DNA of 64,000 bases from Methanofollis tationis. GTDB lineage: Archaea > Halobacteriota > Methanomicrobia > Methanomicrobiales > Methanofollaceae. The stretch is taken from contig NZ_JABXWR010000001.1 of assembly GCF_013377755.1 (NCBI RefSeq), positions 1,747,104 to 1,811,103 of the forward strand, in the 5' to 3' direction. The position numbers were made by a program, and so were the translations under genes. Shown piece after piece: positions 1 through 64,000 of this stretch (positions are counted from its first letter, which is position 1; each line of letters starts with the position of its first letter). Below the pieces are notes generated by a model. It saw nothing but the letters and a program-made list of their open reading frames with translations. It was not told the origin of the DNA and did not search any database.

Positions 1-37
1 CTCCGCCGGTGCGGAGGATCTCTTCAATCAGTTCCAC
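1..37 (-). CDS. pmbA: PmbA/TldE-like metalloprotease, N-terminal fragment
   Basis: Only the first 12 codons are inside the window. Reading the minus strand from a GTG at 37 gives M-E-L-I-E-E-I-L-R-T-G-G, which resembles the start of PmbA/TldE proteins, the usual partner of TldD. The GTG overlaps the end of tldD by 14 bases, the tight coupling expected for a TldD-PmbA pair acting on peptides as a heterodimer. Assignment depends on this context and the short match; the rest lies beyond the left edge. Confidence 0.55.
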   Translation of the reverse strand, partial: MELIEEILRTGG

Positions 38-1349
38 TGCCACCCACCACCGCATCTTCGAGGAGAATATGGGGCGACCCGTCGCTCACCGGGACGCTCT
101 GTCCGCCTTTGCCGCAATACCCCTGGTGCATCGCCCGGTCGTTGCCGACCAGGGCGATCGCATGGAGCGTGCCCAGGATCTCGCCTGAGAGGGAGACATC
201 CCTGACCATCGCCCCGAGAGCGCCGTCCTCGATGATATACCCATACTCGGCGTTGAACTGGAATACGCCGCGGCCGGGATCGACCTGTCCGCCGCGCGAG
301 CCCTTCAGTAGGATGCCGCTCCGGCACTCGGCGATGATCTCGTCGTAGGCGGCGTCACCCTCCTCGATGAAGGTGTTGCTCATCCGCACGAGAGGCGGGT
401 CGCCGGCACTGGCGCGGGCATGCCCGGCGCGGCCGTTTCCCACCGCCGCCAGCGTCTGGCGCGAGTGCATGTAGGCGTTCACCCGTCCGTTCCTGATCAG
501 TTCGGTCCGGCCGACCGCGACGCCCTCAGCGTCTACCGGTTCGAACCCGAACTCGGGGAGCGTGGGATCGTCGACGATCGTGATGGTCGGGCTGCCGATC
601 AGTTCGCCGGTCCTGCCGGCGAGGACGGAGTTGCCTTCCCTGACGAGGTCGCCCTCGCTCGCATGGCCGATTGCCTCGTGGGCAAAGACCCCCGCGAGTT
701 CGGGATCGAGCACTGCCCGCATCCGTCCCCCTTTCGCCGCCCTCGCATCGAGGAGGGCGACGGCGGTCTCTGCCGCCTTCGTCCCCATCTCTTCGCGGTG
801 GCGGAGGTTAAGGCCGCGGATGGTGTGCAGACTCTCCCGTCCCATCTGCATCTCGCCTTTCCTGGCCGCAACGGCCATCACCGAGAAGCCGCATCTGGGG
901 ATCTCGTAGGAGAACTCTACACCCGACGAGTCGAGGAACCTGACCTCTTCGATCGTCTCGGCATACCTGGCCCGCGTGTTCACGACCCCCGGGATGCGTG
1001 CGGTCCCCTCGATCCCGGCCAGAAGGTGTGTTTTCTCTTCGAGCGAGATATCGCGGGGGTCCTCGCCCACCGCCGGCACCGGCAGGATCTGGCGGGGAGC
1101 GTCGGCGAGGTCCACCGGGTCCTCGGTGATCTGGGCAAGGTCGAGCGCCTCGCGGATCAGCGCCTCAACCGGACCGTCGGGATCAAGGTTTTCGAGGGTG
1201 AGGATCCCCCACCCCTTCTCCCCGAGCACCCTGACGACCGCATGGTCGAAAAAACTGGTGCCTGCCGACTCGACCACACCGTTGTCGATGTCGATATGGG
1301 TCGAGGAGCCGCGGACGTGGCGAATATCATAATAGCGAAGATTATGCAT
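24..1349 (-). CDS. tldD: TldD-family metalloprotease
   Basis: A 441-residue TldD/PmbA (U62 peptidase) family protein. The zinc-binding HExxxH motif is HEAIGH at residues 224-229 followed by SEGD, and the C-terminal region contains the glycine-rich segment with Cys (GYCGKGG) that supplies a further conserved metal ligand in TldD. The family degrades unfolded peptides as a TldD-TldE heterodimer. The gene starts 3 bases after the lonB stop and overlaps the start of a probable pmbA gene, so lonB-tldD-pmbA probably form one proteolysis operon. Length is normal for archaeal TldD. The ATG at 1349 is the only sensible start. Confidence 0.93.
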   Translation of the reverse strand: MHNLRYYDIRHVRGSSTHIDIDNGVVESAGTSFFDHAVVRVLGEKGWGILTLENLDPDGPVEALIREALDLAQITEDPVDLADAPRQILPVPAVGEDPRDISLEEKTHLLAGIEGTARIPGVVNTRARYAETIEEVRFLDSSGVEFSYEIPRCGFSVMAVAARKGEMQMGRESLHTIRGLNLRHREEMGTKAAETAVALLDARAAKGGRMRAVLDPELAGVFAHEAIGHASEGDLVREGNSVLAGRTGELIGSPTITIVDDPTLPEFGFEPVDAEGVAVGRTELIRNGRVNAYMHSRQTLAAVGNGRAGHARASAGDPPLVRMSNTFIEEGDAAYDEIIAECRSGILLKGSRGGQVDPGRGVFQFNAEYGYIIEDGALGAMVRDVSLSGEILGTLHAIALVGNDRAMHQGYCGKGGQSVPVSDGSPHILLEDAVVGGSGTD

Positions 1350-1352
1350 GGT

Positions 1353-3281
1353 TTATGCCGCCGAATGGCTGCCGGCGGCACCGGTGGAGGACTCAAAGAC
1401 CTTCGCCGGTTCCGCGGCAAGTTTTTTCAGTTTGTTCAGGAAGACCTCGCGGTTCTGCGGGACGAGCGCCACTTCGAGCACCTCCTCGATATGCTCCACC
1501 GGGATGATCTCCACCATCGTGCGGTACCGGTCCTCGATCAGCACGTCCCCGAAGTTCGCCTTCGGGATGATCACCGTCTTGATCCCGGCCTTGGCGGCCG
1601 CCTCGATCTTGTAGGTGACGCCGCCGATGGGCAGGACGTCGCCGCGGACCGAGAGGGAGCCGGTCATCGCCACGTCCTGCTTCACCGGGATGCCCTCGAT
1701 CGCCGAGATGACGGCGGTCGCCACCGATATGGATGCCGAGTCACCCTCGACGCCGCTGTAAGTGCCGATGAACTGGACATGGACGTCCATGTTCCTGATG
1801 TCCCGGCCGGTGAACTTCTTCAGGATCGCCGAGACGTTCTGGATCGACTCCTTTGCGATCTCCTTTAACAGCCCGGTGGCGATCACCGTCCCGTTCGCCC
1901 CCTGCGACGGGGTAACCTCGGCGACGATCGGCAGTATCGAGCCCGAGTCGCTGCCCATCACGGCAAGGCCGTTCACCCGCCCGATCTGCGTGCCGGTAAC
2001 GACGGAGAGGTCGTAGTCCCGTATCCGCGTGATGTACTCGTCTGAGATCTGCTGCTCGATCGAGCGGGCCGACTGCTTCGCCTTGAGCACATGCTCGGCA
2101 GTCGTCATGTCGGCGCCTTCCTGGCGGGCAATGTCGCCGGCGACCCGGATCAGCCCGCCCATGTCACGGAGCTTCAGGGTCAGGTGCCCCTTCCGGTTGG
2201 ATCGGCGCTGCCCTTCCCTGATCACCTCTTCGATCGCGCTCCGGTCGAAGTGCGGGATCTTCCCGTCGTTCTTCACCTCCTGAGCGATGAACCTGACGAA
2301 TTTCACGCGGTTCTCAGGGGTGTCGAGCATCGTGTCCTGCATATACACCTCATAGCCGTAGCCCCTGATACGGGAGCGGAGTGCCGGGTGCATCCCCTGA
2401 ACGGCGTCCAGGTTGCCGGCCGCCACCATGATGAAACGGCAGGGAACCGGTTCGGTCCTGACCATCGCCCCGCTCGACCGCTCTGACTGACCGGTGATGG
2501 GAAACTCCCCTTCCTGCAGGGCCGTGAGGAGGTTCTGCTGCGAATGGGGCGTCAGCGTGTTAATCTCGTCGATGAAGAGCACGCCGCCGTTCGAGCGGTG
2601 GATGGCGCCGGCCTCGACGCGGTCATGGGCCGGGGTCTCGAGCCCGCCGGACTGGAAAGGGTCGTGGCGCACGTCGCCCAGGAGGGCGCCGGCATGCGAC
2701 CCGGTGCCGTCGATGAAGGGGGCGACGGCGTTGGGCTCGCTGGATACCAGGAGTTTGGGGATCATCGCCTCTTCACGCGGCCTTGAGTACTGGAGAGCCA
2801 TGAAGATGAAGGCGGCGGCGATGATGCCCATCAGCCACTGGCCCGATATCAGGGCGTAGCCGATGATGCCGAAGATGAGGAGCATTATCAGGGTGTTGCG
2901 CATCTGTTTGCGTTTCCCTGCCTCGGCCTTGTGGGCGGCAACGATCTGCTTGCCCCTCCCCGAAGCAACCGTCCTGATGATCGGGTTGTTCGAGTCATCG
3001 AGGTTCGGATAGACAAGGATGTCCTTGAGTTCCTCTTTGGGGAGGAGTTCGGCCATCGCTTTCGCCAGCATCGACTTGCCTGTACCGGGGTTGCCGATCA
3101 TCATCACATGTCGGCGCTGGGTGGCGGCCTTCTTTATCACCTCCACGGCGTTCTCCTGACCGATCACCTGATCGATCAGCCTGGGGGGCACGGTAATCTC
3201 GGAGGAACTCGAGACATCATAGCCCTGGAGGACGTCTTCCTCGGATTTCATCTCAAGGATTTCAGAAACACTCTCTTCCAT
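1353..3281 (-). CDS. lonB: Archaeal membrane-anchored Lon protease (LonB)
   Basis: ATP-dependent AAA+ serine protease, 642 residues from the chosen ATG. Walker A GNPGTGKS is at 63-70 and Walker B (GGVLFIDEI) at about 233-241; between them lie two membrane helices (about 129-145 and 149-165), the hallmark of archaeal LonB, which faces the cytoplasm from the membrane. The C-terminal protease domain has catalytic Ser515 in EGDSAS and Lys558 in TYK. The frame is open 48 bases further upstream, but that extension crosses a TATA element at 3311-3320, so the ATG at 3281 (GAGGT 10-15 bases upstream) is preferred. tldD follows after 3 bases. Confidence 0.95.
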
Positions 3282-3310
3282 TATTGGTGCAACCTCGTTA
3301 AGCAATGATA

Positions 3311-3320
3311 CTTTATATAC
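3311..3320. promoter_or_regulatory. Shared TATA element between lonB and prs
   Basis: The sequence ctttatatac reads as an archaeal TATA box on both strands. On the plus strand a start about 26 bases on (near 3340) precedes the prs ribosome-binding site GGAGG at 3352-3356. On the minus strand the predicted start near 3289 is only about 8 bases from the lonB ATG at 3281. The two ATGs are 86 bases apart and no second TATA box is evident. Confidence 0.5.
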
Positions 3321-3367
3321 TATTTTCATGATAGTTTAAGTAGTTTCAGCTGGAGGAAAGACCAGAA

Positions 3368-4219
3368 ATGAAGGTCGTATGCACAGAAAAATCACAGATT
3401 CTCGCCGTTCGGATCGCCGACCACCTGGGGGTGGAGGCAGTCGAGACCCGCTTCTCTCAGTTTCCTGACGGTGAACTCTACCTGCAGGTGGCCGGTCCGC
3501 TGGATGACGAGACGGTGATCGTCGGGAGCGTCACCGATAATGACGCCTTTATCCAGCTGATGCTCCTTATCGATGCCTGCGAGGCGACGACGAACACCCT
3601 CGTCGTCCCGTACATGGGATATGCACGGCAGGATAAGAAGTTCAGGGACGGAGAACCGGTGAGTGCCCGTGTTGCGGCACGGGCCCTCTCCCGCGGGGTC
3701 AGCGACGTGATCACGGTCAACATCCATGAGAAGGAGATCGCCCGGTACTTCGATGCGGCGGCCCATGATCTCTCGCTTGCCGCCGATGTCGGGGAGTACA
3801 TCAAAGGGCGGGGTTTTGCCGATCCCCTGATCCTCGCCCCGGACAGCGGTGCGGCGGATTTCGCGATGGAGATCGCCTCTGAGGGCGGCTGGCAGGCCGA
3901 TTACCTGAAAAAGACCCGGCTATCCGGAGAAGAGGTGCGGATGGAGCCCAAGACCTTCGACGTGAAGGGGCGAGAGGTCGTCATCGTCGACGACATCATC
4001 TCGACCGGGGGAACGCTCGCCACGGCGACGAAGATGCTCTATGATCAGGGGGCGTATGCCGTCCACGCCGCCTGCGTCCACGGGGTCTTCACCGGCGGGG
4101 CCTATGTCCGCCTGCGGGCTGCCGGGGTGAAGAGCCTGGTCTGCTCGGACACGATCGAGCGGGCGTGCTCGGCGTTCACGGCGGCGCACCGCATCGCCGA
4201 AGCGCTGAAGAAATGTTAG
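3368..4219 (+). CDS. prs: Ribose-phosphate pyrophosphokinase
   Basis: PRPP synthetase, 283 residues, making 5-phosphoribosyl 1-diphosphate from ribose 5-phosphate and ATP for nucleotide, histidine and tryptophan synthesis. The PRPP-binding loop VVIVDDIISTGGTLA spans 204-218; the ATP-binding region carries MGYARQDKKF at 83-92 and the catalytic flexible-loop Lys/Arg follow (KKTRLSG, 181-187). The size fits the compact archaeal (class III) enzyme. GGAGG at 3352-3356 sits 11 bases before the ATG. The last 7 bases overlap rtcA, so prs-rtcA-nob1 look co-transcribed and translationally coupled. Confidence 0.96.
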   Translation: MKVVCTEKSQILAVRIADHLGVEAVETRFSQFPDGELYLQVAGPLDDETVIVGSVTDNDAFIQLMLLIDACEATTNTLVVPYMGYARQDKKFRDGEPVSARVAARALSRGVSDVITVNIHEKEIARYFDAAAHDLSLAADVGEYIKGRGFADPLILAPDSGAADFAMEIASEGGWQADYLKKTRLSGEEVRMEPKTFDVKGREVVIVDDIISTGGTLATATKMLYDQGAYAVHAACVHGVFTGGAYVRLRAAGVKSLVCSDTIERACSAFTAAHRIAEALKKC

Positions 4220-5178
4220 AGATCGACGGGTCGTTCGGAGAAGGGGGCGGGCAGGTGGTGCGGACCGCCGTCGCCCTCTCGGCGCTGACGGGAACACCGG
4301 TGCGGATCAGAAAGATCCGGGCTGGACGCCCGAAACCCGGTCTTGCGGCCCAGCACTGCACGGCGGTGCGGGCGGTCGCCCTCGCCTGCGGTGCGGCGCT
4401 AGAAGGGTGTTCTGCCGGCAGCGGCACCCTTGTGTTCGAGCCCGGGGCGATCGGGCGCACGACGATCGCCCTTGATATCGGCACGGCCGGCAGCATCCCC
4501 CTGGTGCTGCAGGCGTGGCTCCCGGTGGCGCTGGTGCATGGTGGGTCGGTCACGCTCACCGGCGGGACCGAGGTCGAGAAGAGCCCGACGATCGACTATT
4601 TTATGCAGGTGTTTCTCCCCCTGCTCAGGGCCCACGGGGCAGAGGTCAGGGTCGAGGTGCGGGCCCGCGGCTATTATCCGGCCGGCGGTGGCGAGGTACA
4701 TGTGGCGGCCGGGCCATCTGTAATCGCCCCGATCGATCCGGCCCGCTTCCCGAATGAGCAGGGAATCCTCTCCTGCACCCAGAACCTCCCGGACCATGTG
4801 GCGGACCGGCAGGCGGCCGCGGCATCCGCAGTACTCCCGAACTTTCCGGTGACGATCGATCGCCGGACCGGGAAGAGCACGGGAACGTCGGTGACCGCAT
4901 GGGCCGGGGCGAAGGGGGCGTCGGCCCTCGGGCGGCTGGGGCTGCCTGCCGAACGGGTCGGGCGGGCTGCGGCCGAAGGGCTTCTTGCCGCCTGTGCGGC
5001 GCCGGGCGCGGTCGACGAGCACCTTGCCGACCAGCTGCTCGTCTACCTTGCCCTGAGCGGCGGGAGGTACACGGCCCCGACCGCCTCACGCCATGCCCTG
5101 ACCGCCTGCTCCCTGCTCTCAACGTTCGGCTACGATATCGCCGTCTCAGGCACCTCCCCGGCGGTGTTCTCGGCATGA
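4213..5178 (+). CDS. rtcA: RNA 3'-terminal phosphate cyclase
   Basis: RtcA, 321 residues, converts RNA 3'-phosphate ends to 2',3'-cyclic phosphates through a covalent AMP-histidine intermediate. It begins M-L-E-I-D-G-S with the family motif EGGGQ straight after, and His270 in the C-terminal DEHLADQL motif matches the adenylated histidine. The frame stays open upstream, but homologous sequence begins at the ATG at 4213, inside the end of prs (ATGTTAG, 7-base overlap). The gene ends in an ATGA overlap with nob1. Being between prs and the rRNA-processing nuclease nob1 places it in an RNA-processing operon. Confidence 0.94.
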   Translation: MLEIDGSFGEGGGQVVRTAVALSALTGTPVRIRKIRAGRPKPGLAAQHCTAVRAVALACGAALEGCSAGSGTLVFEPGAIGRTTIALDIGTAGSIPLVLQAWLPVALVHGGSVTLTGGTEVEKSPTIDYFMQVFLPLLRAHGAEVRVEVRARGYYPAGGGEVHVAAGPSVIAPIDPARFPNEQGILSCTQNLPDHVADRQAAAASAVLPNFPVTIDRRTGKSTGTSVTAWAGAKGASALGRLGLPAERVGRAAAEGLLAACAAPGAVDEHLADQLLVYLALSGGRYTAPTASRHALTACSLLSTFGYDIAVSGTSPAVFSA

Positions 5179-5630
5179 AGGCGGTGCTGGACGCCACGGC
5201 GTTCTTTGTGGAGCGGCCGGTGGAGGGGGATCTCTTCACGACCCCGGAGGTCGTTGCCGAACTCGTCGATCTCAGGGCGAAGTGCCGGTACGAGGCGCTG
5301 CTCACAACCGGACTCACCGTTTCGGGAGCGTCGGCCGGGGCCCTGGAACGGGCCAGACGTGCGGCGGAGAAGAGCCGCGACATCGGGGTGCTCTCCCCGA
5401 CCGATCTCTCGGTGCTCGCCCTCGCCCTCGATATCGGGGGCGTCATCTACACCGACGATTTCGCCCTTCAGAACGCGGCGATCGTTCTCGGCGTCCCGAC
5501 CGAGCCTCTCCAGCAGCGCCGGGCGGTGCGGGTGCGGTGGAAGTACCGCTGCTCGGGCTGCGGGCGCTACGCGGATCATGAGGGCGAGTGCATGGTCTGC
5601 GGGGCGGCGATCAGGCGGACGCGGCGGTGA
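5175..5630 (+). CDS. nob1: rRNA maturation endonuclease Nob1
   Basis: NOB1 homologue of 151 residues, the PIN-domain endonuclease that cleaves at the 3' end of pre-16S rRNA during small-subunit maturation. The PIN domain (about 1-110) shows the expected acidic residues Asp6, Glu29, Asp77 and Asp94/95 (TDD). A C-terminal zinc ribbon has Cys126-x2-Cys129 and Cys139-x2-Cys142. The start ATG at 5175 overlaps the rtcA stop (ATGA). An in-frame extension upstream lies inside rtcA in another frame and is not used. Confidence 0.94.
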
Positions 5631-5680
5631 GATGGGCCCGGGAATCAGGGAACAAGGCGCAATCCGCCTCCCCGCAAACC

Positions 5681-5690
5681 CTTATATATC
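5681..5690 (+). promoter_or_regulatory. TATA box of gfcR
   Basis: The sequence cttatatatc lies 20-29 bases before the ATG at 5710. With a normal TATA-to-start distance of about 25 bases, transcription would begin at or next to the ATG, so the mRNA is probably leaderless; there is no Shine-Dalgarno match in front of the ATG. Confidence 0.6.
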
Positions 5691-5709
5691 TCCCAACAGA
5701 CCACTCTGT

Positions 5710-6330
5710 ATGACTTCCCTCGACGAACTGATCAATAAGGCGCAGATCCTCCTCTCGGACGGCCATAGCCCCGAACAGATCGGTGACGAACTCTCCCTCT
5801 CGATGGAGACGGTGACCTGGCTGTTGACCCAGCAGCGGGGGGAGGAGGCGCCCAAGGATGTGCACATCGACTGGACGGCGACGAGCGCCGACGCCCGGAT
5901 GCTCGACCTGACGACCGAGATGATGATACGCCGCTACGAGATCGCCGTCGAGGAAGGGCAGATCCCCCTCAGATCAGGGGAGGTTGACTTCGATACGGTC
6001 GTCGGCATCTCCCTCTCCGGTGTCCCGGTGGCGACCCTGATCGCCCGGGGGACCGGGACGCGCCTTGCCATCTATCATCCGGCAAAGCACAGTCCGTCCC
6101 AGAAAAAGGTCGGTTCGGTTTCGGGGAGTTTTGCTTCGGTCGCAGGGCGGTCCTGCATCATCGTCGACGACGTGATCACTACCGGCAAGACGCTCCACGA
6201 AGTCGTCGAGTATCTGCGCTCGCACGGGGCGAAACCAGTCGCCATCTGGGTGCTCTTCGACAAGCGTGGGGTAAAAGCGGTCGAGGGTGTCCCGGTCTTC
6301 CCGCTCTATACTGTATCCAGGATCGACTGA
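5710..6330 (+). CDS. gfcR: HTH-PRTase regulator, PyrE-like (GfcR family)
   Basis: A 206-residue protein with an N-terminal helix-turn-helix (about 5-45) and a C-terminal type I phosphoribosyltransferase domain with the PRPP loop [14 protein letters not shown] at 149-162. This is the archaeal orotate-phosphoribosyltransferase-like family; in haloarchaea the member GfcR is a transcription regulator of sugar catabolism. The HTH suggests a DNA-binding regulator sensing PRPP or a nucleotide rather than a pyrimidine enzyme, but which genes it controls here cannot be read from the sequence. The 3' end overlaps the convergent gene at 6306-6971 by 25 bases. Confidence 0.88.
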
Positions 6331-6971
6331 TCCGCATCTTTTTTTCGTCCCATCGCCGTCACCACGCCGTGACAGCGGCAGGCTGTCCCGACGATGATCT
6401 GCTCCGCGTGCGCTGCCCGTTCGAGCAGGCCGATCACCTCCGGCCCGGAAAGGGCGCCGATGCCGGGTGCACACTGGACGCTCTCCAGTATTGCCGCTCC
6501 CGGCAGCGCCTCTCTGAGCACCCGGAAGAGTGGAACATCGCGGTGTCTGCCGGTCACCGGGCAGACGGGCGGGGCCGCACAGGAGGGAAGGCACTGCCCG
6601 TCCCGGTTGTATGAGACCACCACGCTCCCCGTGCCCGAGGAGACGATCAGGTCCGGCGGGATACGGGCAAAAAGCGGGGCGATGTCGGTCGCGGCCATGC
6701 CGGTCCCCTCGGCCACCAGCGCCGCGCAGATATGGACCGGGGCGGTGGGAAAAATATGGTCGGGGCCGGAGGAGAGGATGAGAGCGAGGGCCTCAGCGAT
6801 ACCGCCCGCGATCACCTCGACCTCTGCGCCCGCCCCGCCGGTGCCGAAGATCCCTGCTGCCCTGCAGGCCGGGTCGGGATCGACGATCACGCAGCGGTGA
6901 CCAAGTCCCAGCGCATACCGGGCGCACGTGACCCCATAAGCCCCGCCGCCGATGACGAGGGAGTGCGTCAT
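6306..6971 (-). CDS. Conserved hypothetical protein, Rossmann-like N-terminus
   Basis: 221 residues, not assigned to a named family. It starts with a nucleotide-binding-like motif ([15 protein letters not shown]), followed by a strand ending in D-P-D as in NAD(P)-binding folds. The middle holds a cysteine cluster ([19 protein letters not shown]) and there is a further CRC near the C-terminus, so metal or Fe-S binding is possible. It directly follows the pilin-like gene upstream (its ATG overlaps that stop by one base). Function unknown. Confidence 0.75.
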
Positions 6972-7525
6972 CAGAGCACCGTCACTGGCGTCACCCGCGG
7001 GGGCACCGTTCTCTGTATGCTCTCTTGAAGGCCGACTGGCGGCGTGAGGGCGATGGTGAAGGTCTCCCCCGCTCCCACGGGGTGGGGGAAGAGCACCCTG
7101 ATCACAAATGACTCGCCCGGTTCGAGGAGATTGTCTCCGTCCGCAGTCCGGAAGGGGGGTCGGTTCAGCCGGTCGGCGATCATCCAGTACGGCGGGGCGT
7201 CGCCCTCCGCGCCCTGCGGCAGAACGGTGGCGCCGCTTCTGTCCGAGAACGTCACCGTCGCCCGGTCCATATCCGCGCCGCCCATATTACCGAGGAAAAG
7301 GCGGACCGTGAAGGACGCCGAGTCGAGGGCGCCGGGGTTGGCGGCGGCCTGATACCCGGCCACATCGTCGACCTCGATCAGGCTGCCGGTCTCCCCGAGT
7401 GCCGCATAGACCAGTCCCGAGGGTTTGCCGTCGCCTATCATGTGGCCGGCGACGGCGAAGAGGAGGCCGGCTATGACGATCAGGATGATCCACTCGAGGG
7501 CGGTGAAACCGGCGATACGCCTCAT
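6971..7525 (-). CDS. Archaellin/type IV pilin-like secreted protein
   Basis: 184 residues. The N-terminus MRRIAG-FTALEWIILIVIA is a class III signal peptide: short basic leader, cleavage after Gly6 by a prepilin peptidase, then a long hydrophobic helix of about 20 residues (FTALEWIILIVIAGLLFAVA) that would form the filament core. The exterior domain contains archaellin-like beta-rich segments about a membrane-distal fold (DRATVTFSDRSG, LLEPGESFVIRV). The ATG at 7525 is chosen because the signal peptide starts there; upstream in-frame codons add a non-homologous basic stretch. It is a single gene with no archaellum operon beside it, so a minor pilin or archaellin-like surface protein is more likely than the main filament subunit. 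Confidence 0.78.
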   Translation of the reverse strand: MRRIAGFTALEWIILIVIAGLLFAVAGHMIGDGKPSGLVYAALGETGSLIEVDDVAGYQAAANPGALDSASFTVRLFLGNMGGADMDRATVTFSDRSGATVLPQGAEGDAPPYWMIADRLNRPPFRTADGDNLLEPGESFVIRVLFPHPVGAGETFTIALTPPVGLQESIQRTVPPRVTPVTVL

Positions 7526-7627
7526 CGATCTTCCGTGAGCCGCCGGCGCACAAAGCCCTTCCGAATTGACAGCCAGAACCGCTTGAATCTCCGGGCGGCG
7601 GCGGTGCGCAGGATCGTCACCGAATAG

Positions 7628-7669
7628 CATATATAGAAGTTCAAATCCATATTATTGAGATATCGGAGG
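7628..7669 (+). promoter_or_regulatory. Thermosome promoter and Shine-Dalgarno
   Basis: A TATA box (catatatag, 7628-7636) predicts a start near 7658. The strong ribosome-binding site GGAGG at 7665-7669 sits 8 bases before the thermosome ATG at 7678. The short leader is therefore Shine-Dalgarno led rather than leaderless. Confidence 0.6.
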
Positions 7670-7677
7670 ATTATACC

Positions 7678-9273
7678 ATGCTTGCTGGACAGCCAATCGT
7701 AGTATTAAGAGATAATGTAGAGCGCACCAGGGGCCACGAGGCCCAGCAGTCCAATATTCTTGCGGCAAAAGCAATCGCCTCGGCCGTCAGGACGACCCTC
7801 GGCCCCCGCGGCATGGACAAGATGCTCGTTTCCCCAAGCGGGGATGTCACGATCACCAACGACGGCGCGACGATCCTTCGCGAGCTCTCGGTCCAGCACC
7901 CTGGCGCGAAGATGATGGTCGAGGTCGCCGAGACCCAGGACGACGAGGTCGGCGACGGCACCACCACCGCCTGCATCCTCGGCGGAGCGATGATGGAGCG
8001 GGCCGGCGTGATGCTTGCCAAGGAGATCCACCCGACGGTCATCGCCCACGGCTACCGCATGGGCATGGAGAAGGCCCTTGAGATCCTCAAAGACCTCACC
8101 ATCACCGTCACCCCCGAGGACCGCGAGATCCTCCTCCAGATCGCCTCCACCTCGATGACCGGCAAGTCGATCGAGTCGGTGAAGGAGAAGGTCGCCGGGA
8201 TCATCGTCGATGCGGTGAAGAGCATCGCCGAGGAGAAGGACGGCAAACTCTTCATCGACGAGGACGATGTGATGGTCACCAAGGAGGTCGGCGAGACGAT
8301 GAACGACGCCGAACTCGTGAAGGGCGTTGTCATCAACAAGAAGCGGGTCTCAGACGGCATGCCGCGGAAGGTTGTCGGGGCGAAGGTCGCCCTCCTTGCC
8401 CAGCCTCTGGAGGTCACCAAGACTCAGGTGAAGTCGAAGATCAAGATCTCGGGCTCGGAACAGCTCGCCGCCTTCGGCGAACAGGAGCGCGAGAGCCTGA
8501 AGAAACTCGCGGATGTCATCAGGGACGCCGGCGCCAACGTCTTGTTCTGCCAGAAGGGCATCGCCGACGCCGTCCAGTATTACCTTGCGAAGTACGGCAT
8601 CTTCGCCGTTGAGGACGTCAAGGAGAATGACATGAAGTTCATGGCAAAGGCAGTCGGCGGCGTGATCGTGAACAAGGTCCACGAACTCTCCCCCGAAGTG
8701 CTCGGCACGGCCGGATATGTCGAGCAGGTCGAGGACGCCGAGCTCGTGAAGATTGCCGAGTGCCCGAACCCGAAGGCGGTCACCATCCTGCTGCGCGGCT
8801 CGACCCAGCACCTGATCGACGAGCTGGAGCGCGCCGTCGAGGACGCCCGGCGGGTCGTTCAGGACGCCCTCGAAGACCGGACCTTTGTCGTCGGCGGCGG
8901 CTCGGTCGAGACCGAGATGATGCTTAAGATCCGCGAGTATGCGGCGACCGTCGGCGGCCGGATCCAGATCGCCCTCGAGGCCTTCGCCGATGTCTTCGAG
9001 GAGGTTCCAAAGACCCTTGCAGAGAACTCGGGCTTCGACCCGATCGACAAGGTGGTCGCCCTCAAGCAGGCCCATGCACAGGGCCAGAAGTACGCCGGGC
9101 TCAACGTCTACACCGGCGAGATCATCGACATGAAGGAGGAGCGCGTCTTCGAGCCCGCCCGCGTGAAGAAGCAGGCGATCATGTCGGCCGCCGAGATGGC
9201 GAGCATGCTCATCCGCGTCGACGATATGTTTGTTACGGTCAAGAAGGGTCCGGGTGCAGGCCCGATGGCCTGA
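7678..9273 (+). CDS. thsA: Thermosome subunit (group II chaperonin)
   Basis: 531 residues of the archaeal CCT/thermosome family, an ATP-driven double-ring protein-folding chamber. The sequence carries the chaperonin signatures LGPRGMDKML near residue 40, the ATP-binding ITNDGATI and GDGTTT motifs in the N-terminal equatorial domain, and the conserved GGGSVETE motif near residue 405. The C-terminal tail is very short (GPGAGPMA) and lacks the long GGM repeats found in many thermosomes. It is monocistronic: the next gene is convergent, 10 bases away. Confidence 0.97.
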   Translation: MLAGQPIVVLRDNVERTRGHEAQQSNILAAKAIASAVRTTLGPRGMDKMLVSPSGDVTITNDGATILRELSVQHPGAKMMVEVAETQDDEVGDGTTTACILGGAMMERAGVMLAKEIHPTVIAHGYRMGMEKALEILKDLTITVTPEDREILLQIASTSMTGKSIESVKEKVAGIIVDAVKSIAEEKDGKLFIDEDDVMVTKEVGETMNDAELVKGVVINKKRVSDGMPRKVVGAKVALLAQPLEVTKTQVKSKIKISGSEQLAAFGEQERESLKKLADVIRDAGANVLFCQKGIADAVQYYLAKYGIFAVEDVKENDMKFMAKAVGGVIVNKVHELSPEVLGTAGYVEQVEDAELVKIAECPNPKAVTILLRGSTQHLIDELERAVEDARRVVQDALEDRTFVVGGGSVETEMMLKIREYAATVGGRIQIALEAFADVFEEVPKTLAENSGFDPIDKVVALKQAHAQGQKYAGLNVYTGEIIDMKEERVFEPARVKKQAIMSAAEMASMLIRVDDMFVTVKKGPGAGPMA

Positions 9274-9283
9274 ACGGCCACAT

Positions 9284-9487
9284 TTAGCCACGCGAACAGG
9301 TCGAGATTACCTCGGCCTCATCTGTTTTTATCACATCGTCTTGCGGGACCGGTACGCCGTTTGCAAAGACGATGACGGTGTCGGGGTTCACCCCGAGGGA
9401 GAGGAGGGCTGTCTCCCAGGTGTCGCCGGCGGCGCCGGTGTAGGTGAGCGTCACCCCCTCGCGGGGGAAGCGGAGTGTGCATTCCAT
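9284..9487 (-). CDS. ThiS/MoaD-like ubiquitin-fold small protein
   Basis: A 67-residue beta-grasp protein resembling the ThiS/MoaD/SAMP sulfur-carrier group: central TVIVFANGVPVPQDD matches the conserved 'v.vNG..vp.d..l' strand-turn of ThiS. The C-terminus is ISTCSRG, so it ends in a single glycine after arginine rather than the diglycine that E1-like enzymes adenylate. It may be a degenerate carrier, one that needs trimming, or a non-carrier. It is convergent with the thermosome gene and divergent from tRNA-Ser; no E1 (ThiF/MoeB) gene is adjacent. Confidence 0.7.
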   Translation of the reverse strand: MECTLRFPREGVTLTYTGAAGDTWETALLSLGVNPDTVIVFANGVPVPQDDVIKTDEAEVISTCSRG

Positions 9488-9534
9488 CGTAAAGGTTATC
9501 TGGAGTGCCGACAGATATTTTTACCCACGCAGTG

Positions 9535-9619
9535 CCGGGGTAGTCTAGTCCGGGAAGGCGGTAGCCTCGAAAGCTACTGGTGTCTGACACCTCGGGAGTT
9601 CAAATCTCCCCCCCGGCGT
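9535..9619 (+). tRNA. tRNA-Ser (CGA)
   Basis: An 85-nt class II tRNA. The acceptor GCCGGGG (9535-9541) pairs fully with CCCCGGC (9612-9618) and the discriminator is G, as for archaeal serine tRNAs. The anticodon stem GTAGC/GCTAC holds the loop CTCGAAA with anticodon CGA. The long variable arm GGTGTCTGACACC is typical of serine. The T arm is GGGAG-TTCAAAT-CTCCC. No intron and no encoded CCA. T-rich sequence follows. Confidence 0.96.
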
Positions 9620-9750
9620 TTACTATTATCTTTAAATTCCTGGCGAAAAACATATTTTCCCTTCTTCTACTCTCCCTTTCATGCCGGGACTGACTTTCCA
9701 TCATGCATTGAAGCAGGCGAAACCCTGCCTACGGTCTTGAGGGGATGAGG

Positions 9751-12700
9751 TCAGGCATCGATCCGGTACCCGCCTTCTGGAACCAGCATCTCAAACCTCG
9801 CCCCTTCCCCGTACACCCCGGTCTCAGCGATGGCAATCCCGGTGATCCCGAGGATCTCGCGTGCAAGGAAGAGGCCAAAGCCGGTGTTCTTCCCAAACCC
9901 CCTTTCAAAGATCCGCCCCTTCTGATCATCAGGGACACCGGGGCCGTCATCCTCCCACGTGATCATGAGGCCGGATCCGCTCTTTGAACACCTGACCTGC
10001 ACGCCGGTTGCTCCTTCGGCATGGCGGATGGTGTTGTCCATCAGGTTCGAAAAGACCTTCTCTATCATCGGGTCAGCATAGATTGAGATGCCGTGGCATT
10101 CATGCCTGATTGGAAGACCGGGATCATTGCTCTCTTCAATCAGGCAGCCCAGGGAGAGCCAGGTGGGTTCCTTTAGGCCCAGTTGCTCATACTCGCGGGT
10201 GAACTCGATCTGCCGCTGGATGGCTGCCGCCGCCCTGCCCACATAACCACAAAACTCTGAGAGGGCCGGATCTTTATCCACATCCTTTGCAAGATCGAGG
10301 TATCCCTGGATTACCATGATCTGGTTCAGGATATCGTGGCGCGTGATCCCTGAGAGGAGCTGGAGTTTCTTGTTTGCCTTATTGAGGGCGTCTTCAGCTT
10401 TTTTATGCTCGGATATATCGTCCAGGATGATCCGGGCGCCGGTTATCGTTCCCTGATTGAGAATGGGTGAGAAGTTTACGCGATAATAGGCTGCTTTTCC
10501 CCACTTAGTACAGTATTCTCCCTCAATGGCAGGGACGGGCCTGCCGGAATCGATGGTTCTTCGAAGCATTCCTGCAAACCCGATCTGGACCAGAGAGGGG
10601 AAGGTCAGGAGGTTGATCCTGCGGGTCTCCTCCTCCCCTGGCGATCCGAGGATCTCAAGCCCACGCTGGTTGACGTAGGTGATACGCCCCTCGGTATCAC
10701 AGGTGAGGATGCCGATAGGGGCATTCTCCGCCAGGTCACGGTACTGCTCCTCGCTCTCTCGCAGCGCCGCCTCCATTGTTTTAAGGCTGGTGATATCAGT
10801 AAGCATGCCATGAATGCCGACGACGCGACCCTCCCTGAGTATCGGGCGGGCAGCCGTCTTCACCCAGAGAGATCCGCCATCTGCTTTGAGAAAGCGATAC
10901 TCGGTCGGCTCGTTGCTGCCTGAGAGGATTGACCTGAACTGCAGAATTCGCCCGGCTCTGTCTTCCGGGTGAACGAAGTCGATGTACGGCCTCCCGATCA
11001 CCCCGGAGGCGGGATAGCCGCCAATCGATTCGATATTTCGGGAGATATATGTGATAGTGGCATTTTTGTCCAGGACGTAGAATATTTCGTTGAGATTTTC
11101 GACGAGGTTTCTGAACTTTTCTTCGCTCTTTCGCAGCGCCTCTTCCTTCTGTATCCTCCCGGTGATATCCTCGAAGATCGTGGCAAACTGGTTTTTTCTG
11201 GGAGAATAAACCGATATTCTGAAGTGTTTGTCAAGCGGGGGGAAATAGGTCTCAAACGAATCAGGTGTGCCAGTCTGTGCAACCCGGGCATACCTCTGAA
11301 GATATGGGGGTTCATCTGTTCCGTAGGCATCCCTGCTCAGTTTCCCGATAATGGACTGCCGATCGATCCCCAGGATCCGTTCAAGAGAAGGGTTCGCCGC
11401 CAGGATCCTGTAGTCGTCGGGTTCTTCTCCCTCCAGCACGACGAGTTCGTGGAGAGCCATCCCTTCGTCCATGCTCTCGAAGAGCTGCCGAAACAGCTCC
11501 TCTGATTCCCGGATCTCCTGCTGGGCCACGGCGAGATCATCTCGTTGCTGGCGGATCTCCTCTTCGATTGCTGCACGCTCTTCGTGTTGCTGCTTGAGTT
11601 CCTTTTCGGCAGATGTGAGCTGCTCATTCGCAGCAAAGAGTTCATCATTTGTCCTCTGGAGCGTAACCTCTGCCTTCTTTTGCTGGTCGACGTCAGTAAT
11701 GACCCCTTCCCAGAGGATCGTTCCATCTGCCTGCTCTGAAGGTGTTGAATGCACCTCAAGCCATCTATACCCCTCCTCCGCACAATACAAAAAAATCTGG
11801 TGGAAGTCTTCATGTTTCTTTGCCGATTCCAGAATCGCCCTGTCAAAGATATCCAGATGGTCTGGATGAACTCTGTCATGCGCTGCTCTCGGAGAGGCAT
11901 ATAATTCTTCTACAGGGACGCCGGTGATCTCGGTGACCTTACTGCTCAGGTATGGGAAGGAAAACTCACCTGAAGGAGCCATCGCAAGCTGAAACATGCC
12001 AACGGGCGCATTGTCTGATATCCTCCTGTAGCGCTCCTCACTCTTCTGTAATGCCTCCTCCGCACGTTTTCTCTCAAGTGCACTCCCGATGATCTCTCCG
12101 CTGACCCTGAGGGTCCTGATATCGTCTTCTGTCCAGTCTCTCGCCGCTTCGACATCATCAAGCCCGATGAAACCGGCAATATCCTGTCTGATCGTGAGGG
12201 GGAGAACGATCACGGACGCGATCCCCTGCGCCTGCAGCAACATCTTCTCTGAGGAGGCCTGGGGGGGCAGATCTTTGAGGTCTCTGATCCTGATGATCTC
12301 ATGATTCCGAAGTTTCTCCATCCACCAGGAAACGAGGGAGCACGGGATGCCCTGGAGATTCTGGATCTCCGGTGTCACGCCATCTGCACACCATTCGTGC
12401 GTGTTGTCCATTACCTCGCCGTCGTCTCTGAACTGAAAGATGTACGATCTGGATGCGCCGCAGAACAGGCCGATATCTTCGAGGGCTTGCGTGAGTGTGA
12501 GATCGAAATCACCCCATGAGATAAAACGGGAGGAGATTGCCCCGATCAACCGCTCAAACTGGAGCCTTCGGTTGATCTCGGCTTCAGTCTGCCTTCTGGC
12601 AACAGCGTACTGGATCTTAGTGGCGAGTTCGGCAAACTGGGGCTTTGGATTGCCCCCTTTCTGGAGATAGAAGTCGGCGCCACTGTTGAGCGCCTCAGCC

Positions 12701-12993
12701 ACCACATCCTCCCGGCCTTTTCCGGTGAAGATGATGAAGGGTATTGTATTGCCCTGCTGCCTGAGGTGCTGGAGGAACTGGATCCCGTTCATCCCCGGCA
12801 TCTGGTAGTCCGAGATGATGGCGTCAAATGATGCTTCGGAGAGGAGCCGGATCGCATCTGGTGCACTATCGCAGGTGGAGACCACAAAATCTCCGCTCAG
12901 CTGAAGGAAGAGTTTTCCAATCTCAAGGAGGGCAGGCTCGTCGTCGACATAGAGTACAGACAATGATGGCGGGGGAGAGCCGGTGCCGTTCAT
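9751..12993 (-). CDS. Hybrid sensor histidine kinase (REC-GAF-PASx4-HK)
   Basis: About 1080 residues. An N-terminal receiver domain (LSVLYVDDEPALLEIG, with Asp in IISDYQMPG) is followed by a GAF domain (about 145-310), a first PAS domain, a Glu/Gln-rich coiled coil, three further PAS domains, a dimerisation helix with the histidine motif ITRHDILNQ, and a HATPase domain with N-box (NLMDNTIRHAEG) and G-boxes (EDDGPGVP, GFGLFLAREIL). No membrane segment is evident, so it senses cytoplasmic or diffusible signals. The receiver at the N-terminus is the reverse of classical hybrids and common in methanogens. The start is set at the ATG at 12993, immediately before the receiver domain; an ATG 69 bases upstream is possible. 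No partner regulator is adjacent. Confidence 0.9.
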   Translation of the reverse strand: MNGTGSPPPSLSVLYVDDEPALLEIGKLFLQLSGDFVVSTCDSAPDAIRLLSEASFDAIISDYQMPGMNGIQFLQHLRQQGNTIPFIIFTGKGREDVVAEALNSGADFYLQKGGNPKPQFAELATKIQYAVARRQTEAEINRRLQFERLIGAISSRFISWGDFDLTLTQALEDIGLFCGASRSYIFQFRDDGEVMDNTHEWCADGVTPEIQNLQGIPCSLVSWWMEKLRNHEIIRIRDLKDLPPQASSEKMLLQAQGIASVIVLPLTIRQDIAGFIGLDDVEAARDWTEDDIRTLRVSGEIIGSALERKRAEEALQKSEERYRRISDNAPVGMFQLAMAPSGEFSFPYLSSKVTEITGVPVEELYASPRAAHDRVHPDHLDIFDRAILESAKKHEDFHQIFLYCAEEGYRWLEVHSTPSEQADGTILWEGVITDVDQQKKAEVTLQRTNDELFAANEQLTSAEKELKQQHEERAAIEEEIRQQRDDLAVAQQEIRESEELFRQLFESMDEGMALHELVVLEGEEPDDYRILAANPSLERILGIDRQSIIGKLSRDAYGTDEPPYLQRYARVAQTGTPDSFETYFPPLDKHFRISVYSPRKNQFATIFEDITGRIQKEEALRKSEEKFRNLVENLNEIFYVLDKNATITYISRNIESIGGYPASGVIGRPYIDFVHPEDRAGRILQFRSILSGSNEPTEYRFLKADGGSLWVKTAARPILREGRVVGIHGMLTDITSLKTMEAALRESEEQYRDLAENAPIGILTCDTEGRITYVNQRGLEILGSPGEEETRRINLLTFPSLVQIGFAGMLRRTIDSGRPVPAIEGEYCTKWGKAAYYRVNFSPILNQGTITGARIILDDISEHKKAEDALNKANKKLQLLSGITRHDILNQIMVIQGYLDLAKDVDKDPALSEFCGYVGRAAAAIQRQIEFTREYEQLGLKEPTWLSLGCLIEESNDPGLPIRHECHGISIYADPMIEKVFSNLMDNTIRHAEGATGVQVRCSKSGSGLMITWEDDGPGVPDDQKGRIFERGFGKNTGFGLFLAREILGITGIAIAETGVYGEGARFEMLVPEGGYRIDA

Positions 12994-13071
12994 ATATGAA
13001 TGTCTCAGCAAAACGGAATAATAGTATCTGGTGATAAGAATCAGATGTTTTGAGGACGTCAAAAAGTTGAG

Positions 13072-13088
13072 CCAATTTTTTTAAACCC
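13072..13088 (-). promoter_or_regulatory. Possible promoter of the hybrid kinase gene
   Basis: In the 200-bp space between the two minus-strand genes, the minus strand reads gggtttaaaaaaattgg, an AT-rich TATA-like element 80-95 bases before the kinase ATG. No other gene or RNA is evident between 12994 and 13192. Confidence 0.35.
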
Positions 13089-13192
13089 ACGCCAGAATGG
13101 CCGCTCCTTAAAGAAGCACATCTGATCTTTTGCAGTTCTCACCTCTCCGGCCAATCTTGGTGATGATCCTGCGACCACTCCCATTCCCTCTC

Positions 13193-14692
13193 TCAGAACG
13201 CCCGGTCGAAGGGCCAGAGTCCGACCTGCCAGAGGAGCGCCGCGGCAACACCTTTTATCCCGGGTGGCGGGTTTACCGGCACAGATATGACTTCGGGCCA
13301 GAGCGCCCTGATGATCCCGTGCTGGATCAGGGGGTGCCGCGATCCCCGGCACCGCCCCTCCACCGAGAACCCGGCGGCGATCAACTCCCTGGAGTTCCAG
13401 GGGACGAGCACCTCCTGAACGATATCCCACTCCAGCTGGCTCATCCCCTGCCGCCGCGCCATCCGCTGCTCCTGGTAGAAAAGGTCCAGTATATGGATCC
13501 CCGAACGAGCAGATACCTCCTGCGCCTCTGAAATCCAGCGTTCGAAGTGCTCGATCGTCATTCTATTGCTGTTCATCGGCCCGATATCTGCCAGATCTGC
13601 CAGCAGTTCCCCGGTGCACGCCTGGTCCCACCCCTGCCTGTACCGGCATTTGAGCATACCGCTGCCGTTGCCCTTGATGCAGACCCTCTCCTGCGGGTAG
13701 TGATCGTACATCCCGCGGGCGATCGCTCCCCAGCCCTCATGCGCCCCCCAGACATTTTTCCTGTAGATCTCAGCGAACTCCGGGTCCATCGAGTCCGGGC
13801 AGAGGATCAGGTGGTGCTCCAGCCCGAGTCTGGCGATCAAATCCCTGGCAACGCTGATGTCCGGGGTTTTTGCGGTTTTATTGTAATAGATCATCGTAAA
13901 ATAGAAGATCTCCGGGCTGACCGCTTTGCAGGCGCTGAGAGCGGTCCTCGAGTCCCAGCCCGCGGTGACGGTGTGTGCAAGATCGAACCGTTTTGAGGCG
14001 CTCTCTATCATCCCCTTCAGGACGGTTGCGCATTTCTCCACGCACTCTTCGGCGCGGATCCGCTCCAATCGTTGGTCAGGCCAGAAACGGTGGACGCTGC
14101 GCCTCTTCAGGTCCAGGTAGCGGTTCGGCAGCAGGTGTTTTATGCCGCTGTAGGGTGAGAGATCGCCTGGCCACCAGTATTCAAGGGCCTCGCGGTATTC
14201 AGGTGCCCCGACGAGTCGCTCCATCACTTCAGGGTCAGGGTCCAGGCCCAGCTCTTCGGCAATGGTGCCGGGCTGGGAGGCGCACCAGAGGTCCGGGAGG
14301 GCACCGTTCGTATGAACGACCTGCCTGAGCCCCATCGGATCGTTCATCAGCCAGATCTCGTCGGGATCGGCATAGATGAGGGCCCATCTCCCGCCGAGCG
14401 TCGCGGTGCGCTGGAAGATATCAGCAGGCCGGGTGATCTCCCCGAGGATCCCGTTCAGAATGGCGTCGTCGTCCAGATCCGGGTGATAGGGGTCGAGCAT
14501 GTAGCCGAGGAGGAGAAGTTTTCGGTCCCCATTCTCTGCCACCGTGACGGGCAGATCGGGGTGGGCTGTTATGCAGAGGCCGTCGGTGACGGCATATCTC
14601 TTCCAGGTATCGTTTCTCTCCACAAAGTGGGGCCCGAGGATGAACTGGCGCCGATACAGGAGTCTGGTATATTCTGATTCGCTAAAAGGCAT
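13193..14692 (-). CDS. Asparagine-synthase-like ATP pyrophosphatase, no glutaminase Cys
   Basis: 499 residues with the two-part layout of AsnB: an N-terminal Ntn-like region (GGRWALIYAD, NDPMGLRQVVH near 100-127) and a C-terminal ATP-pyrophosphatase domain whose PP-loop reads VTAGWDSRTA (242-251) instead of SGGxDS. The N-terminus is MPFSE; there is no Cys2 nucleophile, so the glutaminase half cannot work in the usual way. It probably forms an amide or adenylated intermediate on a substrate other than aspartate using free ammonia or another donor. It has its own AT-rich promoter, is flanked by signalling and RNA genes, and looks accessory. GGTGA lies 7 bases before the ATG. Confidence 0.8.
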   Translation of the reverse strand: MPFSESEYTRLLYRRQFILGPHFVERNDTWKRYAVTDGLCITAHPDLPVTVAENGDRKLLLLGYMLDPYHPDLDDDAILNGILGEITRPADIFQRTATLGGRWALIYADPDEIWLMNDPMGLRQVVHTNGALPDLWCASQPGTIAEELGLDPDPEVMERLVGAPEYREALEYWWPGDLSPYSGIKHLLPNRYLDLKRRSVHRFWPDQRLERIRAEECVEKCATVLKGMIESASKRFDLAHTVTAGWDSRTALSACKAVSPEIFYFTMIYYNKTAKTPDISVARDLIARLGLEHHLILCPDSMDPEFAEIYRKNVWGAHEGWGAIARGMYDHYPQERVCIKGNGSGMLKCRYRQGWDQACTGELLADLADIGPMNSNRMTIEHFERWISEAQEVSARSGIHILDLFYQEQRMARRQGMSQLEWDIVQEVLVPWNSRELIAAGFSVEGRCRGSRHPLIQHGIIRALWPEVISVPVNPPPGIKGVAAALLWQVGLWPFDRAF

Positions 14693-14760
14693 GGCAGATC
14701 ACCGGACGGCTTTCCCGTGCCGATCGAGATCGACCGTGCCGTCAGTGCCGCTATATTCAT

Positions 14761-14777
14761 ACCATAATATATAATAT
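14761..14777 (-). promoter_or_regulatory. Promoter of the asparagine-synthase-like gene
   Basis: The minus strand carries attatatatta (14766-14776), a strong TATA match inside a 25-bp run of almost pure A/T that also includes the cca stop codon. The predicted start near 14745 leaves a leader of about 50 nt before the ATG at 14692. Confidence 0.5.
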
Positions 14778-16162
14778 TATTTATTGGTGTTTTCCCTGTC
14801 AACCTGCAATATTCTGCTCAGCGGGGACTCCTTCTGCAGAAAATCCGTGAGAAACGGAGCAAACTCCAGACTCCAGCACGCCTCGCCTTCGAGCACCGCC
14901 CACTCCTCCTCCATCGCCCGCTTCACATGCTTGCCCAGGCCGACGCCGAGCGCTTCGGGCGACGCCAGCAGGGCGGCCGCACCGGTGTAGCGCCGCTCCA
15001 CCTCGACGACATAGCGGCCGTCCTCGATGTACGGGCCGGAGAAACGCTCTCTCTTCCGCCATTTCCCGGCGAACTTCTCGGCGTTCTCCCGGCTCCAGAG
15101 CGGCGGGCCGATATGCCGGACGACCGCGGGCATCTGGTCGGAGAAGAGCTCGAAGAGGAGCATGCACCGCTCCTCGCCCATCGCTTCTTCAGCCCGGTTC
15201 ACCAGGAACCCCGAGCGTTCGAGCAGGGCCCGCACGCCTTCGAGGCTCCGTCTCAGCTGGGGAACGACGACGTCAGGGATAAACGGCGGCGTCGCAAAGG
15301 TGATGGCATAGAGGCATGTCCCCCGACCGGCCACGAGGGCGGCAAAAGCTTCCTGCGTGAGGGGCTCTCTTGCCGGCCTGAAGAAGAAGAGATCTGAGGG
15401 TGCGTCGAGATAGCCGCGGCAGAGTTCCACGAAGGAGAACATCTGGGAAAGGGAAACCGATGCGGCGACGTTTCTCTTCGGGTCCACCGGGTCGATGACG
15501 ACCATTGGCTCCTCGAAGGTCTTTGCGGCGTGCTCCTCGATATCGATGAAAAGCCCGGGTTTCCAGCGAGCGGCCGCCCGAAGAAGGGGCAGGAACCCGC
15601 CGTAGTGCAGGATCAGGAGTTCGCAGAGGTAGCCTGCAAACCCCTCGGTCATCTGGTCGGAGCCGTACACCCCGCCTGCTTTGGCAAACTGTTTGAGGAG
15701 CAGGACATCGTCGACGAAGGGGGCAATCCGCTCCCTGATATACCGGGTGTGGAAGGGCGTCCGGTCGACTGCGCTCCTGATCTCGGCCCCGCTTGCCACC
15801 CGGTAGCAGGGCACCAGATCGACGTCGAGCCCCCGGATCGTGGCGTTGATGTACGGGTGCTCGGCGTACTTCTCCCGCCACTCATCCCCGAAACGTCGTG
15901 CAATATCCCTGGCAAGCGCAAGCCCCTGCTCTTCGAGTTGTTCTCTCGTCAGGGCCGGGTCGTAGAGCATGAAGATGTCGAGGTCGCGGTCCCCCCGCAC
16001 CCAGGTCCTGCGTGCCACCGAACCGACGAGCATCGCCTCAGCGCGGCCCGAAGCGTTCACCGCATCGATGATCTCGCGGGCGACCCTCTGGATCTCCTCC
16101 TGCTCGGCGGCCTGCGGCCTGATCCGGCCGAGCACCTCTTCCTCCCTCTCACTCCTCGCCAA
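14777..16162 (-). CDS. cca: CCA-adding tRNA nucleotidyltransferase, archaeal class I
   Basis: 461 residues, adds CCA to tRNA 3' ends; the three tRNA genes in this window lack an encoded CCA, so the enzyme is needed. The nucleotidyltransferase signature GSVARRTWVRGDRDLDIF (about 47-64) contains the catalytic DxD pair, and a third carboxylate lies in the strand DVDLVPC. Length and sequence match the archaeal class I enzyme. The first 14 bases overlap the end of thpR, indicating coupled translation of thpR-cca. Confidence 0.95.
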   Translation of the reverse strand: MARSEREEEVLGRIRPQAAEQEEIQRVAREIIDAVNASGRAEAMLVGSVARRTWVRGDRDLDIFMLYDPALTREQLEEQGLALARDIARRFGDEWREKYAEHPYINATIRGLDVDLVPCYRVASGAEIRSAVDRTPFHTRYIRERIAPFVDDVLLLKQFAKAGGVYGSDQMTEGFAGYLCELLILHYGGFLPLLRAAARWKPGLFIDIEEHAAKTFEEPMVVIDPVDPKRNVAASVSLSQMFSFVELCRGYLDAPSDLFFFRPAREPLTQEAFAALVAGRGTCLYAITFATPPFIPDVVVPQLRRSLEGVRALLERSGFLVNRAEEAMGEERCMLLFELFSDQMPAVVRHIGPPLWSRENAEKFAGKWRKRERFSGPYIEDGRYVVEVERRYTGAAALLASPEALGVGLGKHVKRAMEEEWAVLEGEACWSLEFAPFLTDFLQKESPLSRILQVDRENTNK

Positions 16163-16697
16163 GGGGCACCTCCATCAGGGTCTCGTAGATCGGGCCCTGC
16201 GGTGTCAGGGTGGACTTCTTGAGGGTGATCCGGTCGATCGTGCAGGTTCCGGCCTCCATGCCGGCGATCGCTGCGATTGTTCCGGGCAGCGAGGGATCGA
16301 ACTCCTTCACCCGTGCAAGGGTGACATGGGCGGTGAAACCGCGCCTCTCCCGCTCGAACCCCAGGGGGGAGAGGGCCTCCTCTACCGCCCCGGCGAGGTG
16401 TGCGGTTCTGCCGCCGTCCCTCACCTCGAACCAGACGACCCGTGGGCGCCGGAGGTTGTTTCCCGACACACCGGCAAGCGTGAGATCGTAGGCGCTTCCC
16501 CGAAGTTTGAGGAGCGCTGTTTTCACGCGCTCAAGGTTTTCCGGCTCAACATCGCCGAGAAACTTGAGGGTGATGTGCGCAAGGGCGGGGTCCACCAGGT
16601 TCAGCCGACCGCCGACGGTGCGCAACCTTTCCTGCGCACGTCCAAGTCCTTCCTTGACGGCGTCAGAGAGTTCGATCGCGACAAAAGCCCTCACCAT
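16149..16697 (-). CDS. thpR: RNA 2',3'-cyclic phosphodiesterase (LigT/ThpR)
   Basis: 182 residues of the 2H phosphoesterase family, which opens 2',3'-cyclic phosphate RNA ends to 2'-phosphates (and can ligate in reverse). Both HxTL catalytic motifs are present: HITL at 41-44 and HVTL at 124-127. It is the first gene of a two-gene unit with cca, which suggests a role in tRNA end or splicing metabolism. A TATA-like stretch (attttaactc on the minus strand, about 16720) lies just upstream. Confidence 0.93.
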   Translation of the reverse strand: MVRAFVAIELSDAVKEGLGRAQERLRTVGGRLNLVDPALAHITLKFLGDVEPENLERVKTALLKLRGSAYDLTLAGVSGNNLRRPRVVWFEVRDGGRTAHLAGAVEEALSPLGFERERRGFTAHVTLARVKEFDPSLPGTIAAIAGMEAGTCTIDRITLKKSTLTPQGPIYETLMEVPLGEE

Positions 16698-16865
16698 ATC
16701 TGCATGGTATCGCCGCCAGAGTTAAAATCATCATCGCAAAAGCACAACCTTCATGCGTTCTCACATGCAAGGTGTTGCATTCTGTCCGGGAAGAATCCAT
16801 ATGGGATCGTCCCGATAGTTATGGGCTGATATCGGCATCGAGCCGAGGATGGCGGGAGATTATCC

Positions 16866-17135
16866 ATGGCTGAAAACCTGCGTTTTATCGTATATACCCT
16901 AGAATTCTGCCCGAACTGCGAACTCCTGAAGGCCTGCCTCACGGCAAAGGGCCACTCCTATGAGGAGCAGGACATGTCCACTGCGGAGAACCTGACCGAG
17001 CTGCGGGTGAACGGCGTCTTTGTGAGCGAGGCGCCGGTCCTGCGTCTGGGAGACGACTTCTACACCTCCGCCGACCTCTTTGCGAGCGGCCGCGTGCGGG
17101 AAGACGTTATCGACGGTATTGCAGCGGGTGAGTGA
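16866..17135 (+). CDS. Glutaredoxin/NrdH-like thiol oxidoreductase
   Basis: 89 residues with a thioredoxin fold and the active-site motif CPNC (FCPNCELLKACL, about residues 15-26), a cis-Pro region (EAPVLRLGD) and a conserved ending resembling small archaeal glutaredoxins. Its stop overlaps the GTG start of nrdD by 4 bases, so it is probably the dedicated reductant for, or regulator of, the class III ribonucleotide reductase next to it. The start ATG has GGGAG upstream. Confidence 0.88.
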   Translation: MAENLRFIVYTLEFCPNCELLKACLTAKGHSYEEQDMSTAENLTELRVNGVFVSEAPVLRLGDDFYTSADLFASGRVREDVIDGIAAGE

Positions 17136-20100
17136 CCGTGGACCGGCAGACGAAGCAGGCGACCCTTGACGGTGTCTTCGTTCCCCCCATGCCGAAGGTC
17201 CGCTCGTCCGAGGGGCATATCTTCGACTGGGACCGCTCCAGGATCGTCGCCCAGATCGTGAAGGAGACCAGACTCGTCGAGGAGTTTTACGGGTATGTGG
17301 GGGCGACGCAGGAGCAGGCCGAAGAGATCGCCCGGACGGTCGAGGACCGGATCCGAAAACTGGGTCTGCGCGCCCTCTCCGGCCCCCTGATCAGGGAGAT
17401 CGTGAACATAACCCTCCTTGAGCAGGGGATGGTGCAGTACAGAAACGTCTGCACCCGCGTCGGCACCCCGGTCTTCGACGCCCACCTCATTGACGTCGGG
17501 CGGGGGTTCGAAGCGCACGACAACGCCAACCTGCAGGAGAATGCCGAGACCTCGCATAAGAAGAAGGCCGACAAGATCTCCAAGGAGCAGTACCTCCTCC
17601 AGCTCCCGCCCGAGCTCGCCGACCGCCACCTTGCTGGCGACCTCCATATCCACGACCTCGAATACTTCGGATCCAGGCCGTTTTGTCTTGACGGCAGCAC
17701 CGTCGTCCCGGTCGTCTCCGCCGGGCGGCACCGGACGCTGCGGCTCGATGATGTACCGTTTGAGGGTGACGAGTATTTCCCGTCTGACCTCGCCGTCCTC
17801 ACGCCCGGTGGGTCCGGGCCGGTGCAGAAGATCACGAGGCGCCCGGTGGGGGAGGGGGAGGTGCTCCGCGTCCGCACCTCCTCGGGAAAAAGCGTCCTTG
17901 CGACGCGTGACCACCGGATCCCGGTGCTGACCGGCAATACCATGACGATCAAAAAGGCCGGCGAGGTGCAGGAGGGCGATCTTCTCTATGGCCTCGGTAA
18001 GACAACAGCGCTCCGTGGCGACGCCGTCTCTTCGATCGATCTGGTCCGTGAGTTCGGCGTCACCGTCCCCCCCGAAACCCAGGAGACAATCTTCGTCCGG
18101 GGTGCACGGCCCCTCTTCGATCGTGTGGCTGAGATCGATGGGAGCTATGTGGGAATATCCCGGGCGCTCGGCATCGAGCACCGCAAAGAATGGTTCACCC
18201 GCGGCACGATGCCCCTCCCGACGTTCCGCACCTTTTGTGAACACTATGGCATCACCGATGCCGGCGACCTCCGGATCGGTGTCGCCGGCAGCCGGCATGA
18301 ACTGCCCGCCGTCCTGCCGGTCACCCCTGCGCTCTGCCGCCTCCTTGGTTTCTTTGTTTCTGAAGGGAACTACGACGTCGTCCCGGGCAGCACCTATAAC
18401 CTCGCCATCACCGAAAACCACCAGTCGGGGGCGATCATCGCCGACGTTCGGACGGTGCTTGGCGGGTATGCGACCCTTTCAGGCGGCGAACCGGAGGAAA
18501 CCGAGATCTATGGGGTCAGGGTGATGAGGGACCGGGCGATGCAGGTCTATTTCGGGGGAAAACTCGGCTGGCTCCTCTTCAGGTACGTCTTTGCGGTCCC
18601 TGAAGGGGCGGCGAACAAGCGTCTTCCCTGGCTTGTCTGGCACCTCGACGACGAACTTCTCGGTGAGTTCCTCTCCGCCCTCTTCACCGGCGACGGTTCG
18701 GCGTATTACCGATCGGAGAAATCCGATTGCATCGTCAATTACACTACAGTATCCACGTCCCTGCGGCAGGAACTCTCGCTCCTCCTCGCCTCGCTCGGCA
18801 TGCACCCCCGGGTCGTCGAACTCTATGCCGACGACGACGAACGCACGACGCTGTACCGCCTCCAGATCAACGGTGCGGAGAATATCCGCACCTTCTCACG
18901 CCTGGTGCGGTTCCTCGACGACCGTCAGGCGCACATCGACCGCTTCTGTGTGGAGGTGCGGCCGATCGCATGTAGCCGCGGCGGCGAAACGGTCGTCTCG
19001 ATCGGCGAGGCCGCACCCACGGGGGCTTATGTCTATGATCTCTTTCTGGATGGGGACGGTTCTGAGGAGAGTCACACCTTTTACGCTTCAGACGGACTCC
19101 TCGTGCATAACTGCCAGGACTGGGACCTCCGTTACTTCTTCTACTACGGCCTGATGCCCGACGGCAACGGCACGAAGGCGAGCGTGGCCGGTCCGGCGAA
19201 ACGCGCCGAGGTCGCCGTCCTCCATGCAGTCAAGGCCCTCGGGAGCGCCCAGACGAACTTTGCCGGTGGGCAGGGCTACTACAACTTCCTCTCCTTTATG
19301 GCTCCGTACTTCGAGGGGATGGCCTACGACGAGATCAAGCAGCTGATGCAGATGTTCGTCTACGAGATGACCCAGATGATGGTCGCCCGCGGCGGGCAGC
19401 TCGTCTTCTCCTCGGTCCAGCTCTCCCCGGGCGTCCCCTCGCTCTGGAAAGAGAAGCCCTGCGTCTACAAGGGCAAGGTCTGGGACGGTACACAGGCACC
19501 GAAACGGACCTATGGCGAGTTCGAACGGGAGGTCCGCCTCCTCTTCAAGGCAATGATGGAGGTGATGCTCGAAGGGGACTCCTGGGGCAAGCCCTTCTCC
19601 TTCCCCAAGCCCGAAGTCTCTATCGAGCCCGACTTCATGGACGAGGACGAAGAGTTCAACCGGGATCACCCCGACCTTCCCACCTACCGCGACCTCTACC
19701 TGCTCACCTTCGAACTGGCAAGCAAGTTCGGCACCCCCTATTACGACAACCAGCTCCCGTCGTACCGAGGGGCCGGGAACGGGATATCGTGCTATCAATG
19801 TTGCGCCTATCAATTTTCCGCTACATTCGATAAAGACTCTGAATTTGAAGAAAAACTCTTTTTCAGGGACGGAAAGCACTTCTCTATGGGTTCATGGCAG
19901 GTCGTCTCGATCAATTGTCCACGCGCCGCCTTCAGAGCCGAAGGGGACGATCAGCGGCTCTTTGCCGAACTGAAAGCTCTCATGGACGTCGCCGTCGAGG
20001 TCTTCACGATCAAACGGCGCTGGATGGAGACGATCCGGACGAACGGCCGGATGCCCTTTGCGATGCAGCGCCCCAAAGACCCGAACACGGGAGAGCGCGG

Positions 20101-20743
20101 GCAGGTGGCCGTCGACCTCACCGGCCTCGTCTACACGATCGGCGTCGTCGGCGTGAACGAGATGGTGCAGCACCACACGGGCAGCCAGCTCCATGAATCT
20201 AAGGCGGCGTTCCGTCTGGCGGTTCGGGCGATGACCGAACTGGAACTCTACGCCCGCGAGATCTCGCAGCGGACCGGGATGACCATTGCCCTCGCCCGCA
20301 CCCCTGCCGAGACGACGGGGCAGCGTTTCGCCGTTGCCGACATGCTCGAAGAACAGTTCAGGACGGCCGCCCTCACGGTGATGAAAGGCGACGTCGAGAC
20401 TGCGGTGGCCGAATGCGGGACCACCCGGGATCTCCCGGTCTATTATACGAACGGCACCCATGTGGCGCCCGGCGCTCCGGTCCCGCTCACCAAACGGATG
20501 GAGATCGAGCACGTCTTCTTCCCGATCGTCGACGGCGGCAACATCTTCCATATCTGGCTCGGCGAGGCCCGCCCTGACCCTCGCGGCCTGATGGACATGG
20601 CGATGAACCTCTGCAAGAAGACCCAGATTGGCTACTTCGCCTTCACCCGGGACCTCACCGTCTCCCTGAAACGGTATAAAGACTACCACGGCGGCCGCAA
20701 GGTTCCCGGGCAGCTGGAGGTAGAAGCTCCGACAGAGGCCTGA
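17132..20743 (+). CDS. nrdD: Class III (anaerobic) ribonucleotide reductase with intein; glycyl-radical tail absent
   Basis: A 1203-residue precursor starting at GTG 17132. An N-terminal ATP-cone (about 10-105) precedes the catalytic barrel. An intein fills residues 185-660; splicing would give 727 residues and restore FGSRPF-CQDWDLRYF. NrdD signatures follow the intein (GSAQTNFAGGQGY, SSVQLSPGVP, GISCYQCCAYQF, VVSINCPRAAF, GNIFHIWLGEA). Normal NrdD ends with a four-Cys zinc site and an R-V/I-x-G-Y glycyl-radical motif; here the sequence diverges after YFAFTRDLTV, where the first zinc Cys would be, and ends with no zinc site and no radical glycine. No such motif is visible in other frames to 20760. 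Either the radical segment is supplied elsewhere or this is a non-canonical NrdD paralogue. It is followed after 3 bases by a DUF1786 gene rather than a recognisable nrdG activase. Confidence 0.93.
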   Translation: MTVDRQTKQATLDGVFVPPMPKVRSSEGHIFDWDRSRIVAQIVKETRLVEEFYGYVGATQEQAEEIARTVEDRIRKLGLRALSGPLIREIVNITLLEQGMVQYRNVCTRVGTPVFDAHLIDVGRGFEAHDNANLQENAETSHKKKADKISKEQYLLQLPPELADRHLAGDLHIHDLEYFGSRPFCLDGSTVVPVVSAGRHRTLRLDDVPFEGDEYFPSDLAVLTPGGSGPVQKITRRPVGEGEVLRVRTSSGKSVLATRDHRIPVLTGNTMTIKKAGEVQEGDLLYGLGKTTALRGDAVSSIDLVREFGVTVPPETQETIFVRGARPLFDRVAEIDGSYVGISRALGIEHRKEWFTRGTMPLPTFRTFCEHYGITDAGDLRIGVAGSRHELPAVLPVTPALCRLLGFFVSEGNYDVVPGSTYNLAITENHQSGAIIADVRTVLGGYATLSGGEPEETEIYGVRVMRDRAMQVYFGGKLGWLLFRYVFAVPEGAANKRLPWLVWHLDDELLGEFLSALFTGDGSAYYRSEKSDCIVNYTTVSTSLRQELSLLLASLGMHPRVVELYADDDERTTLYRLQINGAENIRTFSRLVRFLDDRQAHIDRFCVEVRPIACSRGGETVVSIGEAAPTGAYVYDLFLDGDGSEESHTFYASDGLLVHNCQDWDLRYFFYYGLMPDGNGTKASVAGPAKRAEVAVLHAVKALGSAQTNFAGGQGYYNFLSFMAPYFEGMAYDEIKQLMQMFVYEMTQMMVARGGQLVFSSVQLSPGVPSLWKEKPCVYKGKVWDGTQAPKRTYGEFEREVRLLFKAMMEVMLEGDSWGKPFSFPKPEVSIEPDFMDEDEEFNRDHPDLPTYRDLYLLTFELASKFGTPYYDNQLPSYRGAGNGISCYQCCAYQFSATFDKDSEFEEKLFFRDGKHFSMGSWQVVSINCPRAAFRAEGDDQRLFAELKALMDVAVEVFTIKRRWMETIRTNGRMPFAMQRPKDPNTGERGQVAVDLTGLVYTIGVVGVNEMVQHHTGSQLHESKAAFRLAVRAMTELELYAREISQRTGMTIALARTPAETTGQRFAVADMLEEQFRTAALTVMKGDVETAVAECGTTRDLPVYYTNGTHVAPGAPVPLTKRMEIEHVFFPIVDGGNIFHIWLGEARPDPRGLMDMAMNLCKKTQIGYFAFTRDLTVSLKRYKDYHGGRKVPGQLEVEAPTEA
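17684..19111 (+). other. Intein with LAGLIDADG-type homing endonuclease in NrdD
   Basis: 476 residues in frame within nrdD. Block A starts with Cys185 (CLDGSTVVPV); block B contains the TxxH-like VLATRDHRIPV; the C-terminal block ends YASDGLLVHN, and the extein +1 residue is Cys661. Two dodecapeptide (LAGLIDADG-class) motifs are visible, LCRLLGFFVSEGN at about 399-411 and GEFLSALFTGDGS at about 508-520, so the homing endonuclease looks intact. The insertion site lies directly before a Cys in the conserved RPFC motif, consistent with inteins choosing active-site segments. Confidence 0.92.
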
Positions 20744-20746
20744 ATC

Positions 20747-21778
20747 ATGGGTGACGGCCGCATCCTTGCCATCGATATCGGCCGGGGGACGCAGGACGTC
20801 CTCGTCTACGACCCGGCGCAGTCGATCGAGAACTCAACAAAACTCGTCCTCCCCTCCCCGACGGTCGTCGTGGGCCGGGCGATCAGAGGGGCGGCGGCCG
20901 CGGGAAGGCCGGTGCATCTCGAGGGATCCTGCATGGGCGGTGGAGGGAGCGTCGCCGCGGTCAGGGGGGCGCTCGCCGCCGGTCTCAGGGTGACGGCGAC
21001 ACCTTCTGCAGCGTTGACGATCCACGACGACCCGGAGCGTGTCCGGGCGCTTGGCGTCGTCATTACGGAGGACGCACCCAATGGCGCTGCCGTCGTTCAG
21101 ACGGGCGACTACATGGAGGGGGAACTGCGGGCAGCCCTCTCCCTCTTCGGCGTCGAGTATCCCGGGCAGGTGGCGATTGCCGTGCAGGACCACGGCTTCT
21201 CTCCCCACATTTCGAACCGAGTCCACCGCTTTGCCGTCTTCACCTCGCTCCTCGAGGCCGGGGACTGGGACCTCTTCGCCCTTGCCCCTGATCCCCCGCA
21301 CCCCTCGATGAGCCGGATGCGGGCAGTGCTGGCGGCAGCGCCCGGCGCTCTCCTCACCGACACCGGCCCGGCGGCGGCGATCGGCGCCCTCCTTGATCCA
21401 TGGGTGGCTGATCGTGTCGAGGACGGCATCACCCTGGTCAACGCCGGAAACGGCCATACCCTCTGCTTCACCCTCAGGGGCAGCCGGGTCTGCGGGATCT
21501 TCGAACACCACACCGCCGCTCTGGACACAGAGAGACTGACCGGCTATATCAGAAAACTGCAGGCCGGGACGCTGACGAATGCAGAGGTCTTCGACGACGG
21601 GGGTCACGGTGCGGCGGTGCGGGAGGCGGTCGGCAAGACGCCGGTGGCGGTCACCGGCCCGAACCGGCAGCGTCTCCTGCCGGGCGCATGGCAGGCCGCC
21701 CCCTGCGGCGACATGATGCTGACCGGCTGTTTCGGGCTTATCGAGATCTGGAAGAGGAGAAAAGCCGGTTTCGTGTAA
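20747..21778 (+). CDS. DUF1786 ASKHA-fold-like protein
   Basis: 343 residues of the archaeal DUF1786 family, often labelled 'pyruvate formate-lyase activating enzyme related' in databases. It has no CxxxCxxC radical-SAM motif, so that label is not supported here. Instead it has actin/hexokinase-like phosphate motifs: ILAIDIGRGTQDVLVYD at residues 6-22 and ITLVNAGNGHTLCF at about 227-240, plus a glycine-rich GSCMGGGGS. An ATP-dependent or enzyme-reactivation function is plausible by analogy with ASKHA activators of radical enzymes, but this is inference. It begins 3 bases after nrdD, so the two are co-transcribed. Confidence 0.82.
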   Translation: MGDGRILAIDIGRGTQDVLVYDPAQSIENSTKLVLPSPTVVVGRAIRGAAAAGRPVHLEGSCMGGGGSVAAVRGALAAGLRVTATPSAALTIHDDPERVRALGVVITEDAPNGAAVVQTGDYMEGELRAALSLFGVEYPGQVAIAVQDHGFSPHISNRVHRFAVFTSLLEAGDWDLFALAPDPPHPSMSRMRAVLAAAPGALLTDTGPAAAIGALLDPWVADRVEDGITLVNAGNGHTLCFTLRGSRVCGIFEHHTAALDTERLTGYIRKLQAGTLTNAEVFDDGGHGAAVREAVGKTPVAVTGPNRQRLLPGAWQAAPCGDMMLTGCFGLIEIWKRRKAGFV

Positions 21779-21821
21779 TAAATGAGTGCTGTTTTTCTCC
21801 GGGCGGCCAAAAAGCCCTTCA

Positions 21822-21831
21822 TTTTATATAG
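21822..21831 (+). promoter_or_regulatory. TATA box of the REC-PAS gene
   Basis: The sequence ttttatata lies about 50 bases before the ATG at 21877. The predicted start near 21853 gives a leader of about 24 nt that includes GGTG at 21864-21867, a reasonable ribosome-binding site for the ATG at 21877. Confidence 0.55.
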
Positions 21832-21876
21832 TATCGGCTTTTATTATTTTTCATATCACGTCTGGTGTCCTTGATT

Positions 21877-22656
21877 ATGATTTCTTTAGATAAGCCGAGA
21901 ATTCTCATGGTCGAGGACGACGCCATTCTGTCAACCCTCACAAAAACCATGCTCATCCGCATGGGATATGAGGTGGTCGGAACGGTCTCGACCGTCAGGG
22001 AAGCGCTCGGTTCTGTGGTGGAAAAGATTCCCGATCTTGTGCTGATGGACATCAACCTCGGCACAACCTTCGACGGCATCGACGCGGCGAACTATATCTA
22101 TCACTGCTTTAATACGCCGGTCGTGTTTCTGACCGGGACATCCGAGCCTGATGTCCTCGATCGGGCAAAGACGGCGGAGCCGTTCGGGTACGTCACCAAA
22201 CCGTTCACCAGGGAAGGGCTGTGTGCGGCGATCGAGATTGCATACAGTTCGTTCCAGATGAATAAACCCGAGATCGATCGGATCAGGAAGAAGTTTCTGG
22301 AAACAATCGCCGGAGACGATGCCTATTTTCTCATCGACGAGAAGGGCACGATCATCTTCATGAACGGGTATGCCGGTCACATGACCGGGTTCTCCTATGG
22401 CGAGGCCTTTCTCGCCGGCCTTGGTGACGTGCTCGTGATGAAGGACCGGCAGTCCGAGGTCAGGTTTTCAAAGCAGAGTCTGATCAGGGATATCGGGACG
22501 GCAGGGATCCTGAACCAGGTCTATGTGGTGCGGGTCGTGTCCAGGAACCGCAAGGTGAAAACCGCGAAGATGAGTGTGAAACCGATCAAGGACCGTTCCG
22601 AACAGGTGATCGGGTACATCGTCAGACTGGAAGAGGTTCAGGGAAAGATGCTGTGA
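21877..22656 (+). CDS. Response regulator with PAS domain
   Basis: 259 residues: receiver domain 1-125 with acidic pocket (VEDD), phospho-acceptor Asp58 (LVLMDIN), conserved Thr (FLTGTSE) and Lys108 (VTKPF), followed by a PAS domain (about 140-255; AYFLIDEKGTIIFMNGYAG). There is no DNA-binding or kinase domain, so it probably works by protein-protein contact with a kinase, a common layout in methanogens. A GTG at 21865 is also in frame, but the ATG at 21877 fits the TATA box and GGTG better. It is convergent with the PAP2 gene, 8 bases away. Confidence 0.9.
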   Translation: MISLDKPRILMVEDDAILSTLTKTMLIRMGYEVVGTVSTVREALGSVVEKIPDLVLMDINLGTTFDGIDAANYIYHCFNTPVVFLTGTSEPDVLDRAKTAEPFGYVTKPFTREGLCAAIEIAYSSFQMNKPEIDRIRKKFLETIAGDDAYFLIDEKGTIIFMNGYAGHMTGFSYGEAFLAGLGDVLVMKDRQSEVRFSKQSLIRDIGTAGILNQVYVVRVVSRNRKVKTAKMSVKPIKDRSEQVIGYIVRLEEVQGKML

Positions 22657-22664
22657 GCCCCCCG

Positions 22665-23657
22665 TCATCTCGAAGGCCGGTGAGCTTCGCCTGCGATACC
22701 CAGGTATTTGAAGAGCGCCGGGGCACCCCCTGATACCCAGAACCCGAGGACCGCCGCCCTCAGGTACTCGATAGTCCATCCGGCCGCCAGCAGGCCACCG
22801 TCAGGGGCGAGCCCCATACCCGCGTAGATGAGGGCCGCGATCGCCATGCCGAGGGCGTAGCGCCTCAACTTTGCCCTGACACTCCCTTCTGCCGAGAACC
22901 TCTCCCCCATCCACACCGCCCCCAGACCGATGCCGAGGAGCGTGCCTGCCGACGAGAGCAGGGTGGACGGATCGTACGGGTCGATTGCCCTGGTCGCCGG
23001 GAGGCCGGAGGCGGCGACGGCGGTCTCGGTCCAGGAGAGTGGGATCTCACCCCCGCTCACAACGAGGGCGAGCCCCAGGGCGGCAAGGAGCAGCGACGCG
23101 GCGGTGACACCTGCTGCCTGTACCGCCGGGCTGAGTGCTGTAATCCCGGGAGAGAGACGGCGGTCTGCTGCTATGAAGAGGAGGAGCACCACGATCCCGA
23201 CGGCCCAACCGGCGAGGACGTCGACGGGAAAGTGGACGCCGAGAATGATCCTTGACAACCCGGTAAGGAGGATAAGCGTTGCTGCAACCGCCCAGAACCA
23301 GCGTTTATGGATCCATACGGCCGCAGCCCCGAAGAAACACACGGCGTTCTGGGCATGGCCCGAGGGCAATGAGAAGGTCTGGTGGGTGGAGAATGCCCTG
23401 ACCTCTGTGCTCACCCAGTACGGCCGCGGTGTATGAAAGAGCACCTTCAGCACGGCGTTGATACAGCCAGAGAGCGAGACGATCAAGCCAAGCCGCAGCC
23501 CAAGCCTCGGGCTTACGCACCACCAGATCGCCGGAAGGACAGCAAAGAAAAAAACGGCCGTCCCGGTGAAAGAGACGGCGTTCATCAGGGGAGCGAGCCA
23601 TCCGAGGTGCGTCTGCAGGGCCACGACGGCGGCCGGATCCGGGATGAGATAGTCCAT
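22665..23657 (-). CDS. PAP2-family membrane phosphatase
   Basis: 330 residues with about eight hydrophobic segments. The three PAP2 phosphatase motifs are present: KVLFHTPRP, PSGHAQN and SRIILGVHFPVDV, giving the catalytic His pair. Likely substrates are polyprenyl- or lipid-diphosphates at the outer membrane face, for example recycling of the dolichyl carrier, but specificity cannot be read. The C-terminal third adds extra membrane segments. It lies 53 bases downstream of the SDR gene on the same strand and may be co-transcribed with it. Confidence 0.9.
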   Translation of the reverse strand: MDYLIPDPAAVVALQTHLGWLAPLMNAVSFTGTAVFFFAVLPAIWWCVSPRLGLRLGLIVSLSGCINAVLKVLFHTPRPYWVSTEVRAFSTHQTFSLPSGHAQNAVCFFGAAAVWIHKRWFWAVAATLILLTGLSRIILGVHFPVDVLAGWAVGIVVLLLFIAADRRLSPGITALSPAVQAAGVTAASLLLAALGLALVVSGGEIPLSWTETAVAASGLPATRAIDPYDPSTLLSSAGTLLGIGLGAVWMGERFSAEGSVRAKLRRYALGMAIAALIYAGMGLAPDGGLLAAGWTIEYLRAAVLGFWVSGGAPALFKYLGIAGEAHRPSR

Positions 23658-23710
23658 GAATAGAATAGTGTTCGGGCTTGAGGGGGATAGTGCTTACCCC
23701 CCGGCGTGCT

Positions 23711-24487
23711 TCATCGGATTGAGAGGCCGCCGTCGACGACGATCGTCTGCCCGGTGACATAGGAGGCGGCGTCAGAGCAGAGCCAGAGCACGGCCGCAGC
23801 CACCTCCCCGGGACGGCCGAACCGCCCTGCCGGCACCTCTGCGACGAAGCGGCGCTTCGCCTCTTCGATCGTGAACCCGGGGATGTCCTGCCATGCGACG
23901 TCGAGGCCTTCGGTCTGGATGATCCCGGGGCAGACGGCGTTGACCCGGATGCCGTTTGCCGAGAACTCAAGGGCGGCCGAGCGCGTCAGGGCGAGGCTTC
24001 CGGCCTTCGTCGCCGCATATATCGACGCCCCGGCAGAGCCGGTGAGCCCGGCGACCGCGGAGATGTTCACGATTGCTCCGCCGCCCTGCCGTATCATCGC
24101 CGGGATCTCGTGTTTCATGCAGAGGAACACCCCCAGCAGGTTCGTTCCTACGGTCCGGTTGAAGTCGTCGCCAGCCTGCATCGGCAGGTAACGGATTGCC
24201 CCGCTCGTTCCGGCGCAGTTGAAGGCGTAATCGATACGGCCGAACTGATCTGCCGCCCCGGCGACGAAGCCCTCGACCTCAGCCTCGCGGCTGACGTCGG
24301 TCCTGATCCAGACTGCCTCTCCGCCGGCTTCCCTGATCTCCCGTTCAGTCCTCAGCCCGGCCTCCTCGCCTCTGCTCCCCAGCACGACCCGCGCACCGTG
24401 GGCGGCGAAGGCTCGCGCCGCTGCGCCCCCGATGCCGGAGCTTCCACCAGTGATCAGGGCGACCCGGTTTTTGAACTCCTCATACAT
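23711..24487 (-). CDS. SDR-family oxidoreductase
   Basis: 258 residues, classical short-chain dehydrogenase/reductase. NAD(P) motif TGGSSGIG (13-20), the structural NCAG motif, and the catalytic Ser (NISAVAG) plus Tyr-x3-Lys (YAATK) are all present, with the late [11 protein letters not shown] typical of the glucose-dehydrogenase-like group. Substrate unknown. A TATA element at 24510-24521 places transcription start within a few bases of the ATG. Confidence 0.93.
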
Positions 24488-24509
24488 GGCACACCCTTGA
24501 TTGCGCCTC

Positions 24510-24521
24510 CCATATAAGGGA
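24510..24521 (-). promoter_or_regulatory. TATA element of the SDR gene
   Basis: The minus strand reads cccttatatggg, a nearly symmetrical TATA element centred about 29 bases from the ATG at 24487, consistent with a leaderless or very short-leader transcript. Confidence 0.5.
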
Positions 24522-24572
24522 TGGGCTTTGTGTCACGCCCCCTTCAGGGTGATGGAAAAAGTATTCTTATCG

Positions 24573-24725
24573 TCAAAGAGCCGACTGCAGGGACGCCAGC
24601 GGATAGGTGCGGAAGGAGAACGTCACGGTTGTAAGCGCTTCCACGGTCCACGCGTGCTCCTGGCGCCCCATGCACCCGGCTGCGAGGAGGGCGGCGATGA
24701 AGAGAGGAATATGCTGGCCTTTCAT
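24573..24725 (-). CDS. Possible small lipoprotein
   Basis: A 50-residue reading frame with a short basic start (MKGQH), a hydrophobic core (IPLFIAALLAA) and a lipobox-like LAAGC, followed by about 30 residues. It would be a secreted, lipid-anchored peptide. It is short and has no recognised homologue, and its ribosome-binding site is weak, so it could be chance. It is read toward the SDR gene. Confidence 0.4.
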   Translation of the reverse strand: MKGQHIPLFIAALLAAGCMGRQEHAWTVEALTTVTFSFRTYPLASLQSAL

Positions 24726-24865
24726 GGAAGAAAGAGTCCTTTTTGGCGGCATTAAGCGTGTTGTTCTCTCCCCTGTCCCGCTATGGGAATAGATATTTCT
24801 CCCCCTTCGCCGAGAATGAATGGATGTTTCCGGGCTGACCGTGCCCGGCGACCGCAGGAAGACCC

Positions 24866-26047
24866 ATGACGCACTACAGGTTTGCCGACCGCATGATCCA
24901 TGCGCCCGCATCGTTCATCGACGAACTCTTCAGGGTGTCTGGCGAGCCCGGCGTGATCTCGTTCGCCGGCGGCCTCCCCGACGCCGCCCTCATCGATGTG
25001 GAGGGGATCGCCCGCGCCGTCGCGGCGGTGATGGAGGAGGAGGGGCGCTGTGCCCTCCAGTACTCGACAACCGACGGCTACCGCCCTTTGCGGGAGTACA
25101 TCGCCGCCCGGTACCGCCGGCGTCTCGGGATCCCCGCGGAGGCCGACGATATCCAGATCGTCAACGGTTCGCAGCAGTGCCTCGACCTCATGGCGAAGAT
25201 CTTTCTCAACTCCGGCGACGCCGTCGGCATGGAGCGTCCTGGCTACCTCGGGGCTATCGAGGCCTTCTCCCTGTACGAGCCCGAGATCTGCACCGTCCCG
25301 CTCGGTGAGGAGGGGCCCGATCTGCAGGCGTTCGAGGCGATGGTCCGCGACCGCGCCCCGAAGTTCTTCTACGGCATCCCTAACTCGCAGAACCCGTCCG
25401 GGATCACCTATCCCGAGGCCGCCCGGCGGGAGATCGCCCGCCTGCTCGACGGCACCGGGACCCTTTTTTACGAGGACGACGCCTTTGGTGATCTCTTCTT
25501 TGACGGGAGGCCACGGCTGCCGGTGAAAAAATACCTTCCTGACGGTGCGGTGCTCTCGGGATCGTTCTCGAAGATTGTCGCCCCAGGAATGCGGATTGGC
25601 TGGATACTCGCACCTCAGCCGGTGCTGCGGCAGTTCAACGCTGCAAAGCAGGCGGCCGACCTCCACTCCAACTTCTTCTGCCAGGTTGTCCTCCACAGTT
25701 ACCTTTCAGGCACCGACCTCGATGTCCATGTGCGGCGAGTCGCCGGGATCTACGGCGAGCGCTGCCGGATGATGTGTGATCTCATCGATGACCGCCTCCC
25801 GGCCGGCGTCACCCGCACCACCCCTGAGGGGGGGATGTTCCTGATGGTCTTCCTGCCGCCTGGTGTTTCTTCTATGGACGTCTTCCGCGAAGGCGTCCGC
25901 CAGGGGGTTGCGGTCCTGCCCGGCGTCCCCTTCTATGCGGAGGGAGGCGGGGAGCACACCCTCAGGCTGAACTTCTCGAACGCGAACGAAACGAGCATCA
26001 TTGAGGGGATGGAACGGCTCGCCCGGGTGATCCAGGGGTTTTTGTGA
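24866..26047 (+). CDS. PLP-dependent aminotransferase (class I/II, LysN/ARO8-like)
   Basis: 393 residues, fold type I aminotransferase. The N-terminal VISFAGGLPDAALID is typical of the 2-aminoadipate/aromatic aminotransferase group; NSQNPSG contacts the cofactor, YEDDAFGDL holds the Asp that binds the pyridine nitrogen, Lys236 in SGSFSKIVAPGMRIGW forms the Schiff base, and LRLNFSN carries the carboxylate-binding Arg. Substrate could be aromatic, branched-chain or alpha-aminoadipate-like amino acids; the sequence does not decide. AGGAAG lies 7 bases before the ATG. A hairpin terminator follows the stop immediately. Confidence 0.92.
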   Translation: MTHYRFADRMIHAPASFIDELFRVSGEPGVISFAGGLPDAALIDVEGIARAVAAVMEEEGRCALQYSTTDGYRPLREYIAARYRRRLGIPAEADDIQIVNGSQQCLDLMAKIFLNSGDAVGMERPGYLGAIEAFSLYEPEICTVPLGEEGPDLQAFEAMVRDRAPKFFYGIPNSQNPSGITYPEAARREIARLLDGTGTLFYEDDAFGDLFFDGRPRLPVKKYLPDGAVLSGSFSKIVAPGMRIGWILAPQPVLRQFNAAKQAADLHSNFFCQVVLHSYLSGTDLDVHVRRVAGIYGERCRMMCDLIDDRLPAGVTRTTPEGGMFLMVFLPPGVSSMDVFREGVRQGVAVLPGVPFYAEGGGEHTLRLNFSNANETSIIEGMERLARVIQGFL

Positions 26048-26080
26048 GGGTATCCTGATACCCGGCATCTCCTTTTTCCG
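26048..26080 (+). terminator. Hairpin terminator after the aminotransferase
   Basis: A perfect inverted repeat GGGTATC-CT-GATACCC (26048-26063) starts at the base after the stop codon and is followed by a T-run (cctttttcc). It would separate the aminotransferase from cooS. Confidence 0.6.
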
Positions 26081-26093
26081 GGCCACCGGAGCT

Positions 26094-26144
26094 CTTTTAT
26101 TTTGCGGGTGTCAATGGAGTGCCGGGGCCGCACCGCGCGCGGCC
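26094..26144 (+). promoter_or_regulatory. cooS promoter with 5'-end leader hairpin
   Basis: A TATA-like cttttatttt (26094-26103) predicts a start near 26125. Exactly there begins a GC-rich inverted repeat GGCCGC (26126-26131) / GCGGCC (26139-26144) with a 7-base loop, so the mRNA would begin with a hairpin ending 16 bases before the ATG and just before the G-run that serves as ribosome-binding site. The hairpin may stabilise or regulate the message. Confidence 0.4.
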
Positions 26145-26160
26145 GATGGGGGGACAAGCC

Positions 26161-28116
26161 ATGGAGGAGAAGAGAGGAGCATATGTCAGGGAGCGGATCG
26201 CCTGCACGATTCTGGAACGGGCGAAACTTTCCCTGATGAACCCGGCCCTGATCGAGGCGAAGGTGGAGGAGCGGACGATCGACGAAACGGCGAAACCTCT
26301 GATCCGGCTCGCCCTCGAAGAGGGGATCGAGACAGCATGGGATAGGTACGAACAGCAGCAGCCGCCGTGCCGCTACTGCGCCTCAGGGCTCTCGTGCAGC
26401 CGGTGCGCCATGGGGCCGTGCCGGATCATCCCGGAACGCCAGCGTTTCCGCGGGGTCTGCGGGGCCGACGCCGACCTGGTCGTCGCCAGGAACCTGCTGG
26501 ACATGATCGCCACGGGTGCGGCGGCTCACTCAGATCACGGCCGCGAGATCGTCGAGACCCTGCATAAGGCCGCCCGGGGAGAGGCAGAGGGGTATGGAAT
26601 CACCGATCCTGGAAAACTCCGGCGGGTTGCCGGGGAGTACGGCATTGAGACCGGCGATCGGGACGATGCCGCAGTTGCCGGCGACGTCGCCCTTGCCATG
26701 CTCGAAGAGTTCGGGACGGTGAAAAATGCGATCCAGTTTGTGCAGCGGGCGCCGCCGCAGACCCTGGAACTCTGGGAAGCGGCCGGGATCACGCCCAGGA
26801 GCGTGGACCGCGAGATCGTGGAGGCGATGCACCGCGTCCATATGGGCGTGGGAGCGGACTACGCCAACGTCCTCCTGCAGGGGTTGCGGGCCTCCCTGGG
26901 CGACGGCTGGGGCGGGTCCCTGATGGCGACTGAAACCTCGGACATCCTTTTCGGGACGCCGCAGGTGAATATGTCACGGGTAAACCTCGCCGTGCTGAAG
27001 GACGACCGGGTGAACATCGCCCTCCACGGCCACAACCCGGTGCTCTCCGAGATGATCGTGCGGGCGGCGGCCGAGCCCGCGATGCTCGAACTCGCCGAAG
27101 AGGCCGGGTCCGCAGGGATCAACCTGGTCGGGCTCTGCTGCACAGGCAACGAACTCCTGATGCGCAAAGGGATCCCGCAGGCCGGCAACCATCTCAACCA
27201 GGAGTTGATCATTGCGACGGGCGCCCTGGAGGTGATGATCGTGGATTACCAGTGCATATTCCCGTCCCTGCCCAGGACGGCGAGCTGTTTCCACACCCAC
27301 ATCGTCTCCACAAGTCCAAAGTCGAAGGTGCCGGGCTCGCTCTACTATCCCTTCTACCCGGAATCGGCGCTTGAGACGGCGCGGGAGATCGTCAGTCTGG
27401 CGATCGCGAACTTCCCGAACCGCAACCCCGGGAAGGTGCTCATACCGGGCGAGCCGGTGGAGGCGATGACCGGGTTCTCGGTGGAGGCGATCGGCCATCT
27501 CTTCGGCGGGTTCAAACCGGTCATCGACGCGATCGCCGAGGGCTCCATCCTGGGCGCCGCCGGGGTCGTCGGCTGCAACAACCCGAAGGTGCGCCACGAC
27601 GAGGGGCATGTCACCCTCACGAAGGAGCTGATCCGGCGTGGGATCCTGGTGGTCGAGACCGGGTGCGCCGCCATCGCCTCGGGGAAGGCCGGTCTGCTCC
27701 GCCCGGAGGCGGCCGACCTCGCCGCTCCGGGGCTTGCGAATGTCTGCCGGACATTCGGGATCCCGCCGGTGCTCCACATGGGCTCGTGCGTCGACTGCTC
27801 CAGAATCCTGGTGCTCGCTGCCGGGCTTGCGCGCGAACTCGGCGTGGGCATCCACCAGCTCCCGATCGCCGGCGCTGCCCCTGAGTGGTACTCCCAGAAA
27901 GCGGTCTCCATCGGCTCCTATTTCGTGGCCTCGGGTGTCTTTACCGTCCTCGGGGTGATGCCGAAGATCGCGGGGAGCGGAAACGTCGCCGATCTCCTCA
28001 CCAGAGGGCTCAACGGTCTCGTCCATGCCTCGTTTGCGGTCGAGCCCGATCCGGTGCGGGCGGCCGATCTTATCGAGGCGCATATCAGGGAAAAGCGTAA
28101 CGGGCTCGGGATCTGA
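26161..28116 (+). CDS. cooS: Monofunctional Ni-Fe carbon monoxide dehydrogenase
   Basis: 651 residues, the CooS-type CODH catalytic subunit (CO + H2O to CO2 with two electrons), not the archaeal Cdh complex subunit. The N-terminal cysteine motif CRYCASGLSCSRCAMGPC (70-87) plus Cys100 supplies the D- and B-clusters. C-cluster ligands are visible in order: HGHN near 290, GLCCTGNE, DYQCIF, VVGCNNP, ETGCAAI and MGSCVDCS. The first pair is CX2C rather than CX7C, as in the Desulfovibrio vulgaris enzyme with a [2Fe-2S] D-cluster. cooC follows after one base. No CooF ferredoxin or energy-converting hydrogenase is adjacent. The ATG at 26161 follows a G-rich ribosome-binding site; in-frame codons upstream are unlikely. 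Confidence 0.94.
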   Translation: MEEKRGAYVRERIACTILERAKLSLMNPALIEAKVEERTIDETAKPLIRLALEEGIETAWDRYEQQQPPCRYCASGLSCSRCAMGPCRIIPERQRFRGVCGADADLVVARNLLDMIATGAAAHSDHGREIVETLHKAARGEAEGYGITDPGKLRRVAGEYGIETGDRDDAAVAGDVALAMLEEFGTVKNAIQFVQRAPPQTLELWEAAGITPRSVDREIVEAMHRVHMGVGADYANVLLQGLRASLGDGWGGSLMATETSDILFGTPQVNMSRVNLAVLKDDRVNIALHGHNPVLSEMIVRAAAEPAMLELAEEAGSAGINLVGLCCTGNELLMRKGIPQAGNHLNQELIIATGALEVMIVDYQCIFPSLPRTASCFHTHIVSTSPKSKVPGSLYYPFYPESALETAREIVSLAIANFPNRNPGKVLIPGEPVEAMTGFSVEAIGHLFGGFKPVIDAIAEGSILGAAGVVGCNNPKVRHDEGHVTLTKELIRRGILVVETGCAAIASGKAGLLRPEAADLAAPGLANVCRTFGIPPVLHMGSCVDCSRILVLAAGLARELGVGIHQLPIAGAAPEWYSQKAVSIGSYFVASGVFTVLGVMPKIAGSGNVADLLTRGLNGLVHASFAVEPDPVRAADLIEAHIREKRNGLGI

Positions 28117-28117
28117 G

Positions 28118-28972
28118 ATGGCGGAAAAGTCCGAGGTCAGACGGGCGGCCGGCGCCCTGAAAGGAGGGACGCAGGCCGGAGCCGGGGGGCTGCGGGTAGT
28201 GATCGCCGGGAAAGGGGGTGTGGGCAAGACCACGATCGCCGCCCTGCTCGCCCGCACCCTTCTCCGGGAGGGGCGCCGCGTCCTCGCCGTCGACGCCGAT
28301 CCGCAGGAGAACCTCGCCTATGCCCTCGGCCTTCCGCCGGGAGATCGGATCGTCCCGCTTGCCGAGAACGCCAGTTACATCGAGGAGAAGGTCGGGGCGC
28401 GGCCCGGCGGGTGGGGCGGGCTTCTGACCCTCAACCCCGATACCGGGGATGCCGTCGAGCGTTTCGGGATCCGGTTCCCGGACGGTCTCGTCCTCCTGGT
28501 GATGGGGACGGTCGGCCGCGCCGGGAGCGGGTGTCTCTGCCCGGAGAACGCCCTTCTGCAGGGGGTGGTCAGATCGGTCGCCCTCGGTGCGGAGGATGCG
28601 GTGGTCCTGGACACACAGGCCGGGGTCGAGCACTTCGGCCGCTCCCTTGCCGGCGGCTTTTCCGATGCGATCGTGGTCGCCGACCCCTCATACAATGCCA
28701 TCGCTGTCGCCCTCCATGCGGCGTCCCTTTCCACTGACCTCGGGATCCCGGCCGTCCACCTGGTCGTAAACCGCGTGCGGGACGAGCGGGACAGGAGCCG
28801 CGCCGGCGATCTGATCGGAGACCCTGGCCGGTTCGCCTCGGTCACCTATCTACCGCACGACGGGGCCGTTGTCAGGACCGAGCCCGACGTCACCCCGCTC
28901 CTCGATCAGGGGACTCCCTTCTCTACCGGGGTGCGTGCGCTTGCCCGTCTTCTCCTGCCTCCGACGCCGTGA
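28118..28972 (+). CDS. cooC: CODH nickel-insertion ATPase CooC
   Basis: 284 residues, MinD/NifH-like P-loop ATPase that matures the nickel C-cluster of CooS. Deviant Walker A GKGGVGKT is at 31-38, DADPQENLAYALG follows, and the metal-binding CxC motif is Cys139-Leu-Cys141 in SGCLCPENALL, which bridges the dimer in CooC. The first 23 residues are an extra charged tail before the usual start. Starts one base after the cooS stop. Its last 123 bases overlap the convergent HNH gene. Confidence 0.94.
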   Translation: MAEKSEVRRAAGALKGGTQAGAGGLRVVIAGKGGVGKTTIAALLARTLLREGRRVLAVDADPQENLAYALGLPPGDRIVPLAENASYIEEKVGARPGGWGGLLTLNPDTGDAVERFGIRFPDGLVLLVMGTVGRAGSGCLCPENALLQGVVRSVALGAEDAVVLDTQAGVEHFGRSLAGGFSDAIVVADPSYNAIAVALHAASLSTDLGIPAVHLVVNRVRDERDRSRAGDLIGDPGRFASVTYLPHDGAVVRTEPDVTPLLDQGTPFSTGVRALARLLLPPTP

Positions 28973-29380
28973 ATGGGCGAGGAACCGCCCGACCCCCTCC
29001 TTTCCGCCGCGACGCATCTCGAGGTGAGCGGTTGCGTGGCAGCGCTCGCAGAGGGCGACGAGGTTTGCGGGGTCGTCGTGGGTGGCGTCGCCGTCGATGT
29101 GGTGGACGTGGAGGTGCTCGCCGCTGCCGCAGACGGCACACCGGCCTCCTTCACGCGTGACGATCCGGTCGCGCAGGCGCTTCCACGCCCTGAGGGCGTA
29201 TTTTTCCTTTACCGTGATCCTGACCGCAAACCGGGTGCAGAAGAGACTCCCACCGCCGCGCGAGACGTGCGGGCAGCGGATGCAGAGGGCGGCAAAACCG
29301 TTGAGGTCAGGCGCACCGTTGCAGAGGGACGGGCCGTAGGGGTCGAAGGCGGCAAGGGGGAGCTGGACTGAGGGCGTCAT
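28850..29380 (-). CDS. HNH endonuclease-like protein
   Basis: 176 residues. The N-terminal third has a cysteine group (LCIRCPHVSRGGGSLFC), and the centre is an HNH fold: CAVCGSGEHLHVHHIDGD, then NLVALCERCHATAHLE, giving the zinc-binding CxxC pairs and the His-Asn-His catalytic set. The C-terminal 40 residues are Arg/Gly-rich and read through 123 bases antisense to cooC, so the natural protein may be less dependent on that tail. Substrate unknown; solitary HNH proteins act in defence, repair or mobile elements. Confidence 0.75.
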   Translation of the reverse strand: MTPSVQLPLAAFDPYGPSLCNGAPDLNGFAALCIRCPHVSRGGGSLFCTRFAVRITVKEKYALRAWKRLRDRIVTREGGRCAVCGSGEHLHVHHIDGDATHDDPANLVALCERCHATAHLEMRRGGKEGVGRFLAHSRRRRQEKTGKRTHPGREGSPLIEERGDVGLGPDNGPVVR

Positions 29381-29497
29381 GGGCTTTTGATCTGATCACC
29401 GGAGGTTGGCCGCAGCCCTGCATAAGGGTTGGCATGGAGGCCGGACACCGACCGGTCTGATATTTCTCCCCTGGAGCCGAACCTGTTCCGATGTTCT

Positions 29498-29959
29498 ATG
29501 CGACGGAATGACAGGGAGATAACGGATCGGGCCTGGATGGAGGCGGTCCTGAACGATGCGGTCTACGCCACCTTTGCCCTCTGCGACGGCGATGAGCCCT
29601 ATGCGGTGCCGCTGAACTTCGCCTATCTTGATGGGGCCCTGTACGTCCATTCGGCACGTGAGGGGAGGAAGGTGAATGTCATGAGGAAAAATTCGTCGGT
29701 CGGGTTCAGTGTGGTCGTCGGCGTGGATATCACCTCCGACGAAGCGCCATGCGCGTGGGATATGCGCTACCGCAGCGTGAATGGTGTGGGGACCGCAGAG
29801 GCCGTCGAGGATCCAGCCGAAAAAGCGTGGGCACTGAACCTGATCGCGGCGAAGTACTCGAGAACGGGTTGCAACGTCTTCACGGAGAAGCAACTTGCCG
29901 CCGTCGCCGTCTTCAGGATCAGGGTCCGCTCTCTGGCCGGGAAGCGGGGAATGGACTGA
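29498..29959 (+). CDS. Pyridoxamine 5'-phosphate oxidase-like flavin-binding protein
   Basis: 153 residues of the split-barrel FMN-binding family (NimA-like group): TFALCDGDEPYAVPLNFAYLDGALYVHSAREGRKVNVM fits the strand-turn-strand FMN site in pieces, and RSVNGVGTAEAVED the following strand. Members reduce nitro compounds or bind flavin/heme; the role here is not determined. The ATG at 29498 begins the homologous region; the ribosome-binding site is weak. Confidence 0.85.
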   Translation: MRRNDREITDRAWMEAVLNDAVYATFALCDGDEPYAVPLNFAYLDGALYVHSAREGRKVNVMRKNSSVGFSVVVGVDITSDEAPCAWDMRYRSVNGVGTAEAVEDPAEKAWALNLIAAKYSRTGCNVFTEKQLAAVAVFRIRVRSLAGKRGMD

Positions 29960-30025
29960 ACCGCTCCGACCATCATTTTTTCCTGCATTCTTTATTCCCT
30001 CCCTGTCCCAATCTGGTTCCAGACC

Positions 30026-30233
30026 ATGCTCGATCTCCTTGCCCTCATCCTCACGGTCGCCGGTCTCTGCCTCTTCGAGACGATCCGCTCCATCGACAAC
30101 GCCATCATCAACGCCGAGGTGCTCGGGACGATGGGGAGCGGGCGCGCCGGTGATCACCTTCGGCATCGTCGGGTAGTCCCTGTACAAATCGGTCAGGTTT
30201 GCGCAGTATATGGAGCAGCGTCATGGGGCCTGA
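30026..30233 (+). pseudogene. Remnant of a DUF475/TerC-like membrane protein
   Basis: An ATG at 30026 opens a frame whose first part (LDLLALILTVAG, LFETIRSIDNAIINAEVL) matches the N-terminus of DUF475 membrane proteins. After about 36 codons the match stops, and in another frame the sequence continues as PVITFGIVG, a TAG at 30174-30176, then SLYKSVRFAQYMEQRHGA and a stop at 30231, which resembles the C-terminal end of such a protein. The middle (several membrane helices) is missing, with a frameshift and an in-frame stop. This is a deletion remnant, not an intact small gene. Confidence 0.65.
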
Positions 30234-30245
30234 GGTCGGGCACCG

Positions 30246-30797
30246 CTAACTGAATGGCCGGTGCGAGTTGTCGCAGACGCCCGAAGGGTCCGCCCCTATA
30301 CCCGATGCCACCTGCACTGCTTCCGCGAAGCCAGAAGGATCGGCCGATCCGAAGAGGATCTTCCGGCCGTCGGCGAGACAGAACCGAACCCCCAGATTGC
30401 CCGCGACGTTATAGGCCTTCCCGCCCGCACCCCACCGAATCCCCCAGCCCCCGTAACTCGACAGGGGGCTGTAAGAGACCGGCGCATAGGCAACCGTCTC
30501 GTTCCAGCCGATCCGGCGGTATCTGAGGTGGAACGGAAAAAAACGGTAGTACAGCCCGTCACCCCTCACTTCTACCTGGAGGGCGAGCACGGTGAAGAAA
30601 AGGGGAAAGACGGTCCCGAATACGAGGGCGATCAGGACTGCCATCCAGTCCGGACCAGGGTTTGTTCCGAAAGGTATTCCGAGGACCACCTGCTGCACCG
30701 CCCCCCACCACGAGATGAGGGCGATGGCGAGGAGGAGCACCCAGAGCCAGATCTGTCTGAAGTGCTGCCGCTCCCTGAACAGGGCATGTTCAGTCAC
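30246..30797 (-). CDS. DUF6141-like membrane protein
   Basis: 183 residues, GTG start overlapping the VOC stop by 8 bases (GTGACTGA). It begins with FRERQHFRQIW, has two membrane helices (WVLLLAIALISWWGAV and the segment before FPLFFTVLALQVEV), then a cytoplasmic or external beta-domain with YRFFPFHLRYRRI, YGGWGIRWG and GGKAYNVAGNLGVRF. These motifs recur in the DUF6141 family, a small uncharacterised group resembling PH-like membrane proteins. Function unknown. Its start depends on translational coupling. Confidence 0.75.
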   Translation of the reverse strand: MTEHALFRERQHFRQIWLWVLLLAIALISWWGAVQQVVLGIPFGTNPGPDWMAVLIALVFGTVFPLFFTVLALQVEVRGDGLYYRFFPFHLRYRRIGWNETVAYAPVSYSPLSSYGGWGIRWGAGGKAYNVAGNLGVRFCLADGRKILFGSADPSGFAEAVQVASGIGADPSGVCDNSHRPFS

Positions 30798-31278
30798 AGC
30801 ACTCGTTCCCCAGCATCGCCGACACGACCTGTGGCGGCAGCGTCGTTCGCTCGCTGATACCAGCCTCAGAAATTCCTTTGGCCGCAAGACGTGCGACCAC
30901 CGCCGGCATCGGTTCGGCCGCCTCGATCAGGTGGCCGTCCGGGTCAAAGAACCGGATCGCGCGCTGGGCCCATGGCTGTTCCCGGAGGGGGTGGAGGAGA
31001 CGGACGCCGGCCTCTGCGACCCGCCCGGCCAGCGCTTCGATCTCCGCCGTCTCGAAATAGACCTCCATCGGCGGGGCCGGCGCCTCGCCCTGCGGCATCT
31101 TCCCGGCGTACAGCAGGCCGTTCACATAGGTGCGGTCCCAGAGGGCAAGCCCGCCGACAAACCCGATGTTCGCGCCGAGGTCCATCTCCACCTCCTGCCC
31201 GAGCAGATCGACATAGAAGGCCTTAGAGCGCTCGATATTGTTGACGAAGAGAACCGTGCTCCTGAAGGTGATGTCCAT
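30790..31278 (-). CDS. VOC-superfamily (glyoxalase/dioxygenase-like) protein
   Basis: 162 residues. The first 120 form a vicinal-oxygen-chelate fold: TVLFVNNIERSKAFYVDLLG at the start and RFFDPDGHLIEAAE at the end of the second beta-alpha module. The last 40 residues (ARLAAKGISEAGISERT) look like a small helical/HTH tail. Substrate unknown. The ATG at 31278 begins the homologous region. Its stop overlaps the following GTG. Confidence 0.85.
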   Translation of the reverse strand: MDITFRSTVLFVNNIERSKAFYVDLLGQEVEMDLGANIGFVGGLALWDRTYVNGLLYAGKMPQGEAPAPPMEVYFETAEIEALAGRVAEAGVRLLHPLREQPWAQRAIRFFDPDGHLIEAAEPMPAVVARLAAKGISEAGISERTTLPPQVVSAMLGNECCD

Positions 31279-31357
31279 GAGAATTGAACTCTGCACCCGG
31301 AAGATAAAAGATATCCGGTTGAGTCTGGTTGTCAGAATTGTCGAAAAAGGGAAAGGC

Positions 31358-31810
31358 TCAGAAGCCCTCGTCGTCCTGAACGAGCTGGACATCGGCGATG
31401 TCGTGCTGGCGTCCGGCGAGTTTCTTTGCCTTGAAGATGTTCTTTCCTTCCTTGCCGATGGCAAGGCCGCGGTCCTCGGGCTTTACGTCCACGATCGCCA
31501 CTTTCTCGCCGTCCTCGTTCTCCTCAAACGAGATCGAGAGGACCTGAGCCGGGAGGAAGCAGTTCTTCAGAAACTGTTCGGGGTCGGCGGAGTACTCGAC
31601 AACCTCGATCCTTTTCCCGAAGGTGTCCGACGCCTTCTTGATGGTGGCGCCCTTCTTCCCGATTGCAAGACCCATATCGCCAGGATTGATCACAAAGATG
31701 ATACGGTCGTTCCGCTCGTCGACGACGCAGTCGCGGCTTCCCGCGCCGGTCAGGTTCTCGAACTGGGAGATCAGCCGCATGCAGTCTTCTGTTAGCTTAA
31801 TCTCTACCAT
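31358..31810 (-). CDS. nusA: NusA-like transcription factor, two KH domains
   Basis: 150 residues, archaeal NusA: two KH domains with GLAIGKKGATIKKA (about 47-60) and GLAIGKEGKNIFKAKKL, and no S1 or N-terminal RNAP-binding domain, as is normal in archaea. It is the last gene of the RNA polymerase operon; its ATG directly abuts the rpl30e stop. It binds RNA and probably influences termination. A 79-base gap without obvious features precedes the VOC gene. Confidence 0.94.
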   Translation of the reverse strand: MVEIKLTEDCMRLISQFENLTGAGSRDCVVDERNDRIIFVINPGDMGLAIGKKGATIKKASDTFGKRIEVVEYSADPEQFLKNCFLPAQVLSISFEENEDGEKVAIVDVKPEDRGLAIGKEGKNIFKAKKLAGRQHDIADVQLVQDDEGF

Positions 31811-32101
31811 CTAGGCCCTCTTGATGCTGAGGATGTCTGACTCGCCGGCCTCAACGATGGCGAGTGCACTGACGACATGCGGCCTTCCGCACGCTTTCCC
31901 GAGCTGCTTGCCCGAATCCTCATAGACATAGGTCGAGACGTCTTCACGGGCCATCATGGCTTCTTTGAATGCTGCGGGACAATTCCGGGCGATGACCACA
32001 AGCTGGGCCTTTCCGGCGTTGACACATTCTTCGGTTGAGTTCTGTCCAAGGAAGACCTTTCCGGTTTTTATGGCTCTTCTCAAAGACTCGTTAAAGTCCA
32101 T
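31811..32101 (-). CDS. rpl30e: Ribosomal protein L30e (eL30)
   Basis: 96 residues of the L7Ae/L30e fold (FLGQNSTEECVNAGKAQLVVIARNC, DSGKQLGKACGRPHVVSALAI in pieces). In archaea it is encoded between rpoA2 and nusA, exactly as here. It lies one base after rpoA2 and ends at the nusA start. Confidence 0.94.
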   Translation of the reverse strand: MDFNESLRRAIKTGKVFLGQNSTEECVNAGKAQLVVIARNCPAAFKEAMMAREDVSTYVYEDSGKQLGKACGRPHVVSALAIVEAGESDILSIKRA

Positions 32102-32102
32102 A

Positions 32103-33272
32103 TCAATTCTCCTGGTTTATGGGTTTGGCGATCAACTTGATATCCCCGGTTCCCATCTGGATCGGCTGACCGACAATGACGTTCTCGGTCACGCCGTTGA
32201 GGATATCGGTTTCATTTGCAACCGCCGCGTCGAGGAGGTGGTTCACCGTCACCTCGAATGCGGCACGGGAAAGCACGCTCTCCTTCTCGCCTGCAATCCC
32301 GTGCCGTCCGATCTGCTTGACCTCGCCGTCCATGCACATCATGTCGGCAATGAGCATGATGTGACGCACATCAACTGAGATACCCTGCTCGCCGAGGGTG
32401 CTCTTCATCTCATCGATGATCGCATTCCTCGCCGCCTCGATCCCGAGGATCTGAGAGATCTCGTTGATGTTGTTCGTGCGGGTCCGGGTGGTGTCGACAC
32501 CCTCGATCTCGAACACGTCCTTAATGTTGGAGCCTTCAGTATAAAGTATATACTCTCCTCCCTCTTTCCGGACAACGACACGCTCAATGTCGTCGATACC
32601 CTGTACGATCACATTGCGTACATGTTCGGCCAGCTGGAAGAGGTTCTGATAACTCTCATTTTTGGGTGTGAAGACGATCGTTCCGTCTGCAGGGTTCCCC
32701 TCAGACTCGAAGTCGCGGTAATGGCGGCGGTCCCGGATCTTCTGTGGCGCCCGCTCCATGATCTCGGCCATCGAGATCTTCCTTTTATCGCAGACCTGCG
32801 GGTTCAGGCGCATCTCGACCTTCATGTTCGCCATGTCGGTGACGATGTCTCCAAATTCGTGGAGGGGGGCCGCTTCGATCTGCCAGGAGACTTCACGGGC
32901 CTTATCCCTGTCGATGGCATAGTCCACATCGAGATGGATGGTCATCGTCGGGGTCGAGGGCTCCTTGCGGGCGTCCATGATTTCGATCAGACGGGGCAGA
33001 CCGAGGGTGACGTTGATCTCGGCCACACCGGCGTAGTGGAAGGTACGCATCGTCATCTGCGTGCCCGGTTCCCCGAGGGACTGGGCGGCGATGACCCCGC
33101 ATGCCTCACAGGGTTCGATCCTGGTCTGAGCATACTCTGCCCAGACGCCTTTCATGATCTCCTCGAACGCTTCGCTGCTGACCTGCCTGCCTTCAAGACT
33201 CTCGATCAGTTCGTTCTTTGTCGCCTCGGGAAGATCGGCCGTATGGATGGTATCCAGCATCGATTCGTCCAT
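32103..33272 (-). CDS. rpoA2: DNA-directed RNA polymerase subunit A''
   Basis: 389 residues, the C-terminal part of the largest subunit (trigger loop, clamp and jaw parts). EPGTQMTMRTFHYAGVAEINVTLG in pieces is the trigger-loop region, conserved with bacterial beta' and Pol II Rpb1. The start overlaps the rpoA1 stop by one base (ATGA-type junction). Confidence 0.97.
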   Translation of the reverse strand: MDESMLDTIHTADLPEATKNELIESLEGRQVSSEAFEEIMKGVWAEYAQTRIEPCEACGVIAAQSLGEPGTQMTMRTFHYAGVAEINVTLGLPRLIEIMDARKEPSTPTMTIHLDVDYAIDRDKAREVSWQIEAAPLHEFGDIVTDMANMKVEMRLNPQVCDKRKISMAEIMERAPQKIRDRRHYRDFESEGNPADGTIVFTPKNESYQNLFQLAEHVRNVIVQGIDDIERVVVRKEGGEYILYTEGSNIKDVFEIEGVDTTRTRTNNINEISQILGIEAARNAIIDEMKSTLGEQGISVDVRHIMLIADMMCMDGEVKQIGRHGIAGEKESVLSRAAFEVTVNHLLDAAVANETDILNGVTENVIVGQPIQMGTGDIKLIAKPINQEN

Positions 33273-35914
33273 CAGACCTCCTCCTTGAGCACATTCTCAA
33301 TCACGCCTTTCACGTCCACCGGTGCACCGTAGTTGCTCTTTACCGGGTCAGTGCCGTCCTCGCCGTACTTGAACTGGAGCATGCGCCCTCCGGTCGTTCT
33401 CACTGAACGGTCGTATTCCACCTTCAGATCCTGCAGGGCGTTGATCATCCGCCGCTGCAGGTAACCGCTCTGCGATGTACGGACCGCCGTATCTACCAGA
33501 CCCTCACGGCCACCGATGGCGTGGAAGAAGAACTCGGTCGGGTTGAGCCCGCTCTTGTACGACGAGCGGACAAACCCGTGCGCTGCCGAGCCGCGGTCGC
33601 CCCGCTTGAAATGCGGGAGGGTCCGCTGGTCGTAACCACGGACGATACGCTCGCCACGCACCGACTGCTGCCCGACGCACCCGGCCATCTGGGTCAGGTT
33701 CAGGATCGAACCTCTGGCACCCGAGACGGCCATCACCACAGCAGAGTTCGAGAGACCGAGGTGACGGGATGCAATCTCACCGGTGCGGTCACGGGCCTTG
33801 CCGAGCACCTGCATGATCTGCATCTCAAGGGTCTCTTCTTCGGTACGGCCGGGCATCGGTTCGAGTTGCCCGTCCTCGTAGATCTGGATCCGGCGGCGGA
33901 CATCCTTCTCGGCGTTGTCCAGCACCTCCTTGATCTGGCCGTACTCGGTCTTGGTCAGGTCTTCGTCGTCGATCCCGAACGAGAACCCGTCGAACATGAT
34001 CCCTCTGATCGAGAGGCGGGTCACGTCGTTGATGAACTGCGCCGCCCGCTTCTGCGAGTACTGGCGGATGATCCGGTTGACGATCTCACCGTCGAAGGCG
34101 CCGATCGCCTTTTTATCGATGGTGCCGGTGACCAGCTCGCCGTCCCGCATCTTTACGTAGGTATCCTGGTCGCAGAGCTCCTTCTTGCAGGTATCACAGT
34201 GCTTGCAGGAGGACGCCTTGAAGATCATGTTGATGCCGGGGGGGAGGATCGCTGAAAAGACCTGCTTGTTGCTCCAGTACTCCACGCCGTTCTCGACCTT
34301 TCCGGGCTCGGGCAGGTGTTCGACCTCGGCATGCCTCAGGAGGTAGAGCACCTCCTCCTTTGTGAACCAGCGGACTCCGTGGGTCAACAGGAAGATCCCG
34401 GAGATGTGATCGTGGATACCGCCGATGATCGGCCCGCCGAAGCGGGGCGACCGGATATTCTCCTCCACGTTCACCAGGATCTCGGCCTCGGCCATTGCCT
34501 CCTCGGTCTGCGGGACATGGAGGTTCATCTCGTCCCCGTCGAAGTCGGCGTTGTATGGCGGGCAGACTGCAGGGTTCAGCCTGAAGGTCTTGCCTTCCAT
34601 GATCTTGATGTGGTGGGCCATGATCGACATCCGGTGCAGAGAGGGCTGACGGTTGAAGAGCACGATGTCCCCGTCCCGCAGCTGACGCTCGACTGTCCAT
34701 CCCGGTTCGATCTGGTCGGCGACATCGCTTTTGTTCTCATCGGAGAGACGGATGCGCCTCTGGTCCGGGCGGATCACGTAGTTTGCGCCCGGCGGGTCGA
34801 TTAAGTTCTTGCGATCGACGCCGTTCCGTACATAGAACCGCGCGGCCTCAAGGTTGTAGTTTGTCACCCGCACCGGCACGCTCATCTCGTTCGCGATTGC
34901 GAGAGGCACGCCGACCTCGTTCACATCAAGGAACGGGTCAGGGGATATGACGGTACGTGCGGAGAAATTCACACGTTTACCTGAAAGTGAGCCCCTGAAA
35001 CGTCCGTCTTTCCCTTTCAGCCGCTGGGATAGTGTCTTTAACGGTCGGCCGGAACGGTGCCGCGCCGGCGGGCATCCGGCCACTTCGTTGTCCATGTAGG
35101 TGGTGACATGGTACTGCAGGAGTTCCCAGAGATCCTCGATGATCAGCTGGGGGGCGCCAGCGTCCTGGTTTTCCTTGAACCGCTGGTTGATCCTGATGAT
35201 GTCCACGAGTTTGTGGGTAAGGTCGTCCTCTGAGCGCTGACCGTTCTCCAGGATGATCGAGGGACGCATGGTCACCGGCGGCACCGGCAGCACGGTCAGG
35301 ATCGTCCACTCGGGCCGCGCCACGTCCGGGTTGATCCCGAGCAGTCTGAGGTCCTCGTCCGGGATCCTCTCCAGTCGGGCGCGGATGTCTGCCGGGGTGA
35401 GTTTGTGCTCGCCCTTCTTGCCGTTCTCCTCGACCACGACCTCGGAAAAGGTTGTTGGTTTCTCGAAGTTCACCTTCAGCTGCTGCTCGCCGCAATACGG
35501 GCAGACGCGCTCCTTCTTGATGTCCTTCTCGGTAACGAGGTCGCCGCTCTCGTCTTCCTCGGTCCCGACGATCTTTGTGATCTCGTCGGGCGAGAGGAGA
35601 AGCCTGCCGCAACTCCGGCACGAGACACGGAGCAGTTTTCTGATCAGCCGGGTGTAGCCGACGTGGATCACCGGCTTTGCGAGTTCGATGTGGCCGAAGT
35701 GGCCTGGACAGTCGCTGGCCTTCTGGGCGCAGGTCTTGCACCGCATACCCGGATCGATGACGCCGAGGTGGAGGTCCATCAACCCCTGTGAATACGGATA
35801 TCCGTCGTCGTCGTAGGTGTCCGCCCAGATGATCTTTCGCACGCTCATCTGACGGATCTCCTTGGGCGAGAGGAGACCGAACTCTATCTTTCCAATTCTC
35901 TTCGGGCTTGTCAT
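33272..35914 (-). CDS. rpoA1: DNA-directed RNA polymerase subunit A'
   Basis: 880 residues. The catalytic magnesium-binding loop NADFDGDEMNLHVP is present. Zinc-binding clusters lie near the N-terminus (CKTCAQKASDCPGHFGH) and at CRSCGRL...CPYCG, and a further CKHCDTCKKELC. The RPxLKTLSQRLKGKDGRFRGSLSGKRVNFSARTVI region (in pieces) forms the switch and lid. Normal length for the A'/A'' split of euryarchaea. Confidence 0.97.
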   Translation of the reverse strand: MTSPKRIGKIEFGLLSPKEIRQMSVRKIIWADTYDDDGYPYSQGLMDLHLGVIDPGMRCKTCAQKASDCPGHFGHIELAKPVIHVGYTRLIRKLLRVSCRSCGRLLLSPDEITKIVGTEEDESGDLVTEKDIKKERVCPYCGEQQLKVNFEKPTTFSEVVVEENGKKGEHKLTPADIRARLERIPDEDLRLLGINPDVARPEWTILTVLPVPPVTMRPSIILENGQRSEDDLTHKLVDIIRINQRFKENQDAGAPQLIIEDLWELLQYHVTTYMDNEVAGCPPARHRSGRPLKTLSQRLKGKDGRFRGSLSGKRVNFSARTVISPDPFLDVNEVGVPLAIANEMSVPVRVTNYNLEAARFYVRNGVDRKNLIDPPGANYVIRPDQRRIRLSDENKSDVADQIEPGWTVERQLRDGDIVLFNRQPSLHRMSIMAHHIKIMEGKTFRLNPAVCPPYNADFDGDEMNLHVPQTEEAMAEAEILVNVEENIRSPRFGGPIIGGIHDHISGIFLLTHGVRWFTKEEVLYLLRHAEVEHLPEPGKVENGVEYWSNKQVFSAILPPGINMIFKASSCKHCDTCKKELCDQDTYVKMRDGELVTGTIDKKAIGAFDGEIVNRIIRQYSQKRAAQFINDVTRLSIRGIMFDGFSFGIDDEDLTKTEYGQIKEVLDNAEKDVRRRIQIYEDGQLEPMPGRTEEETLEMQIMQVLGKARDRTGEIASRHLGLSNSAVVMAVSGARGSILNLTQMAGCVGQQSVRGERIVRGYDQRTLPHFKRGDRGSAAHGFVRSSYKSGLNPTEFFFHAIGGREGLVDTAVRTSQSGYLQRRMINALQDLKVEYDRSVRTTGGRMLQFKYGEDGTDPVKSNYGAPVDVKGVIENVLKEEV

Positions 35915-35928
35915 ATTCTCTCCCCCCT

Positions 35929-37743
35929 TTATACCATGTCCTCAAGCCGCAGACGCGGTGCGATGCCCATGCTCTTCATCTCATCGAGCAGGAGTTTGAA
36001 GGCGTAACTCATCTCGACCGAGTAGATATCGGTTTCTGAGCCGCAGTTGAGACAGCGCGTGATGTTCCGTTTCCGGTCGAGCATGGCAACCATACCGCAC
36101 TTTGCGCAGACGTACTGCTGCACCTTGTCGGACTCGTCGAGCAGACGCTCCTTCAGTGCCATGGCGGCGCCATGGCCGATCATCACGTCGCGCTCCATCT
36201 CACCGAACCGCAGACCGCCCTCACGTGCACGCCCTTCAGTCGGCTGCCTGGTGAGCACTTGGATAGGGCCGCGCGAGCGCGCATGCATCTTCGAGGAGAC
36301 CATGTGGTAGAGTTTCTGGTAATAGATCACGCCCATATAGATGTCGGCGTGGAACTGTTTCCCGGTGAAGCCGTCGTACATCACCTCGCGCCCGGTATGC
36401 GAGAAACCAAGCTGCTTGAGGGACTCGCGCATGTCCTCCTCGCGCTCGCCCCGAAACGGCGTGGCGTCGATCCTGCGCCCTTCGAGCGCCCCGATCTTGC
36501 CGCCGATCATCTCGAGCATATGCCCGATGGTCATCCGGCTCGGGACAGCGTGGGGGTTAATGACGAGGTCGGGTGCGATGCCCATCTCGCAGAACGGCAT
36601 GTTCTCCTGCGGAACGATCCAGCCGACGACACCTTTCTGTCCATGTCTGGACGCAAACTTGTCGCCGACCTCAGGCACCCTGATGTCACGGGTCCGGACC
36701 TTCACGAGGCGCGACGAGTTCTCGCCCTCGGTGATGATCACGGTGTCCACAATGCCGTGCTCGTTCGAGCGCATCGTCACCGAGGTGTCGCGCCGCTTTT
36801 CAACGGCGATCAACTCGCCGCTCGGCTCTTCGAGGAATCTGGGCGGGGATGTCTTGCCGATGAGGACGTCTTTCTCGTGGACGTTCGTCTCCGGGTTGAT
36901 GACGCCGTCGTCGTCGAGGTTCTGATAATACTCGGCGCCGTGAGCGCCTGAGACCTCTTCGTCCGGGATCTGGATCCGGTCCACCTGACCGCCCGGGTAA
37001 CGGCGCTCCTCTCCTTCGTAGGTCCTGAAGAAGTGGGAACGGCCAAGGCCGCGCTCGATCGAGGCCTTGTTGAAGATGAGCGCATCTTCAATGTTGTAGC
37101 CTTCGTATGAGAGAATGGCGACGACGAAGTTCTGGCCGGCCGGCCGATCGTCGGATCCGATCAGGTCAGAGGCCTGGGTGTAGACCATCGGCTTCTGGCA
37201 GTAGTGCAGGAGGTTGGCCCTGGTGTCCGGCCGCAGCTTCATGTTCGCCGCCGCAAAACCGAGCGCCTGCTTGACCATGCCTGCACCCATCGTGACACGG
37301 GGCGATGCGTTGTGCTCGGGGAAGGGGACGTGTGCAGCGCCGATTCCCAGGATCAGGGAGGGATCGATCTCGAGATGCGTGTGCTCCGGGGTGATCTCCT
37401 CCTCGCGGATGGCGATAAAGAGGTTCTCTTCCTCCTCGGCATCGACGAACTCGATCAGGCCGCGCCGCACGATATCGCCAAAGGTGTTCTCGCCGTTCTG
37501 GACGAGGGCGAGGTCTGCGCTGGTGATCAGCGGCTTTCCGTCCTTTATCACGATCAGCGGCCTTCTGGCCCTGCCGCGGTCGGTGTTGATGACCACGTCG
37601 CCGTTGAACTCCTCGTAGGCGATGTTCACTTCGGATGAGATCGCGCCGTGGCGGCGCATGGCGCGCCCCTTTTCGACAAGCTCCTCCGGGTTCTCAACGA
37701 GTCCGATCAGAGAACCGTCAAGAAAGACGCGTGACTTTTTCAT
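35929..37743 (-). CDS. rpoB1: DNA-directed RNA polymerase subunit B' (C-terminal half of B)
   Basis: 604 residues, matching the C-terminal two-thirds of Rpb2/beta: [34 protein letters not shown] and the terminal zinc ribbon [23 protein letters not shown] (in pieces). The ATG overlaps the rpoB2 stop by 4 bases. A split B subunit is a trait of methanogens and halophiles. Confidence 0.97.
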
Positions 37744-39347
37744 GGTCTGATCCTCCCGATGCTCAGCGGTTCGACGCCGAGGTTGTAGAAGATGCTCTTG
37801 ACCTCGTCGGTGTTGTCATAGCCCTTTGAGATCTCTACCATCTGGGCGAAGTTTTTCACAAGGCCACAATTTGGACCTTCTGGCGTTTCGGAGGGACAGA
37901 TCCGCCCCCACTGGGTGGGGTGCAGGTCACGGGCCTCGAAGTGGGGCTGGGACCGCGAGAGGGGGGAGATGACGCGCCGCAGGTGGGAGAGCACGCTCAT
38001 TCGGTCGGTGCGGTCCATCAGCTGGGAGACGCCGGTCCGTCCACCGACCCAGTTGCCGGTGGCGAGCGGGTGGAGCAGGCGCTCGGTGAGCACGTCGGCG
38101 CGCACCGCCGTGCTGATGGAGAGGTCGCGGTGGCGCATGCTCGCGCGCTCGAGCTGGTACTTGATGTCCCTTGTCAGGCGGTTCAACGAGATCCTGAAGA
38201 GGTCCTCCATGAGATCGCCGGCAAGTTTCAGCCTTTTGTTGGAGTAGTGGTCCTTATCGTCGATCTTCCGCCGGCCGAGCACGAGGTCGAAGCAGGCTTC
38301 TGCCATGCGGCCGAGGAAGTGCGCCTTTGCGAGCCTGACGCCGATCACCGCTTCTTCATAGCCCGGGTCGCCCTCTTTGAGGTCCTCGGGCATCAGGTAG
38401 TTGAGGTGGGGCAGCAGGTAGGAGTCGAGCACGAACTCGGCCCTCCGGCGCTGGTACTCGCGCGTCTGGTTGGGGGCGAGTTTCTTGCCTACATACATGA
38501 CGCCGTCCTCGATGGTGCTGCAGTCGGACTCTTCAAGGTTCTGCATCATGTAGGTGAGGATGTCCTCGTCGGTCGAGACCGCTTCCACGATCTCCCGGTC
38601 GCTACCCAGGCCGAGCGCCCTCATCAGATCGACGAATCTGAGGTGTCCGGCAACTGACGGGAACGAGATTTCAAGGAGGTTCTTCTTGTTTTTCTCCACA
38701 ACAACGAGCGCACGGTAGCCGCGGAACTGTGAGAAGACTTTTGCCACGTAGATCCGTTCGTTGTAGCGCTCGGTGAACTCGGTCATGATCTTGTTTGATG
38801 CAAGATCCTCAAGTGTCATCAGCACGCGCTCTGAACCGTTCACAATGAAATAGCCGCCTGGATCCAGTCCGTCCTCGCCATAATTTACCCGATCGGTATT
38901 GGAAAGGCCGGCAAGGTTGCAGGCCACCGATCCGACCATGATCGGCAGTTGTCCGATCGTGGTGGTGAATGGTTCGCCGCGCATCTCTCCCTGTACAAGT
39001 GTCATGTCCAGCTCGATCGGCGCCGCATAGGTGAGGTTGCGCAGCCGCGCCTCAGCGGGGTACAGCATGCTCTGGGAGCCGTCGGCCTCTCTGACGGTTG
39101 GCTTTAAGATCCGGATTGTGCCGAGCTCAACCCAGACCGCCTCGCTGTTCTTTCCCCGGTTTTCGATGTCGGTCTCGATGATCCGCTGCTCGTCGACCAC
39201 TTTCTGGAGATTGTACTCAAGAAAATGATTGAATGAGTCCAGCTGGTGACGGGCGACATGTTCGCCTGAGAAGTACGCCCTCGATAAAATACTTCTGTCT
39301 AACAGGTTTATCCGCCCCGATTCACTTCTTTGGTCTCTTGACCACAT
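37740..39347 (-). CDS. rpoB2: DNA-directed RNA polymerase subunit B'' (N-terminal half of B)
   Basis: 535 residues, the N-terminal part of Rpb2, including [15 protein letters not shown], the lobe and the [14 protein letters not shown] motif, ending in the fork region [19 protein letters not shown]. The ATG at 39347 lies 26 bases inside the end of rpoH. Confidence 0.97.
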
Positions 39348-39573
39348 GCCGATAGGATTCGGCGATGCCGGCCGTCTGGCTGTTCCGTGTTATTTTGATA
39401 ACGTCTCCGATCTTTGCCCCGATCGATTTTACAGCGGGGTCATCGCTGTAGATGCGGGGAAGCTGATCGAGTGTTATCTGGTAGCGGGAGAGGAGATCCT
39501 CTACTTCCTCTTCGCTCATTTTCTGATGATCAGGCACCATTACATGATCCAGAACATTAAATCTGGTGCTCAT
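39322..39573 (-). CDS. rpoH: DNA-directed RNA polymerase subunit H
   Basis: 83 residues, the archaeal equivalent of the Rpb5 C-terminal domain: [19 protein letters not shown] at the start and [21 protein letters not shown] at the end (in pieces). It opens the polymerase operon as in other euryarchaea. GGGGG lies about 7 bases before the ATG. tRNA-Lys lies 75 bases upstream on the same strand and may share its transcript, since no convincing TATA box at the right distance is visible between them. Confidence 0.96.
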
Positions 39574-39648
39574 CTTGATCCCCCCGGACGAGAAAGAGTT
39601 AAATTCAGATGCATCACCACGCAAAAACCACAGTCTGCGCCATGGCAG

Positions 39649-39722
39649 CGGGCCTAGAGGGATTTGAACCCCCGACCATCTGGTTAAAAGCCAGACGCTC
39701 TACCTAACTGAGCTATGGGCCC
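39649..39722 (-). tRNA. tRNA-Lys (TTT)
   Basis: 74 nt. The anticodon arm TCTGG-CTTTTAA-CCAGA carries anticodon TTT. The T arm is GGGGG-TTCAAAT-CCCTC with one G-T pair. The acceptor is GGGCCCA / TAGGCCC with discriminator G: six of seven pairs form, but position 6 (C) faces position 67 (A), a mismatch. No intron, no encoded CCA. A TATA box (39759-39769) is correctly spaced upstream, so the gene looks expressed despite the mismatch. Confidence 0.93.
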
Positions 39723-39758
39723 ATTGTGCAGACAGCATTATTACAATGACGTCTCGAG

Positions 39759-39769
39759 TTATAAAAGTA
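39759..39769 (-). promoter_or_regulatory. TATA box of tRNA-Lys
   Basis: The minus strand reads acttttataac. With about 26 bases to the start (near 39738), a 16-nt 5' leader would precede the tRNA. Confidence 0.55.
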
Positions 39770-39860
39770 TCGGACCTGCCCGGTCCTGCTGTGGTTTTGC
39801 TGGTTGATTCTCACATATGTCATGATAAGATTTAACTGCTCCGATTCTGATTATTCGGTG

Positions 39861-40295
39861 ATGACCGGACCAGACGAAGAAATTCCGCAGATGCAATGGG
39901 CGATCAGTGCCATCATGCGCGCCAATTATCTCATCTACTTCTGTATCGCGATCATTCTGGTTCTTCTTGCCTTCGCCTCTTTTTATGATGTCGCCCTGGA
40001 GTTCCTGCAGGCTTTTGAGGGGGGCCTCGTCACGACAAACGGCATCCTTCAGGTGCTCCACGCCCTGCTGGTAACCATCATCATCATCGAGATCCTGGAA
40101 ACGGTGACGGCGTATTTCCGGACAAATCAGCTCCAGGTCAGGCCCATCCTGATCGCGGGGCTGACGGCGATGGTGCGGAAGGTCCTGGTCTATGGCCTCG
40201 AACCGACCGATCTGATCGATGTTGTCGGGACGGTTGCCGTTATCGCCGTGCTGACGGCGGCGATAGCGGTGGTGGGGAGAGAACAGGAGGTGTGA
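39861..40295 (+). CDS. PsiE-like membrane protein
   Basis: 144 residues with four membrane helices (IYFCIAIILVLLAFASF; the LLVTIIIIEILETV helix; VRPILIAGLTAMVRKVLVYG; VVGTVAVIAVLTAAIAVV). This matches the phosphate-starvation-inducible PsiE family, whose role is unknown. The ATG at 39861 follows GGTG directly, so the ribosome-binding site is poor; a TATA-like agatttaac at about 39828 would fit a nearly leaderless transcript. Confidence 0.8.
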   Translation: MTGPDEEIPQMQWAISAIMRANYLIYFCIAIILVLLAFASFYDVALEFLQAFEGGLVTTNGILQVLHALLVTIIIIEILETVTAYFRTNQLQVRPILIAGLTAMVRKVLVYGLEPTDLIDVVGTVAVIAVLTAAIAVVGREQEV

Positions 40296-40369
40296 TTTTT
40301 TGGGGTGGGGCGGACCTGAAAAGGTACGCCGGAAGTTCGCCTGAGGGGCGAGACCGGGGGGCAAAAAAA
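40296..40369. terminator. Convergent T-run terminators
   Basis: A run of six T follows the psiE-like stop directly on the plus strand (40296-40301), and a run of seven T (A7 at 40363-40369 on the plus strand) follows the response-regulator stop on the minus strand. Poly-T is the usual archaeal termination signal, so both convergent units end here. Confidence 0.55.
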
Positions 40370-40370
40370 G

Positions 40371-41006
40371 TTATTCTGATTTTTTCGCGGGGGTGCTCTC
40401 GATCTCGGCTTTGATCTGAGCGAGGCGCTCCTGCTGGAATCTTATGCTGTTCTCCATATTCCTGATGGCGAGGGAGATCTTCTCGCTCGCCCGAGAGTCA
40501 TTGATATTATAGGTCGTCTCCAGGATGCGGAGCAGGCGATTGTTCACGTCGACCCCTTTTGCAAGGCGGGCGTACTCGTCGACCAGAGATCTGTCGAGTC
40601 CTGCCTCTTTTGCACGCTCGACGTCGCTCCTGATGATCTCTCGGCGTTTCAGCACTCGTTCGATCGCCTCGTAGAGCTCGCGGTGCGTGATGGGTTTGAG
40701 GATGTAGTCCTCTATATAGGAGCCATACCCCTCTGCTTCGTCGGGGGTCAGCTGTTTCGCCGTCAGCATGAGCACCGGGATCTCGCGGGTCTTCGGGTCT
40801 ATCTTGATGTTTTCCAGGGTTTCCCAGCCGTCCATAGGTTCCATCATGATATCGAGGAGGATCAGATCGGGTGCGACGGTCTTGAGAATTTCGAGTCCTT
40901 CTTCTCCACTATATGCCGCAATCGCCTGATAACCGCCGCGCTCCAGCATGGTGACGAAGACGTCCACGATGAAGGGGCTGTCATCCACGACGAGCACGGT
41001 GTACAT
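40371..41006 (-). CDS. Response regulator with helical C-terminal domain
   Basis: 211 residues. The receiver domain (1-120) has Asp8/Asp9, phospho-acceptor Asp52 (LILLDIMMEP), Thr82 and Lys104 (ILKPITHRE). The rest is predicted helical and charged (ERVLKRREIIRSDVERAKEAG, then RNMENSIRFQQERLAQIKAE in pieces), a likely protein-interaction or coiled-coil output with no DNA-binding motif. The ATG overlaps the stop of the roadblock gene by one base, so the two proteins are made together. Output probably passes through the roadblock protein. Confidence 0.9.
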   Translation of the reverse strand: MYTVLVVDDSPFIVDVFVTMLERGGYQAIAAYSGEEGLEILKTVAPDLILLDIMMEPMDGWETLENIKIDPKTREIPVLMLTAKQLTPDEAEGYGSYIEDYILKPITHRELYEAIERVLKRREIIRSDVERAKEAGLDRSLVDEYARLAKGVDVNNRLLRILETTYNINDSRASEKISLAIRNMENSIRFQQERLAQIKAEIESTPAKKSE

Positions 41007-41380
41007 CAGAGTACCTCCGCAATATCTGCCGCAATCTTCGTCAGAGCCGTGTACGTCGCCTCGAGGTCTGCTTTATCTTCAAGAACGACGGCGAGGAGGG
41101 TGCGTTCGCCCGCGCTGATCACCATGATGGTGGCGTCGGGGCTCATGACCGTGATCCGCTCGGGTGGCTGGATATGAGATATGCTGGCCGCCGCTTCGGC
41201 TGATGCGAGCATCGTTGCGCTCATTGCTGCAAAAGAAGGAACAGATACGCCGCCGGTGAATGCCCTGCCCATCAGGATCCCGTCACGCGAGGTGATCACG
41301 CAGGCCTTAACTCCTTTGACGCCCGTGATCTCCTTGATGAACTGGTTGATCCTCTCTTTGAGTCCCAGATGTTCTGACAT
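41006..41380 (-). CDS. Roadblock/LC7-domain protein
   Basis: 124 residues, a single roadblock/LC7 fold: IKEITGVKGVKACVITSRDG at the start and GERTLLAVVLEDKADL near the end (in pieces). The family regulates small GTPases (MglB, dynein light chain 7) and forms dimers. The ATG at 41380 follows AAGGTGGG; a GTG two codons upstream is possible. A TATA box at 41403-41411 lies about 26 bases before the start. Co-transcribed with the response regulator, and divergent from a second roadblock-containing operon. Confidence 0.88.
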   Translation of the reverse strand: MSEHLGLKERINQFIKEITGVKGVKACVITSRDGILMGRAFTGGVSVPSFAAMSATMLASAEAAASISHIQPPERITVMSPDATIMVISAGERTLLAVVLEDKADLEATYTALTKIAADIAEVL

Positions 41381-41402
41381 GCCCACCTTACCTTATCCCT
41401 GT

Positions 41403-41411
41403 TCATATAAC
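41403..41411 (-). promoter_or_regulatory. TATA box of the roadblock-response regulator operon
   Basis: The minus strand reads gttatatga, centred about 27 bases from the ATG at 41380, implying a leaderless or very short leader. Confidence 0.5.
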
Positions 41412-41660
41412 ATTTTTTGGTTTCCTGTATCTTTGAGTATCCTTGCCTTTTCCAATACGGGTTGGTTATACTCGCCAGGACTTATTTTCTGGCAAAATTT
41501 TCTGAATATTTTCTCTCCGCCGCTTTTTGTTCCTTCTTCGCCTCTTTTGTCCCCTTCTGTGCCGTGTTCTCTTTTTAAATGGTGCTTTTGATCGATAGGT
41601 TCTATTATGTCATGATTGCAAAATACGTAGTCTTTAATGGGCACGGCGATAGTCATAATT
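41412..41660. other. AT-rich, pyrimidine-biased spacer between divergent operons
   Basis: About 250 bases with no convincing gene. From about 41495 to 41580 the plus strand is strongly pyrimidine-rich (long runs of T and C with few purines), so the minus strand is purine-rich. A minus-strand reading frame (41393-41698) crosses it but is low-complexity and is not accepted. The stretch could hold regulator sites or a small RNA; nothing decisive is seen. Confidence 0.4.
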
Positions 41661-41678
41661 AATAGTATATATACTATT
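41661..41678. promoter_or_regulatory. Perfect 18-bp palindrome, probable operator
   Basis: AATAGTATATATACTATT is an exact inverted repeat with no spacer. It lies 25 bases upstream of the TATA box of the plus-strand operon (41703-41711), where an activator or repressor would be placed, and about 250 bases from the minus-strand TATA box. It could itself serve as a symmetrical TATA element, but spacing to either ATG does not fit. Confidence 0.55.
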
Positions 41679-41702
41679 CGATTTTTGATGATTAACATAG
41701 AG

Positions 41703-41711
41703 TTATAATAT
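41703..41711 (+). promoter_or_regulatory. TATA box of the DUF2226-roadblock-MinD operon
   Basis: The sequence ttataatat is centred 27 bases before the ATG at 41734, indicating a leaderless transcript; no Shine-Dalgarno sequence precedes the ATG. Confidence 0.55.
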
Positions 41712-41733
41712 GTACAATACCTAATCCATATTA

Positions 41734-42735
41734 ATGGATATTCCGAGAGGTACCTTCTCTTCTATCAGACGGGATATACTCTTATCCGCCATACTCTCTG
41801 AGATCCGGGAGATATCGTTTTCCGGGTATGTGACGGTGAGTTGCGGCGGGGTTCCCGGTTCCCTCGTTTTCTCAGAAGGGACCTGTATTCTCGCCGAGTA
41901 CCAGGGCCTGCAGGGTCATGCGGCCTGGCAGGAAATCCAGGCGCGGGGCGGTGAGGCGGTCGAGGCCGGGATGCATCTTCTCACCCCCCAGCAGATCAGA
42001 CTTGCATCAGAATTCAACAAAAAAGCGGCAGTTTCTGTGCTGCCTCCTCCCCGGCAGGCCGGGAGAGCAGATGGGGGCCGAAATGCCCGGGCAGGCATGC
42101 CGCCGGCGAAGAAAAGCCCCGGGGCGGCAGGCCGCCTCAGGGTTCCTCGCGGCACGTTCTGCGAGATCAGGCGCGACCTTCCGGTCAATGAGGTGATCGA
42201 TGATCTGGGGAAGCGCGGCTTTTCCGGCTATGGTCTCTTTTCCGGGGGTCCCGGTACGTTCACCCTGGTATTTTCCGGTGGCGCCTGCATTCTTGCCGAC
42301 TGCGGTGGTGAGCCTGGGTGTGCCGCCCTGAAGCTGGCAAAGACAATTGCACGCATCTCTGAAGTGAGTCTCTATGGGTTGTCAGACCGGCAGGTCGCCC
42401 TTGCCCTTGAGTTCAACGAGGGCTATGGCACCGCCCCTGCCAGTGCCGTCTGCGAGGTCGGGTGCCGGAGAACCGCCGCGGACAGTGGGGTTGTGCGCCC
42501 TTCCTTCGGTTCTGCGTCTCATCCTGGTGTAGAGGGGCAGGGCCGGCAGACCAGGAGAAAGGATGAGCCAGTCTCATCTCGAATGTCAGATCTGGATCTT
42601 CTCTACATCGAGGGCCTCGATTCGATCGACCCTGCAGCGATGGCGGCTGATCTGAAATCCAGCTATGTCTCGATCCTCGGTCGCCTCGATCTTGGCCACC
42701 TGATTGATAGGAAAGAGGAAAAGGAGTGTGAATGA
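41734..42735 (+). CDS. Duplicated DUF2226-like protein
   Basis: 333 residues containing two copies of one domain: residues 2-95 (IPRGTFSSIRRD, FSGYVTVS, LVFSEGTCILAEY, LTPQQIRLASEFN) and about 136-232 (VPRGTFCEIRRDL, FSGYGLFSG, LVFSGGACILADC, LSDRQVALALEFN). The pattern resembles the archaeal DUF2226/DUF4388-type domain found with signalling proteins. A linker and a C-terminal acidic helix (SDLDLLYIEGLDSIDPAAM) follow. There are no catalytic residues, so a scaffold or adaptor role is likely. First gene of the operon; its stop overlaps the next ATG (ATGA). Confidence 0.8.
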   Translation: MDIPRGTFSSIRRDILLSAILSEIREISFSGYVTVSCGGVPGSLVFSEGTCILAEYQGLQGHAAWQEIQARGGEAVEAGMHLLTPQQIRLASEFNKKAAVSVLPPPRQAGRADGGRNARAGMPPAKKSPGAAGRLRVPRGTFCEIRRDLPVNEVIDDLGKRGFSGYGLFSGGPGTFTLVFSGGACILADCGGEPGCAALKLAKTIARISEVSLYGLSDRQVALALEFNEGYGTAPASAVCEVGCRRTAADSGVVRPSFGSASHPGVEGQGRQTRRKDEPVSSRMSDLDLLYIEGLDSIDPAAMAADLKSSYVSILGRLDLGHLIDRKEEKECE

Positions 42736-43331
42736 CGATGGAAGATGGAACAATGCTTGTGGCACTGGGGGAAATTATGGTCGTCCTCCTTGCCCTGATA
42801 GGTGTAGGAGTTGCCGGATGCGTGCTGTACCTGGTCCGGATCAGAGACCAGATGGACGAGATCCTCAAAGAGTTCTCTGAACGGCATCAGATCACCCAGT
42901 TGCGTGACATGATTGGCGGGACCCCCAGGGAACCGGTGGACCTCTTCAAACTCTTCAAGCATATCCAGAAGTCGCGGGAAGTGGAATGGGATAAACCGCC
43001 GCAGGATGTCGAGGTGGTCGAGGGCCAGAGCGATATCATGGGGAGCATGAAGGCACTCTGCGAAAAGTACTATCTGGACGCCTTTACGATCGCAACTGAT
43101 GACGGACTCGTCGTTGCCTCCTCGATGGATGACGCCGCCGCCGATGCTGCAAAGTACAGCCACGCATTCACCGCGGGCACGCTCCCCGACGACCCGCAGG
43201 TGATGCTCTTTGGTGTCAGGCACAAAGGATCGCCGCTTGTCGGCATCATCCGCACCGATCGCAACATTCCTGAAAAATGGGTGGAAAGCATGGAAAACGA
43301 TGCCGTTTCAATCCTGAAGCGGTGGTTGTGA
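42732..43331 (+). CDS. Membrane-anchored roadblock-like protein
   Basis: 199 residues. An N-terminal helix (MVVLLALIGVGVAGCVLYLV, about 16-35) anchors it, a charged linker follows, and the last 100 residues look like a roadblock/LC7 fold (MKALCEKYYLDAFTIATDDGLVVASS, then a strand LFGVRHKGSPLVGII; in pieces). The cytoplasmic domain could pair with the soluble roadblock protein encoded on the other strand. The ATG overlaps the stop of the previous gene. The MinD-like gene starts 42 bases further on. Confidence 0.75.
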   Translation: MTMEDGTMLVALGEIMVVLLALIGVGVAGCVLYLVRIRDQMDEILKEFSERHQITQLRDMIGGTPREPVDLFKLFKHIQKSREVEWDKPPQDVEVVEGQSDIMGSMKALCEKYYLDAFTIATDDGLVVASSMDDAAADAAKYSHAFTAGTLPDDPQVMLFGVRHKGSPLVGIIRTDRNIPEKWVESMENDAVSILKRWL

Positions 43332-43373
43332 GGATATGCTGCGTACAATCCACAGATCTGGACGAGGGATGAG

Positions 43374-44159
43374 ATGATAAGAGCATATACCATTGCATCA
43401 GGCAAGGGGGGGACGGGCAAGACGACCGTCACGGTCAATCTTGGGACCGCCCTTGCACAACTTGGAAAAGAAACGTACATCCTCGACGCTGATGTCGGCA
43501 TGGCAAACATCGGGATTCTGCTCGGACTGGAAAACGTCCCGGTGACTCTCCATGAAGTGCTCGCCGGCAAAGCAAAGGTCGATGAGGCGATCTATGACGG
43601 CCCGGCCGGACTGAAAGTGGTGCCGAGCGGCATATCGCTGCAGGGGTTCCAGGACGCAAACCCCGACCGGTTGCGCGAGGTGATGCACGATCTTGTCGAT
43701 CGCTGCGATTACCTCCTCATCGACGCCCCGGCGGGGATCAGTCGTGACGGCGTGGTGCCCCTTGCAATCGCAGATGAGGTGATCCTGGTGGTGAACCCCG
43801 AGCTTTCCTCGATCGTCGACGCCCTCAAGACCAAGATCCTTACCGAACTGGTCGGCGGCCATGTCCAGTATGCGATCATCAACCGGGCGGGCAAGGATAA
43901 TCTTGACTTCGTCGAGAAAAAAATAGAAAAATCGCTTGGCGTCAAGTCTCTTGGGTCGGTTCCGGAAGACAGCCATGTCCGTGAATCGGCAGCGTACAAG
44001 ACACCTGTTGTGATAAAGTATCCGACCTCTGGCTCTTCACGGGCGATAAAGAGGATCGCGGCAGAAATTTCCGGGTGCGAATATAACGACGATACCGCTT
44101 CGGCGCGCGAAGGTTTCATAGACAGACTTGCAAAGGCCATTTTCAGGGGGAAAAGATAA
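43374..44159 (+). CDS. minD: MinD/ParA-family ATPase with membrane-targeting tail
   Basis: 261 residues. Deviant Walker A KGGTGKT at 11-17 with the signature Lys11, then ILDADVGMANIGILLGLE and LLIDAPAGIS, are diagnostic of MinD. The last 15 residues (EGFIDRLAKAIFRGK) form an amphipathic basic helix, like the membrane-targeting sequence of MinD, so ATP-dependent membrane cycling is expected. The setting (roadblock, receiver, DUF2226-like proteins, no MinC/MinE) argues for positioning a signalling or motility complex rather than the division site. Directly followed by a small membrane protein. Confidence 0.9.
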   Translation: MIRAYTIASGKGGTGKTTVTVNLGTALAQLGKETYILDADVGMANIGILLGLENVPVTLHEVLAGKAKVDEAIYDGPAGLKVVPSGISLQGFQDANPDRLREVMHDLVDRCDYLLIDAPAGISRDGVVPLAIADEVILVVNPELSSIVDALKTKILTELVGGHVQYAIINRAGKDNLDFVEKKIEKSLGVKSLGSVPEDSHVRESAAYKTPVVIKYPTSGSSRAIKRIAAEISGCEYNDDTASAREGFIDRLAKAIFRGKR

Positions 44160-44366
44160 ATGGATGCGTTTGATATGGGGGGGATCCTCCTTATTATTCT
44201 GGGAATCGTGATCGTCCTTCAGCTCTTCATCATGTACATCATGTATGTGCGGATCCAGCAGCTCCTCAGCGAAGTGGACGTTCTCGGGAGCAGGATGCGG
44301 ATCACCGACAGCGAGCTTGAGGCCCTCACGAAGAATGTGGAGAAGTTCAAACAGCTCAGGATCTGA
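44160..44366 (+). CDS. Small membrane protein with coiled coil
   Basis: 68 residues beginning at the base after the MinD stop. One membrane helix (ILLIILGIVIVLQLFIMYIM, about 9-28) is followed by a coiled-coil-like tail (VRIQQLLSEVDVLGSRM, SELEALTKNVEKFKQ). No known family. As last gene of the operon it may be the membrane partner or activator of the MinD-like ATPase, analogous in position only to MinE/MatE-type factors. Confidence 0.75.
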   Translation: MDAFDMGGILLIILGIVIVLQLFIMYIMYVRIQQLLSEVDVLGSRMRITDSELEALTKNVEKFKQLRI

Positions 44367-44441
44367 TCCGCCGGCGCGGCGTTTCTCGCTCCTGTCCTCT
44401 CTTTTTGTGCCGGGCCGTAAATCGCCGGCCTGATGGAAGAA

Positions 44442-44450
44442 TACATATAG
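44442..44450 (+). promoter_or_regulatory. TATA box of tRNA-Pro (and possibly the DUF89 gene)
   Basis: The sequence tacatatag predicts a start near 44472, a few bases before the tRNA at 44479. No separate promoter is visible for the DUF89 gene starting at 44576. Confidence 0.55.
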
Positions 44451-44478
44451 GCAGAGGTCAAAATGTATAGAGTCAAGT

Positions 44479-44553
44479 GGGGTCATAGGGTAGCCTGGAC
44501 CATCCTAGGAGACTGGGGGTCTTCTGACCCGCGTTCAAATCGCGGTGACCCCA
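44479..44553 (+). tRNA. tRNA-Pro (GGG)
   Basis: 75 nt. Acceptor GGGGTCA pairs fully with TGACCCC, discriminator A. Anticodon stem GGAGA/TCTTC (one G-T pair) with loop CTGGGGG, anticodon GGG. T arm CCGCG-TTCAAAT-CGCGG. No intron, no encoded CCA. The DUF89 ATG is only 22 bases downstream. Confidence 0.95.
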
Positions 44554-44575
44554 TTTCTTTTTAATTCGGTGTTTT

Positions 44576-45433
44576 ATGAAATTTCAGCCACGATGTACAG
44601 AGTGTCTTCTCTCACGGGTCGCCTACGAGGCCGCCCTGGTACTCGACGATCCGGACCGGATCGAGGGGATCAGGCGCACCGCAGCTGAGGTTCTCTCTGC
44701 GGGTGAGGGTGAGGGTCTTGCCGCGCCGGTGCTTGCGAGCCGGGTGCACCGCTGCGCGTACCGTCTGATCGGAAGCGACGATCCCTATCTGGCCTTGAAG
44801 CGGCAGAACAACAGCGATGCCCTTGCCGCCGCTACGGTGATCGCACCGCGTCTCTCGTCTTTCCACGATAATGTGATGGCGGCCGTTCTCGGGAACACCT
44901 TTGACTATGGGGTTCAGGCGCATCAGGTGACCGACGACTTCCTCTCATTTTTTTTCCGGGAATTTGAGAAGGGCCTTGCGATCGACGACACCGATCGGAT
45001 CCTTCGGCTCTGCAGGCGCGTCGTCTATATCACCGACAACTGCGGTGAGATCGTCTTCGACCGTCTCCTCATCCTCTTCCTGAAAGCGATGGGGGCGGAG
45101 GTGACCCTCGCCGTCAGGGGGGCCCCGATCCTCAACGACGCCACCCTTGAGGATGCCCGCGCCCTCGGGCTGGATCTGATCGTCGACCATCTGACCACGA
45201 CGACGCGAGGTGAAGCCGAACTCGGTATCAACCCCCTCCTCCTTCCGGACGATCTTGCCTGCACCCTTGATCGCTGCACGCTTGTGATCGCCAAGGGGAT
45301 GGCGAACTACGAATCTCTGACTGATATCTGTGATTTCCCGCCGGTTGCCCACCTGATGGCGGTGAAGTGCGAGACAATTGCAGAGATGACCGGCGTGCCC
45401 CGGGGTTCGGTGGTGGCGCTCCTCAGGGAGTGA
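44576..45433 (+). CDS. DUF89/ARMT1-family metal-dependent damage-control phosphatase
   Basis: 285 residues. Starts with MKFQPRCTECLL (CxxC pair), typical of the archaeal DUF89 subgroup. Conserved residues of the phosphatase site are visible: DNCGEIVFDRLL (Asp-Asn), ILNDATLEDA, and IAKGMANYESL. The family removes phosphate from damaged or excess phosphometabolites with a divalent metal; the substrate here is unknown. It begins 22 bases after tRNA-Pro with no promoter of its own, so it may be released from a tRNA-mRNA transcript. Its stop overlaps the convergent TPR gene by 11 bases. Confidence 0.9.
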   Translation: MKFQPRCTECLLSRVAYEAALVLDDPDRIEGIRRTAAEVLSAGEGEGLAAPVLASRVHRCAYRLIGSDDPYLALKRQNNSDALAAATVIAPRLSSFHDNVMAAVLGNTFDYGVQAHQVTDDFLSFFFREFEKGLAIDDTDRILRLCRRVVYITDNCGEIVFDRLLILFLKAMGAEVTLAVRGAPILNDATLEDARALGLDLIVDHLTTTTRGEAELGINPLLLPDDLACTLDRCTLVIAKGMANYESLTDICDFPPVAHLMAVKCETIAEMTGVPRGSVVALLRE

Positions 45434-46124
45434 CACCCTCGCCCTGCATCATCGCATCCATGCACTGTCCGATCAACGCCTCAATACGGGTGTTGCCCGG
45501 GCAGCGTTTCTCGGCCTTAGTACAGAAGAGGGCTGCCTCCCGGTATCTTCCGAGCCTGATCAACCGTTCGGCCATCTCGGTGAGCAGGTCGATGTTCTCG
45601 GGGTCGAGCCGGCACCCCCTCATAAGGTACTCGATCGCCTCGTTGTCGGTTCTGGCAGTTTTTGCGAGGTAATACATCAGCTCCGGTTGGTTCGGGCTCA
45701 TGTTCATGGCCTTTTGAAATGCGGTCCTGGCATCCTCATCCTTCCCGAGGAGGTGGCAGGCGATCCCGTGGCCGAGCCATGCCTCGCCCTCATATCGATT
45801 GAGGGTGAGAGCTGCGAGAAACGCTTCGTCTGCAGGTTCGGATCTGTCAAGTTTGAGAAGAACGTTGCCGAGCATGACGAGCGCCCTGATATTCTCAGGC
45901 TCGCTCGTCGCCGCCTGGATAAAGAGCTGGTACGCCTCGTAATAATCCCCCACTGCCATCAGCACCTCGCCCTTGCCGACGAGGAAGTCCGGGTGGTCAG
46001 GGACGGCCCGCAGGGCCCGATCAAAAAAGGAGAGGGCTTCCTCGTATTCACGCATCGAGAGGTGGGTCACCCCTTCGTTGTACCAGCCGAGTGCATACCT
46101 CTTTTGAGGGGGGATGTGTACCAT
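45423..46124 (-). CDS. Tetratricopeptide-repeat protein
   Basis: 233 residues made of about six TPR units (ALGWYNEGVTHLSMREYEEA, FLVGKGEVLMAVGDYYEA, ALVMLGNVLLKLDRSEPA, AWLGHGIACHLLGKDEDA and more). No signal peptide or other domain, so a cytoplasmic adaptor. Partner unknown. It is convergent with the DUF89 gene. Confidence 0.88.
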   Translation of the reverse strand: MVHIPPQKRYALGWYNEGVTHLSMREYEEALSFFDRALRAVPDHPDFLVGKGEVLMAVGDYYEAYQLFIQAATSEPENIRALVMLGNVLLKLDRSEPADEAFLAALTLNRYEGEAWLGHGIACHLLGKDEDARTAFQKAMNMSPNQPELMYYLAKTARTDNEAIEYLMRGCRLDPENIDLLTEMAERLIRLGRYREAALFCTKAEKRCPGNTRIEALIGQCMDAMMQGEGVTP

Positions 46125-46355
46125 GAGATCACAGGAATGGGTAATGTATTTGATTGGTGTTCTTAGATTTAATTATTTTGTTCACTTTTCAAATTAATTT
46201 TATTATTATCTATGATTATCTCTATTTTTTTAGCATGAATCATTTGTTTCGGTCTTTTTTGTTCTCCGCTCTGGTGTGGAGCTCCGCATCACACCCCCGA
46301 CTGGCCCTGTTGAGCGTTGGATCCGGATAAAGATGGGCTCATCTTCACCCAGACA
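46125..46355. other. AT-rich spacer upstream of the TPR gene
   Basis: The first 110 bases are very AT-rich and contain TATA-like sequence on the minus strand (ataattaaatct near 46170) likely to drive the TPR gene. The remainder is mixed in composition with no reading frame or RNA gene that can be supported. Confidence 0.4.
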
Positions 46356-46365
46356 GGTATATATG
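46356..46365 (+). promoter_or_regulatory. TATA box of the NfeD-SPFH operon
   Basis: The sequence ggtatatatg is centred 27 bases before the ATG at 46388, so the transcript is probably leaderless. It is framed by AGACA and TGTCT (46351-46355, 46364-46368), giving an imperfect inverted repeat around the TATA box. Confidence 0.55.
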
Positions 46366-46387
46366 TCTCCTGCCCGAATGCTCACCC

Positions 46388-46843
46388 ATGGAACTGCTGG
46401 GCATCTCCATCGGCTGGATCCTGATCGTACTCGGGGCGCTCTTTCTCCTGATCGAGACCTTAAACCCTGGTTTTTTCATCGCTGTTCCCGGAACGGTGAT
46501 GATCATCCTGGGTGTGCTCTTCGTGATGGGGTTCGACGTCTTTGGTTCGACCCTCGGTGTTGCCGTGGGTGTGGCGACCGCCCTCGCAGCGGCTGCCTTA
46601 ACCGTCTGGCTCTATGCCAGGATCACGCCTGACGAGCGGCCGACAACGATCAGCCGGGACTCGATCGTCGGTCATGTGGGCCGGGTGGTCAGGGAGGTCG
46701 TCCCGGAGAACATCTCCGGCAAGGTAGCGATCGGCGGCGTCGAGTGGTCGGCGCGTTCTGTCGCAGGTGCCCTCCCGGCAGGGACAGAGGTGGTGGTCGT
46801 GCGCTCTGAAGGGGTGCACGTCATCGTCGAGGAGGTACGATAA
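46388..46843 (+). CDS. NfeD-family membrane protein (short form)
   Basis: 151 residues: three membrane helices (ISIGWILIVLGALFLLIE, FFIAVPGTVMIILGVLFVMG, STLGVAVGVATALAAAALTV) and a C-terminal OB-fold (about 90-150). This is the short NfeD lacking the ClpP-like protease domain. NfeD proteins are encoded with SPFH/stomatin proteins, as here (stop overlaps the next ATG by one base), and act in membrane microdomain or protein quality control. Confidence 0.9.
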   Translation: MELLGISIGWILIVLGALFLLIETLNPGFFIAVPGTVMIILGVLFVMGFDVFGSTLGVAVGVATALAAAALTVWLYARITPDERPTTISRDSIVGHVGRVVREVVPENISGKVAIGGVEWSARSVAGALPAGTEVVVVRSEGVHVIVEEVR

Positions 46844-47919
46844 TGGTGTTAGCCGAGATTCTCAATAACCTGATCACGATCTTTCTGATCCTGGTGATCA
46901 TCTTCATCATGTCCAGGGGTGTCGTGATCATCCAGCCCTATCAGCAGGGCTTGCAGATCCGCCTCGGAAAATATATCGGACGGCTCAACCCGGGTTTTCG
47001 GTGGGTGATACCCCTGATCACCACCGTCGAGAAGCTCGATCTGCGGACGACGGTGATGGACGTGCCCTCGCAGGAGGTGATCACGAAGGACAACTCGCCA
47101 ACGAACGTCGATGCGATCGTCTACACTCGCGTAATCGACCCGGAAAAGGCCTTTTTCGAGGTCTCGAACTACCGGATGGCGACGGTCGCCCTCGCCCAGA
47201 CGAGCCTGCGCGGGATTATCGGTGACATGGAACTCGACGAGGTGCTCTACAACCGGGAGCTGATCAACACCAAACTGCGGGACATCCTCGACCGCGAGAC
47301 CGACCAGTGGGGCGTGAAGGTTGAGCGGGTGGAGATCAAGGAGGTCGATCCGGTCGGTGCGGTGAAGAATGCAATGACCGAGCAGACTGCCGCGGAGCGC
47401 GAACGGCGTGCGGCGATCCTGCGGGCGGAGGGCGACAAGCGCTCTGCGATCCTGCGGGCTGAGGGGAACCGCCAGAGCATCATCCTCGAAGCTGAGGGCG
47501 AGCGGCAGAGCAAGATCCTCCGTGCCGAGGGCGAGCGCCTCTCCAGGATCCTGCAGGCGCAGGGGCAGGCACAGGGGCTGCGCATCCTCTCCCTGGGCTC
47601 CCGGCCCCTGGACAAAAAGGCGATCACCGTCCTCTCTCTGGACGCCCTGCGGCAGATGGCCGACGGGCAGGCGACGAAGATCATCTTCCCGTTTGAACTG
47701 ACGAGCCTTATAAAACAGAGTGCACGGTTCCTCGGGGCGACTGAGGAGATGCCCGAAGAGGAGGGGGTCGGGGCCGCGGGCGCCCTTGACGAGGCGATTA
47801 TCGGCACGATCCCGAAGCCAGAGGAGGTCGAGCGCCTTCTCAAGCAGCTCACAAAAGAGGTTGAGAGTGGTGAGACGATCGAGGAGTTGAAGACCGGGCC
47901 GGCCCCCTGGGCCCCGTGA
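46843..47919 (+). CDS. SPFH/stomatin-family membrane protein
   Basis: 358 residues. An N-terminal membrane helix (about 8-24), then the SPFH/PHB domain (RGVVIIQPYQQGLQIRLGKY, RTTVMDVPSQEVITKDN) and a coiled-coil region with five 11-residue repeats at about 192-246. The C-terminal stretch is acidic and ends in KTGPAPWAP. Such proteins form large membrane cages or rafts and partner with NfeD and membrane proteases. Immediately convergent with a site-2 protease gene. Confidence 0.93.
   Translation: MVLAEILNNLITIFLILVIIFIMSRGVVIIQPYQQGLQIRLGKYIGRLNPGFRWVIPLITTVEKLDLRTTVMDVPSQEVITKDNSPTNVDAIVYTRVIDPEKAFFEVSNYRMATVALAQTSLRGIIGDMELDEVLYNRELINTKLRDILDRETDQWGVKVERVEIKEVDPVGAVKNAMTEQTAAERERRAAILRAEGDKRSAILRAEGNRQSIILEAEGERQSKILRAEGERLSRILQAQGQAQGLRILSLGSRPLDKKAITVLSLDALRQMADGQATKIIFPFELTSLIKQSARFLGATEEMPEEEGVGAAGALDEAIIGTIPKPEEVERLLKQLTKEVESGETIEELKTGPAPWAP
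47416..47580 (+). repeat. Five 33-bp repeats encoding a hendecad coiled coil
   Basis: Five units of 33 bases encode ILRAEGDKRSA, ILRAEGNRQSI, ILEAEGERQSK, ILRAEGERLSR and ILQAQGQAQGL. The 11-residue period indicates a right-handed coiled coil in the SPFH protein. Unit number could vary between strains. Confidence 0.8.
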
Positions 47920-48001
47920 TGCTCCCTGTTTCTCAGCTCTCTTTTTTGTTTCTTCTCTCTCCCCTCTGAAATTCCGATGGGCCTGGAAAGAGGTCGCCCC
48001 T

Positions 48002-49306
48002 TCAGAGGTGAAGAAGATAGGGCAGCGCAATAAGCCCGATCATCATCGAGAGGAGGAGCCACGAGACCACAAAGACGATCGTCTGACCATAGCGCCCGAG
48101 CCCCCGCGGTTCGAGCACGCGGTCCACCCCTTCCTTGAGGATATAACCGCCGTCGAGCGGCACCATCGGGATCGCATTGAAGATTCCCACGTTGATGTTG
48201 ATCCAGGCCGACCAGAAGAGGAGGTGGACAATCCCCCAGAAGAGGGGGAAGGGCTCCTCGAAGTATGCCGTCGCCGGTGTGGCGAAGGCGAGCACCTTGA
48301 GTTGCTGCCCGCCGATGGACATGTCGAAGGGGATGGTCACGAAGCGCAGAAAGCCGATCGGTGAGAACATCTGGCCGACCGTCTCCTGCACGGCCCCGGC
48401 GTCGTAGTAGTAGATGCCCATATAGCCTGAATCCCGCGGCCCGGAGACGTTGGTGATCTCTTCGGGCCATTCGGCCAGGGTGACGGGGTAGGAGGAGACG
48501 GCGCCGTCTTTCTCGACGGTGAGGCTGATCTGATCGCCGGGCTCTGTGGCGTTGAGGAGGGCGCTCACGTCTACCCGTGTGAATACGTCGATCCCGTTCA
48601 CCTCCGTGATCACGCTCTGCGTTGGTACACCTGCGGCATTTGCCGGGCCCCCTTCGTAGACGCCGTAGATCGCCGGGAGGGCCAGGGGCGTCGCCATCCC
48701 CACGGCCCCGATGAAAAGAGCGAAACAGACGACCCCGACGACGATGTTGTTCGTGATCCCGGCACCGAGCATCCGCGCCTTGGGGAGGCCGTGGACCTTC
48801 TCTGCGTCCTCCTCGTCGGGTTCGACGAAGGCGCCGATCGGGATCACCGCATAGAGGAGTCCGGCGCTTTTCACCCGGATATGCTCGATCCTGCAGAGCA
48901 CCCCGTGGCCGAACTCGTGGATCGCAAGGGTGAGGAAGAAGGCGAACCAGACGGCGAAGGTGGAGGGGACGTACTCGTTGATGCCGGGGAGGAGGAGGAT
49001 ATTCTGGGGTTTGTATATTCCGGTTGGCTCGGGCTGGACGAGAAGCGTGAGCCTGAAGGAGAGGACGAGCAGCAGCGTCATCAGCACGGCGGCGATCACC
49101 ACCATCACGACGCCGAAGGTACCGTATGCCCGCAATACTCGTGAATAGGGTACAAACATATCGAAAATCCGCACCTTTGTTGTGCGTATCATCATGATGG
49201 GGCCGTAAAATCCGATATGGTCCCCAAACCGTCCTGTTTTCCGAACATATGCGACGGCGAGTATGTAGGTCACGATGAGAAATGCGACGATCAGTGTCCA
49301 GTCCAT
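48002..49306 (-). CDS. Site-2 protease (M50) intramembrane metalloprotease
   Basis: 434 residues with about seven membrane helices. The zinc motif HEFGH is at 130-134 and the second motif NAIPMVPLDGG supplies the Asp ligand. A PDZ-like domain (about 215-275; YEGGPANAAGVPTQSVITEVNG) lies between them. These enzymes cleave substrates inside the membrane. The gene faces the NfeD-SPFH operon convergently, and an inverted repeat lies upstream of its TATA box. Confidence 0.93.
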   Translation of the reverse strand: MDWTLIVAFLIVTYILAVAYVRKTGRFGDHIGFYGPIMMIRTTKVRIFDMFVPYSRVLRAYGTFGVVMVVIAAVLMTLLLVLSFRLTLLVQPEPTGIYKPQNILLLPGINEYVPSTFAVWFAFFLTLAIHEFGHGVLCRIEHIRVKSAGLLYAVIPIGAFVEPDEEDAEKVHGLPKARMLGAGITNNIVVGVVCFALFIGAVGMATPLALPAIYGVYEGGPANAAGVPTQSVITEVNGIDVFTRVDVSALLNATEPGDQISLTVEKDGAVSSYPVTLAEWPEEITNVSGPRDSGYMGIYYYDAGAVQETVGQMFSPIGFLRFVTIPFDMSIGGQQLKVLAFATPATAYFEEPFPLFWGIVHLLFWSAWININVGIFNAIPMVPLDGGYILKEGVDRVLEPRGLGRYGQTIVFVVSWLLLSMMIGLIALPYLLHL

Positions 49307-49328
49307 CTGAGATTAGTGGTGGTCGCCG

Positions 49329-49363
49329 CACCCTGATAAAGGGTTCTTGCCTGGATCAGGCAA
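49329..49363 (-). promoter_or_regulatory. Promoter of the site-2 protease gene with inverted repeat
   Basis: A TATA-like element (ccctttatcaggg on the minus strand, 49331-49343) lies 25-37 bases from the ATG at 49306. Directly upstream is TTGCCTG-GAT-CAGGCAA (49347-49363), a perfect 7+7 inverted repeat, positioned where a regulator would meet the transcription factor B site. Nothing else is seen in 49364-49495. Confidence 0.45.
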
Positions 49364-49495
49364 TCTCCAGGAATCCGGGAATACGATCGGGTTCCTGGGG
49401 ATCCTTCCTGTGAAATGGGAAGAAAGGAGATTTTCGTTGTCAGAATGGTAGTATTTTTTAGAGTTGTCCATGCATAGAATTTTGAATTATAGAAA

Positions 49496-49506
49496 TTTTT
49501 ATATAT
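49496..49506 (+). promoter_or_regulatory. TATA box of the small membrane protein gene
   Basis: The sequence tttttatatat predicts a start near 49528, leaving a leader of about 75 bases before the preferred ATG at 49607, which has GGTGAT just upstream. Confidence 0.5.
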
Positions 49507-49606
49507 TGTGCGGTGTATTGGCACTATCTATCTGGACGGCCTCACGGGCCCGGTGACGATGGGGATCTTCTCTCCGGCAGGGCGGTCCTGGATGACAGGT
49601 GATATG

Positions 49607-49858
49607 ATGAAATTCTCCGATGTGAAGTGCTGTGCTCCCCTCCTCGGGTGCGTTTTCCTGACGGCATCATTGACGGTTCTGCTCCAGCACACCGGTGTCG
49701 ATCTGATGATCTTCTCTGATGTTGCTCCCTTCCTCCCTGCACTTGCAGGATATGTCATAACTCCGCCGGGTTTTGTCATGACGGTTCTCGTGCCCGGGCT
49801 TGCCCTCTCGATCATAGACCTTGCCCTCCTGAAGCGCGCCATTTTTGGCGGTGAATAA
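49607..49858 (+). CDS. Small hypothetical membrane protein
   Basis: 83 residues with two to three hydrophobic segments (APLLGCVFLTASLTVLLQH; FVMTVLVPGLALSIIDLALL). No recognised family. Three in-frame ATGs are possible (49559, 49604, 49607); the last has the best-spaced GGTG ribosome-binding site. It ends 19 bases before the convergent RNase HII gene. Confidence 0.6.
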   Translation: MKFSDVKCCAPLLGCVFLTASLTVLLQHTGVDLMIFSDVAPFLPALAGYVITPPGFVMTVLVPGLALSIIDLALLKRAIFGGE

Positions 49859-49877
49859 CGCTGGATTCTGGCAGTGT

Positions 49878-50516
49878 TCAGGCAAAAAAGTCCCCGAGGC
49901 TTCGCTGGCGGCGGTCCCTCATCATCTCCTCCACCGTCTTCCAGCTCTTCCGGGCGAAGGCCGGCGGCACGCCGTCGGCCCTGATCTGTTCCCTCAGATA
50001 GGCGATGGTGGCGGGGTCGGAGGGATAACCGCTCCCGATCGCACCGAACGCCTCCTGAAGTTCTATGATCCGCCGGTCGCGGCTCACCTTGGCGACGATG
50101 GAGGCGGCGCTGACGACCGGAAAGAGGGCGTCGGCGTGGTGCCGGGCAATGACCGGGCACGGCGATCCGAGGGCGGTGACCGTGGCGGCGTAACGCTCTT
50201 CGTTGACGTCGCAGGCATCGACATAGGCGGTCTGCGGGGCGAGGGCGGCGATCACCCCGGCGTGTGCCCGGGCCACGATCGTGTTCATGCTCATCTCCTC
50301 TCTGAAACGGTCGATATCCGCGGCCGAAACCTCGATCACGGTCCAGGGGAACGAACCGGTGATCTCGTCGTACAGTGTTGCCCGGTGTTTCGGCGTGAGC
50401 ACCTTGGAGTCCTTCACGCCGGCCGGCAGGTCACCCATCTCCTCGCACCCGACCCCTCCCACGACCATCGGCCCGAGCACGGCCCCTTTTCCTGCTTCAT
50501 CGACCCCGCAGATCAT
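49878..50516 (-). CDS. rnhB: Ribonuclease HII
   Basis: 212 residues. The signature GVDEAGKGAVLGPMVVGG at 4-21 gives the first two catalytic carboxylates (Asp6, Glu7); VDACDVN and the VSAASIVAKVSRDR segment complete the active site. It removes RNA from RNA-DNA hybrids and misincorporated ribonucleotides. Divergent from the TrkA-like gene. Confidence 0.95.
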   Translation of the reverse strand: MICGVDEAGKGAVLGPMVVGGVGCEEMGDLPAGVKDSKVLTPKHRATLYDEITGSFPWTVIEVSAADIDRFREEMSMNTIVARAHAGVIAALAPQTAYVDACDVNEERYAATVTALGSPCPVIARHHADALFPVVSAASIVAKVSRDRRIIELQEAFGAIGSGYPSDPATIAYLREQIRADGVPPAFARKSWKTVEEMMRDRRQRSLGDFFA

Positions 50517-50572
50517 CGGTACAAGGGTGGATGCACAAGATATTTCAAGCGTGGGGCGGCAAACTGGTGTGG

Positions 50573-51241
50573 ATGTACATCATCATCGTTGGCCTCGGCG
50601 GGATCGGGAGAAACCTTGCGGCGATCTCGGCGGAACATGGCGATAGCGTCGTTGTCATCGATCAGGACGAGTCGAAGTGCAACGATATTCTCGACCACTA
50701 CGACGTGCTTGCGATCACCGGGGACTCCACCGACAGTTCGGTGCTGGACGACGCCGGCATCGACCGGGCCCAGAGCCTTGTTGCGACGACGAGCGACGAT
50801 GCGGTGAACCTGATGACCTGCTGGCTCGCAAAGCGCTACAACGTCACGAACGTCGTCTCCATCGTGAACCAGAAGCAGCACTCCGCATTTTTCAAGGAGG
50901 TCGGGGTGAAGATCAGCGAGAACCCCGACGAGCTGGTGGCGACCCGTCTGTACTACTGGGCCGAGAACCCGAACCTGCAGCAGCTCGCCTCGATCCCCGG
51001 CGGGACGATCTTCGAGTTCGTGGCAGAGGATGGGGCGCCCTTCATCGACCACGAGATCAGGGAACTCGAGGTGAAAAACTTCGTCTTCATCGCCATCCGC
51101 CGGGCCGGGGGCGAGTTGATCATCCCGAGCGGAAATGTGAGGATCCGGCCGGGCGACTCGATCACGGTTTTCACGAAGAAAGAGGCCGAACGGGAGTGCC
51201 TTGATATCCTGAACCGGCAGCTGAAAAAAGCAGAAGACTAA
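50573..51241 (+). CDS. TrkA-like RCK protein
   Basis: 222 residues: Rossmann-type TrkA-N domain with GLGGIG (7-12) and VVIDQDES, then a TrkA-C domain (about 140-215; GNVRIRPGDSITVF). The layout is the single-copy, regulatory-subunit form that gates K+ uptake via NAD(H) or nucleotide binding. No TrkH/KtrB channel gene is adjacent. The ATG at 50573 begins the homologous region, with GGTG 4-7 bases upstream. Confidence 0.9.
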   Translation: MYIIIVGLGGIGRNLAAISAEHGDSVVVIDQDESKCNDILDHYDVLAITGDSTDSSVLDDAGIDRAQSLVATTSDDAVNLMTCWLAKRYNVTNVVSIVNQKQHSAFFKEVGVKISENPDELVATRLYYWAENPNLQQLASIPGGTIFEFVAEDGAPFIDHEIRELEVKNFVFIAIRRAGGELIIPSGNVRIRPGDSITVFTKKEAERECLDILNRQLKKAED

Positions 51242-51335
51242 AACCGATCCCCCGGATTACATATCTCCGGACACTATTTTCAGATCTCTTATTTTCACCG
51301 GAGAGGGCAGGGGGGTCTCCCTGCTGCAGGTCAGT

Positions 51336-51665
51336 TCACTGCGGCATGCCGCCCGGGGATCTGCCGCCGGGCTGACCGGTTCCGGAGGCGCCCGCATAGG
51401 TGACGATGCCCGAGATCGTCACCCCGGTCACCTGAGTGCCGGCAGTGCAGGTTCCCCCCGTATACAGGCCGTCGGCGACCGTGCCGGTCGAACTGCCGCC
51501 CGAGTACAACCCATAGGGTCAACTACCCCGGCCTGAAGTCCGGGGACTCTTTGCGGAGTTATTTGAACCGTTTGAATCGAGGCCGTCGCCCGCGGCATCG
51601 ATGATGACGTATCAGCCATTGATGTACAGATGGTAGGTGCCTGAGGCTTCAAAGGCGTTCTGCCC
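51336..51665 (-). pseudogene. Broken cell-surface carbohydrate-binding (Cthe_2159-like) protein gene
   Basis: On the minus strand, 51665 to about 51563 encodes pieces such as FEASGTYHLYING, a TGA, then YVIIDAAGDGLDSNG, matching the repeat pattern of Cthe_2159-type beta-helix proteins. After about 50 bases of unrelated sequence (the hairpin at 51526-51545) the reading resumes as GLYSGGSSTGTVADGLYTGG and runs to a stop at 51336, the typical C-terminus of the same family. The N-terminal part, about 100 residues of the middle and the reading frame are lost. The surface protein is not functional. Confidence 0.6.
51517..51560 (-). mobile_element. Relic resembling an IS200/IS605 (TnpB-type) right end
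   Basis: On the minus strand the sequence has the hairpin CCCCGG-acttcagg-CCGGGG (51526-51545) followed by tagttgac. Hairpins of this form followed by TTGAC-like bases mark the right ends of IS200/IS605 and IS1341 elements, where they also form the 3' part of the TnpB omega-RNA. It interrupts the surface-protein remnant. No tnpA or tnpB is present, so this is a scar or solo end. Confidence 0.5.
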
Positions 51666-51786
51666 GGGCCGGCCGTTTATAATAGGGCGATGACGAAAAG
51701 GAGCCGGAAACGCCCGGATGGTGTAAAAAATGGAGGGGGAAACCGCAGAGACCTGCCTGGGTTTTATGGTGCCGCAGATCCCTGTT

Positions 51787-52983
51787 TCACCCGAGGGAGT
51801 CTTTGAGGTGCTTGAGTTCGAGGAGGAGTTTCGGGTTGCGCTTGATGATCTCCTTCAGGAGGGCCATCACGGTGATCTCGCTGAAGTTGATCCCTTCGAT
51901 GGAGCGGGCGAGGGTGTTCATCTTCTCGTCCGAGAGGGTGATGAAATACTCTTTCACCCGGTAGTTGCGCTCAAGGGTGCGGCCCATTTTTGAACTCCGC
52001 CAGCCCTCGTCATAGGGCATCAGGGCCGCCTTCGAGGCGTCGCCTGCGGCGATCGCCTTCGCCGCCACTTCGGCGGCCATTCTGCCGGTGATCATGGCGT
52101 TGCCGATACCGCCGCCGGTGATTGGGTCGACGACCCGTGCAGCGTCGCCCACGATCATCAGGCCGTCAGCGACCGTGCAGGGGAGGGGCCTGCTCACCGG
52201 GTCCCCGCCAAAGACGCACTCGATGATCCTGCCCTCAGGATAGCGCTCCTTCATGAAGCGGTCGAGGTAGTCTTTCGCCCTCATGCCGGGCTTTGACTTC
52301 GACGCCGGGATGCCGACGCCGATATTCGCGCTCCGTTCCCCCTTGGCAAACACCCATAGGTAGCCCTGGGGGGCGACCTCCTCGCCGAGGTAGAAGTCGT
52401 TGGAATGGGGGTCGATGTCGATCCCGGTGACGAGGTACTGGGCGCAGCTCATCATCTCACGGAGGGGGAGGGTCGTGTCGATCCCGCACCAGCGGGCGAA
52501 CTTTGACTCGACACCGTCGGCGGCGATGGTGACCTTCGCCCTGATGGCGCACCGCTTCCCGCAGAACTCCACCGTCGCCCCGCAGACGCGTCCCTCTTCG
52601 ATGATCGGTGCCACTGCCCGTGTCTTCACAAAGACATCGGCCCCTGCCTCAGATGCCTTCCAGACAAGTTCCCGGTCGAAGAACTTCCGGTCGAGGACAT
52701 AGCCGACCTCGGTGCCGGCCCGTCCCTCATCGAGGGCGATGGAGGTGCCGTCAGGGGCGACGATCCTGGCCCGCTGGATATCGGCAGAGATCCAGCGGGG
52801 GTCTGGCTCCATGAACTCTTTTAAGAGTTCTTTTCCGATCCCTTCGGCACAGCGAACCGGCGCACCGATCGCCGGCCGCTTCTCGATGATACATGCGGAG
52901 AGGCCGGCCTTTGCGGCGGTCCATGCCGCGAGCGCTCCGCCGGGGCCGCCGCCGATGACGAGAATATCGTATTCACTCTTCAT
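51787..52983 (-). CDS. Geranylgeranyl reductase family flavoprotein
   Basis: 398 residues. FAD motif [11 protein letters not shown] near the N-terminus, PVRCAEGIG and [14 protein letters not shown], then [19 protein letters not shown] at about 280-298. Archaeal members saturate the isoprenoid chains of archaeol lipids (digeranylgeranylglycerophospholipid reductase) or related prenyl groups. The ferredoxin gene directly upstream overlaps it by 11 bases and is a likely electron donor. Confidence 0.92.
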
Positions 52984-53161
52984 CGGTCACCTCCAGGGCT
53001 CCGAGCGGGCAGGCCTTCGTACACAGCCCGCAGCCGATGCAGGCGCCGGTATCGACGGTCAGGTAGGCATCGACCAGTTCGAGAGCCCCTTCAGGGCAGA
53101 CCGATACGCAGGCACCGCAATAGCCACATATCTCCCGGTGAATCGTAAGCATTGTACTCAA
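52973..53161 (-). CDS. 2[4Fe-4S] ferredoxin
   Basis: 62 residues with two CxxCxxCxxxCP-type clusters: [12 protein letters not shown] and [16 protein letters not shown] at 53161 has GGGAGG 7 bases upstream and gives MSTMLTIH; an ATG at 53152 is the alternative but is too far from that site. It overlaps the geranylgeranyl reductase gene and probably supplies its electrons. The 117 bases upstream (53162-53278) hold the promoter (gatactatt on the minus strand). Confidence 0.92.
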
Positions 53162-53278
53162 TAATTATCCTCCCCGTCCATTAATAGTATCTTCCGATCC
53201 CTGCCGCAGTCGTTCACCAGGTTTTGTTAACGCGATGTCGCTCCACCCGTTTTTCATGCCCAAAATAGCGGGTTCTGC

Positions 53279-54433
53279 TCACATCCGGCAGACCTCGATC
53301 TGTCTTCCGCTCTCTGTCATGTAGGCGGCGATACGCCCGACGGTGTGCTCGACCATCCCGCCTGAGGTGAGGACCAGGGAGTTCTCGCCGTTCACCGCCC
53401 GCAGCAGGCACTTGTCTATGACGCCGTAGGTGAAGTCGAGGGCGATCTTCTCGTCACCAGCGAACCGTTTCGCCTTCGTGCCCATCGCTCCGACCCGCTC
53501 CACCGTCCCGGAAGAGAGGAGCGTTTTCACCCGGTCTGCCGCCCCGTCGCCGACGTCGGCGATGTAGATCCTGCCGTGACCGTCAGGGGAGACGCGGCCG
53601 AGCACCTGCCGCTCGACAAGGTCGGTGAAGGCGAGAGCGTTTCCGGGTGGCGCCTCCCGCGAGAGAACGCCGCGCCCGGCAAGTTCCCTGAAGAGGTCCA
53701 TCACCACCGGGGGCTTGAGCCTCGCCCGGTGCAGGAGCGCGACGTCGGAAAAGAGCGCCTCTGCCGTGCCCGTGCTGAGCACCTCGCCCTGGTCCATCAG
53801 GACCACGGTGTCGGCCCAGCGGTATGCGAGTTCCACGTCGTGCGTCGAGAGGATCACCGTCCGCCCGCTGTGGTTCACCTCGTCGAGCAGGTCCATCACC
53901 TCCTCGGCGGTCGCGGGGTCCAGCGAACTTGTCGGTTCGTCGAAGACGATCACCTCCGGGTCCATGGCAAGCACGCCGGCGATCGCCACCCTCTTCTTCT
54001 CCCCGCCTGAGAGGTGGTGGGGCGGGCGTTTCTCGAAGCCGACGAGCCCGACATCGTGCAGGGCCCTGGCGACGACGCTTTTCACCCGGTCCGCCGGCAT
54101 CCCGAGGTTCACCGGCCCAAAAGCCACGTCCTGCCAGACCGTCGGGGCGAAGAGCTGGGCGTCTGAGTTCTGGAATACAAGCCCCACCTTGCGGCGGACC
54201 TCCCGCAGGGACCGGGTGTCGTAGGCGAGCGCCTCGCCGTCGAGGAGCACCCGCCCCTTCGTTGGCCTCAGGGTGCCGTTGCACATCAGGAGAAGAGTTG
54301 TCTTTCCGGCCCCGTTCGGGCCGACGAGTGCGACCTTCTCCCCTTTTTTCACGGCGATGCTGATCCCTCTGAGGGACTCGGGGCCGTCCTGATAGGCGAA
54401 GTGGACGTCCTGGAATTCAAGTGCACAGGTCAT
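53279..54433 (-). CDS. cbiO: Cobalt/nickel ECF transporter ATPase CbiO
   Basis: 384 residues. ABC ATPase domain (1-260) with Walker A GPNGAGKTT, Q-loop (LVFQNSDAQLF), signature LSGGEKKRVAIAG, Walker B VIVFDEPTSSLD and His of the switch (STHD). The C-terminal 110 residues (from about 270) are an extra domain common to methanogen CbiO proteins. It powers the CbiMNQO importer for Co2+ or Ni2+, needed for corrinoids and F430/CODH. The ATG at 54433 follows GAGG at proper spacing; an ATG two codons earlier is possible. Confidence 0.94.
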   Translation of the reverse strand: MTCALEFQDVHFAYQDGPESLRGISIAVKKGEKVALVGPNGAGKTTLLLMCNGTLRPTKGRVLLDGEALAYDTRSLREVRRKVGLVFQNSDAQLFAPTVWQDVAFGPVNLGMPADRVKSVVARALHDVGLVGFEKRPPHHLSGGEKKRVAIAGVLAMDPEVIVFDEPTSSLDPATAEEVMDLLDEVNHSGRTVILSTHDVELAYRWADTVVLMDQGEVLSTGTAEALFSDVALLHRARLKPPVVMDLFRELAGRGVLSREAPPGNALAFTDLVERQVLGRVSPDGHGRIYIADVGDGAADRVKTLLSSGTVERVGAMGTKAKRFAGDEKIALDFTYGVIDKCLLRAVNGENSLVLTSGGMVEHTVGRIAAYMTESGRQIEVCRM

Positions 54434-54441
54434 GGTCATCC

Positions 54442-55227
54442 TCAGAATATCGTGGCGCCCCGCGCGGCGATTGCCACCGCCGTGCAGAGGCAGAGATATG
54501 CGGCGACGAGGGCGATCTGGCGGCGACTCGCCCCCTCCGTCTCCTCGCCGGCGGCGAAGACGCCGTCGTAACACCGGGCGTCCATGGCGACGATCAGTTC
54601 TTCGCCTTTCTCCCACGCCCGCACAAAGAGCATTCCGGCCAGCATCGCAAACGAGGCGATCGCGTTGGTGAAACTGACATAGCCGTGGCGCATCTCCTGG
54701 GCGTTGCGGGTCGCCACCGCCTCGCCGATCAGGACGAAGATGAAGTGGTAGATGAGCATGGAGAGGTCGACGAACTCCCGCGGCAGGCGAAGCGACCGCA
54801 TCACCGTGAAGATCTCCGCCATCGGGGTGGTGAGGGCGATGAAGAAGAGGGCGCACATCCCGGAAAAGGTCCGGGCAAGGATGAGGGCGGCAAGGTTTGC
54901 CGATCCGGTCGTCGCCGTCAGGGTGAGCGGGCCGATCGCTGCGGCCCAGAGCGTCTCCCCGCCCCCGGAGAGGAAGAGGATCACCGCCGCCGAGATCGTC
55001 GCAAAGGAGAGCGGGATGGTGAGGAGGTGTGCGTAGAACCTGATCGGGGTCCGGGCGACGCCGACGGTGATTGCCGCCATGGTGGCGGCGATAAACGCTG
55101 GGCCGAGTGGAGAGGGAGAGAGGAGGCCGAGGAGGATGGCGCCGCCGCCGACGAGGAGTTTGAGGCGTGTGTCCAGATGGCGCAGGGCGCTGCGGTGGGC
55201 ATGGTCCTCCAGTATGTTCTCCATCAA
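54442..55227 (-). CDS. cbiQ: Cobalt/nickel ECF transporter T component CbiQ
   Basis: 261 residues, about six membrane helices with the CbiQ coupling motifs near the C-terminus (FVRAWEKGEELIVAMDARCYDG; the Ala-Arg-Gly-type helices that contact the ATPase). Begins MMENILEDHAHRSALRHLDTRLK. It links CbiMN to CbiO. It is 8 bases upstream of cbiO and 48 bases after cbiN. Confidence 0.93.
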   Translation of the reverse strand: MMENILEDHAHRSALRHLDTRLKLLVGGGAILLGLLSPSPLGPAFIAATMAAITVGVARTPIRFYAHLLTIPLSFATISAAVILFLSGGGETLWAAAIGPLTLTATTGSANLAALILARTFSGMCALFFIALTTPMAEIFTVMRSLRLPREFVDLSMLIYHFIFVLIGEAVATRNAQEMRHGYVSFTNAIASFAMLAGMLFVRAWEKGEELIVAMDARCYDGVFAAGEETEGASRRQIALVAAYLCLCTAVAIAARGATIF

Positions 55228-55275
55228 TCGGTCAGTCTCCTCTGCACCCCGGCGATTGCAAAAATGGGGGAGATT

Positions 55276-55569
55276 TTATTCTGTAGTGATCTGACGTCCT
55301 CGGTAATAATACCCGAAGAAGAATCCGATGATGATCGCCCCGATCGCTGCCTGGAGGCTGAAGAACAGCGACTCGATCTCGCCGCTGGGGGGTTCGTACA
55401 CGGGCGACGCCCATGGCTCGTAACTGTTCCCGCTCATCTGCATGATCACGTCTTCGGCCTCACCATCGGCCCCGCCCCATTCGTGCTCCCCGGTGTTGAG
55501 GACGACAATGAACGATCCCGCAAAGAGGAGAACGATCAGGAGCGCTGCGATCTCCGCGAGGTACTTCAT
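55276..55569 (-). CDS. cbiN: Cobalt/nickel transporter small subunit CbiN
   Basis: 97 residues with one membrane helix at each end ([17 protein letters not shown] and [21 protein letters not shown]) and an external loop with [16 protein letters not shown]. Typical CbiN layout. It starts in the end of cbiM (ATGA, 4-base overlap). Confidence 0.9.
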
Positions 55570-56261
55570 GCCATCGCCCCCCTCAGGCGGGCGACCGCCG
55601 ATGCCGAGAGGACGTCGAGTTTTGTCAGGATCTCGCCGCGCACGGCAATGATATACTTGAAGACCAGGGCGATGACCACGCCTTCGATGATCGCAAGCGG
55701 CACCTGGGTGACGGCGAAGACGGTGGCGAAGGCGATGAACGAGGTGACGAAACCGCCGCTCTCGGCCGGGAAGGCGAGGGCGAGCTGCACCGAGGTGACG
55801 ACGTAGGTGAAGAGGTCGGCGAGGGCCGCTGCAAGGAAGACGGTGACGTAGGTGTTGAGGTCTGCCTTTGTACAGCTCTTATAGATTGCCCATCCGACGA
55901 TCGGGCCGGCGATGCCCATCGAGAAGACATTCGCCCCGAGGGTGGTGAGGCCGCCGTGGGCGAGGAAGATCGCCTGGTACAGCAGGACAATCAGCCCGAG
56001 CACCGAGGTGATGAAGGGCCCGAAGAGGATCGCCCCGAGGCCGGTGCCGGTCGGGTGGGAGCAGCTCCCGGTCACCGAGGGCAGCTTCAGGGAGGAAAGC
56101 ACGAAGACAAAGGCCCCGGCAACGGCAAGGAGGGGGAGCGTCTCACGGTTTTCCCGTATGAGTATTCTCATCTGATACATCCCGTAGACGATGAACGGGG
56201 CCGATACGATGAACCAGAACAGACACCATTCTGGTGGGAGAAATCCTTCCATAATATGCAT
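55566..56261 (-). CDS. cbiM: Cobalt/nickel transporter substrate-binding membrane subunit CbiM
   Basis: 231 residues starting [13 protein letters not shown]: the N-terminal Met-His of the mature protein chelates the metal in this family. [17 protein letters not shown] carries further conserved His. About seven membrane helices. First gene of the operon cbiMNQO. The promoter region contains two exact copies of an 8-bp sequence. Confidence 0.94.
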
Positions 56262-56266
56262 GATGA

Positions 56267-56324
56267 TACCCCTACAACATATTTTGTTTTAAAGTAAACT
56301 TTATTTTGTATTCTCGTACCCCTA
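56267..56324 (-). promoter_or_regulatory. cbiM promoter with repeated TAGGGGTA sites
   Basis: TAGGGGTA occurs on the minus strand at 56267-56274, 5 bases before the cbiM ATG, and again at 56317-56324; the copies start 50 bases apart. Between them lies AT-rich DNA with a TATA-like element (caaaataaag, near 56300). The copies would flank the start site, a possible metal-responsive operator pair. No cobalamin-riboswitch features are seen. No gene is evident in 56325-56469. Confidence 0.4.
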
Positions 56325-56469
56325 TTTAATAGTGGCTCTTTTGCACGATCTGGATTTGCTCATCCTATCGTCGTCAAAGTGCAAAAAAGAGTTGAATTTC
56401 ATGGGTAATACGGATTTTTTTGGGTCTGCAGGGCGTGCACGTCGCCCCTCTCCCGGTGCGGGAGCGCAT

Positions 56470-57588
56470 TCACGGCAGGGTGAAGGTGCCGTATTTTCCG
56501 CCACCGCCGGGCACGAGCGCCACCCGCCCCTCCCTGAAGGCGGCGATCCCGACGGCGACCGCGGGGTCGACGGCGGCGATCCTGTCAATCGGGACCTCGG
56601 TGAGGATGGCGATCTCGGTGCCGAGTGTGTCGGTGAGGCGCCGGTAGCGCTCCTCAACTCCCTTTGTGAAGGCCGAGCATGTGCCGCAGACGACCCTAAC
56701 AATCTCTCCCAGGGGGATCACATGGTAGTACGGCGGGCGGTCCAGCGGGGCGTGCATACCGCCGAGTTCCCGCGCCCGGTCAGCGACTCCTTTCTTGATC
56801 GCACCGCCGTCGTCCGGGCAGGTCCACCCGGCAGCTGCGGCCTCTTCGAGGGTGTACTGGCGGTAGCACCGGGTGCAGGCGGTCCGGTTGTACTTTCCTT
56901 CCTCCGGGAAAAACCCGGCGTTCAGGGTGATCCGTCCCTGCCGCACGGCATTGAAGGCAGCCTTCGGCGTTGCACCGGCGATCTCGAGACGGTTGAACTC
57001 CCGCCCGAGTTTTGTCGGGTGAACCGAATGGGCGTCAGAGTTCGTGAGGAACGGCACGCCGTCGAGGTCTGGGATCCCGGCCCCGTAGGACGAATCGGCT
57101 GAGAGCCCGAGTTCAAGAAAATCGATCGGCTCTTCCCCGTAGCAGGAGGCAACCGAGTTATGGGCGGCATACAGGGAGGTCCACGGAGTGAAGGCATGGG
57201 CCGGACCGATCAGGCCGCCGAGGTCGTGGACGGCCGCGGCGATCGCTTCGCCGGTGAGTTTTACATGGGGGCGGCCCGAGGTGGTGATGTCCCGGGAATG
57301 CGGGGCAAGGCGGTCATGGAGTTCGGCAAACTGCGCAAACTCATCCATGATGATGAGGTGATGGACACGCCCCTGTCCTTCGACCTCGGCGGTGGGCAGA
57401 ACGACGATCCCGGCATCGCTCTCGAACGCCTCCCAGGCGCGCCGCCATTCCAGGTGGAGGGCATCCCCGCTCCCGAGCACGCCGATTCCCTTGCTGGCGG
57501 CGCCAGCAAGGAGTGAAGAGGGCGAGACCTTTGGAGAGGTCGCCATAGAAAAGGGTGAATGGATATGGAGGTCGGCGTAGACGTCCAT
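56470..57588 (-). CDS. Endonuclease Q family protein (PHP-domain DNA repair nuclease)
   Basis: 372 residues. N-terminal PHP fold with DLHIHSPFS and later metal ligands (PTAEVEG, GPAHAFTPW, LTNSDAHSVHPTKLG), then a C-terminal helical part. EndoQ cuts 5' of uracil, hypoxanthine and abasic sites in DNA. A zinc ribbon usually follows: CTRCYRQYT is present, but the second pair reads CPDDGG rather than CPxCG, so one Cys is missing. The ATG at 57588 lies one base after the PAC2-like stop, in the translation/proteostasis operon. Confidence 0.85.
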   Translation of the reverse strand: MDVYADLHIHSPFSMATSPKVSPSSLLAGAASKGIGVLGSGDALHLEWRRAWEAFESDAGIVVLPTAEVEGQGRVHHLIIMDEFAQFAELHDRLAPHSRDITTSGRPHVKLTGEAIAAAVHDLGGLIGPAHAFTPWTSLYAAHNSVASCYGEEPIDFLELGLSADSSYGAGIPDLDGVPFLTNSDAHSVHPTKLGREFNRLEIAGATPKAAFNAVRQGRITLNAGFFPEEGKYNRTACTRCYRQYTLEEAAAAGWTCPDDGGAIKKGVADRARELGGMHAPLDRPPYYHVIPLGEIVRVVCGTCSAFTKGVEERYRRLTDTLGTEIAILTEVPIDRIAAVDPAVAVGIAAFREGRVALVPGGGGKYGTFTLP

Positions 57589-57589
57589 A

Positions 57590-58333
57590 TTATCCGATGT
57601 AGTTGAGGGACTCTTCTTCGTGGCCCTTCTCGATCTCCTGGTACTTCTCCAGGATCTTCTCCATCTCCGCGGCGTGCTCGGCAAGCCGCGCTGGATCGAC
57701 CCTGATCCCGAGAAGTCTGGAGAGGACGATGAGCACCTCGGTGGCGCTCTTCGGGTCAACAAGGTAGCCCGGGGTTTCCCCCATCAGGCAGACCCCCTCG
57801 ATCCCGTGGCGCTTTGCAAGGCCGAGAAGAAGGCCGGACGCCCCGACGATGCCGCCGGGCTCTCCGCCGGTCATGACCGCCCCTGCCGCCGTAATCTCAG
57901 CGACGAGGTCGTCGTCGTTCACCGCTCCGAGCACCCGCGGCTCATCAATGATCTGACCGACGCCGTAGCCGCCGAGGGTGTACACCCGTTTGACGCCGAG
58001 TTCCTCTGCAACGTCGAGATATGACTCGCAGAGGAGGTAGTGCCCCTCGTTCGAAGTGCTCTGGTAGTCGCCGATCAGAAAGGCGATCGACTGCTCTTTC
58101 CCTTTCCAGAGATAGATCTCGTTGTTCGGCAGGCGCACAACGCCGCCTGGCTCGATGAGCACCTGCGGTGGGAAGAATATGGAGGTGATCTCGACGATCC
58201 GCTCGGCTTTCAGTTCCTGGATCAGGTGCTCGACGACGAGTTTGCCGACCTGCCCTATGCCTGGCAGGCCCTCGACGAGCACATCGGCCTTTAACTCGTC
58301 ATCGGTATCGAACTCGATCTCTATCTCGTCCAT
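57590..58333 (-). CDS. Proteasome assembly chaperone family (PAC2-like) protein
   Basis: 247 residues of the PAC2/PbaA family. The conserved start VLVEGLPGIGQVGKLV and the YTLGGYGVG motif near 137 are present. The C-terminal coiled tail (HAAEMEKILEKYQEIEKGHEEE) ends in NYIG; archaeal PbaA uses a HbYX-like C-terminus to bind proteasome alpha rings, and here the tail is not an exact HbYX match. It overlaps nop10 by 13 bases. Confidence 0.9.
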   Translation of the reverse strand: MDEIEIEFDTDDELKADVLVEGLPGIGQVGKLVVEHLIQELKAERIVEITSIFFPPQVLIEPGGVVRLPNNEIYLWKGKEQSIAFLIGDYQSTSNEGHYLLCESYLDVAEELGVKRVYTLGGYGVGQIIDEPRVLGAVNDDDLVAEITAAGAVMTGGEPGGIVGASGLLLGLAKRHGIEGVCLMGETPGYLVDPKSATEVLIVLSRLLGIRVDPARLAEHAAEMEKILEKYQEIEKGHEEESLNYIG

Positions 58334-58482
58334 GATTGTGCCTCTCTCCTGTAGGCGCCGTAGCGGTCTTCAGGCGAATACCGCGCGGGATGGGCGGTCC
58401 GTGTCGGCTCTCCGCAGACCGGACAGCAGATAAAAAGAGTATAGCGGTGATCCCGCTCACAGTACCGGATCCGCCCGCTCAT
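58321..58482 (-). CDS. nop10: H/ACA RNP component Nop10
   Basis: A 53-residue gene. It reads M-S-G-R-I-R-Y-C and continues through CCPVCGEPTRTAHPARYSPEDRYGAYRR, which is the Nop10 consensus (CPxCG, AHPxRFSPEDxYGxYRR). Nop10 supports Cbf5 in RNA-guided pseudouridylation. The first zinc pair is not CxxC but C-E-R-D-H (Cys8, His12), while Cys20-x2-Cys23 is intact. It overlaps aIF2alpha by 4 bases and the PAC2-like gene by 13, exactly the archaeal gene order. Confidence 0.9.
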   Translation of the reverse strand: MSGRIRYCERDHRYTLFICCPVCGEPTRTAHPARYSPEDRYGAYRREAQSWTR

Positions 58483-59267
58483 GCACTCTTTGCCTTCTGC
58501 TTTCTCACGAATTTTGCGGCGTCGCCTGCACGCTCCATGACGCCGATCGCGGCCTTCGCTGCCTTCTCGATCGCTCGCTCACCCCGTTTATAATCCGGGG
58601 CGGTGACTTTGATCCGGTAGTTCGGTGCACCCAGATAGGTGAGATCGATCTCCACGTCATCGATCTTCGGCTGTGCGCTCCTGAGGGCGCGGCGGATGAT
58701 GTTGACGCCGTCCGGTTTCATGGACGTGAGGACGAGGGTGCCGGTGATCGTCACCTTCGATATCTTCACGTTCTCCCCGGCAACCGTCTTGAGGGCTTCG
58801 TTGACACTCTTTGAGAAGCCGAACTTCTTCAGGGCGGCTTCGCCTTCTGTGACGATCTCCTCAAATGCGGGGTAGAGGAGTCCGAAATGAGTGTAGAATA
58901 CCTCCTTGATGGCGTGTGGTTCGGTTCCGGTCGCCTCGGCGACAAAACCGATCCATTTCTCGGCCTTCTGCTCGTTCTTCCACTCCTGGATCTTCTCGCG
59001 GCGCTGGTGCTCGTTGACATCCTTTAAGGAGAGGTCGATATGACCCCTGTCGGTATCGACGTTGAGGACCTTGCAGACGATTTTCTGGCCTTCACGGACA
59101 AAATCACGGATATATTTGATCCAGCCGGTGGCGATCTCGGAGATATGGATGAGTCCTTTTTTGTTCTCGTATTCGTCCAGACGCACAAATGCCACGAAGT
59201 CTTTGACGTCCTCAACCGTGCAGACGACGAGTTCGCCCTCCTCCGGCCATTCATTAATCTCGTGCAT
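58479..59267 (-). CDS. Translation initiation factor aIF2 alpha subunit
   Basis: 262 residues. N-terminal S1-type OB fold (MHEINEWPEEGELVVCTVEDVKDF, LIHISEIA), a helical middle domain (HQRREKIQEWKNEQKAEKW) and a C-terminal alpha-beta domain (VTITGTLVLTSM). It is part of the aIF2 heterotrimer that brings initiator tRNA to the ribosome. Gap of 9 bases from eS27. Confidence 0.95.
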   Translation of the reverse strand: MHEINEWPEEGELVVCTVEDVKDFVAFVRLDEYENKKGLIHISEIATGWIKYIRDFVREGQKIVCKVLNVDTDRGHIDLSLKDVNEHQRREKIQEWKNEQKAEKWIGFVAEATGTEPHAIKEVFYTHFGLLYPAFEEIVTEGEAALKKFGFSKSVNEALKTVAGENVKISKVTITGTLVLTSMKPDGVNIIRRALRSAQPKIDDVEIDLTYLGAPNYRIKVTAPDYKRGERAIEKAAKAAIGVMERAGDAAKFVRKQKAKSA

Positions 59268-59276
59268 CTAACTGTC

Positions 59277-59465
59277 TCACTGGAGTTCTGCTTTGATCTC
59301 CGCCTTGATGACGGCCTTTCCGCCGGTCGGCTCGGCGAGCACATGCCCGCAGACCGCGCAGTCCACGACGGTGCTGGCCTTCTCAAAGATCACCTGTTCA
59401 TTCTCGCAGTCCGGGCACTTGACCCGGTAAAATTTGCTCCTGTTCTCGCGGTGCTGACGTACCAT
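59277..59465 (-). CDS. rps27e: Ribosomal protein S27e (eS27)
   Basis: 62 residues with a C4 zinc finger: [24 protein letters not shown] in pieces (CxxC x14 CxxC). Normal length for archaeal eS27. Between eL42 and aIF2alpha, the conserved archaeal order. Confidence 0.95.
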
Positions 59466-59471
59466 TATCTC

Positions 59472-59750
59472 TCACTCCACAATCTCAAATTTGCCTGCTC
59501 TCCAGCCCGCACGCAGGTGCGCCTTACCGCATTTTGTGCAGCGGTATCTGACGTTCACCCTCTTGGTCGGCTTGTCGCCGCCGGGTACCTTGGAGAACTT
59601 GCCCATGTTTCCGACTTTGCCTCTCCGCGCCTTCTGCCGGTCGATCCAGTGCAGGTGGCTGGTCCGCCCCTTCTTTACCTTTTCAACTTCCTGGATCTCG
59701 TGCGATCTGCAGTGTGGGCAGTAGGCCCTGAACTTTGCTGGCATCTTCAT
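59472..59750 (-). CDS. rpl44e: Ribosomal protein L44e (eL42)
   Basis: 92 residues. Zinc pairs CPHC (11-14) and CTKC (about 72-75), with the [21 protein letters not shown] segment of eL42 (in pieces). An ATG two codons later (MPAKFRAYC) is the alternative start and is used in many homologues. First gene of the eL42-eS27-aIF2alpha-Nop10 operon. The 154 bases before it (59751-59904) carry no other gene. Confidence 0.94.
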
Positions 59751-59904
59751 GAAATAAGCCCCTCACGATGGTTATGCAGCCCGGTGCGGGCCAGAGCGGC
59801 AGCACCGGAATATGCATGATCTTTCTGGGATCGGTAATTTCTGGCAGTATTTGCCGAATTTCTCCCTCATGCACACTCCGGAGCCATTCTCTCGAATACC
59901 TGTA

Positions 59905-60594
59905 TTATTTGATAAGCCTTATATTTAAGGCTATGTTGCGTTCGCTGAGCACCCTGGCGTTCCCTTTCGGGAGGGTGACAAGGTCTCCGGCCTCCAGGGC
60001 ATAGGTCCGGCCGTCCAGACCCATGAACGGCGGGATCCCCTCATTGACGAGGACAAGGGAGACGTCACCCGGTGTCGTCTGCACCGGTGCCGCTCCGGCC
60101 CGTTTCTCCTCCTCTTCTTTGAAGACCTCCTCCACGAACGAGACGAAGGCCTCATCCTCGCCCTCGCCTTCACCGGGCGATACGGGCACTTCTGCCTCTC
60201 TGGTGGGTGCGCTTGCCCCGGCCGCCTCTTCGAGCATCTGGTCGCGGCAGAGGGCGATCTCCCGGCGGACCGCGTCGAACATCGCCCGTTCCTCCGGGAG
60301 CATCGTCTTCATTTCGTCCCGATCCCGATAACCCCCTTCGATCTGTGCCTCAGCAAGCTTCAGGATCTTTTTGAGGCGGAGTTTGACGATGGTACTCAAC
60401 GTCTCTTTTATGCTGTGGTAGCGGTCCTGCAGCACGGCACCGTTTTCTGAGAAGGGATCCCCGATTGCATGGATCTCGTTCTGGATCTCTTTGAGTGAGG
60501 CCCTGCCCGTTGCAAAAAGTTCGGCTGGAACCTCGGAGAGTTTCCCGCTCTCGCGCTCGTTCCAGACGATGATCCGCAGGTCGTCGAGATCCAT
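59905..60594 (-). CDS. GINS complex subunit Gins51
   Basis: 229 residues: helical A domain (1-130; YHSIKETLSTIVKLRLKKILKLAE), acidic linker (GEGEGEDEAFVSFVEE) and a beta-rich B domain at the C-terminus (VSLVLVNEGIPPFMGLDGRTY, GDLVTLPKGNARVL). This order (A then B) marks Gins51. GINS bridges MCM and primase at the replication fork. It starts within the end of priS, as in other archaea. Confidence 0.9.
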   Translation of the reverse strand: MDLDDLRIIVWNERESGKLSEVPAELFATGRASLKEIQNEIHAIGDPFSENGAVLQDRYHSIKETLSTIVKLRLKKILKLAEAQIEGGYRDRDEMKTMLPEERAMFDAVRREIALCRDQMLEEAAGASAPTREAEVPVSPGEGEGEDEAFVSFVEEVFKEEEEKRAGAAPVQTTPGDVSLVLVNEGIPPFMGLDGRTYALEAGDLVTLPKGNARVLSERNIALNIRLIK

Positions 60595-61739
60595 TATGCC
60601 GACCCCCCGTAATCGGCGATCCCGCGACAGCAGAGGTAGACCGCTACGGCCTCCGGAATGAGGTTCTGGCCTTTCCGTATCGCGTGCACGTTTCCAAGCA
60701 TCGGGACGGAGAGGTCGAAGGCTGCGTCGACCCGCACCTCGCGATCGCCGAAGACGACGGCGTCTTCGAGAGGGTCGAAGGAGGCGAGATCCCTGAGCGG
60801 CACCTCGACGACCCGCAGCCCGCTCCCGCCGTGGAGAGAGGTGGGCATCCTGATCAACCGTTTGATATCGGTTGTCACCGGTTCGTCAACCGCCGCCCCT
60901 CGCTCTTTGATCTTCTGGAGGAGTTCTCCTCCCTCGGGTGACAGAAGGGTCCGGAGGGCCGGGGACGAGAGCACGGCACGCGGCACTTTTCCGGCCTTGA
61001 GATCCTCATCGGCCGCTTCAAGGGCCGAGAGAAACCGTCCGGCGTACTTTTTTCCGATACCGTCCATGGCACAGAGCCTCTTCTCTGCGGCCCCCCTCCC
61101 ATCGGCCAGCAGGGTGCGGGCGTACTCCTCGAGGGCGCCGGCAAACCGCCCCTGCCACCCGCTGTTGTCGCCGGTGTCGAAGAGGAGCTGCGGCTCCATC
61201 CCGGTACCGCAGAGGTAGTCGACGATCTCGCGGCGCTCGCCGCTCCCCCATGCGAGGACCCGGTGATCGCGCACATGGACATGGTAGCCCCGCCCGCCTG
61301 AGAAGACGGTGGTGATCGTCTTTGGCGAGAACCCGAGTTCGCCGGTGAGCATGGCGACGAGTTTTTCCGTCTCGTCCTTTGCGCGCCCCAGCATCACGTC
61401 ATAGGTGATCCCCTTCATGGAGGTGAAGAGATGGTCTGCATCGATGTCGAAGATGAGATCGGCGCCGCTCCACCCCTTCTCTCCCATCGTGCCCGCACCC
61501 GGGTTTGCATAATAGGCCGTGGAGTAGTAGGCGTGCGCCGGTGCCATCGACCTGATATATTCGTGGCACTCCTCGCGGGAGCCGAAACCCAGGTGCCGCC
61601 GCATCCGCATCTCTGGCTTCTGATCGAAGAAGATGAACCCCCACTCCCGCTGGGGGAGGGACGGAGGTGCGGCCAGGTAACTGTCCCGGTAGTACGATCT
61701 GAAGCGTTGCCTGACGAATTCCAGGGTTGCAGGTTTCAT
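60594..61739 (-). CDS. priS: DNA primase catalytic small subunit PriS
   Basis: 381 residues. Metal-binding Asp98-x-Asp100 in LIFDIDADH and the SGGRGYHVHV motif at 147-156 identify the archaeo-eukaryotic primase. YY/REWGF of the N-terminus and RMPTSLHGGSGL near the end are family-typical. It starts in the elp3 stop (ATGA overlap). PriL is not in the window. Confidence 0.96.
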   Translation of the reverse strand: MKPATLEFVRQRFRSYYRDSYLAAPPSLPQREWGFIFFDQKPEMRMRRHLGFGSREECHEYIRSMAPAHAYYSTAYYANPGAGTMGEKGWSGADLIFDIDADHLFTSMKGITYDVMLGRAKDETEKLVAMLTGELGFSPKTITTVFSGGRGYHVHVRDHRVLAWGSGERREIVDYLCGTGMEPQLLFDTGDNSGWQGRFAGALEEYARTLLADGRGAAEKRLCAMDGIGKKYAGRFLSALEAADEDLKAGKVPRAVLSSPALRTLLSPEGGELLQKIKERGAAVDEPVTTDIKRLIRMPTSLHGGSGLRVVEVPLRDLASFDPLEDAVVFGDREVRVDAAFDLSVPMLGNVHAIRKGQNLIPEAVAVYLCCRGIADYGGSA

Positions 61740-63310
61740 CTCAGCCTCTTTACCATATATGGCCCTTCGCGTTCATAGCCCTGCCCCCGGTAGTAGGGGC
61801 GGACACCGATCCCGCTGTTGACGGCGATCCTGTCCCATCCTGCACTCCTTGCTGTCTCTTCCGCTCTGAAAAGGAGTTCTTTTCCAAACCTGCGGTGCTG
61901 GTACTCTCCTTCCTCTCCGCTCTCGCCGAGGGGGACCATCGTTCCATAGACGTGCAGTTCCCGTAGCAGGGCCGCACCATCAAGCTCGTGCCTGAAGGTC
62001 TCTCCGGGGTACCGGAGGCGTGCAAATCCTATAAGGGTGTCTCCAGCTTCTGCCTGGATGAAATGCTCCTCGCCGCAGCAGCAGTGGTAGACAAGGTCGC
62101 GGATCGACGGTTCTGCCTCTGAAGGGCGGCGTCCGGCTTCGCGGCACCTGATGCACCGGCACTCGCCGCCATTCAGGCGGAGGTGCTCCTGTGCAAGCTG
62201 CCTGAAGTTCGAGTGGCGCGACCCGGCGACGATCAGCCGCGCCGGGATATCGCGCTGCACCCGCTGGAGACGGACGTACTCCGGGAGGAGTGATTTTGCA
62301 TATGCGATCAGGTCCACGAGCACCTCCTCAGGGTAGGGTGCGTACTCTCCCCGCTGCCAGAGCGCCTCAATCTCAGACCCCGGCGTGACCAGCGTCGGGT
62401 AGATCTTCAGAAAATCCGGGCGAAAGCGTTCGTCGGCGAAGAGGGTCCGGAACATCTCCCGGTCCTCTTCTATCGTGCTCCCGGGAAGGTTCGGCATGAT
62501 ATGGAAACCGACCTTGATCCCGGCGTCCCGCAGCATCCTGTTCGCCCCGACGGCGTCGGCCACCGTGCACCCACGGCGGTTGAAGGCGAGAATGTCGTCG
62601 TCGGTGTGCTGGACACCGAGCTCGACCTTCGTCACCCCGAGGTCGAGCATCCCGGCAATATGCTCCTCTCTGCACCAGTCTGGCCGCGTCTCGAAGGTTG
62701 TGGCGATGCAGCGGACGGCCGCCGTCTCATTTGCGGTAAATACCTCGTCCCTCGGGGGGAGGTGTCTTCGTTCGGCACTGCGATACTCGTTCATCGCATG
62801 GACGCAGGATGTGACGAACCATTCCTGATACTGGGGGGTGCGGGCGGTGATCGTCCCGCCCATCACGATCAGCTCGGCCTTGTCCACATGGTGGCCGAGT
62901 GCCTCAAACTGAGAGAGCCTCGCCTCGACCTGGCGGCAGGGGTCATATTCGTTCTGAGCGCCGCGGAGGGCGGCGGGCTCCTGCCCTGTATAACTCTGGG
63001 GGGACTGGAAGGGGTGGTCGGGCCCGCCAGGGCAGGGGAGGCATTTCCCGTGTGGACATGGCGCCGGAGAGGTCATCACCGCCACCGGTGCGACGCCCGA
63101 GAGCGTCCGCGTCGGCTTGACCATGAGGATCTTCCTGAGGGCCCGCGCCTCGTCCGGAGTTGCGGCGGCAAGAATCGCCGAGTTTTTCGGGATGGCTGCC
63201 ACCCTGTACGCGCGGCAGACTGCAATCTTGACCCGCTGAAGATCGGCAGGGCTGCACGAATCAGAAGAGATCCGGGAGATGATCTCCCGGCAGAGGTCGA
63301 CGTCATCCAT
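61736..63310 (-). CDS. elp3: Elp3 tRNA uridine-34 modifying radical SAM/acetyltransferase
   Basis: 524 residues. Radical SAM cysteines Cys85, Cys90 and Cys93 (CPHGKCLPC, CX4CX2C), a TIM-barrel with ELGVQ and TLV strands, and a C-terminal GNAT acetyltransferase domain (QHRRFGKELLFRAEETA, VNSGIGVRPYYRGQGYE). It adds the carboxymethyl group to wobble U34 of tRNAs. The CxRCRE pair (CRCIRCREAG) near 395 is the zinc site. It begins 3 bases after UPF0058. Confidence 0.95.
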   Translation of the reverse strand: MDDVDLCREIISRISSDSCSPADLQRVKIAVCRAYRVAAIPKNSAILAAATPDEARALRKILMVKPTRTLSGVAPVAVMTSPAPCPHGKCLPCPGGPDHPFQSPQSYTGQEPAALRGAQNEYDPCRQVEARLSQFEALGHHVDKAELIVMGGTITARTPQYQEWFVTSCVHAMNEYRSAERRHLPPRDEVFTANETAAVRCIATTFETRPDWCREEHIAGMLDLGVTKVELGVQHTDDDILAFNRRGCTVADAVGANRMLRDAGIKVGFHIMPNLPGSTIEEDREMFRTLFADERFRPDFLKIYPTLVTPGSEIEALWQRGEYAPYPEEVLVDLIAYAKSLLPEYVRLQRVQRDIPARLIVAGSRHSNFRQLAQEHLRLNGGECRCIRCREAGRRPSEAEPSIRDLVYHCCCGEEHFIQAEAGDTLIGFARLRYPGETFRHELDGAALLRELHVYGTMVPLGESGEEGEYQHRRFGKELLFRAEETARSAGWDRIAVNSGIGVRPYYRGQGYEREGPYMVKRLR

Positions 63311-63313
63311 TGT

Positions 63314-63586
63314 CTAATGTTCTTGTACTATACCCTCATTATGGGTGGCTTTGGGGGAGTAATCCACCTGCTGAAGATGTGGGGAGGTCCGCAGCTGGTG
63401 GATGAGGTCTTCACCGAGTGCAAGAATGGCTTTTTTGTGGGAGACTTTGTTTTTATGAATGTGGGCCGGGGAGACACCGAGAAGATCGTAGTCGGGGGTA
63501 TAGACCTCCTCTCCTGTAGTTGTCTCGTAATACTTCCTGATATGCATCAGGAGCATATGCACGTGGAGCAATTCTTCCTTCTGCAC
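63314..63586 (-). CDS. UPF0058 family protein
   Basis: 90 residues starting at a GTG at 63586, which has GGTGAT at good spacing: M-Q-K-E-E-L-L-H-V-H-M-L-L-M-H, the typical UPF0058 start. It is His-rich (HVHMLLMHIRKYYE, VSPAHIHKNKVSHKKA) and probably binds a metal. Function unknown. In-frame codons upstream are not part of the family. It lies 3 bases before elp3. Confidence 0.85.
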   Translation of the reverse strand: MQKEELLHVHMLLMHIRKYYETTTGEEVYTPDYDLLGVSPAHIHKNKVSHKKAILALGEDLIHQLRTSPHLQQVDYSPKATHNEGIVQEH

Positions 63587-63624
63587 GCAATCACCTAACG
63601 TCAAAAAATACATTTTTTCCCCGA

Positions 63625-63634
63625 TTGATATATC
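63625..63634 (+). promoter_or_regulatory. TATA box of the ADP-ribosylglycohydrolase-like gene
   Basis: The sequence tgatatatct lies just before the GTG at 63641; a second candidate, ctttatatcg, overlaps the first codons. The spacing is short for the GTG start, so the true start codon or TATA element is uncertain. Confidence 0.35.
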
Positions 63635-63640
63635 TTATTG

Positions 63641-64000
63641 GTGATCTTTATATCGCGCTTCGCTCTGGCTGCCGGTACGCTCCTTGGGCTTGCTGTGGGG
63701 GACGCTCTGGGTGCGCCCCTCGAAGGGCTGCCCCCGCCGGAAAAAAAGGTAACGAAAATGCAGAGCGGCGGAATCCACGCTGTTTCCAGGGGTGAATATA
63801 CCGACGACACCCTGCAGGCGATGGGGCTCGCCCGATCGCTCGTTCATTGCAGGGGCTTTTCCCCGGAAGATTTCATATCTCGCCTTATTGCCGGCTTCGA
63901 ACAGGAGCCCGCATACTATGGGCCGACCTCACGGATGGTCTTCTCTCTCATCCGCGAGGGCGTGAGGCCTGATGAGGCGGCAAGGATCGCTCATATCCAT
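63641..64000 (+). CDS. ADP-ribosylglycohydrolase-family protein, 5' part
   Basis: 120 codons run to the window edge without a stop. The N-terminal GTLLGLAVGDALGAPLEG and the metal-binding YTDDT are signatures of the DraG/ADP-ribosylglycohydrolase family, which removes ADP-ribose from proteins or small molecules with magnesium. The start is a GTG (63641) or the TTG just before it; N-terminal VIFISRFALAAG is consistent with homologues. The C-terminal catalytic part is outside the window. Confidence 0.85.
   Translation, partial: MIFISRFALAAGTLLGLAVGDALGAPLEGLPPPEKKVTKMQSGGIHAVSRGEYTDDTLQAMGLARSLVHCRGFSPEDFISRLIAGFEQEPAYYGPTSRMVFSLIREGVRPDEAARIAHIH

What the first reader, a model, noticed from the sequence alone, without database searches (positions are those of the whole stretch)
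20560..20743. NrdD without zinc site or glycyl-radical motif
The match to class III ribonucleotide reductase holds to YFAFTRDLTV, then the normal Cys-x2-Cys, Cys-x2-Cys and R-V-x-G-Y end is absent in all frames up to 20760. Established: the glycyl radical is essential in class III enzymes. So either a separate polypeptide supplies it, another radical source is used, or this is a paralogue with another job. The intact intein and tight operon argue the gene is maintained.
Basis: partly seen in the sequence, partly recalled or inferred. Interest (0 to 1): 0.68.

Follow-up and report, generated by a model that had tools for sequence, protein, structure and literature searches.

The report
Ribonucleotide reductase with detached radical tail
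In this group of methane-producing archaea, the oxygen-sensitive enzyme that makes DNA building blocks has lost its essential radical-carrying tail, and the missing piece is encoded as a separate small protein elsewhere in the genome, so the enzyme most likely works as two chains that join.

Summary
The window's nrdD (17132-20743, intein at 17684-19111) ends right after the last barrel strand; no zinc/RVxGY tail exists in any frame. It is neither an error nor a pseudogene: the same end is found throughout Methanomicrobiales, one clade with 100% support, under purifying selection (dN/dS 0.03-0.14). The missing tail is a separate 120-aa protein about 224 kb away (G000:C1:1540066-1540428): an extra Cys-rich N-terminal part, then Cys4 zinc site, SRVTGYL and WNAGKQQELKDR. 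It was found in every sampled genome of the order except one genus, which also lacks NrdD and the NrdG-type activase. Six split-NrdD genomes, one a single contig, show no class I/II reductase, so the two-chain enzyme is the only reductase found there. Best reading: an obligately split class III reductase (NrdD catalytic chain plus trans glycyl-radical chain, unlinked NrdG). Related free chains coexist with intact NrdD in other archaea and sit on viral contigs without NrdD, suggesting a 'spare-part' role there. Association and radical formation are inferred, not measured. The open papers searched describe no split class III reductase.

The parts
17132..20743 (+). nrdD, catalytic chain of a class III ribonucleotide reductase without the C-terminal zinc/glycyl-radical domain (GTG start; 1203 aa, 727 aa after intein removal). 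Its partner, the 120-aa glycyl-radical chain, lies outside the window at G000:C1:1540066-1540428
   Evidence: NRDD Pfam 3.6e-129, TIGR02487 5e-136, profile ends at 510/562; AlphaFold model of the intein-free 99%-identical relative matches solved class III NrdDs
17684..19111 (+). intein (476 aa, LAGLIDADG type) inserted directly before the active-site Cys (Cys185 of the mature chain)
   Evidence: absent from G003
19112..20662 (+). C-extein: remainder of the 10-stranded barrel, with radical-Cys loop GISCYQCCAYQF and last strand YFAF
   Evidence: invariant C185 and C414 in 37 aligned NrdDs
20663..20743 (+). variable 26-residue C-terminal extension plus stop, in place of the glycyl-radical domain
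   Evidence: not conserved among relatives; equivalent residues 700-727 predicted disordered
16866..17135 (+). NrdH-like glutaredoxin-fold protein (CPNC motif), overlapping the nrdD start by 4 nt; probable reductant
   Evidence: present in 21/21 nrdD loci; weak glutaredoxin hits; same gene precedes nrdD in an operon nrdH-nrdD-nrdG of G364
20747..21778 (+). DUF1786 protein, next gene in the putative operon (13/21 loci); role unknown
   Evidence: PF08735 6.5e-77

Best explanation
This is the catalytic chain of an obligately two-chain class III ribonucleotide reductase. Shown here: the chain has an intact barrel and active-site cysteines but no glycyl-radical domain, and a separate conserved 120-aa protein carries the zinc site and glycyl-radical loop. 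Inferred: the small chain docks on the open barrel in the place of the missing tail. An unlinked NrdG-type radical-SAM activase puts the radical on Gly95 of the small chain. Gly95 then generates the thiyl radical on the finger-loop cysteine of the large chain (Cys414 region), as in one-chain NrdD. The NrdH-like protein of the operon returns electrons. Evolution (inferred): the cis tail was lost once at the base of Methanomicrobiales and replaced by a member of a pre-existing family of free tail proteins.
For: Partner: the own genome holds NRDD positions 507-562 as a separate ORF. 16 small chains have invariant Cys71/74/79/82, SRVTGYL, GWN, GK and QQELKDR. Their profile aligns with P. copri NrdD so that Gly95 falls on the radical Gly711 (numbering from PMC11226230). 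Distribution: the large chain is in 104/120 order genomes, absent only from 16 of genus g16. The small chain is in 74 sampled members; the nine listed without it are all g16. The activase is in 101/120 and absent from all g16. Necessity: G047, G059, G076, G096, G112 and G086 lack class I/II reductase by two profiles yet have the large chain and activase; five of them (not G086, which was not sampled) show one match to the small-chain profile, the free chain, so no cis tail. Selection: dN/dS 0.03-0.14 (large), 0.03-0.09 (small). Tree: tailless NrdDs form one clade, support 100, inside tailed archaeal NrdDs of the same subtype. Structure: the model is ordered through the last barrel strand 692-697 then disordered and matches class III NrdDs. 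Trans use: viral contigs carry the small chain with no detected NrdD barrel.
Against: No biochemical or proteomic evidence of association, radical formation or activity. A two-chain complex could not be modelled with these tools. The co-absence pattern is one genus, so one evolutionary loss. The small-chain model has moderate confidence (pLDDT 79) and no fold match. 'Only reductase' genomes are 91-99% complete and some are drafts. The activase was assigned by family score and co-occurrence, not by gene linkage in this order. The window's own genome also has a class II enzyme, so class III may be dispensable there.
Confidence: 0.9

Rival explanations
1. Sequencing error, frameshift or pseudogene: the gene should carry a cis tail but is damaged.
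For: None beyond the missing tail itself.
Against: The same end occurs in independent genomes across the order, dN/dS is low, and no tail lies downstream in any frame.
Confidence: 0.01
2. The large chain is a paralogue with another job, and the small chain is a zinc protein with its own job that happens to resemble the tail.
For: The organism also has a class II reductase; no activity data exist.
Against: The class III active-site cysteines are kept, the SCYQCC loop is the same as in tailed NrdDs, and the chain is 65-68% identical to those. The small chain keeps the Gly loop and the docking tail almost without change. Several genomes have no other reductase.
Confidence: 0.03
3. The two chains are joined after translation (split-intein trans-splicing) or at RNA level into one normal NrdD.
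For: Inteins are common in these nrdD genes (long ORFs).
Against: No intein half lies at the large chain's C-terminus (26 residues) or the small chain's N-terminus (Cys-rich, with its own start). The only intein signals are at the internal intein, and relatives without any intein have the same split.
Confidence: 0.02
4. The small chain is only a repair spare part (GrcA/YfiD-like), and the tailless NrdD uses some other radical source.
For: Free chains of the same family coexist with intact NrdD in other archaea and occur on viral contigs.
Against: In Methanomicrobiales no cis-tailed copy of this NrdD exists to be repaired, and no other glycyl-radical segment of this enzyme is present.
Confidence: 0.04

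Closest known systems
Class III ribonucleotide reductase NrdD/NrdG, archaeal NrdH-linked subtype (Methanosarcina barkeri type; Wei et al. 2015, from own knowledge, paper not held)
   Same: Barrel 65-68% identical to tailed NrdDs of related archaea; same SCYQCC loop; NrdH-like gene in the operon; NrdG-type activase present
   Different: Glycyl-radical domain absent in cis and encoded as a separate protein; activase gene unlinked, while in G364 the order is nrdH-nrdD-nrdG
YfiD/GrcA and phage T4 Y06I, spare-part proteins of pyruvate formate-lyase (PMC8683613)
   Same: Small free protein with a glycyl-radical domain acting in trans on a larger barrel chain; virus-encoded versions exist
   Different: There it repairs an oxygen-cleaved enzyme that normally has its own tail; here the catalytic chain has no tail at all. 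Target is NrdD, not PFL. PMC8683613 says only PFL spare parts had been validated
Split class II reductase NrdJa/NrdJb of Pseudomonas (PMC4520616)
   Same: A ribonucleotide reductase divided into a barrel chain and a chain with a C-terminal zinc domain
   Different: Class II (adenosylcobalamin), no glycyl radical; PMC9669993 describes split domains as distinct to class II
Short phage NrdD families (phrog_29160, 158 positions; phrog_4218, 333 positions)
   Same: Short proteins ending in the NrdD tail
   Different: Probably intron-separated exons or fragments (own inference, not checked)

Membership tests
Class III ribonucleotide reductase (NrdD) | 10-stranded NrdD barrel | tested here: met
   NRDD 3.6e-129; fold matches 9d3x, 8p2c at E about 1e-25
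Class III ribonucleotide reductase (NrdD) | Active-site Cys on first strand and radical Cys on finger loop | tested here: met
   C185 and C414 invariant in 37 NrdDs
Class III ribonucleotide reductase (NrdD) | C-terminal zinc/glycyl-radical domain in the same polypeptide | tested here: not met
   present only as a separate protein
Class III ribonucleotide reductase (NrdD) | Dedicated radical-SAM activase NrdG | tested here: met
   TIGR02495 140.9 bits, above cut-off; co-occurs with NrdD; a similar gene is adjacent to nrdD in G364
Class III ribonucleotide reductase (NrdD) | Glycyl radical formation and NTP reduction | not testable with these tools
   needs EPR and assay
GrcA/YfiD spare-part protein (small chain) | Free small protein with a glycyl-radical loop | tested here: met
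GrcA/YfiD spare-part protein (small chain) | Glycyl-radical domain of the PFL type, partner PFL | tested here: not met
   small chain matches NRDD, not Gly_radical PF01228
GrcA/YfiD spare-part protein (small chain) | Partner enzyme has its own tail that gets damaged | tested here: not met
   not met in Methanomicrobiales; met in g57 genomes that also have tailed NrdDs
Split class II reductase NrdJa/NrdJb | Adenosylcobalamin-dependent NrdJ barrel | tested here: not met
   barrel is NrdD; a separate NrdJ gene is elsewhere

The most novel reading that the evidence does not exclude
The free tail proteins form a family of exchangeable glycyl-radical cartridges for class III reductase: spare parts in archaea that keep a tailed NrdD, supplied by viruses to the host reductase during replication, and turned into an obligate subunit in Methanomicrobiales when the cis tail was lost.
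Probability: 0.45. Interest if true: 0.78.

Novelty: new variant of a known kind. Interest (0 to 1): 0.66.

Why it matters
Glycyl-radical enzymes are described as carrying the radical on the same chain as the active site, with PFL spare parts as the only validated exception (PMC8683613). An archaeal order that always separates the two makes testable how a glycyl radical is installed, protected and handed over between chains. It would give a natural way to swap oxygen-damaged radical parts without remaking the large chain. The virus-borne copies suggest that viruses act on this step of the host's DNA-precursor supply. It also corrects annotation: such NrdDs look truncated, and the small chain falls far below the NCBIfam NrdD cut-off (57.9 against 326.35 bits).

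Tried and rejected
Sequencing error, frameshift and pseudogene: rejected. Split intein or trans-splicing: rejected on anatomy. Simple fission of the ancestral archaeal NrdD: less likely, because the zinc module of the small chains (residues 50-87) matches the free chains of other archaea (E 3e-9 to 2e-7) far better than any cis tail (E 0.01 or worse). Search for nrdG beside either gene: not found there; found unlinked. PDB fold search with the small-chain model: uninformative. Annotated phages: only cis-tailed Enterococcus phage NrdDs. G018 first looked free of class I/II reductase, but a second profile found a short class II fragment, so it was dropped from that argument. The M. barkeri NrdD paper (doi 10.1021/acs.biochem.5b01092) is not held, so I could not check whether it mentions the split. 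Literature searches for a split class III reductase found none.

Full report
WHAT WAS CLAIMED.

CHECK. The ORF 17132-20743 (GTG start, 1203 aa) carries an intein at residues 185-660 (17684-19111), leaving a 727-aa mature chain. Pfam NRDD aligns to positions 1-510 of 562. After the conserved YFAFTRDLTV only 26 residues remain. Across relatives this short end varies in sequence and length while the barrel before it is highly conserved. No tail exists in any of the six frames of the window. The nearest relative genome, G003, has the same end in a 99%-identical extein without the intein.

THE MISSING PIECE. A search of the window's own genome with the NRDD profile gave three matches: two are the two extein parts of the window gene, and the third is profile positions 507-562 in a separate short ORF. 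That ORF, at G000:C1:1540066-1540428, about 224 kb from nrdD, encodes 120 aa: MQWSEEHLALARKYQRLEEIPVEERRYKCHTCNHVVETTPCPVCGETALEIMCPLDHTHCPHEIVSGIEYCPLCGEPVCPECGSHDVSQISRVTGYLQDVSGWNAGKQQELKDRIRYTVA. Its last 50 residues are a complete class III tail: Cys71/74/79/82, SRVTGYL and the WN-GK-QQELKDR docking stretch, invariant or nearly so in 16 relatives. The profile aligns to P. copri NrdD with Gly95 on chain residue 715. With the 4-residue numbering difference between the 743-residue PDB chain and the 739-residue protein, this is Gly711, the radical glycine named in PMC11226230; the offset is my inference. In front of the tail lie about 66 further residues with six conserved cysteines that cis tails do not have.

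DISTRIBUTION. In 120 genomes of the order, NRDD was found in 104; all 16 without it belong to one genus, g16. Listed large chains end at profile positions 510-516, apart from fragmentary matches. One genome, G001, has in addition an unrelated full-length NrdD of 565 aa (L051). The small chain was found at full length in 74 genomes of the order; the nine listed without it are all g16. A NrdG-type activase (own copy G000:C1:342245-343054; TIGR02495 above cut-off) is in 101 of 120; the 19 without are 16 g16 genomes plus three drafts. Elsewhere in the phylum the tail is fused in ORFs of about 760-830 aa. Named records place the small chain in Methanofollis, Methanoculleus, Methanoregula, Methanospirillum, Methanogenium, Methanolinea and Methanomicrobium, all Methanomicrobiales; the window is probably Methanofollis (88% identity to L082/L083).

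IT MUST WORK. PF02867 finds no class I/II reductase in ten genomes of the order. For six of them, checked with TIGR02504 as well (G047, G059, G076, G096, G112, G086), none was found, while a seventh, G018, had a fragment and was dropped. G112 is a single contig (94% complete), G059 is 98% complete in 20 contigs. All six have the large chain and the activase. Five of them show exactly one match to the small-chain profile, the free chain, so there is no cis tail; G086 was not in that sample, but had two NRDD matches. Unless these cells live on salvage alone, the split enzyme must make their deoxyribonucleotides.

SELECTION AND HISTORY. dN/dS is 0.03-0.14 for the large and 0.03-0.09 for the small chain within the genus. 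In a tree of 62 NrdDs built without tail columns, all 29 tailless chains form one clade (support 100), sister to a tailed NrdD of family f22: one loss of the cis tail. The quick tree has very long outgroup branches, but they do not touch this split. The small gene has a fixed neighbourhood: pyrF and deoxyhypusine synthase before it, a CbiZ/zinc-finger-like gene after it (80 and 78 of 86 loci), overlapping by 4 nt in 50 of 74.

MECHANISM (INFERRED). The AlphaFold model of the G003 chain is ordered to the last barrel strand (692-697) and disordered after 700. In P. copri NrdD the glycyl-radical domain likewise begins after the last barrel strand, at residue 676 (PMC11226230). So the cut lies at the domain boundary and leaves the barrel mouth open for the small chain. 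The cysteines needed in the large chain are intact. The NrdH-like protein encoded just upstream, overlapping by 4 nt, is the likely reductant. Whether the activase acts on the free small chain or on the complex is unknown; for YfiD, activation needs the complex (PMC8683613).

FREE CHAINS ELSEWHERE. In genus g57 of family f8 (and in G286, G219, G242, G392) free chains in ORFs of about 88-194 aa occur in genomes that also have one or two tailed NrdDs. I take f8 to be Methanosarcinaceae from gene content and phylum position, not from a name. Their zinc module is closer to the Methanomicrobiales small chain than to any cis tail, so the free chains form a family of their own. Seven IMG/VR contigs hold such chains (L237/L274, L238/L275, L272, L273, L276, L277, L278), and an eighth, L239, has a zinc-less version. 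None shows a NrdD barrel, but all may be fragments. In L272 the chain lies between a Cas4-type exonuclease and a helicase gene, in L277 and L278 before a primase gene; terminase or baseplate genes are nearby on L237, L276 and L238. Hosts are unknown. This fits a virus supplying a fresh radical chain to host NrdD, as T4 supplies Y06I for PFL (PMC8683613), but that step is speculation.

NOVELTY. PMC9669993 describes split domains as distinct to class II reductases, and PMC8683613 states that only PFL spare parts were validated. Searches of the open library found no split class III enzyme. Subscription papers, notably the M. barkeri NrdD work, could not be read, so prior mention cannot be excluded. 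I rate it a new variant of a known kind.

Noticed in passing
L034:7067-7429 (G000:C1:1540066-1540428): The small-chain gene overlaps by 4 nt (ATGA) the start of a CbiZ (cobinamide amidohydrolase) gene fused to a cysteine-rich zf-like domain, in 50 of 74 loci; a possible link between the class III radical chain and B12 salvage, which the class II reductase needs.
   Followed up: partly
window 20747-21778: DUF1786, annotated in Pfam as putative pyruvate formate-lyase activating enzyme, directly follows nrdD in 13 of 21 loci; role unknown.
   Followed up: no
L239:443-799 (IMGVR_UViG_3300033148_007023): Viral contig with a 118-aa free glycyl-radical-like chain (WSRVMGYLRPISGWNAGKQSEYADRV) lacking the zinc cysteines, with a radical-SAM-like ORF nearby (2407-3483, minus strand).
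   Followed up: partly
window 17684-19111: The intein sits exactly before the active-site Cys185. It is absent from G003, while several genus-g4 genomes have NrdD ORFs of about 1700-2000 aa, apparently with more than one intein.
   Followed up: no
G000:C1:1678935-1681451 (outside the window; L200, L201): The own class II reductase NrdJ is a 1107-aa ORF with a split profile match, also probably intein-bearing (741 aa in G009).
   Followed up: no
L162-L174, L247-L261: Fused archaeal NrdD tails mostly have only three clear cysteines at the zinc site (TVC...CxxC), while the free chains have four.
   Followed up: no
L051:4689-6386 (G001): An additional cis-tailed NrdD of a different subfamily (best PRK07111-like) in a genome that also has the split enzyme.
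   Followed up: no
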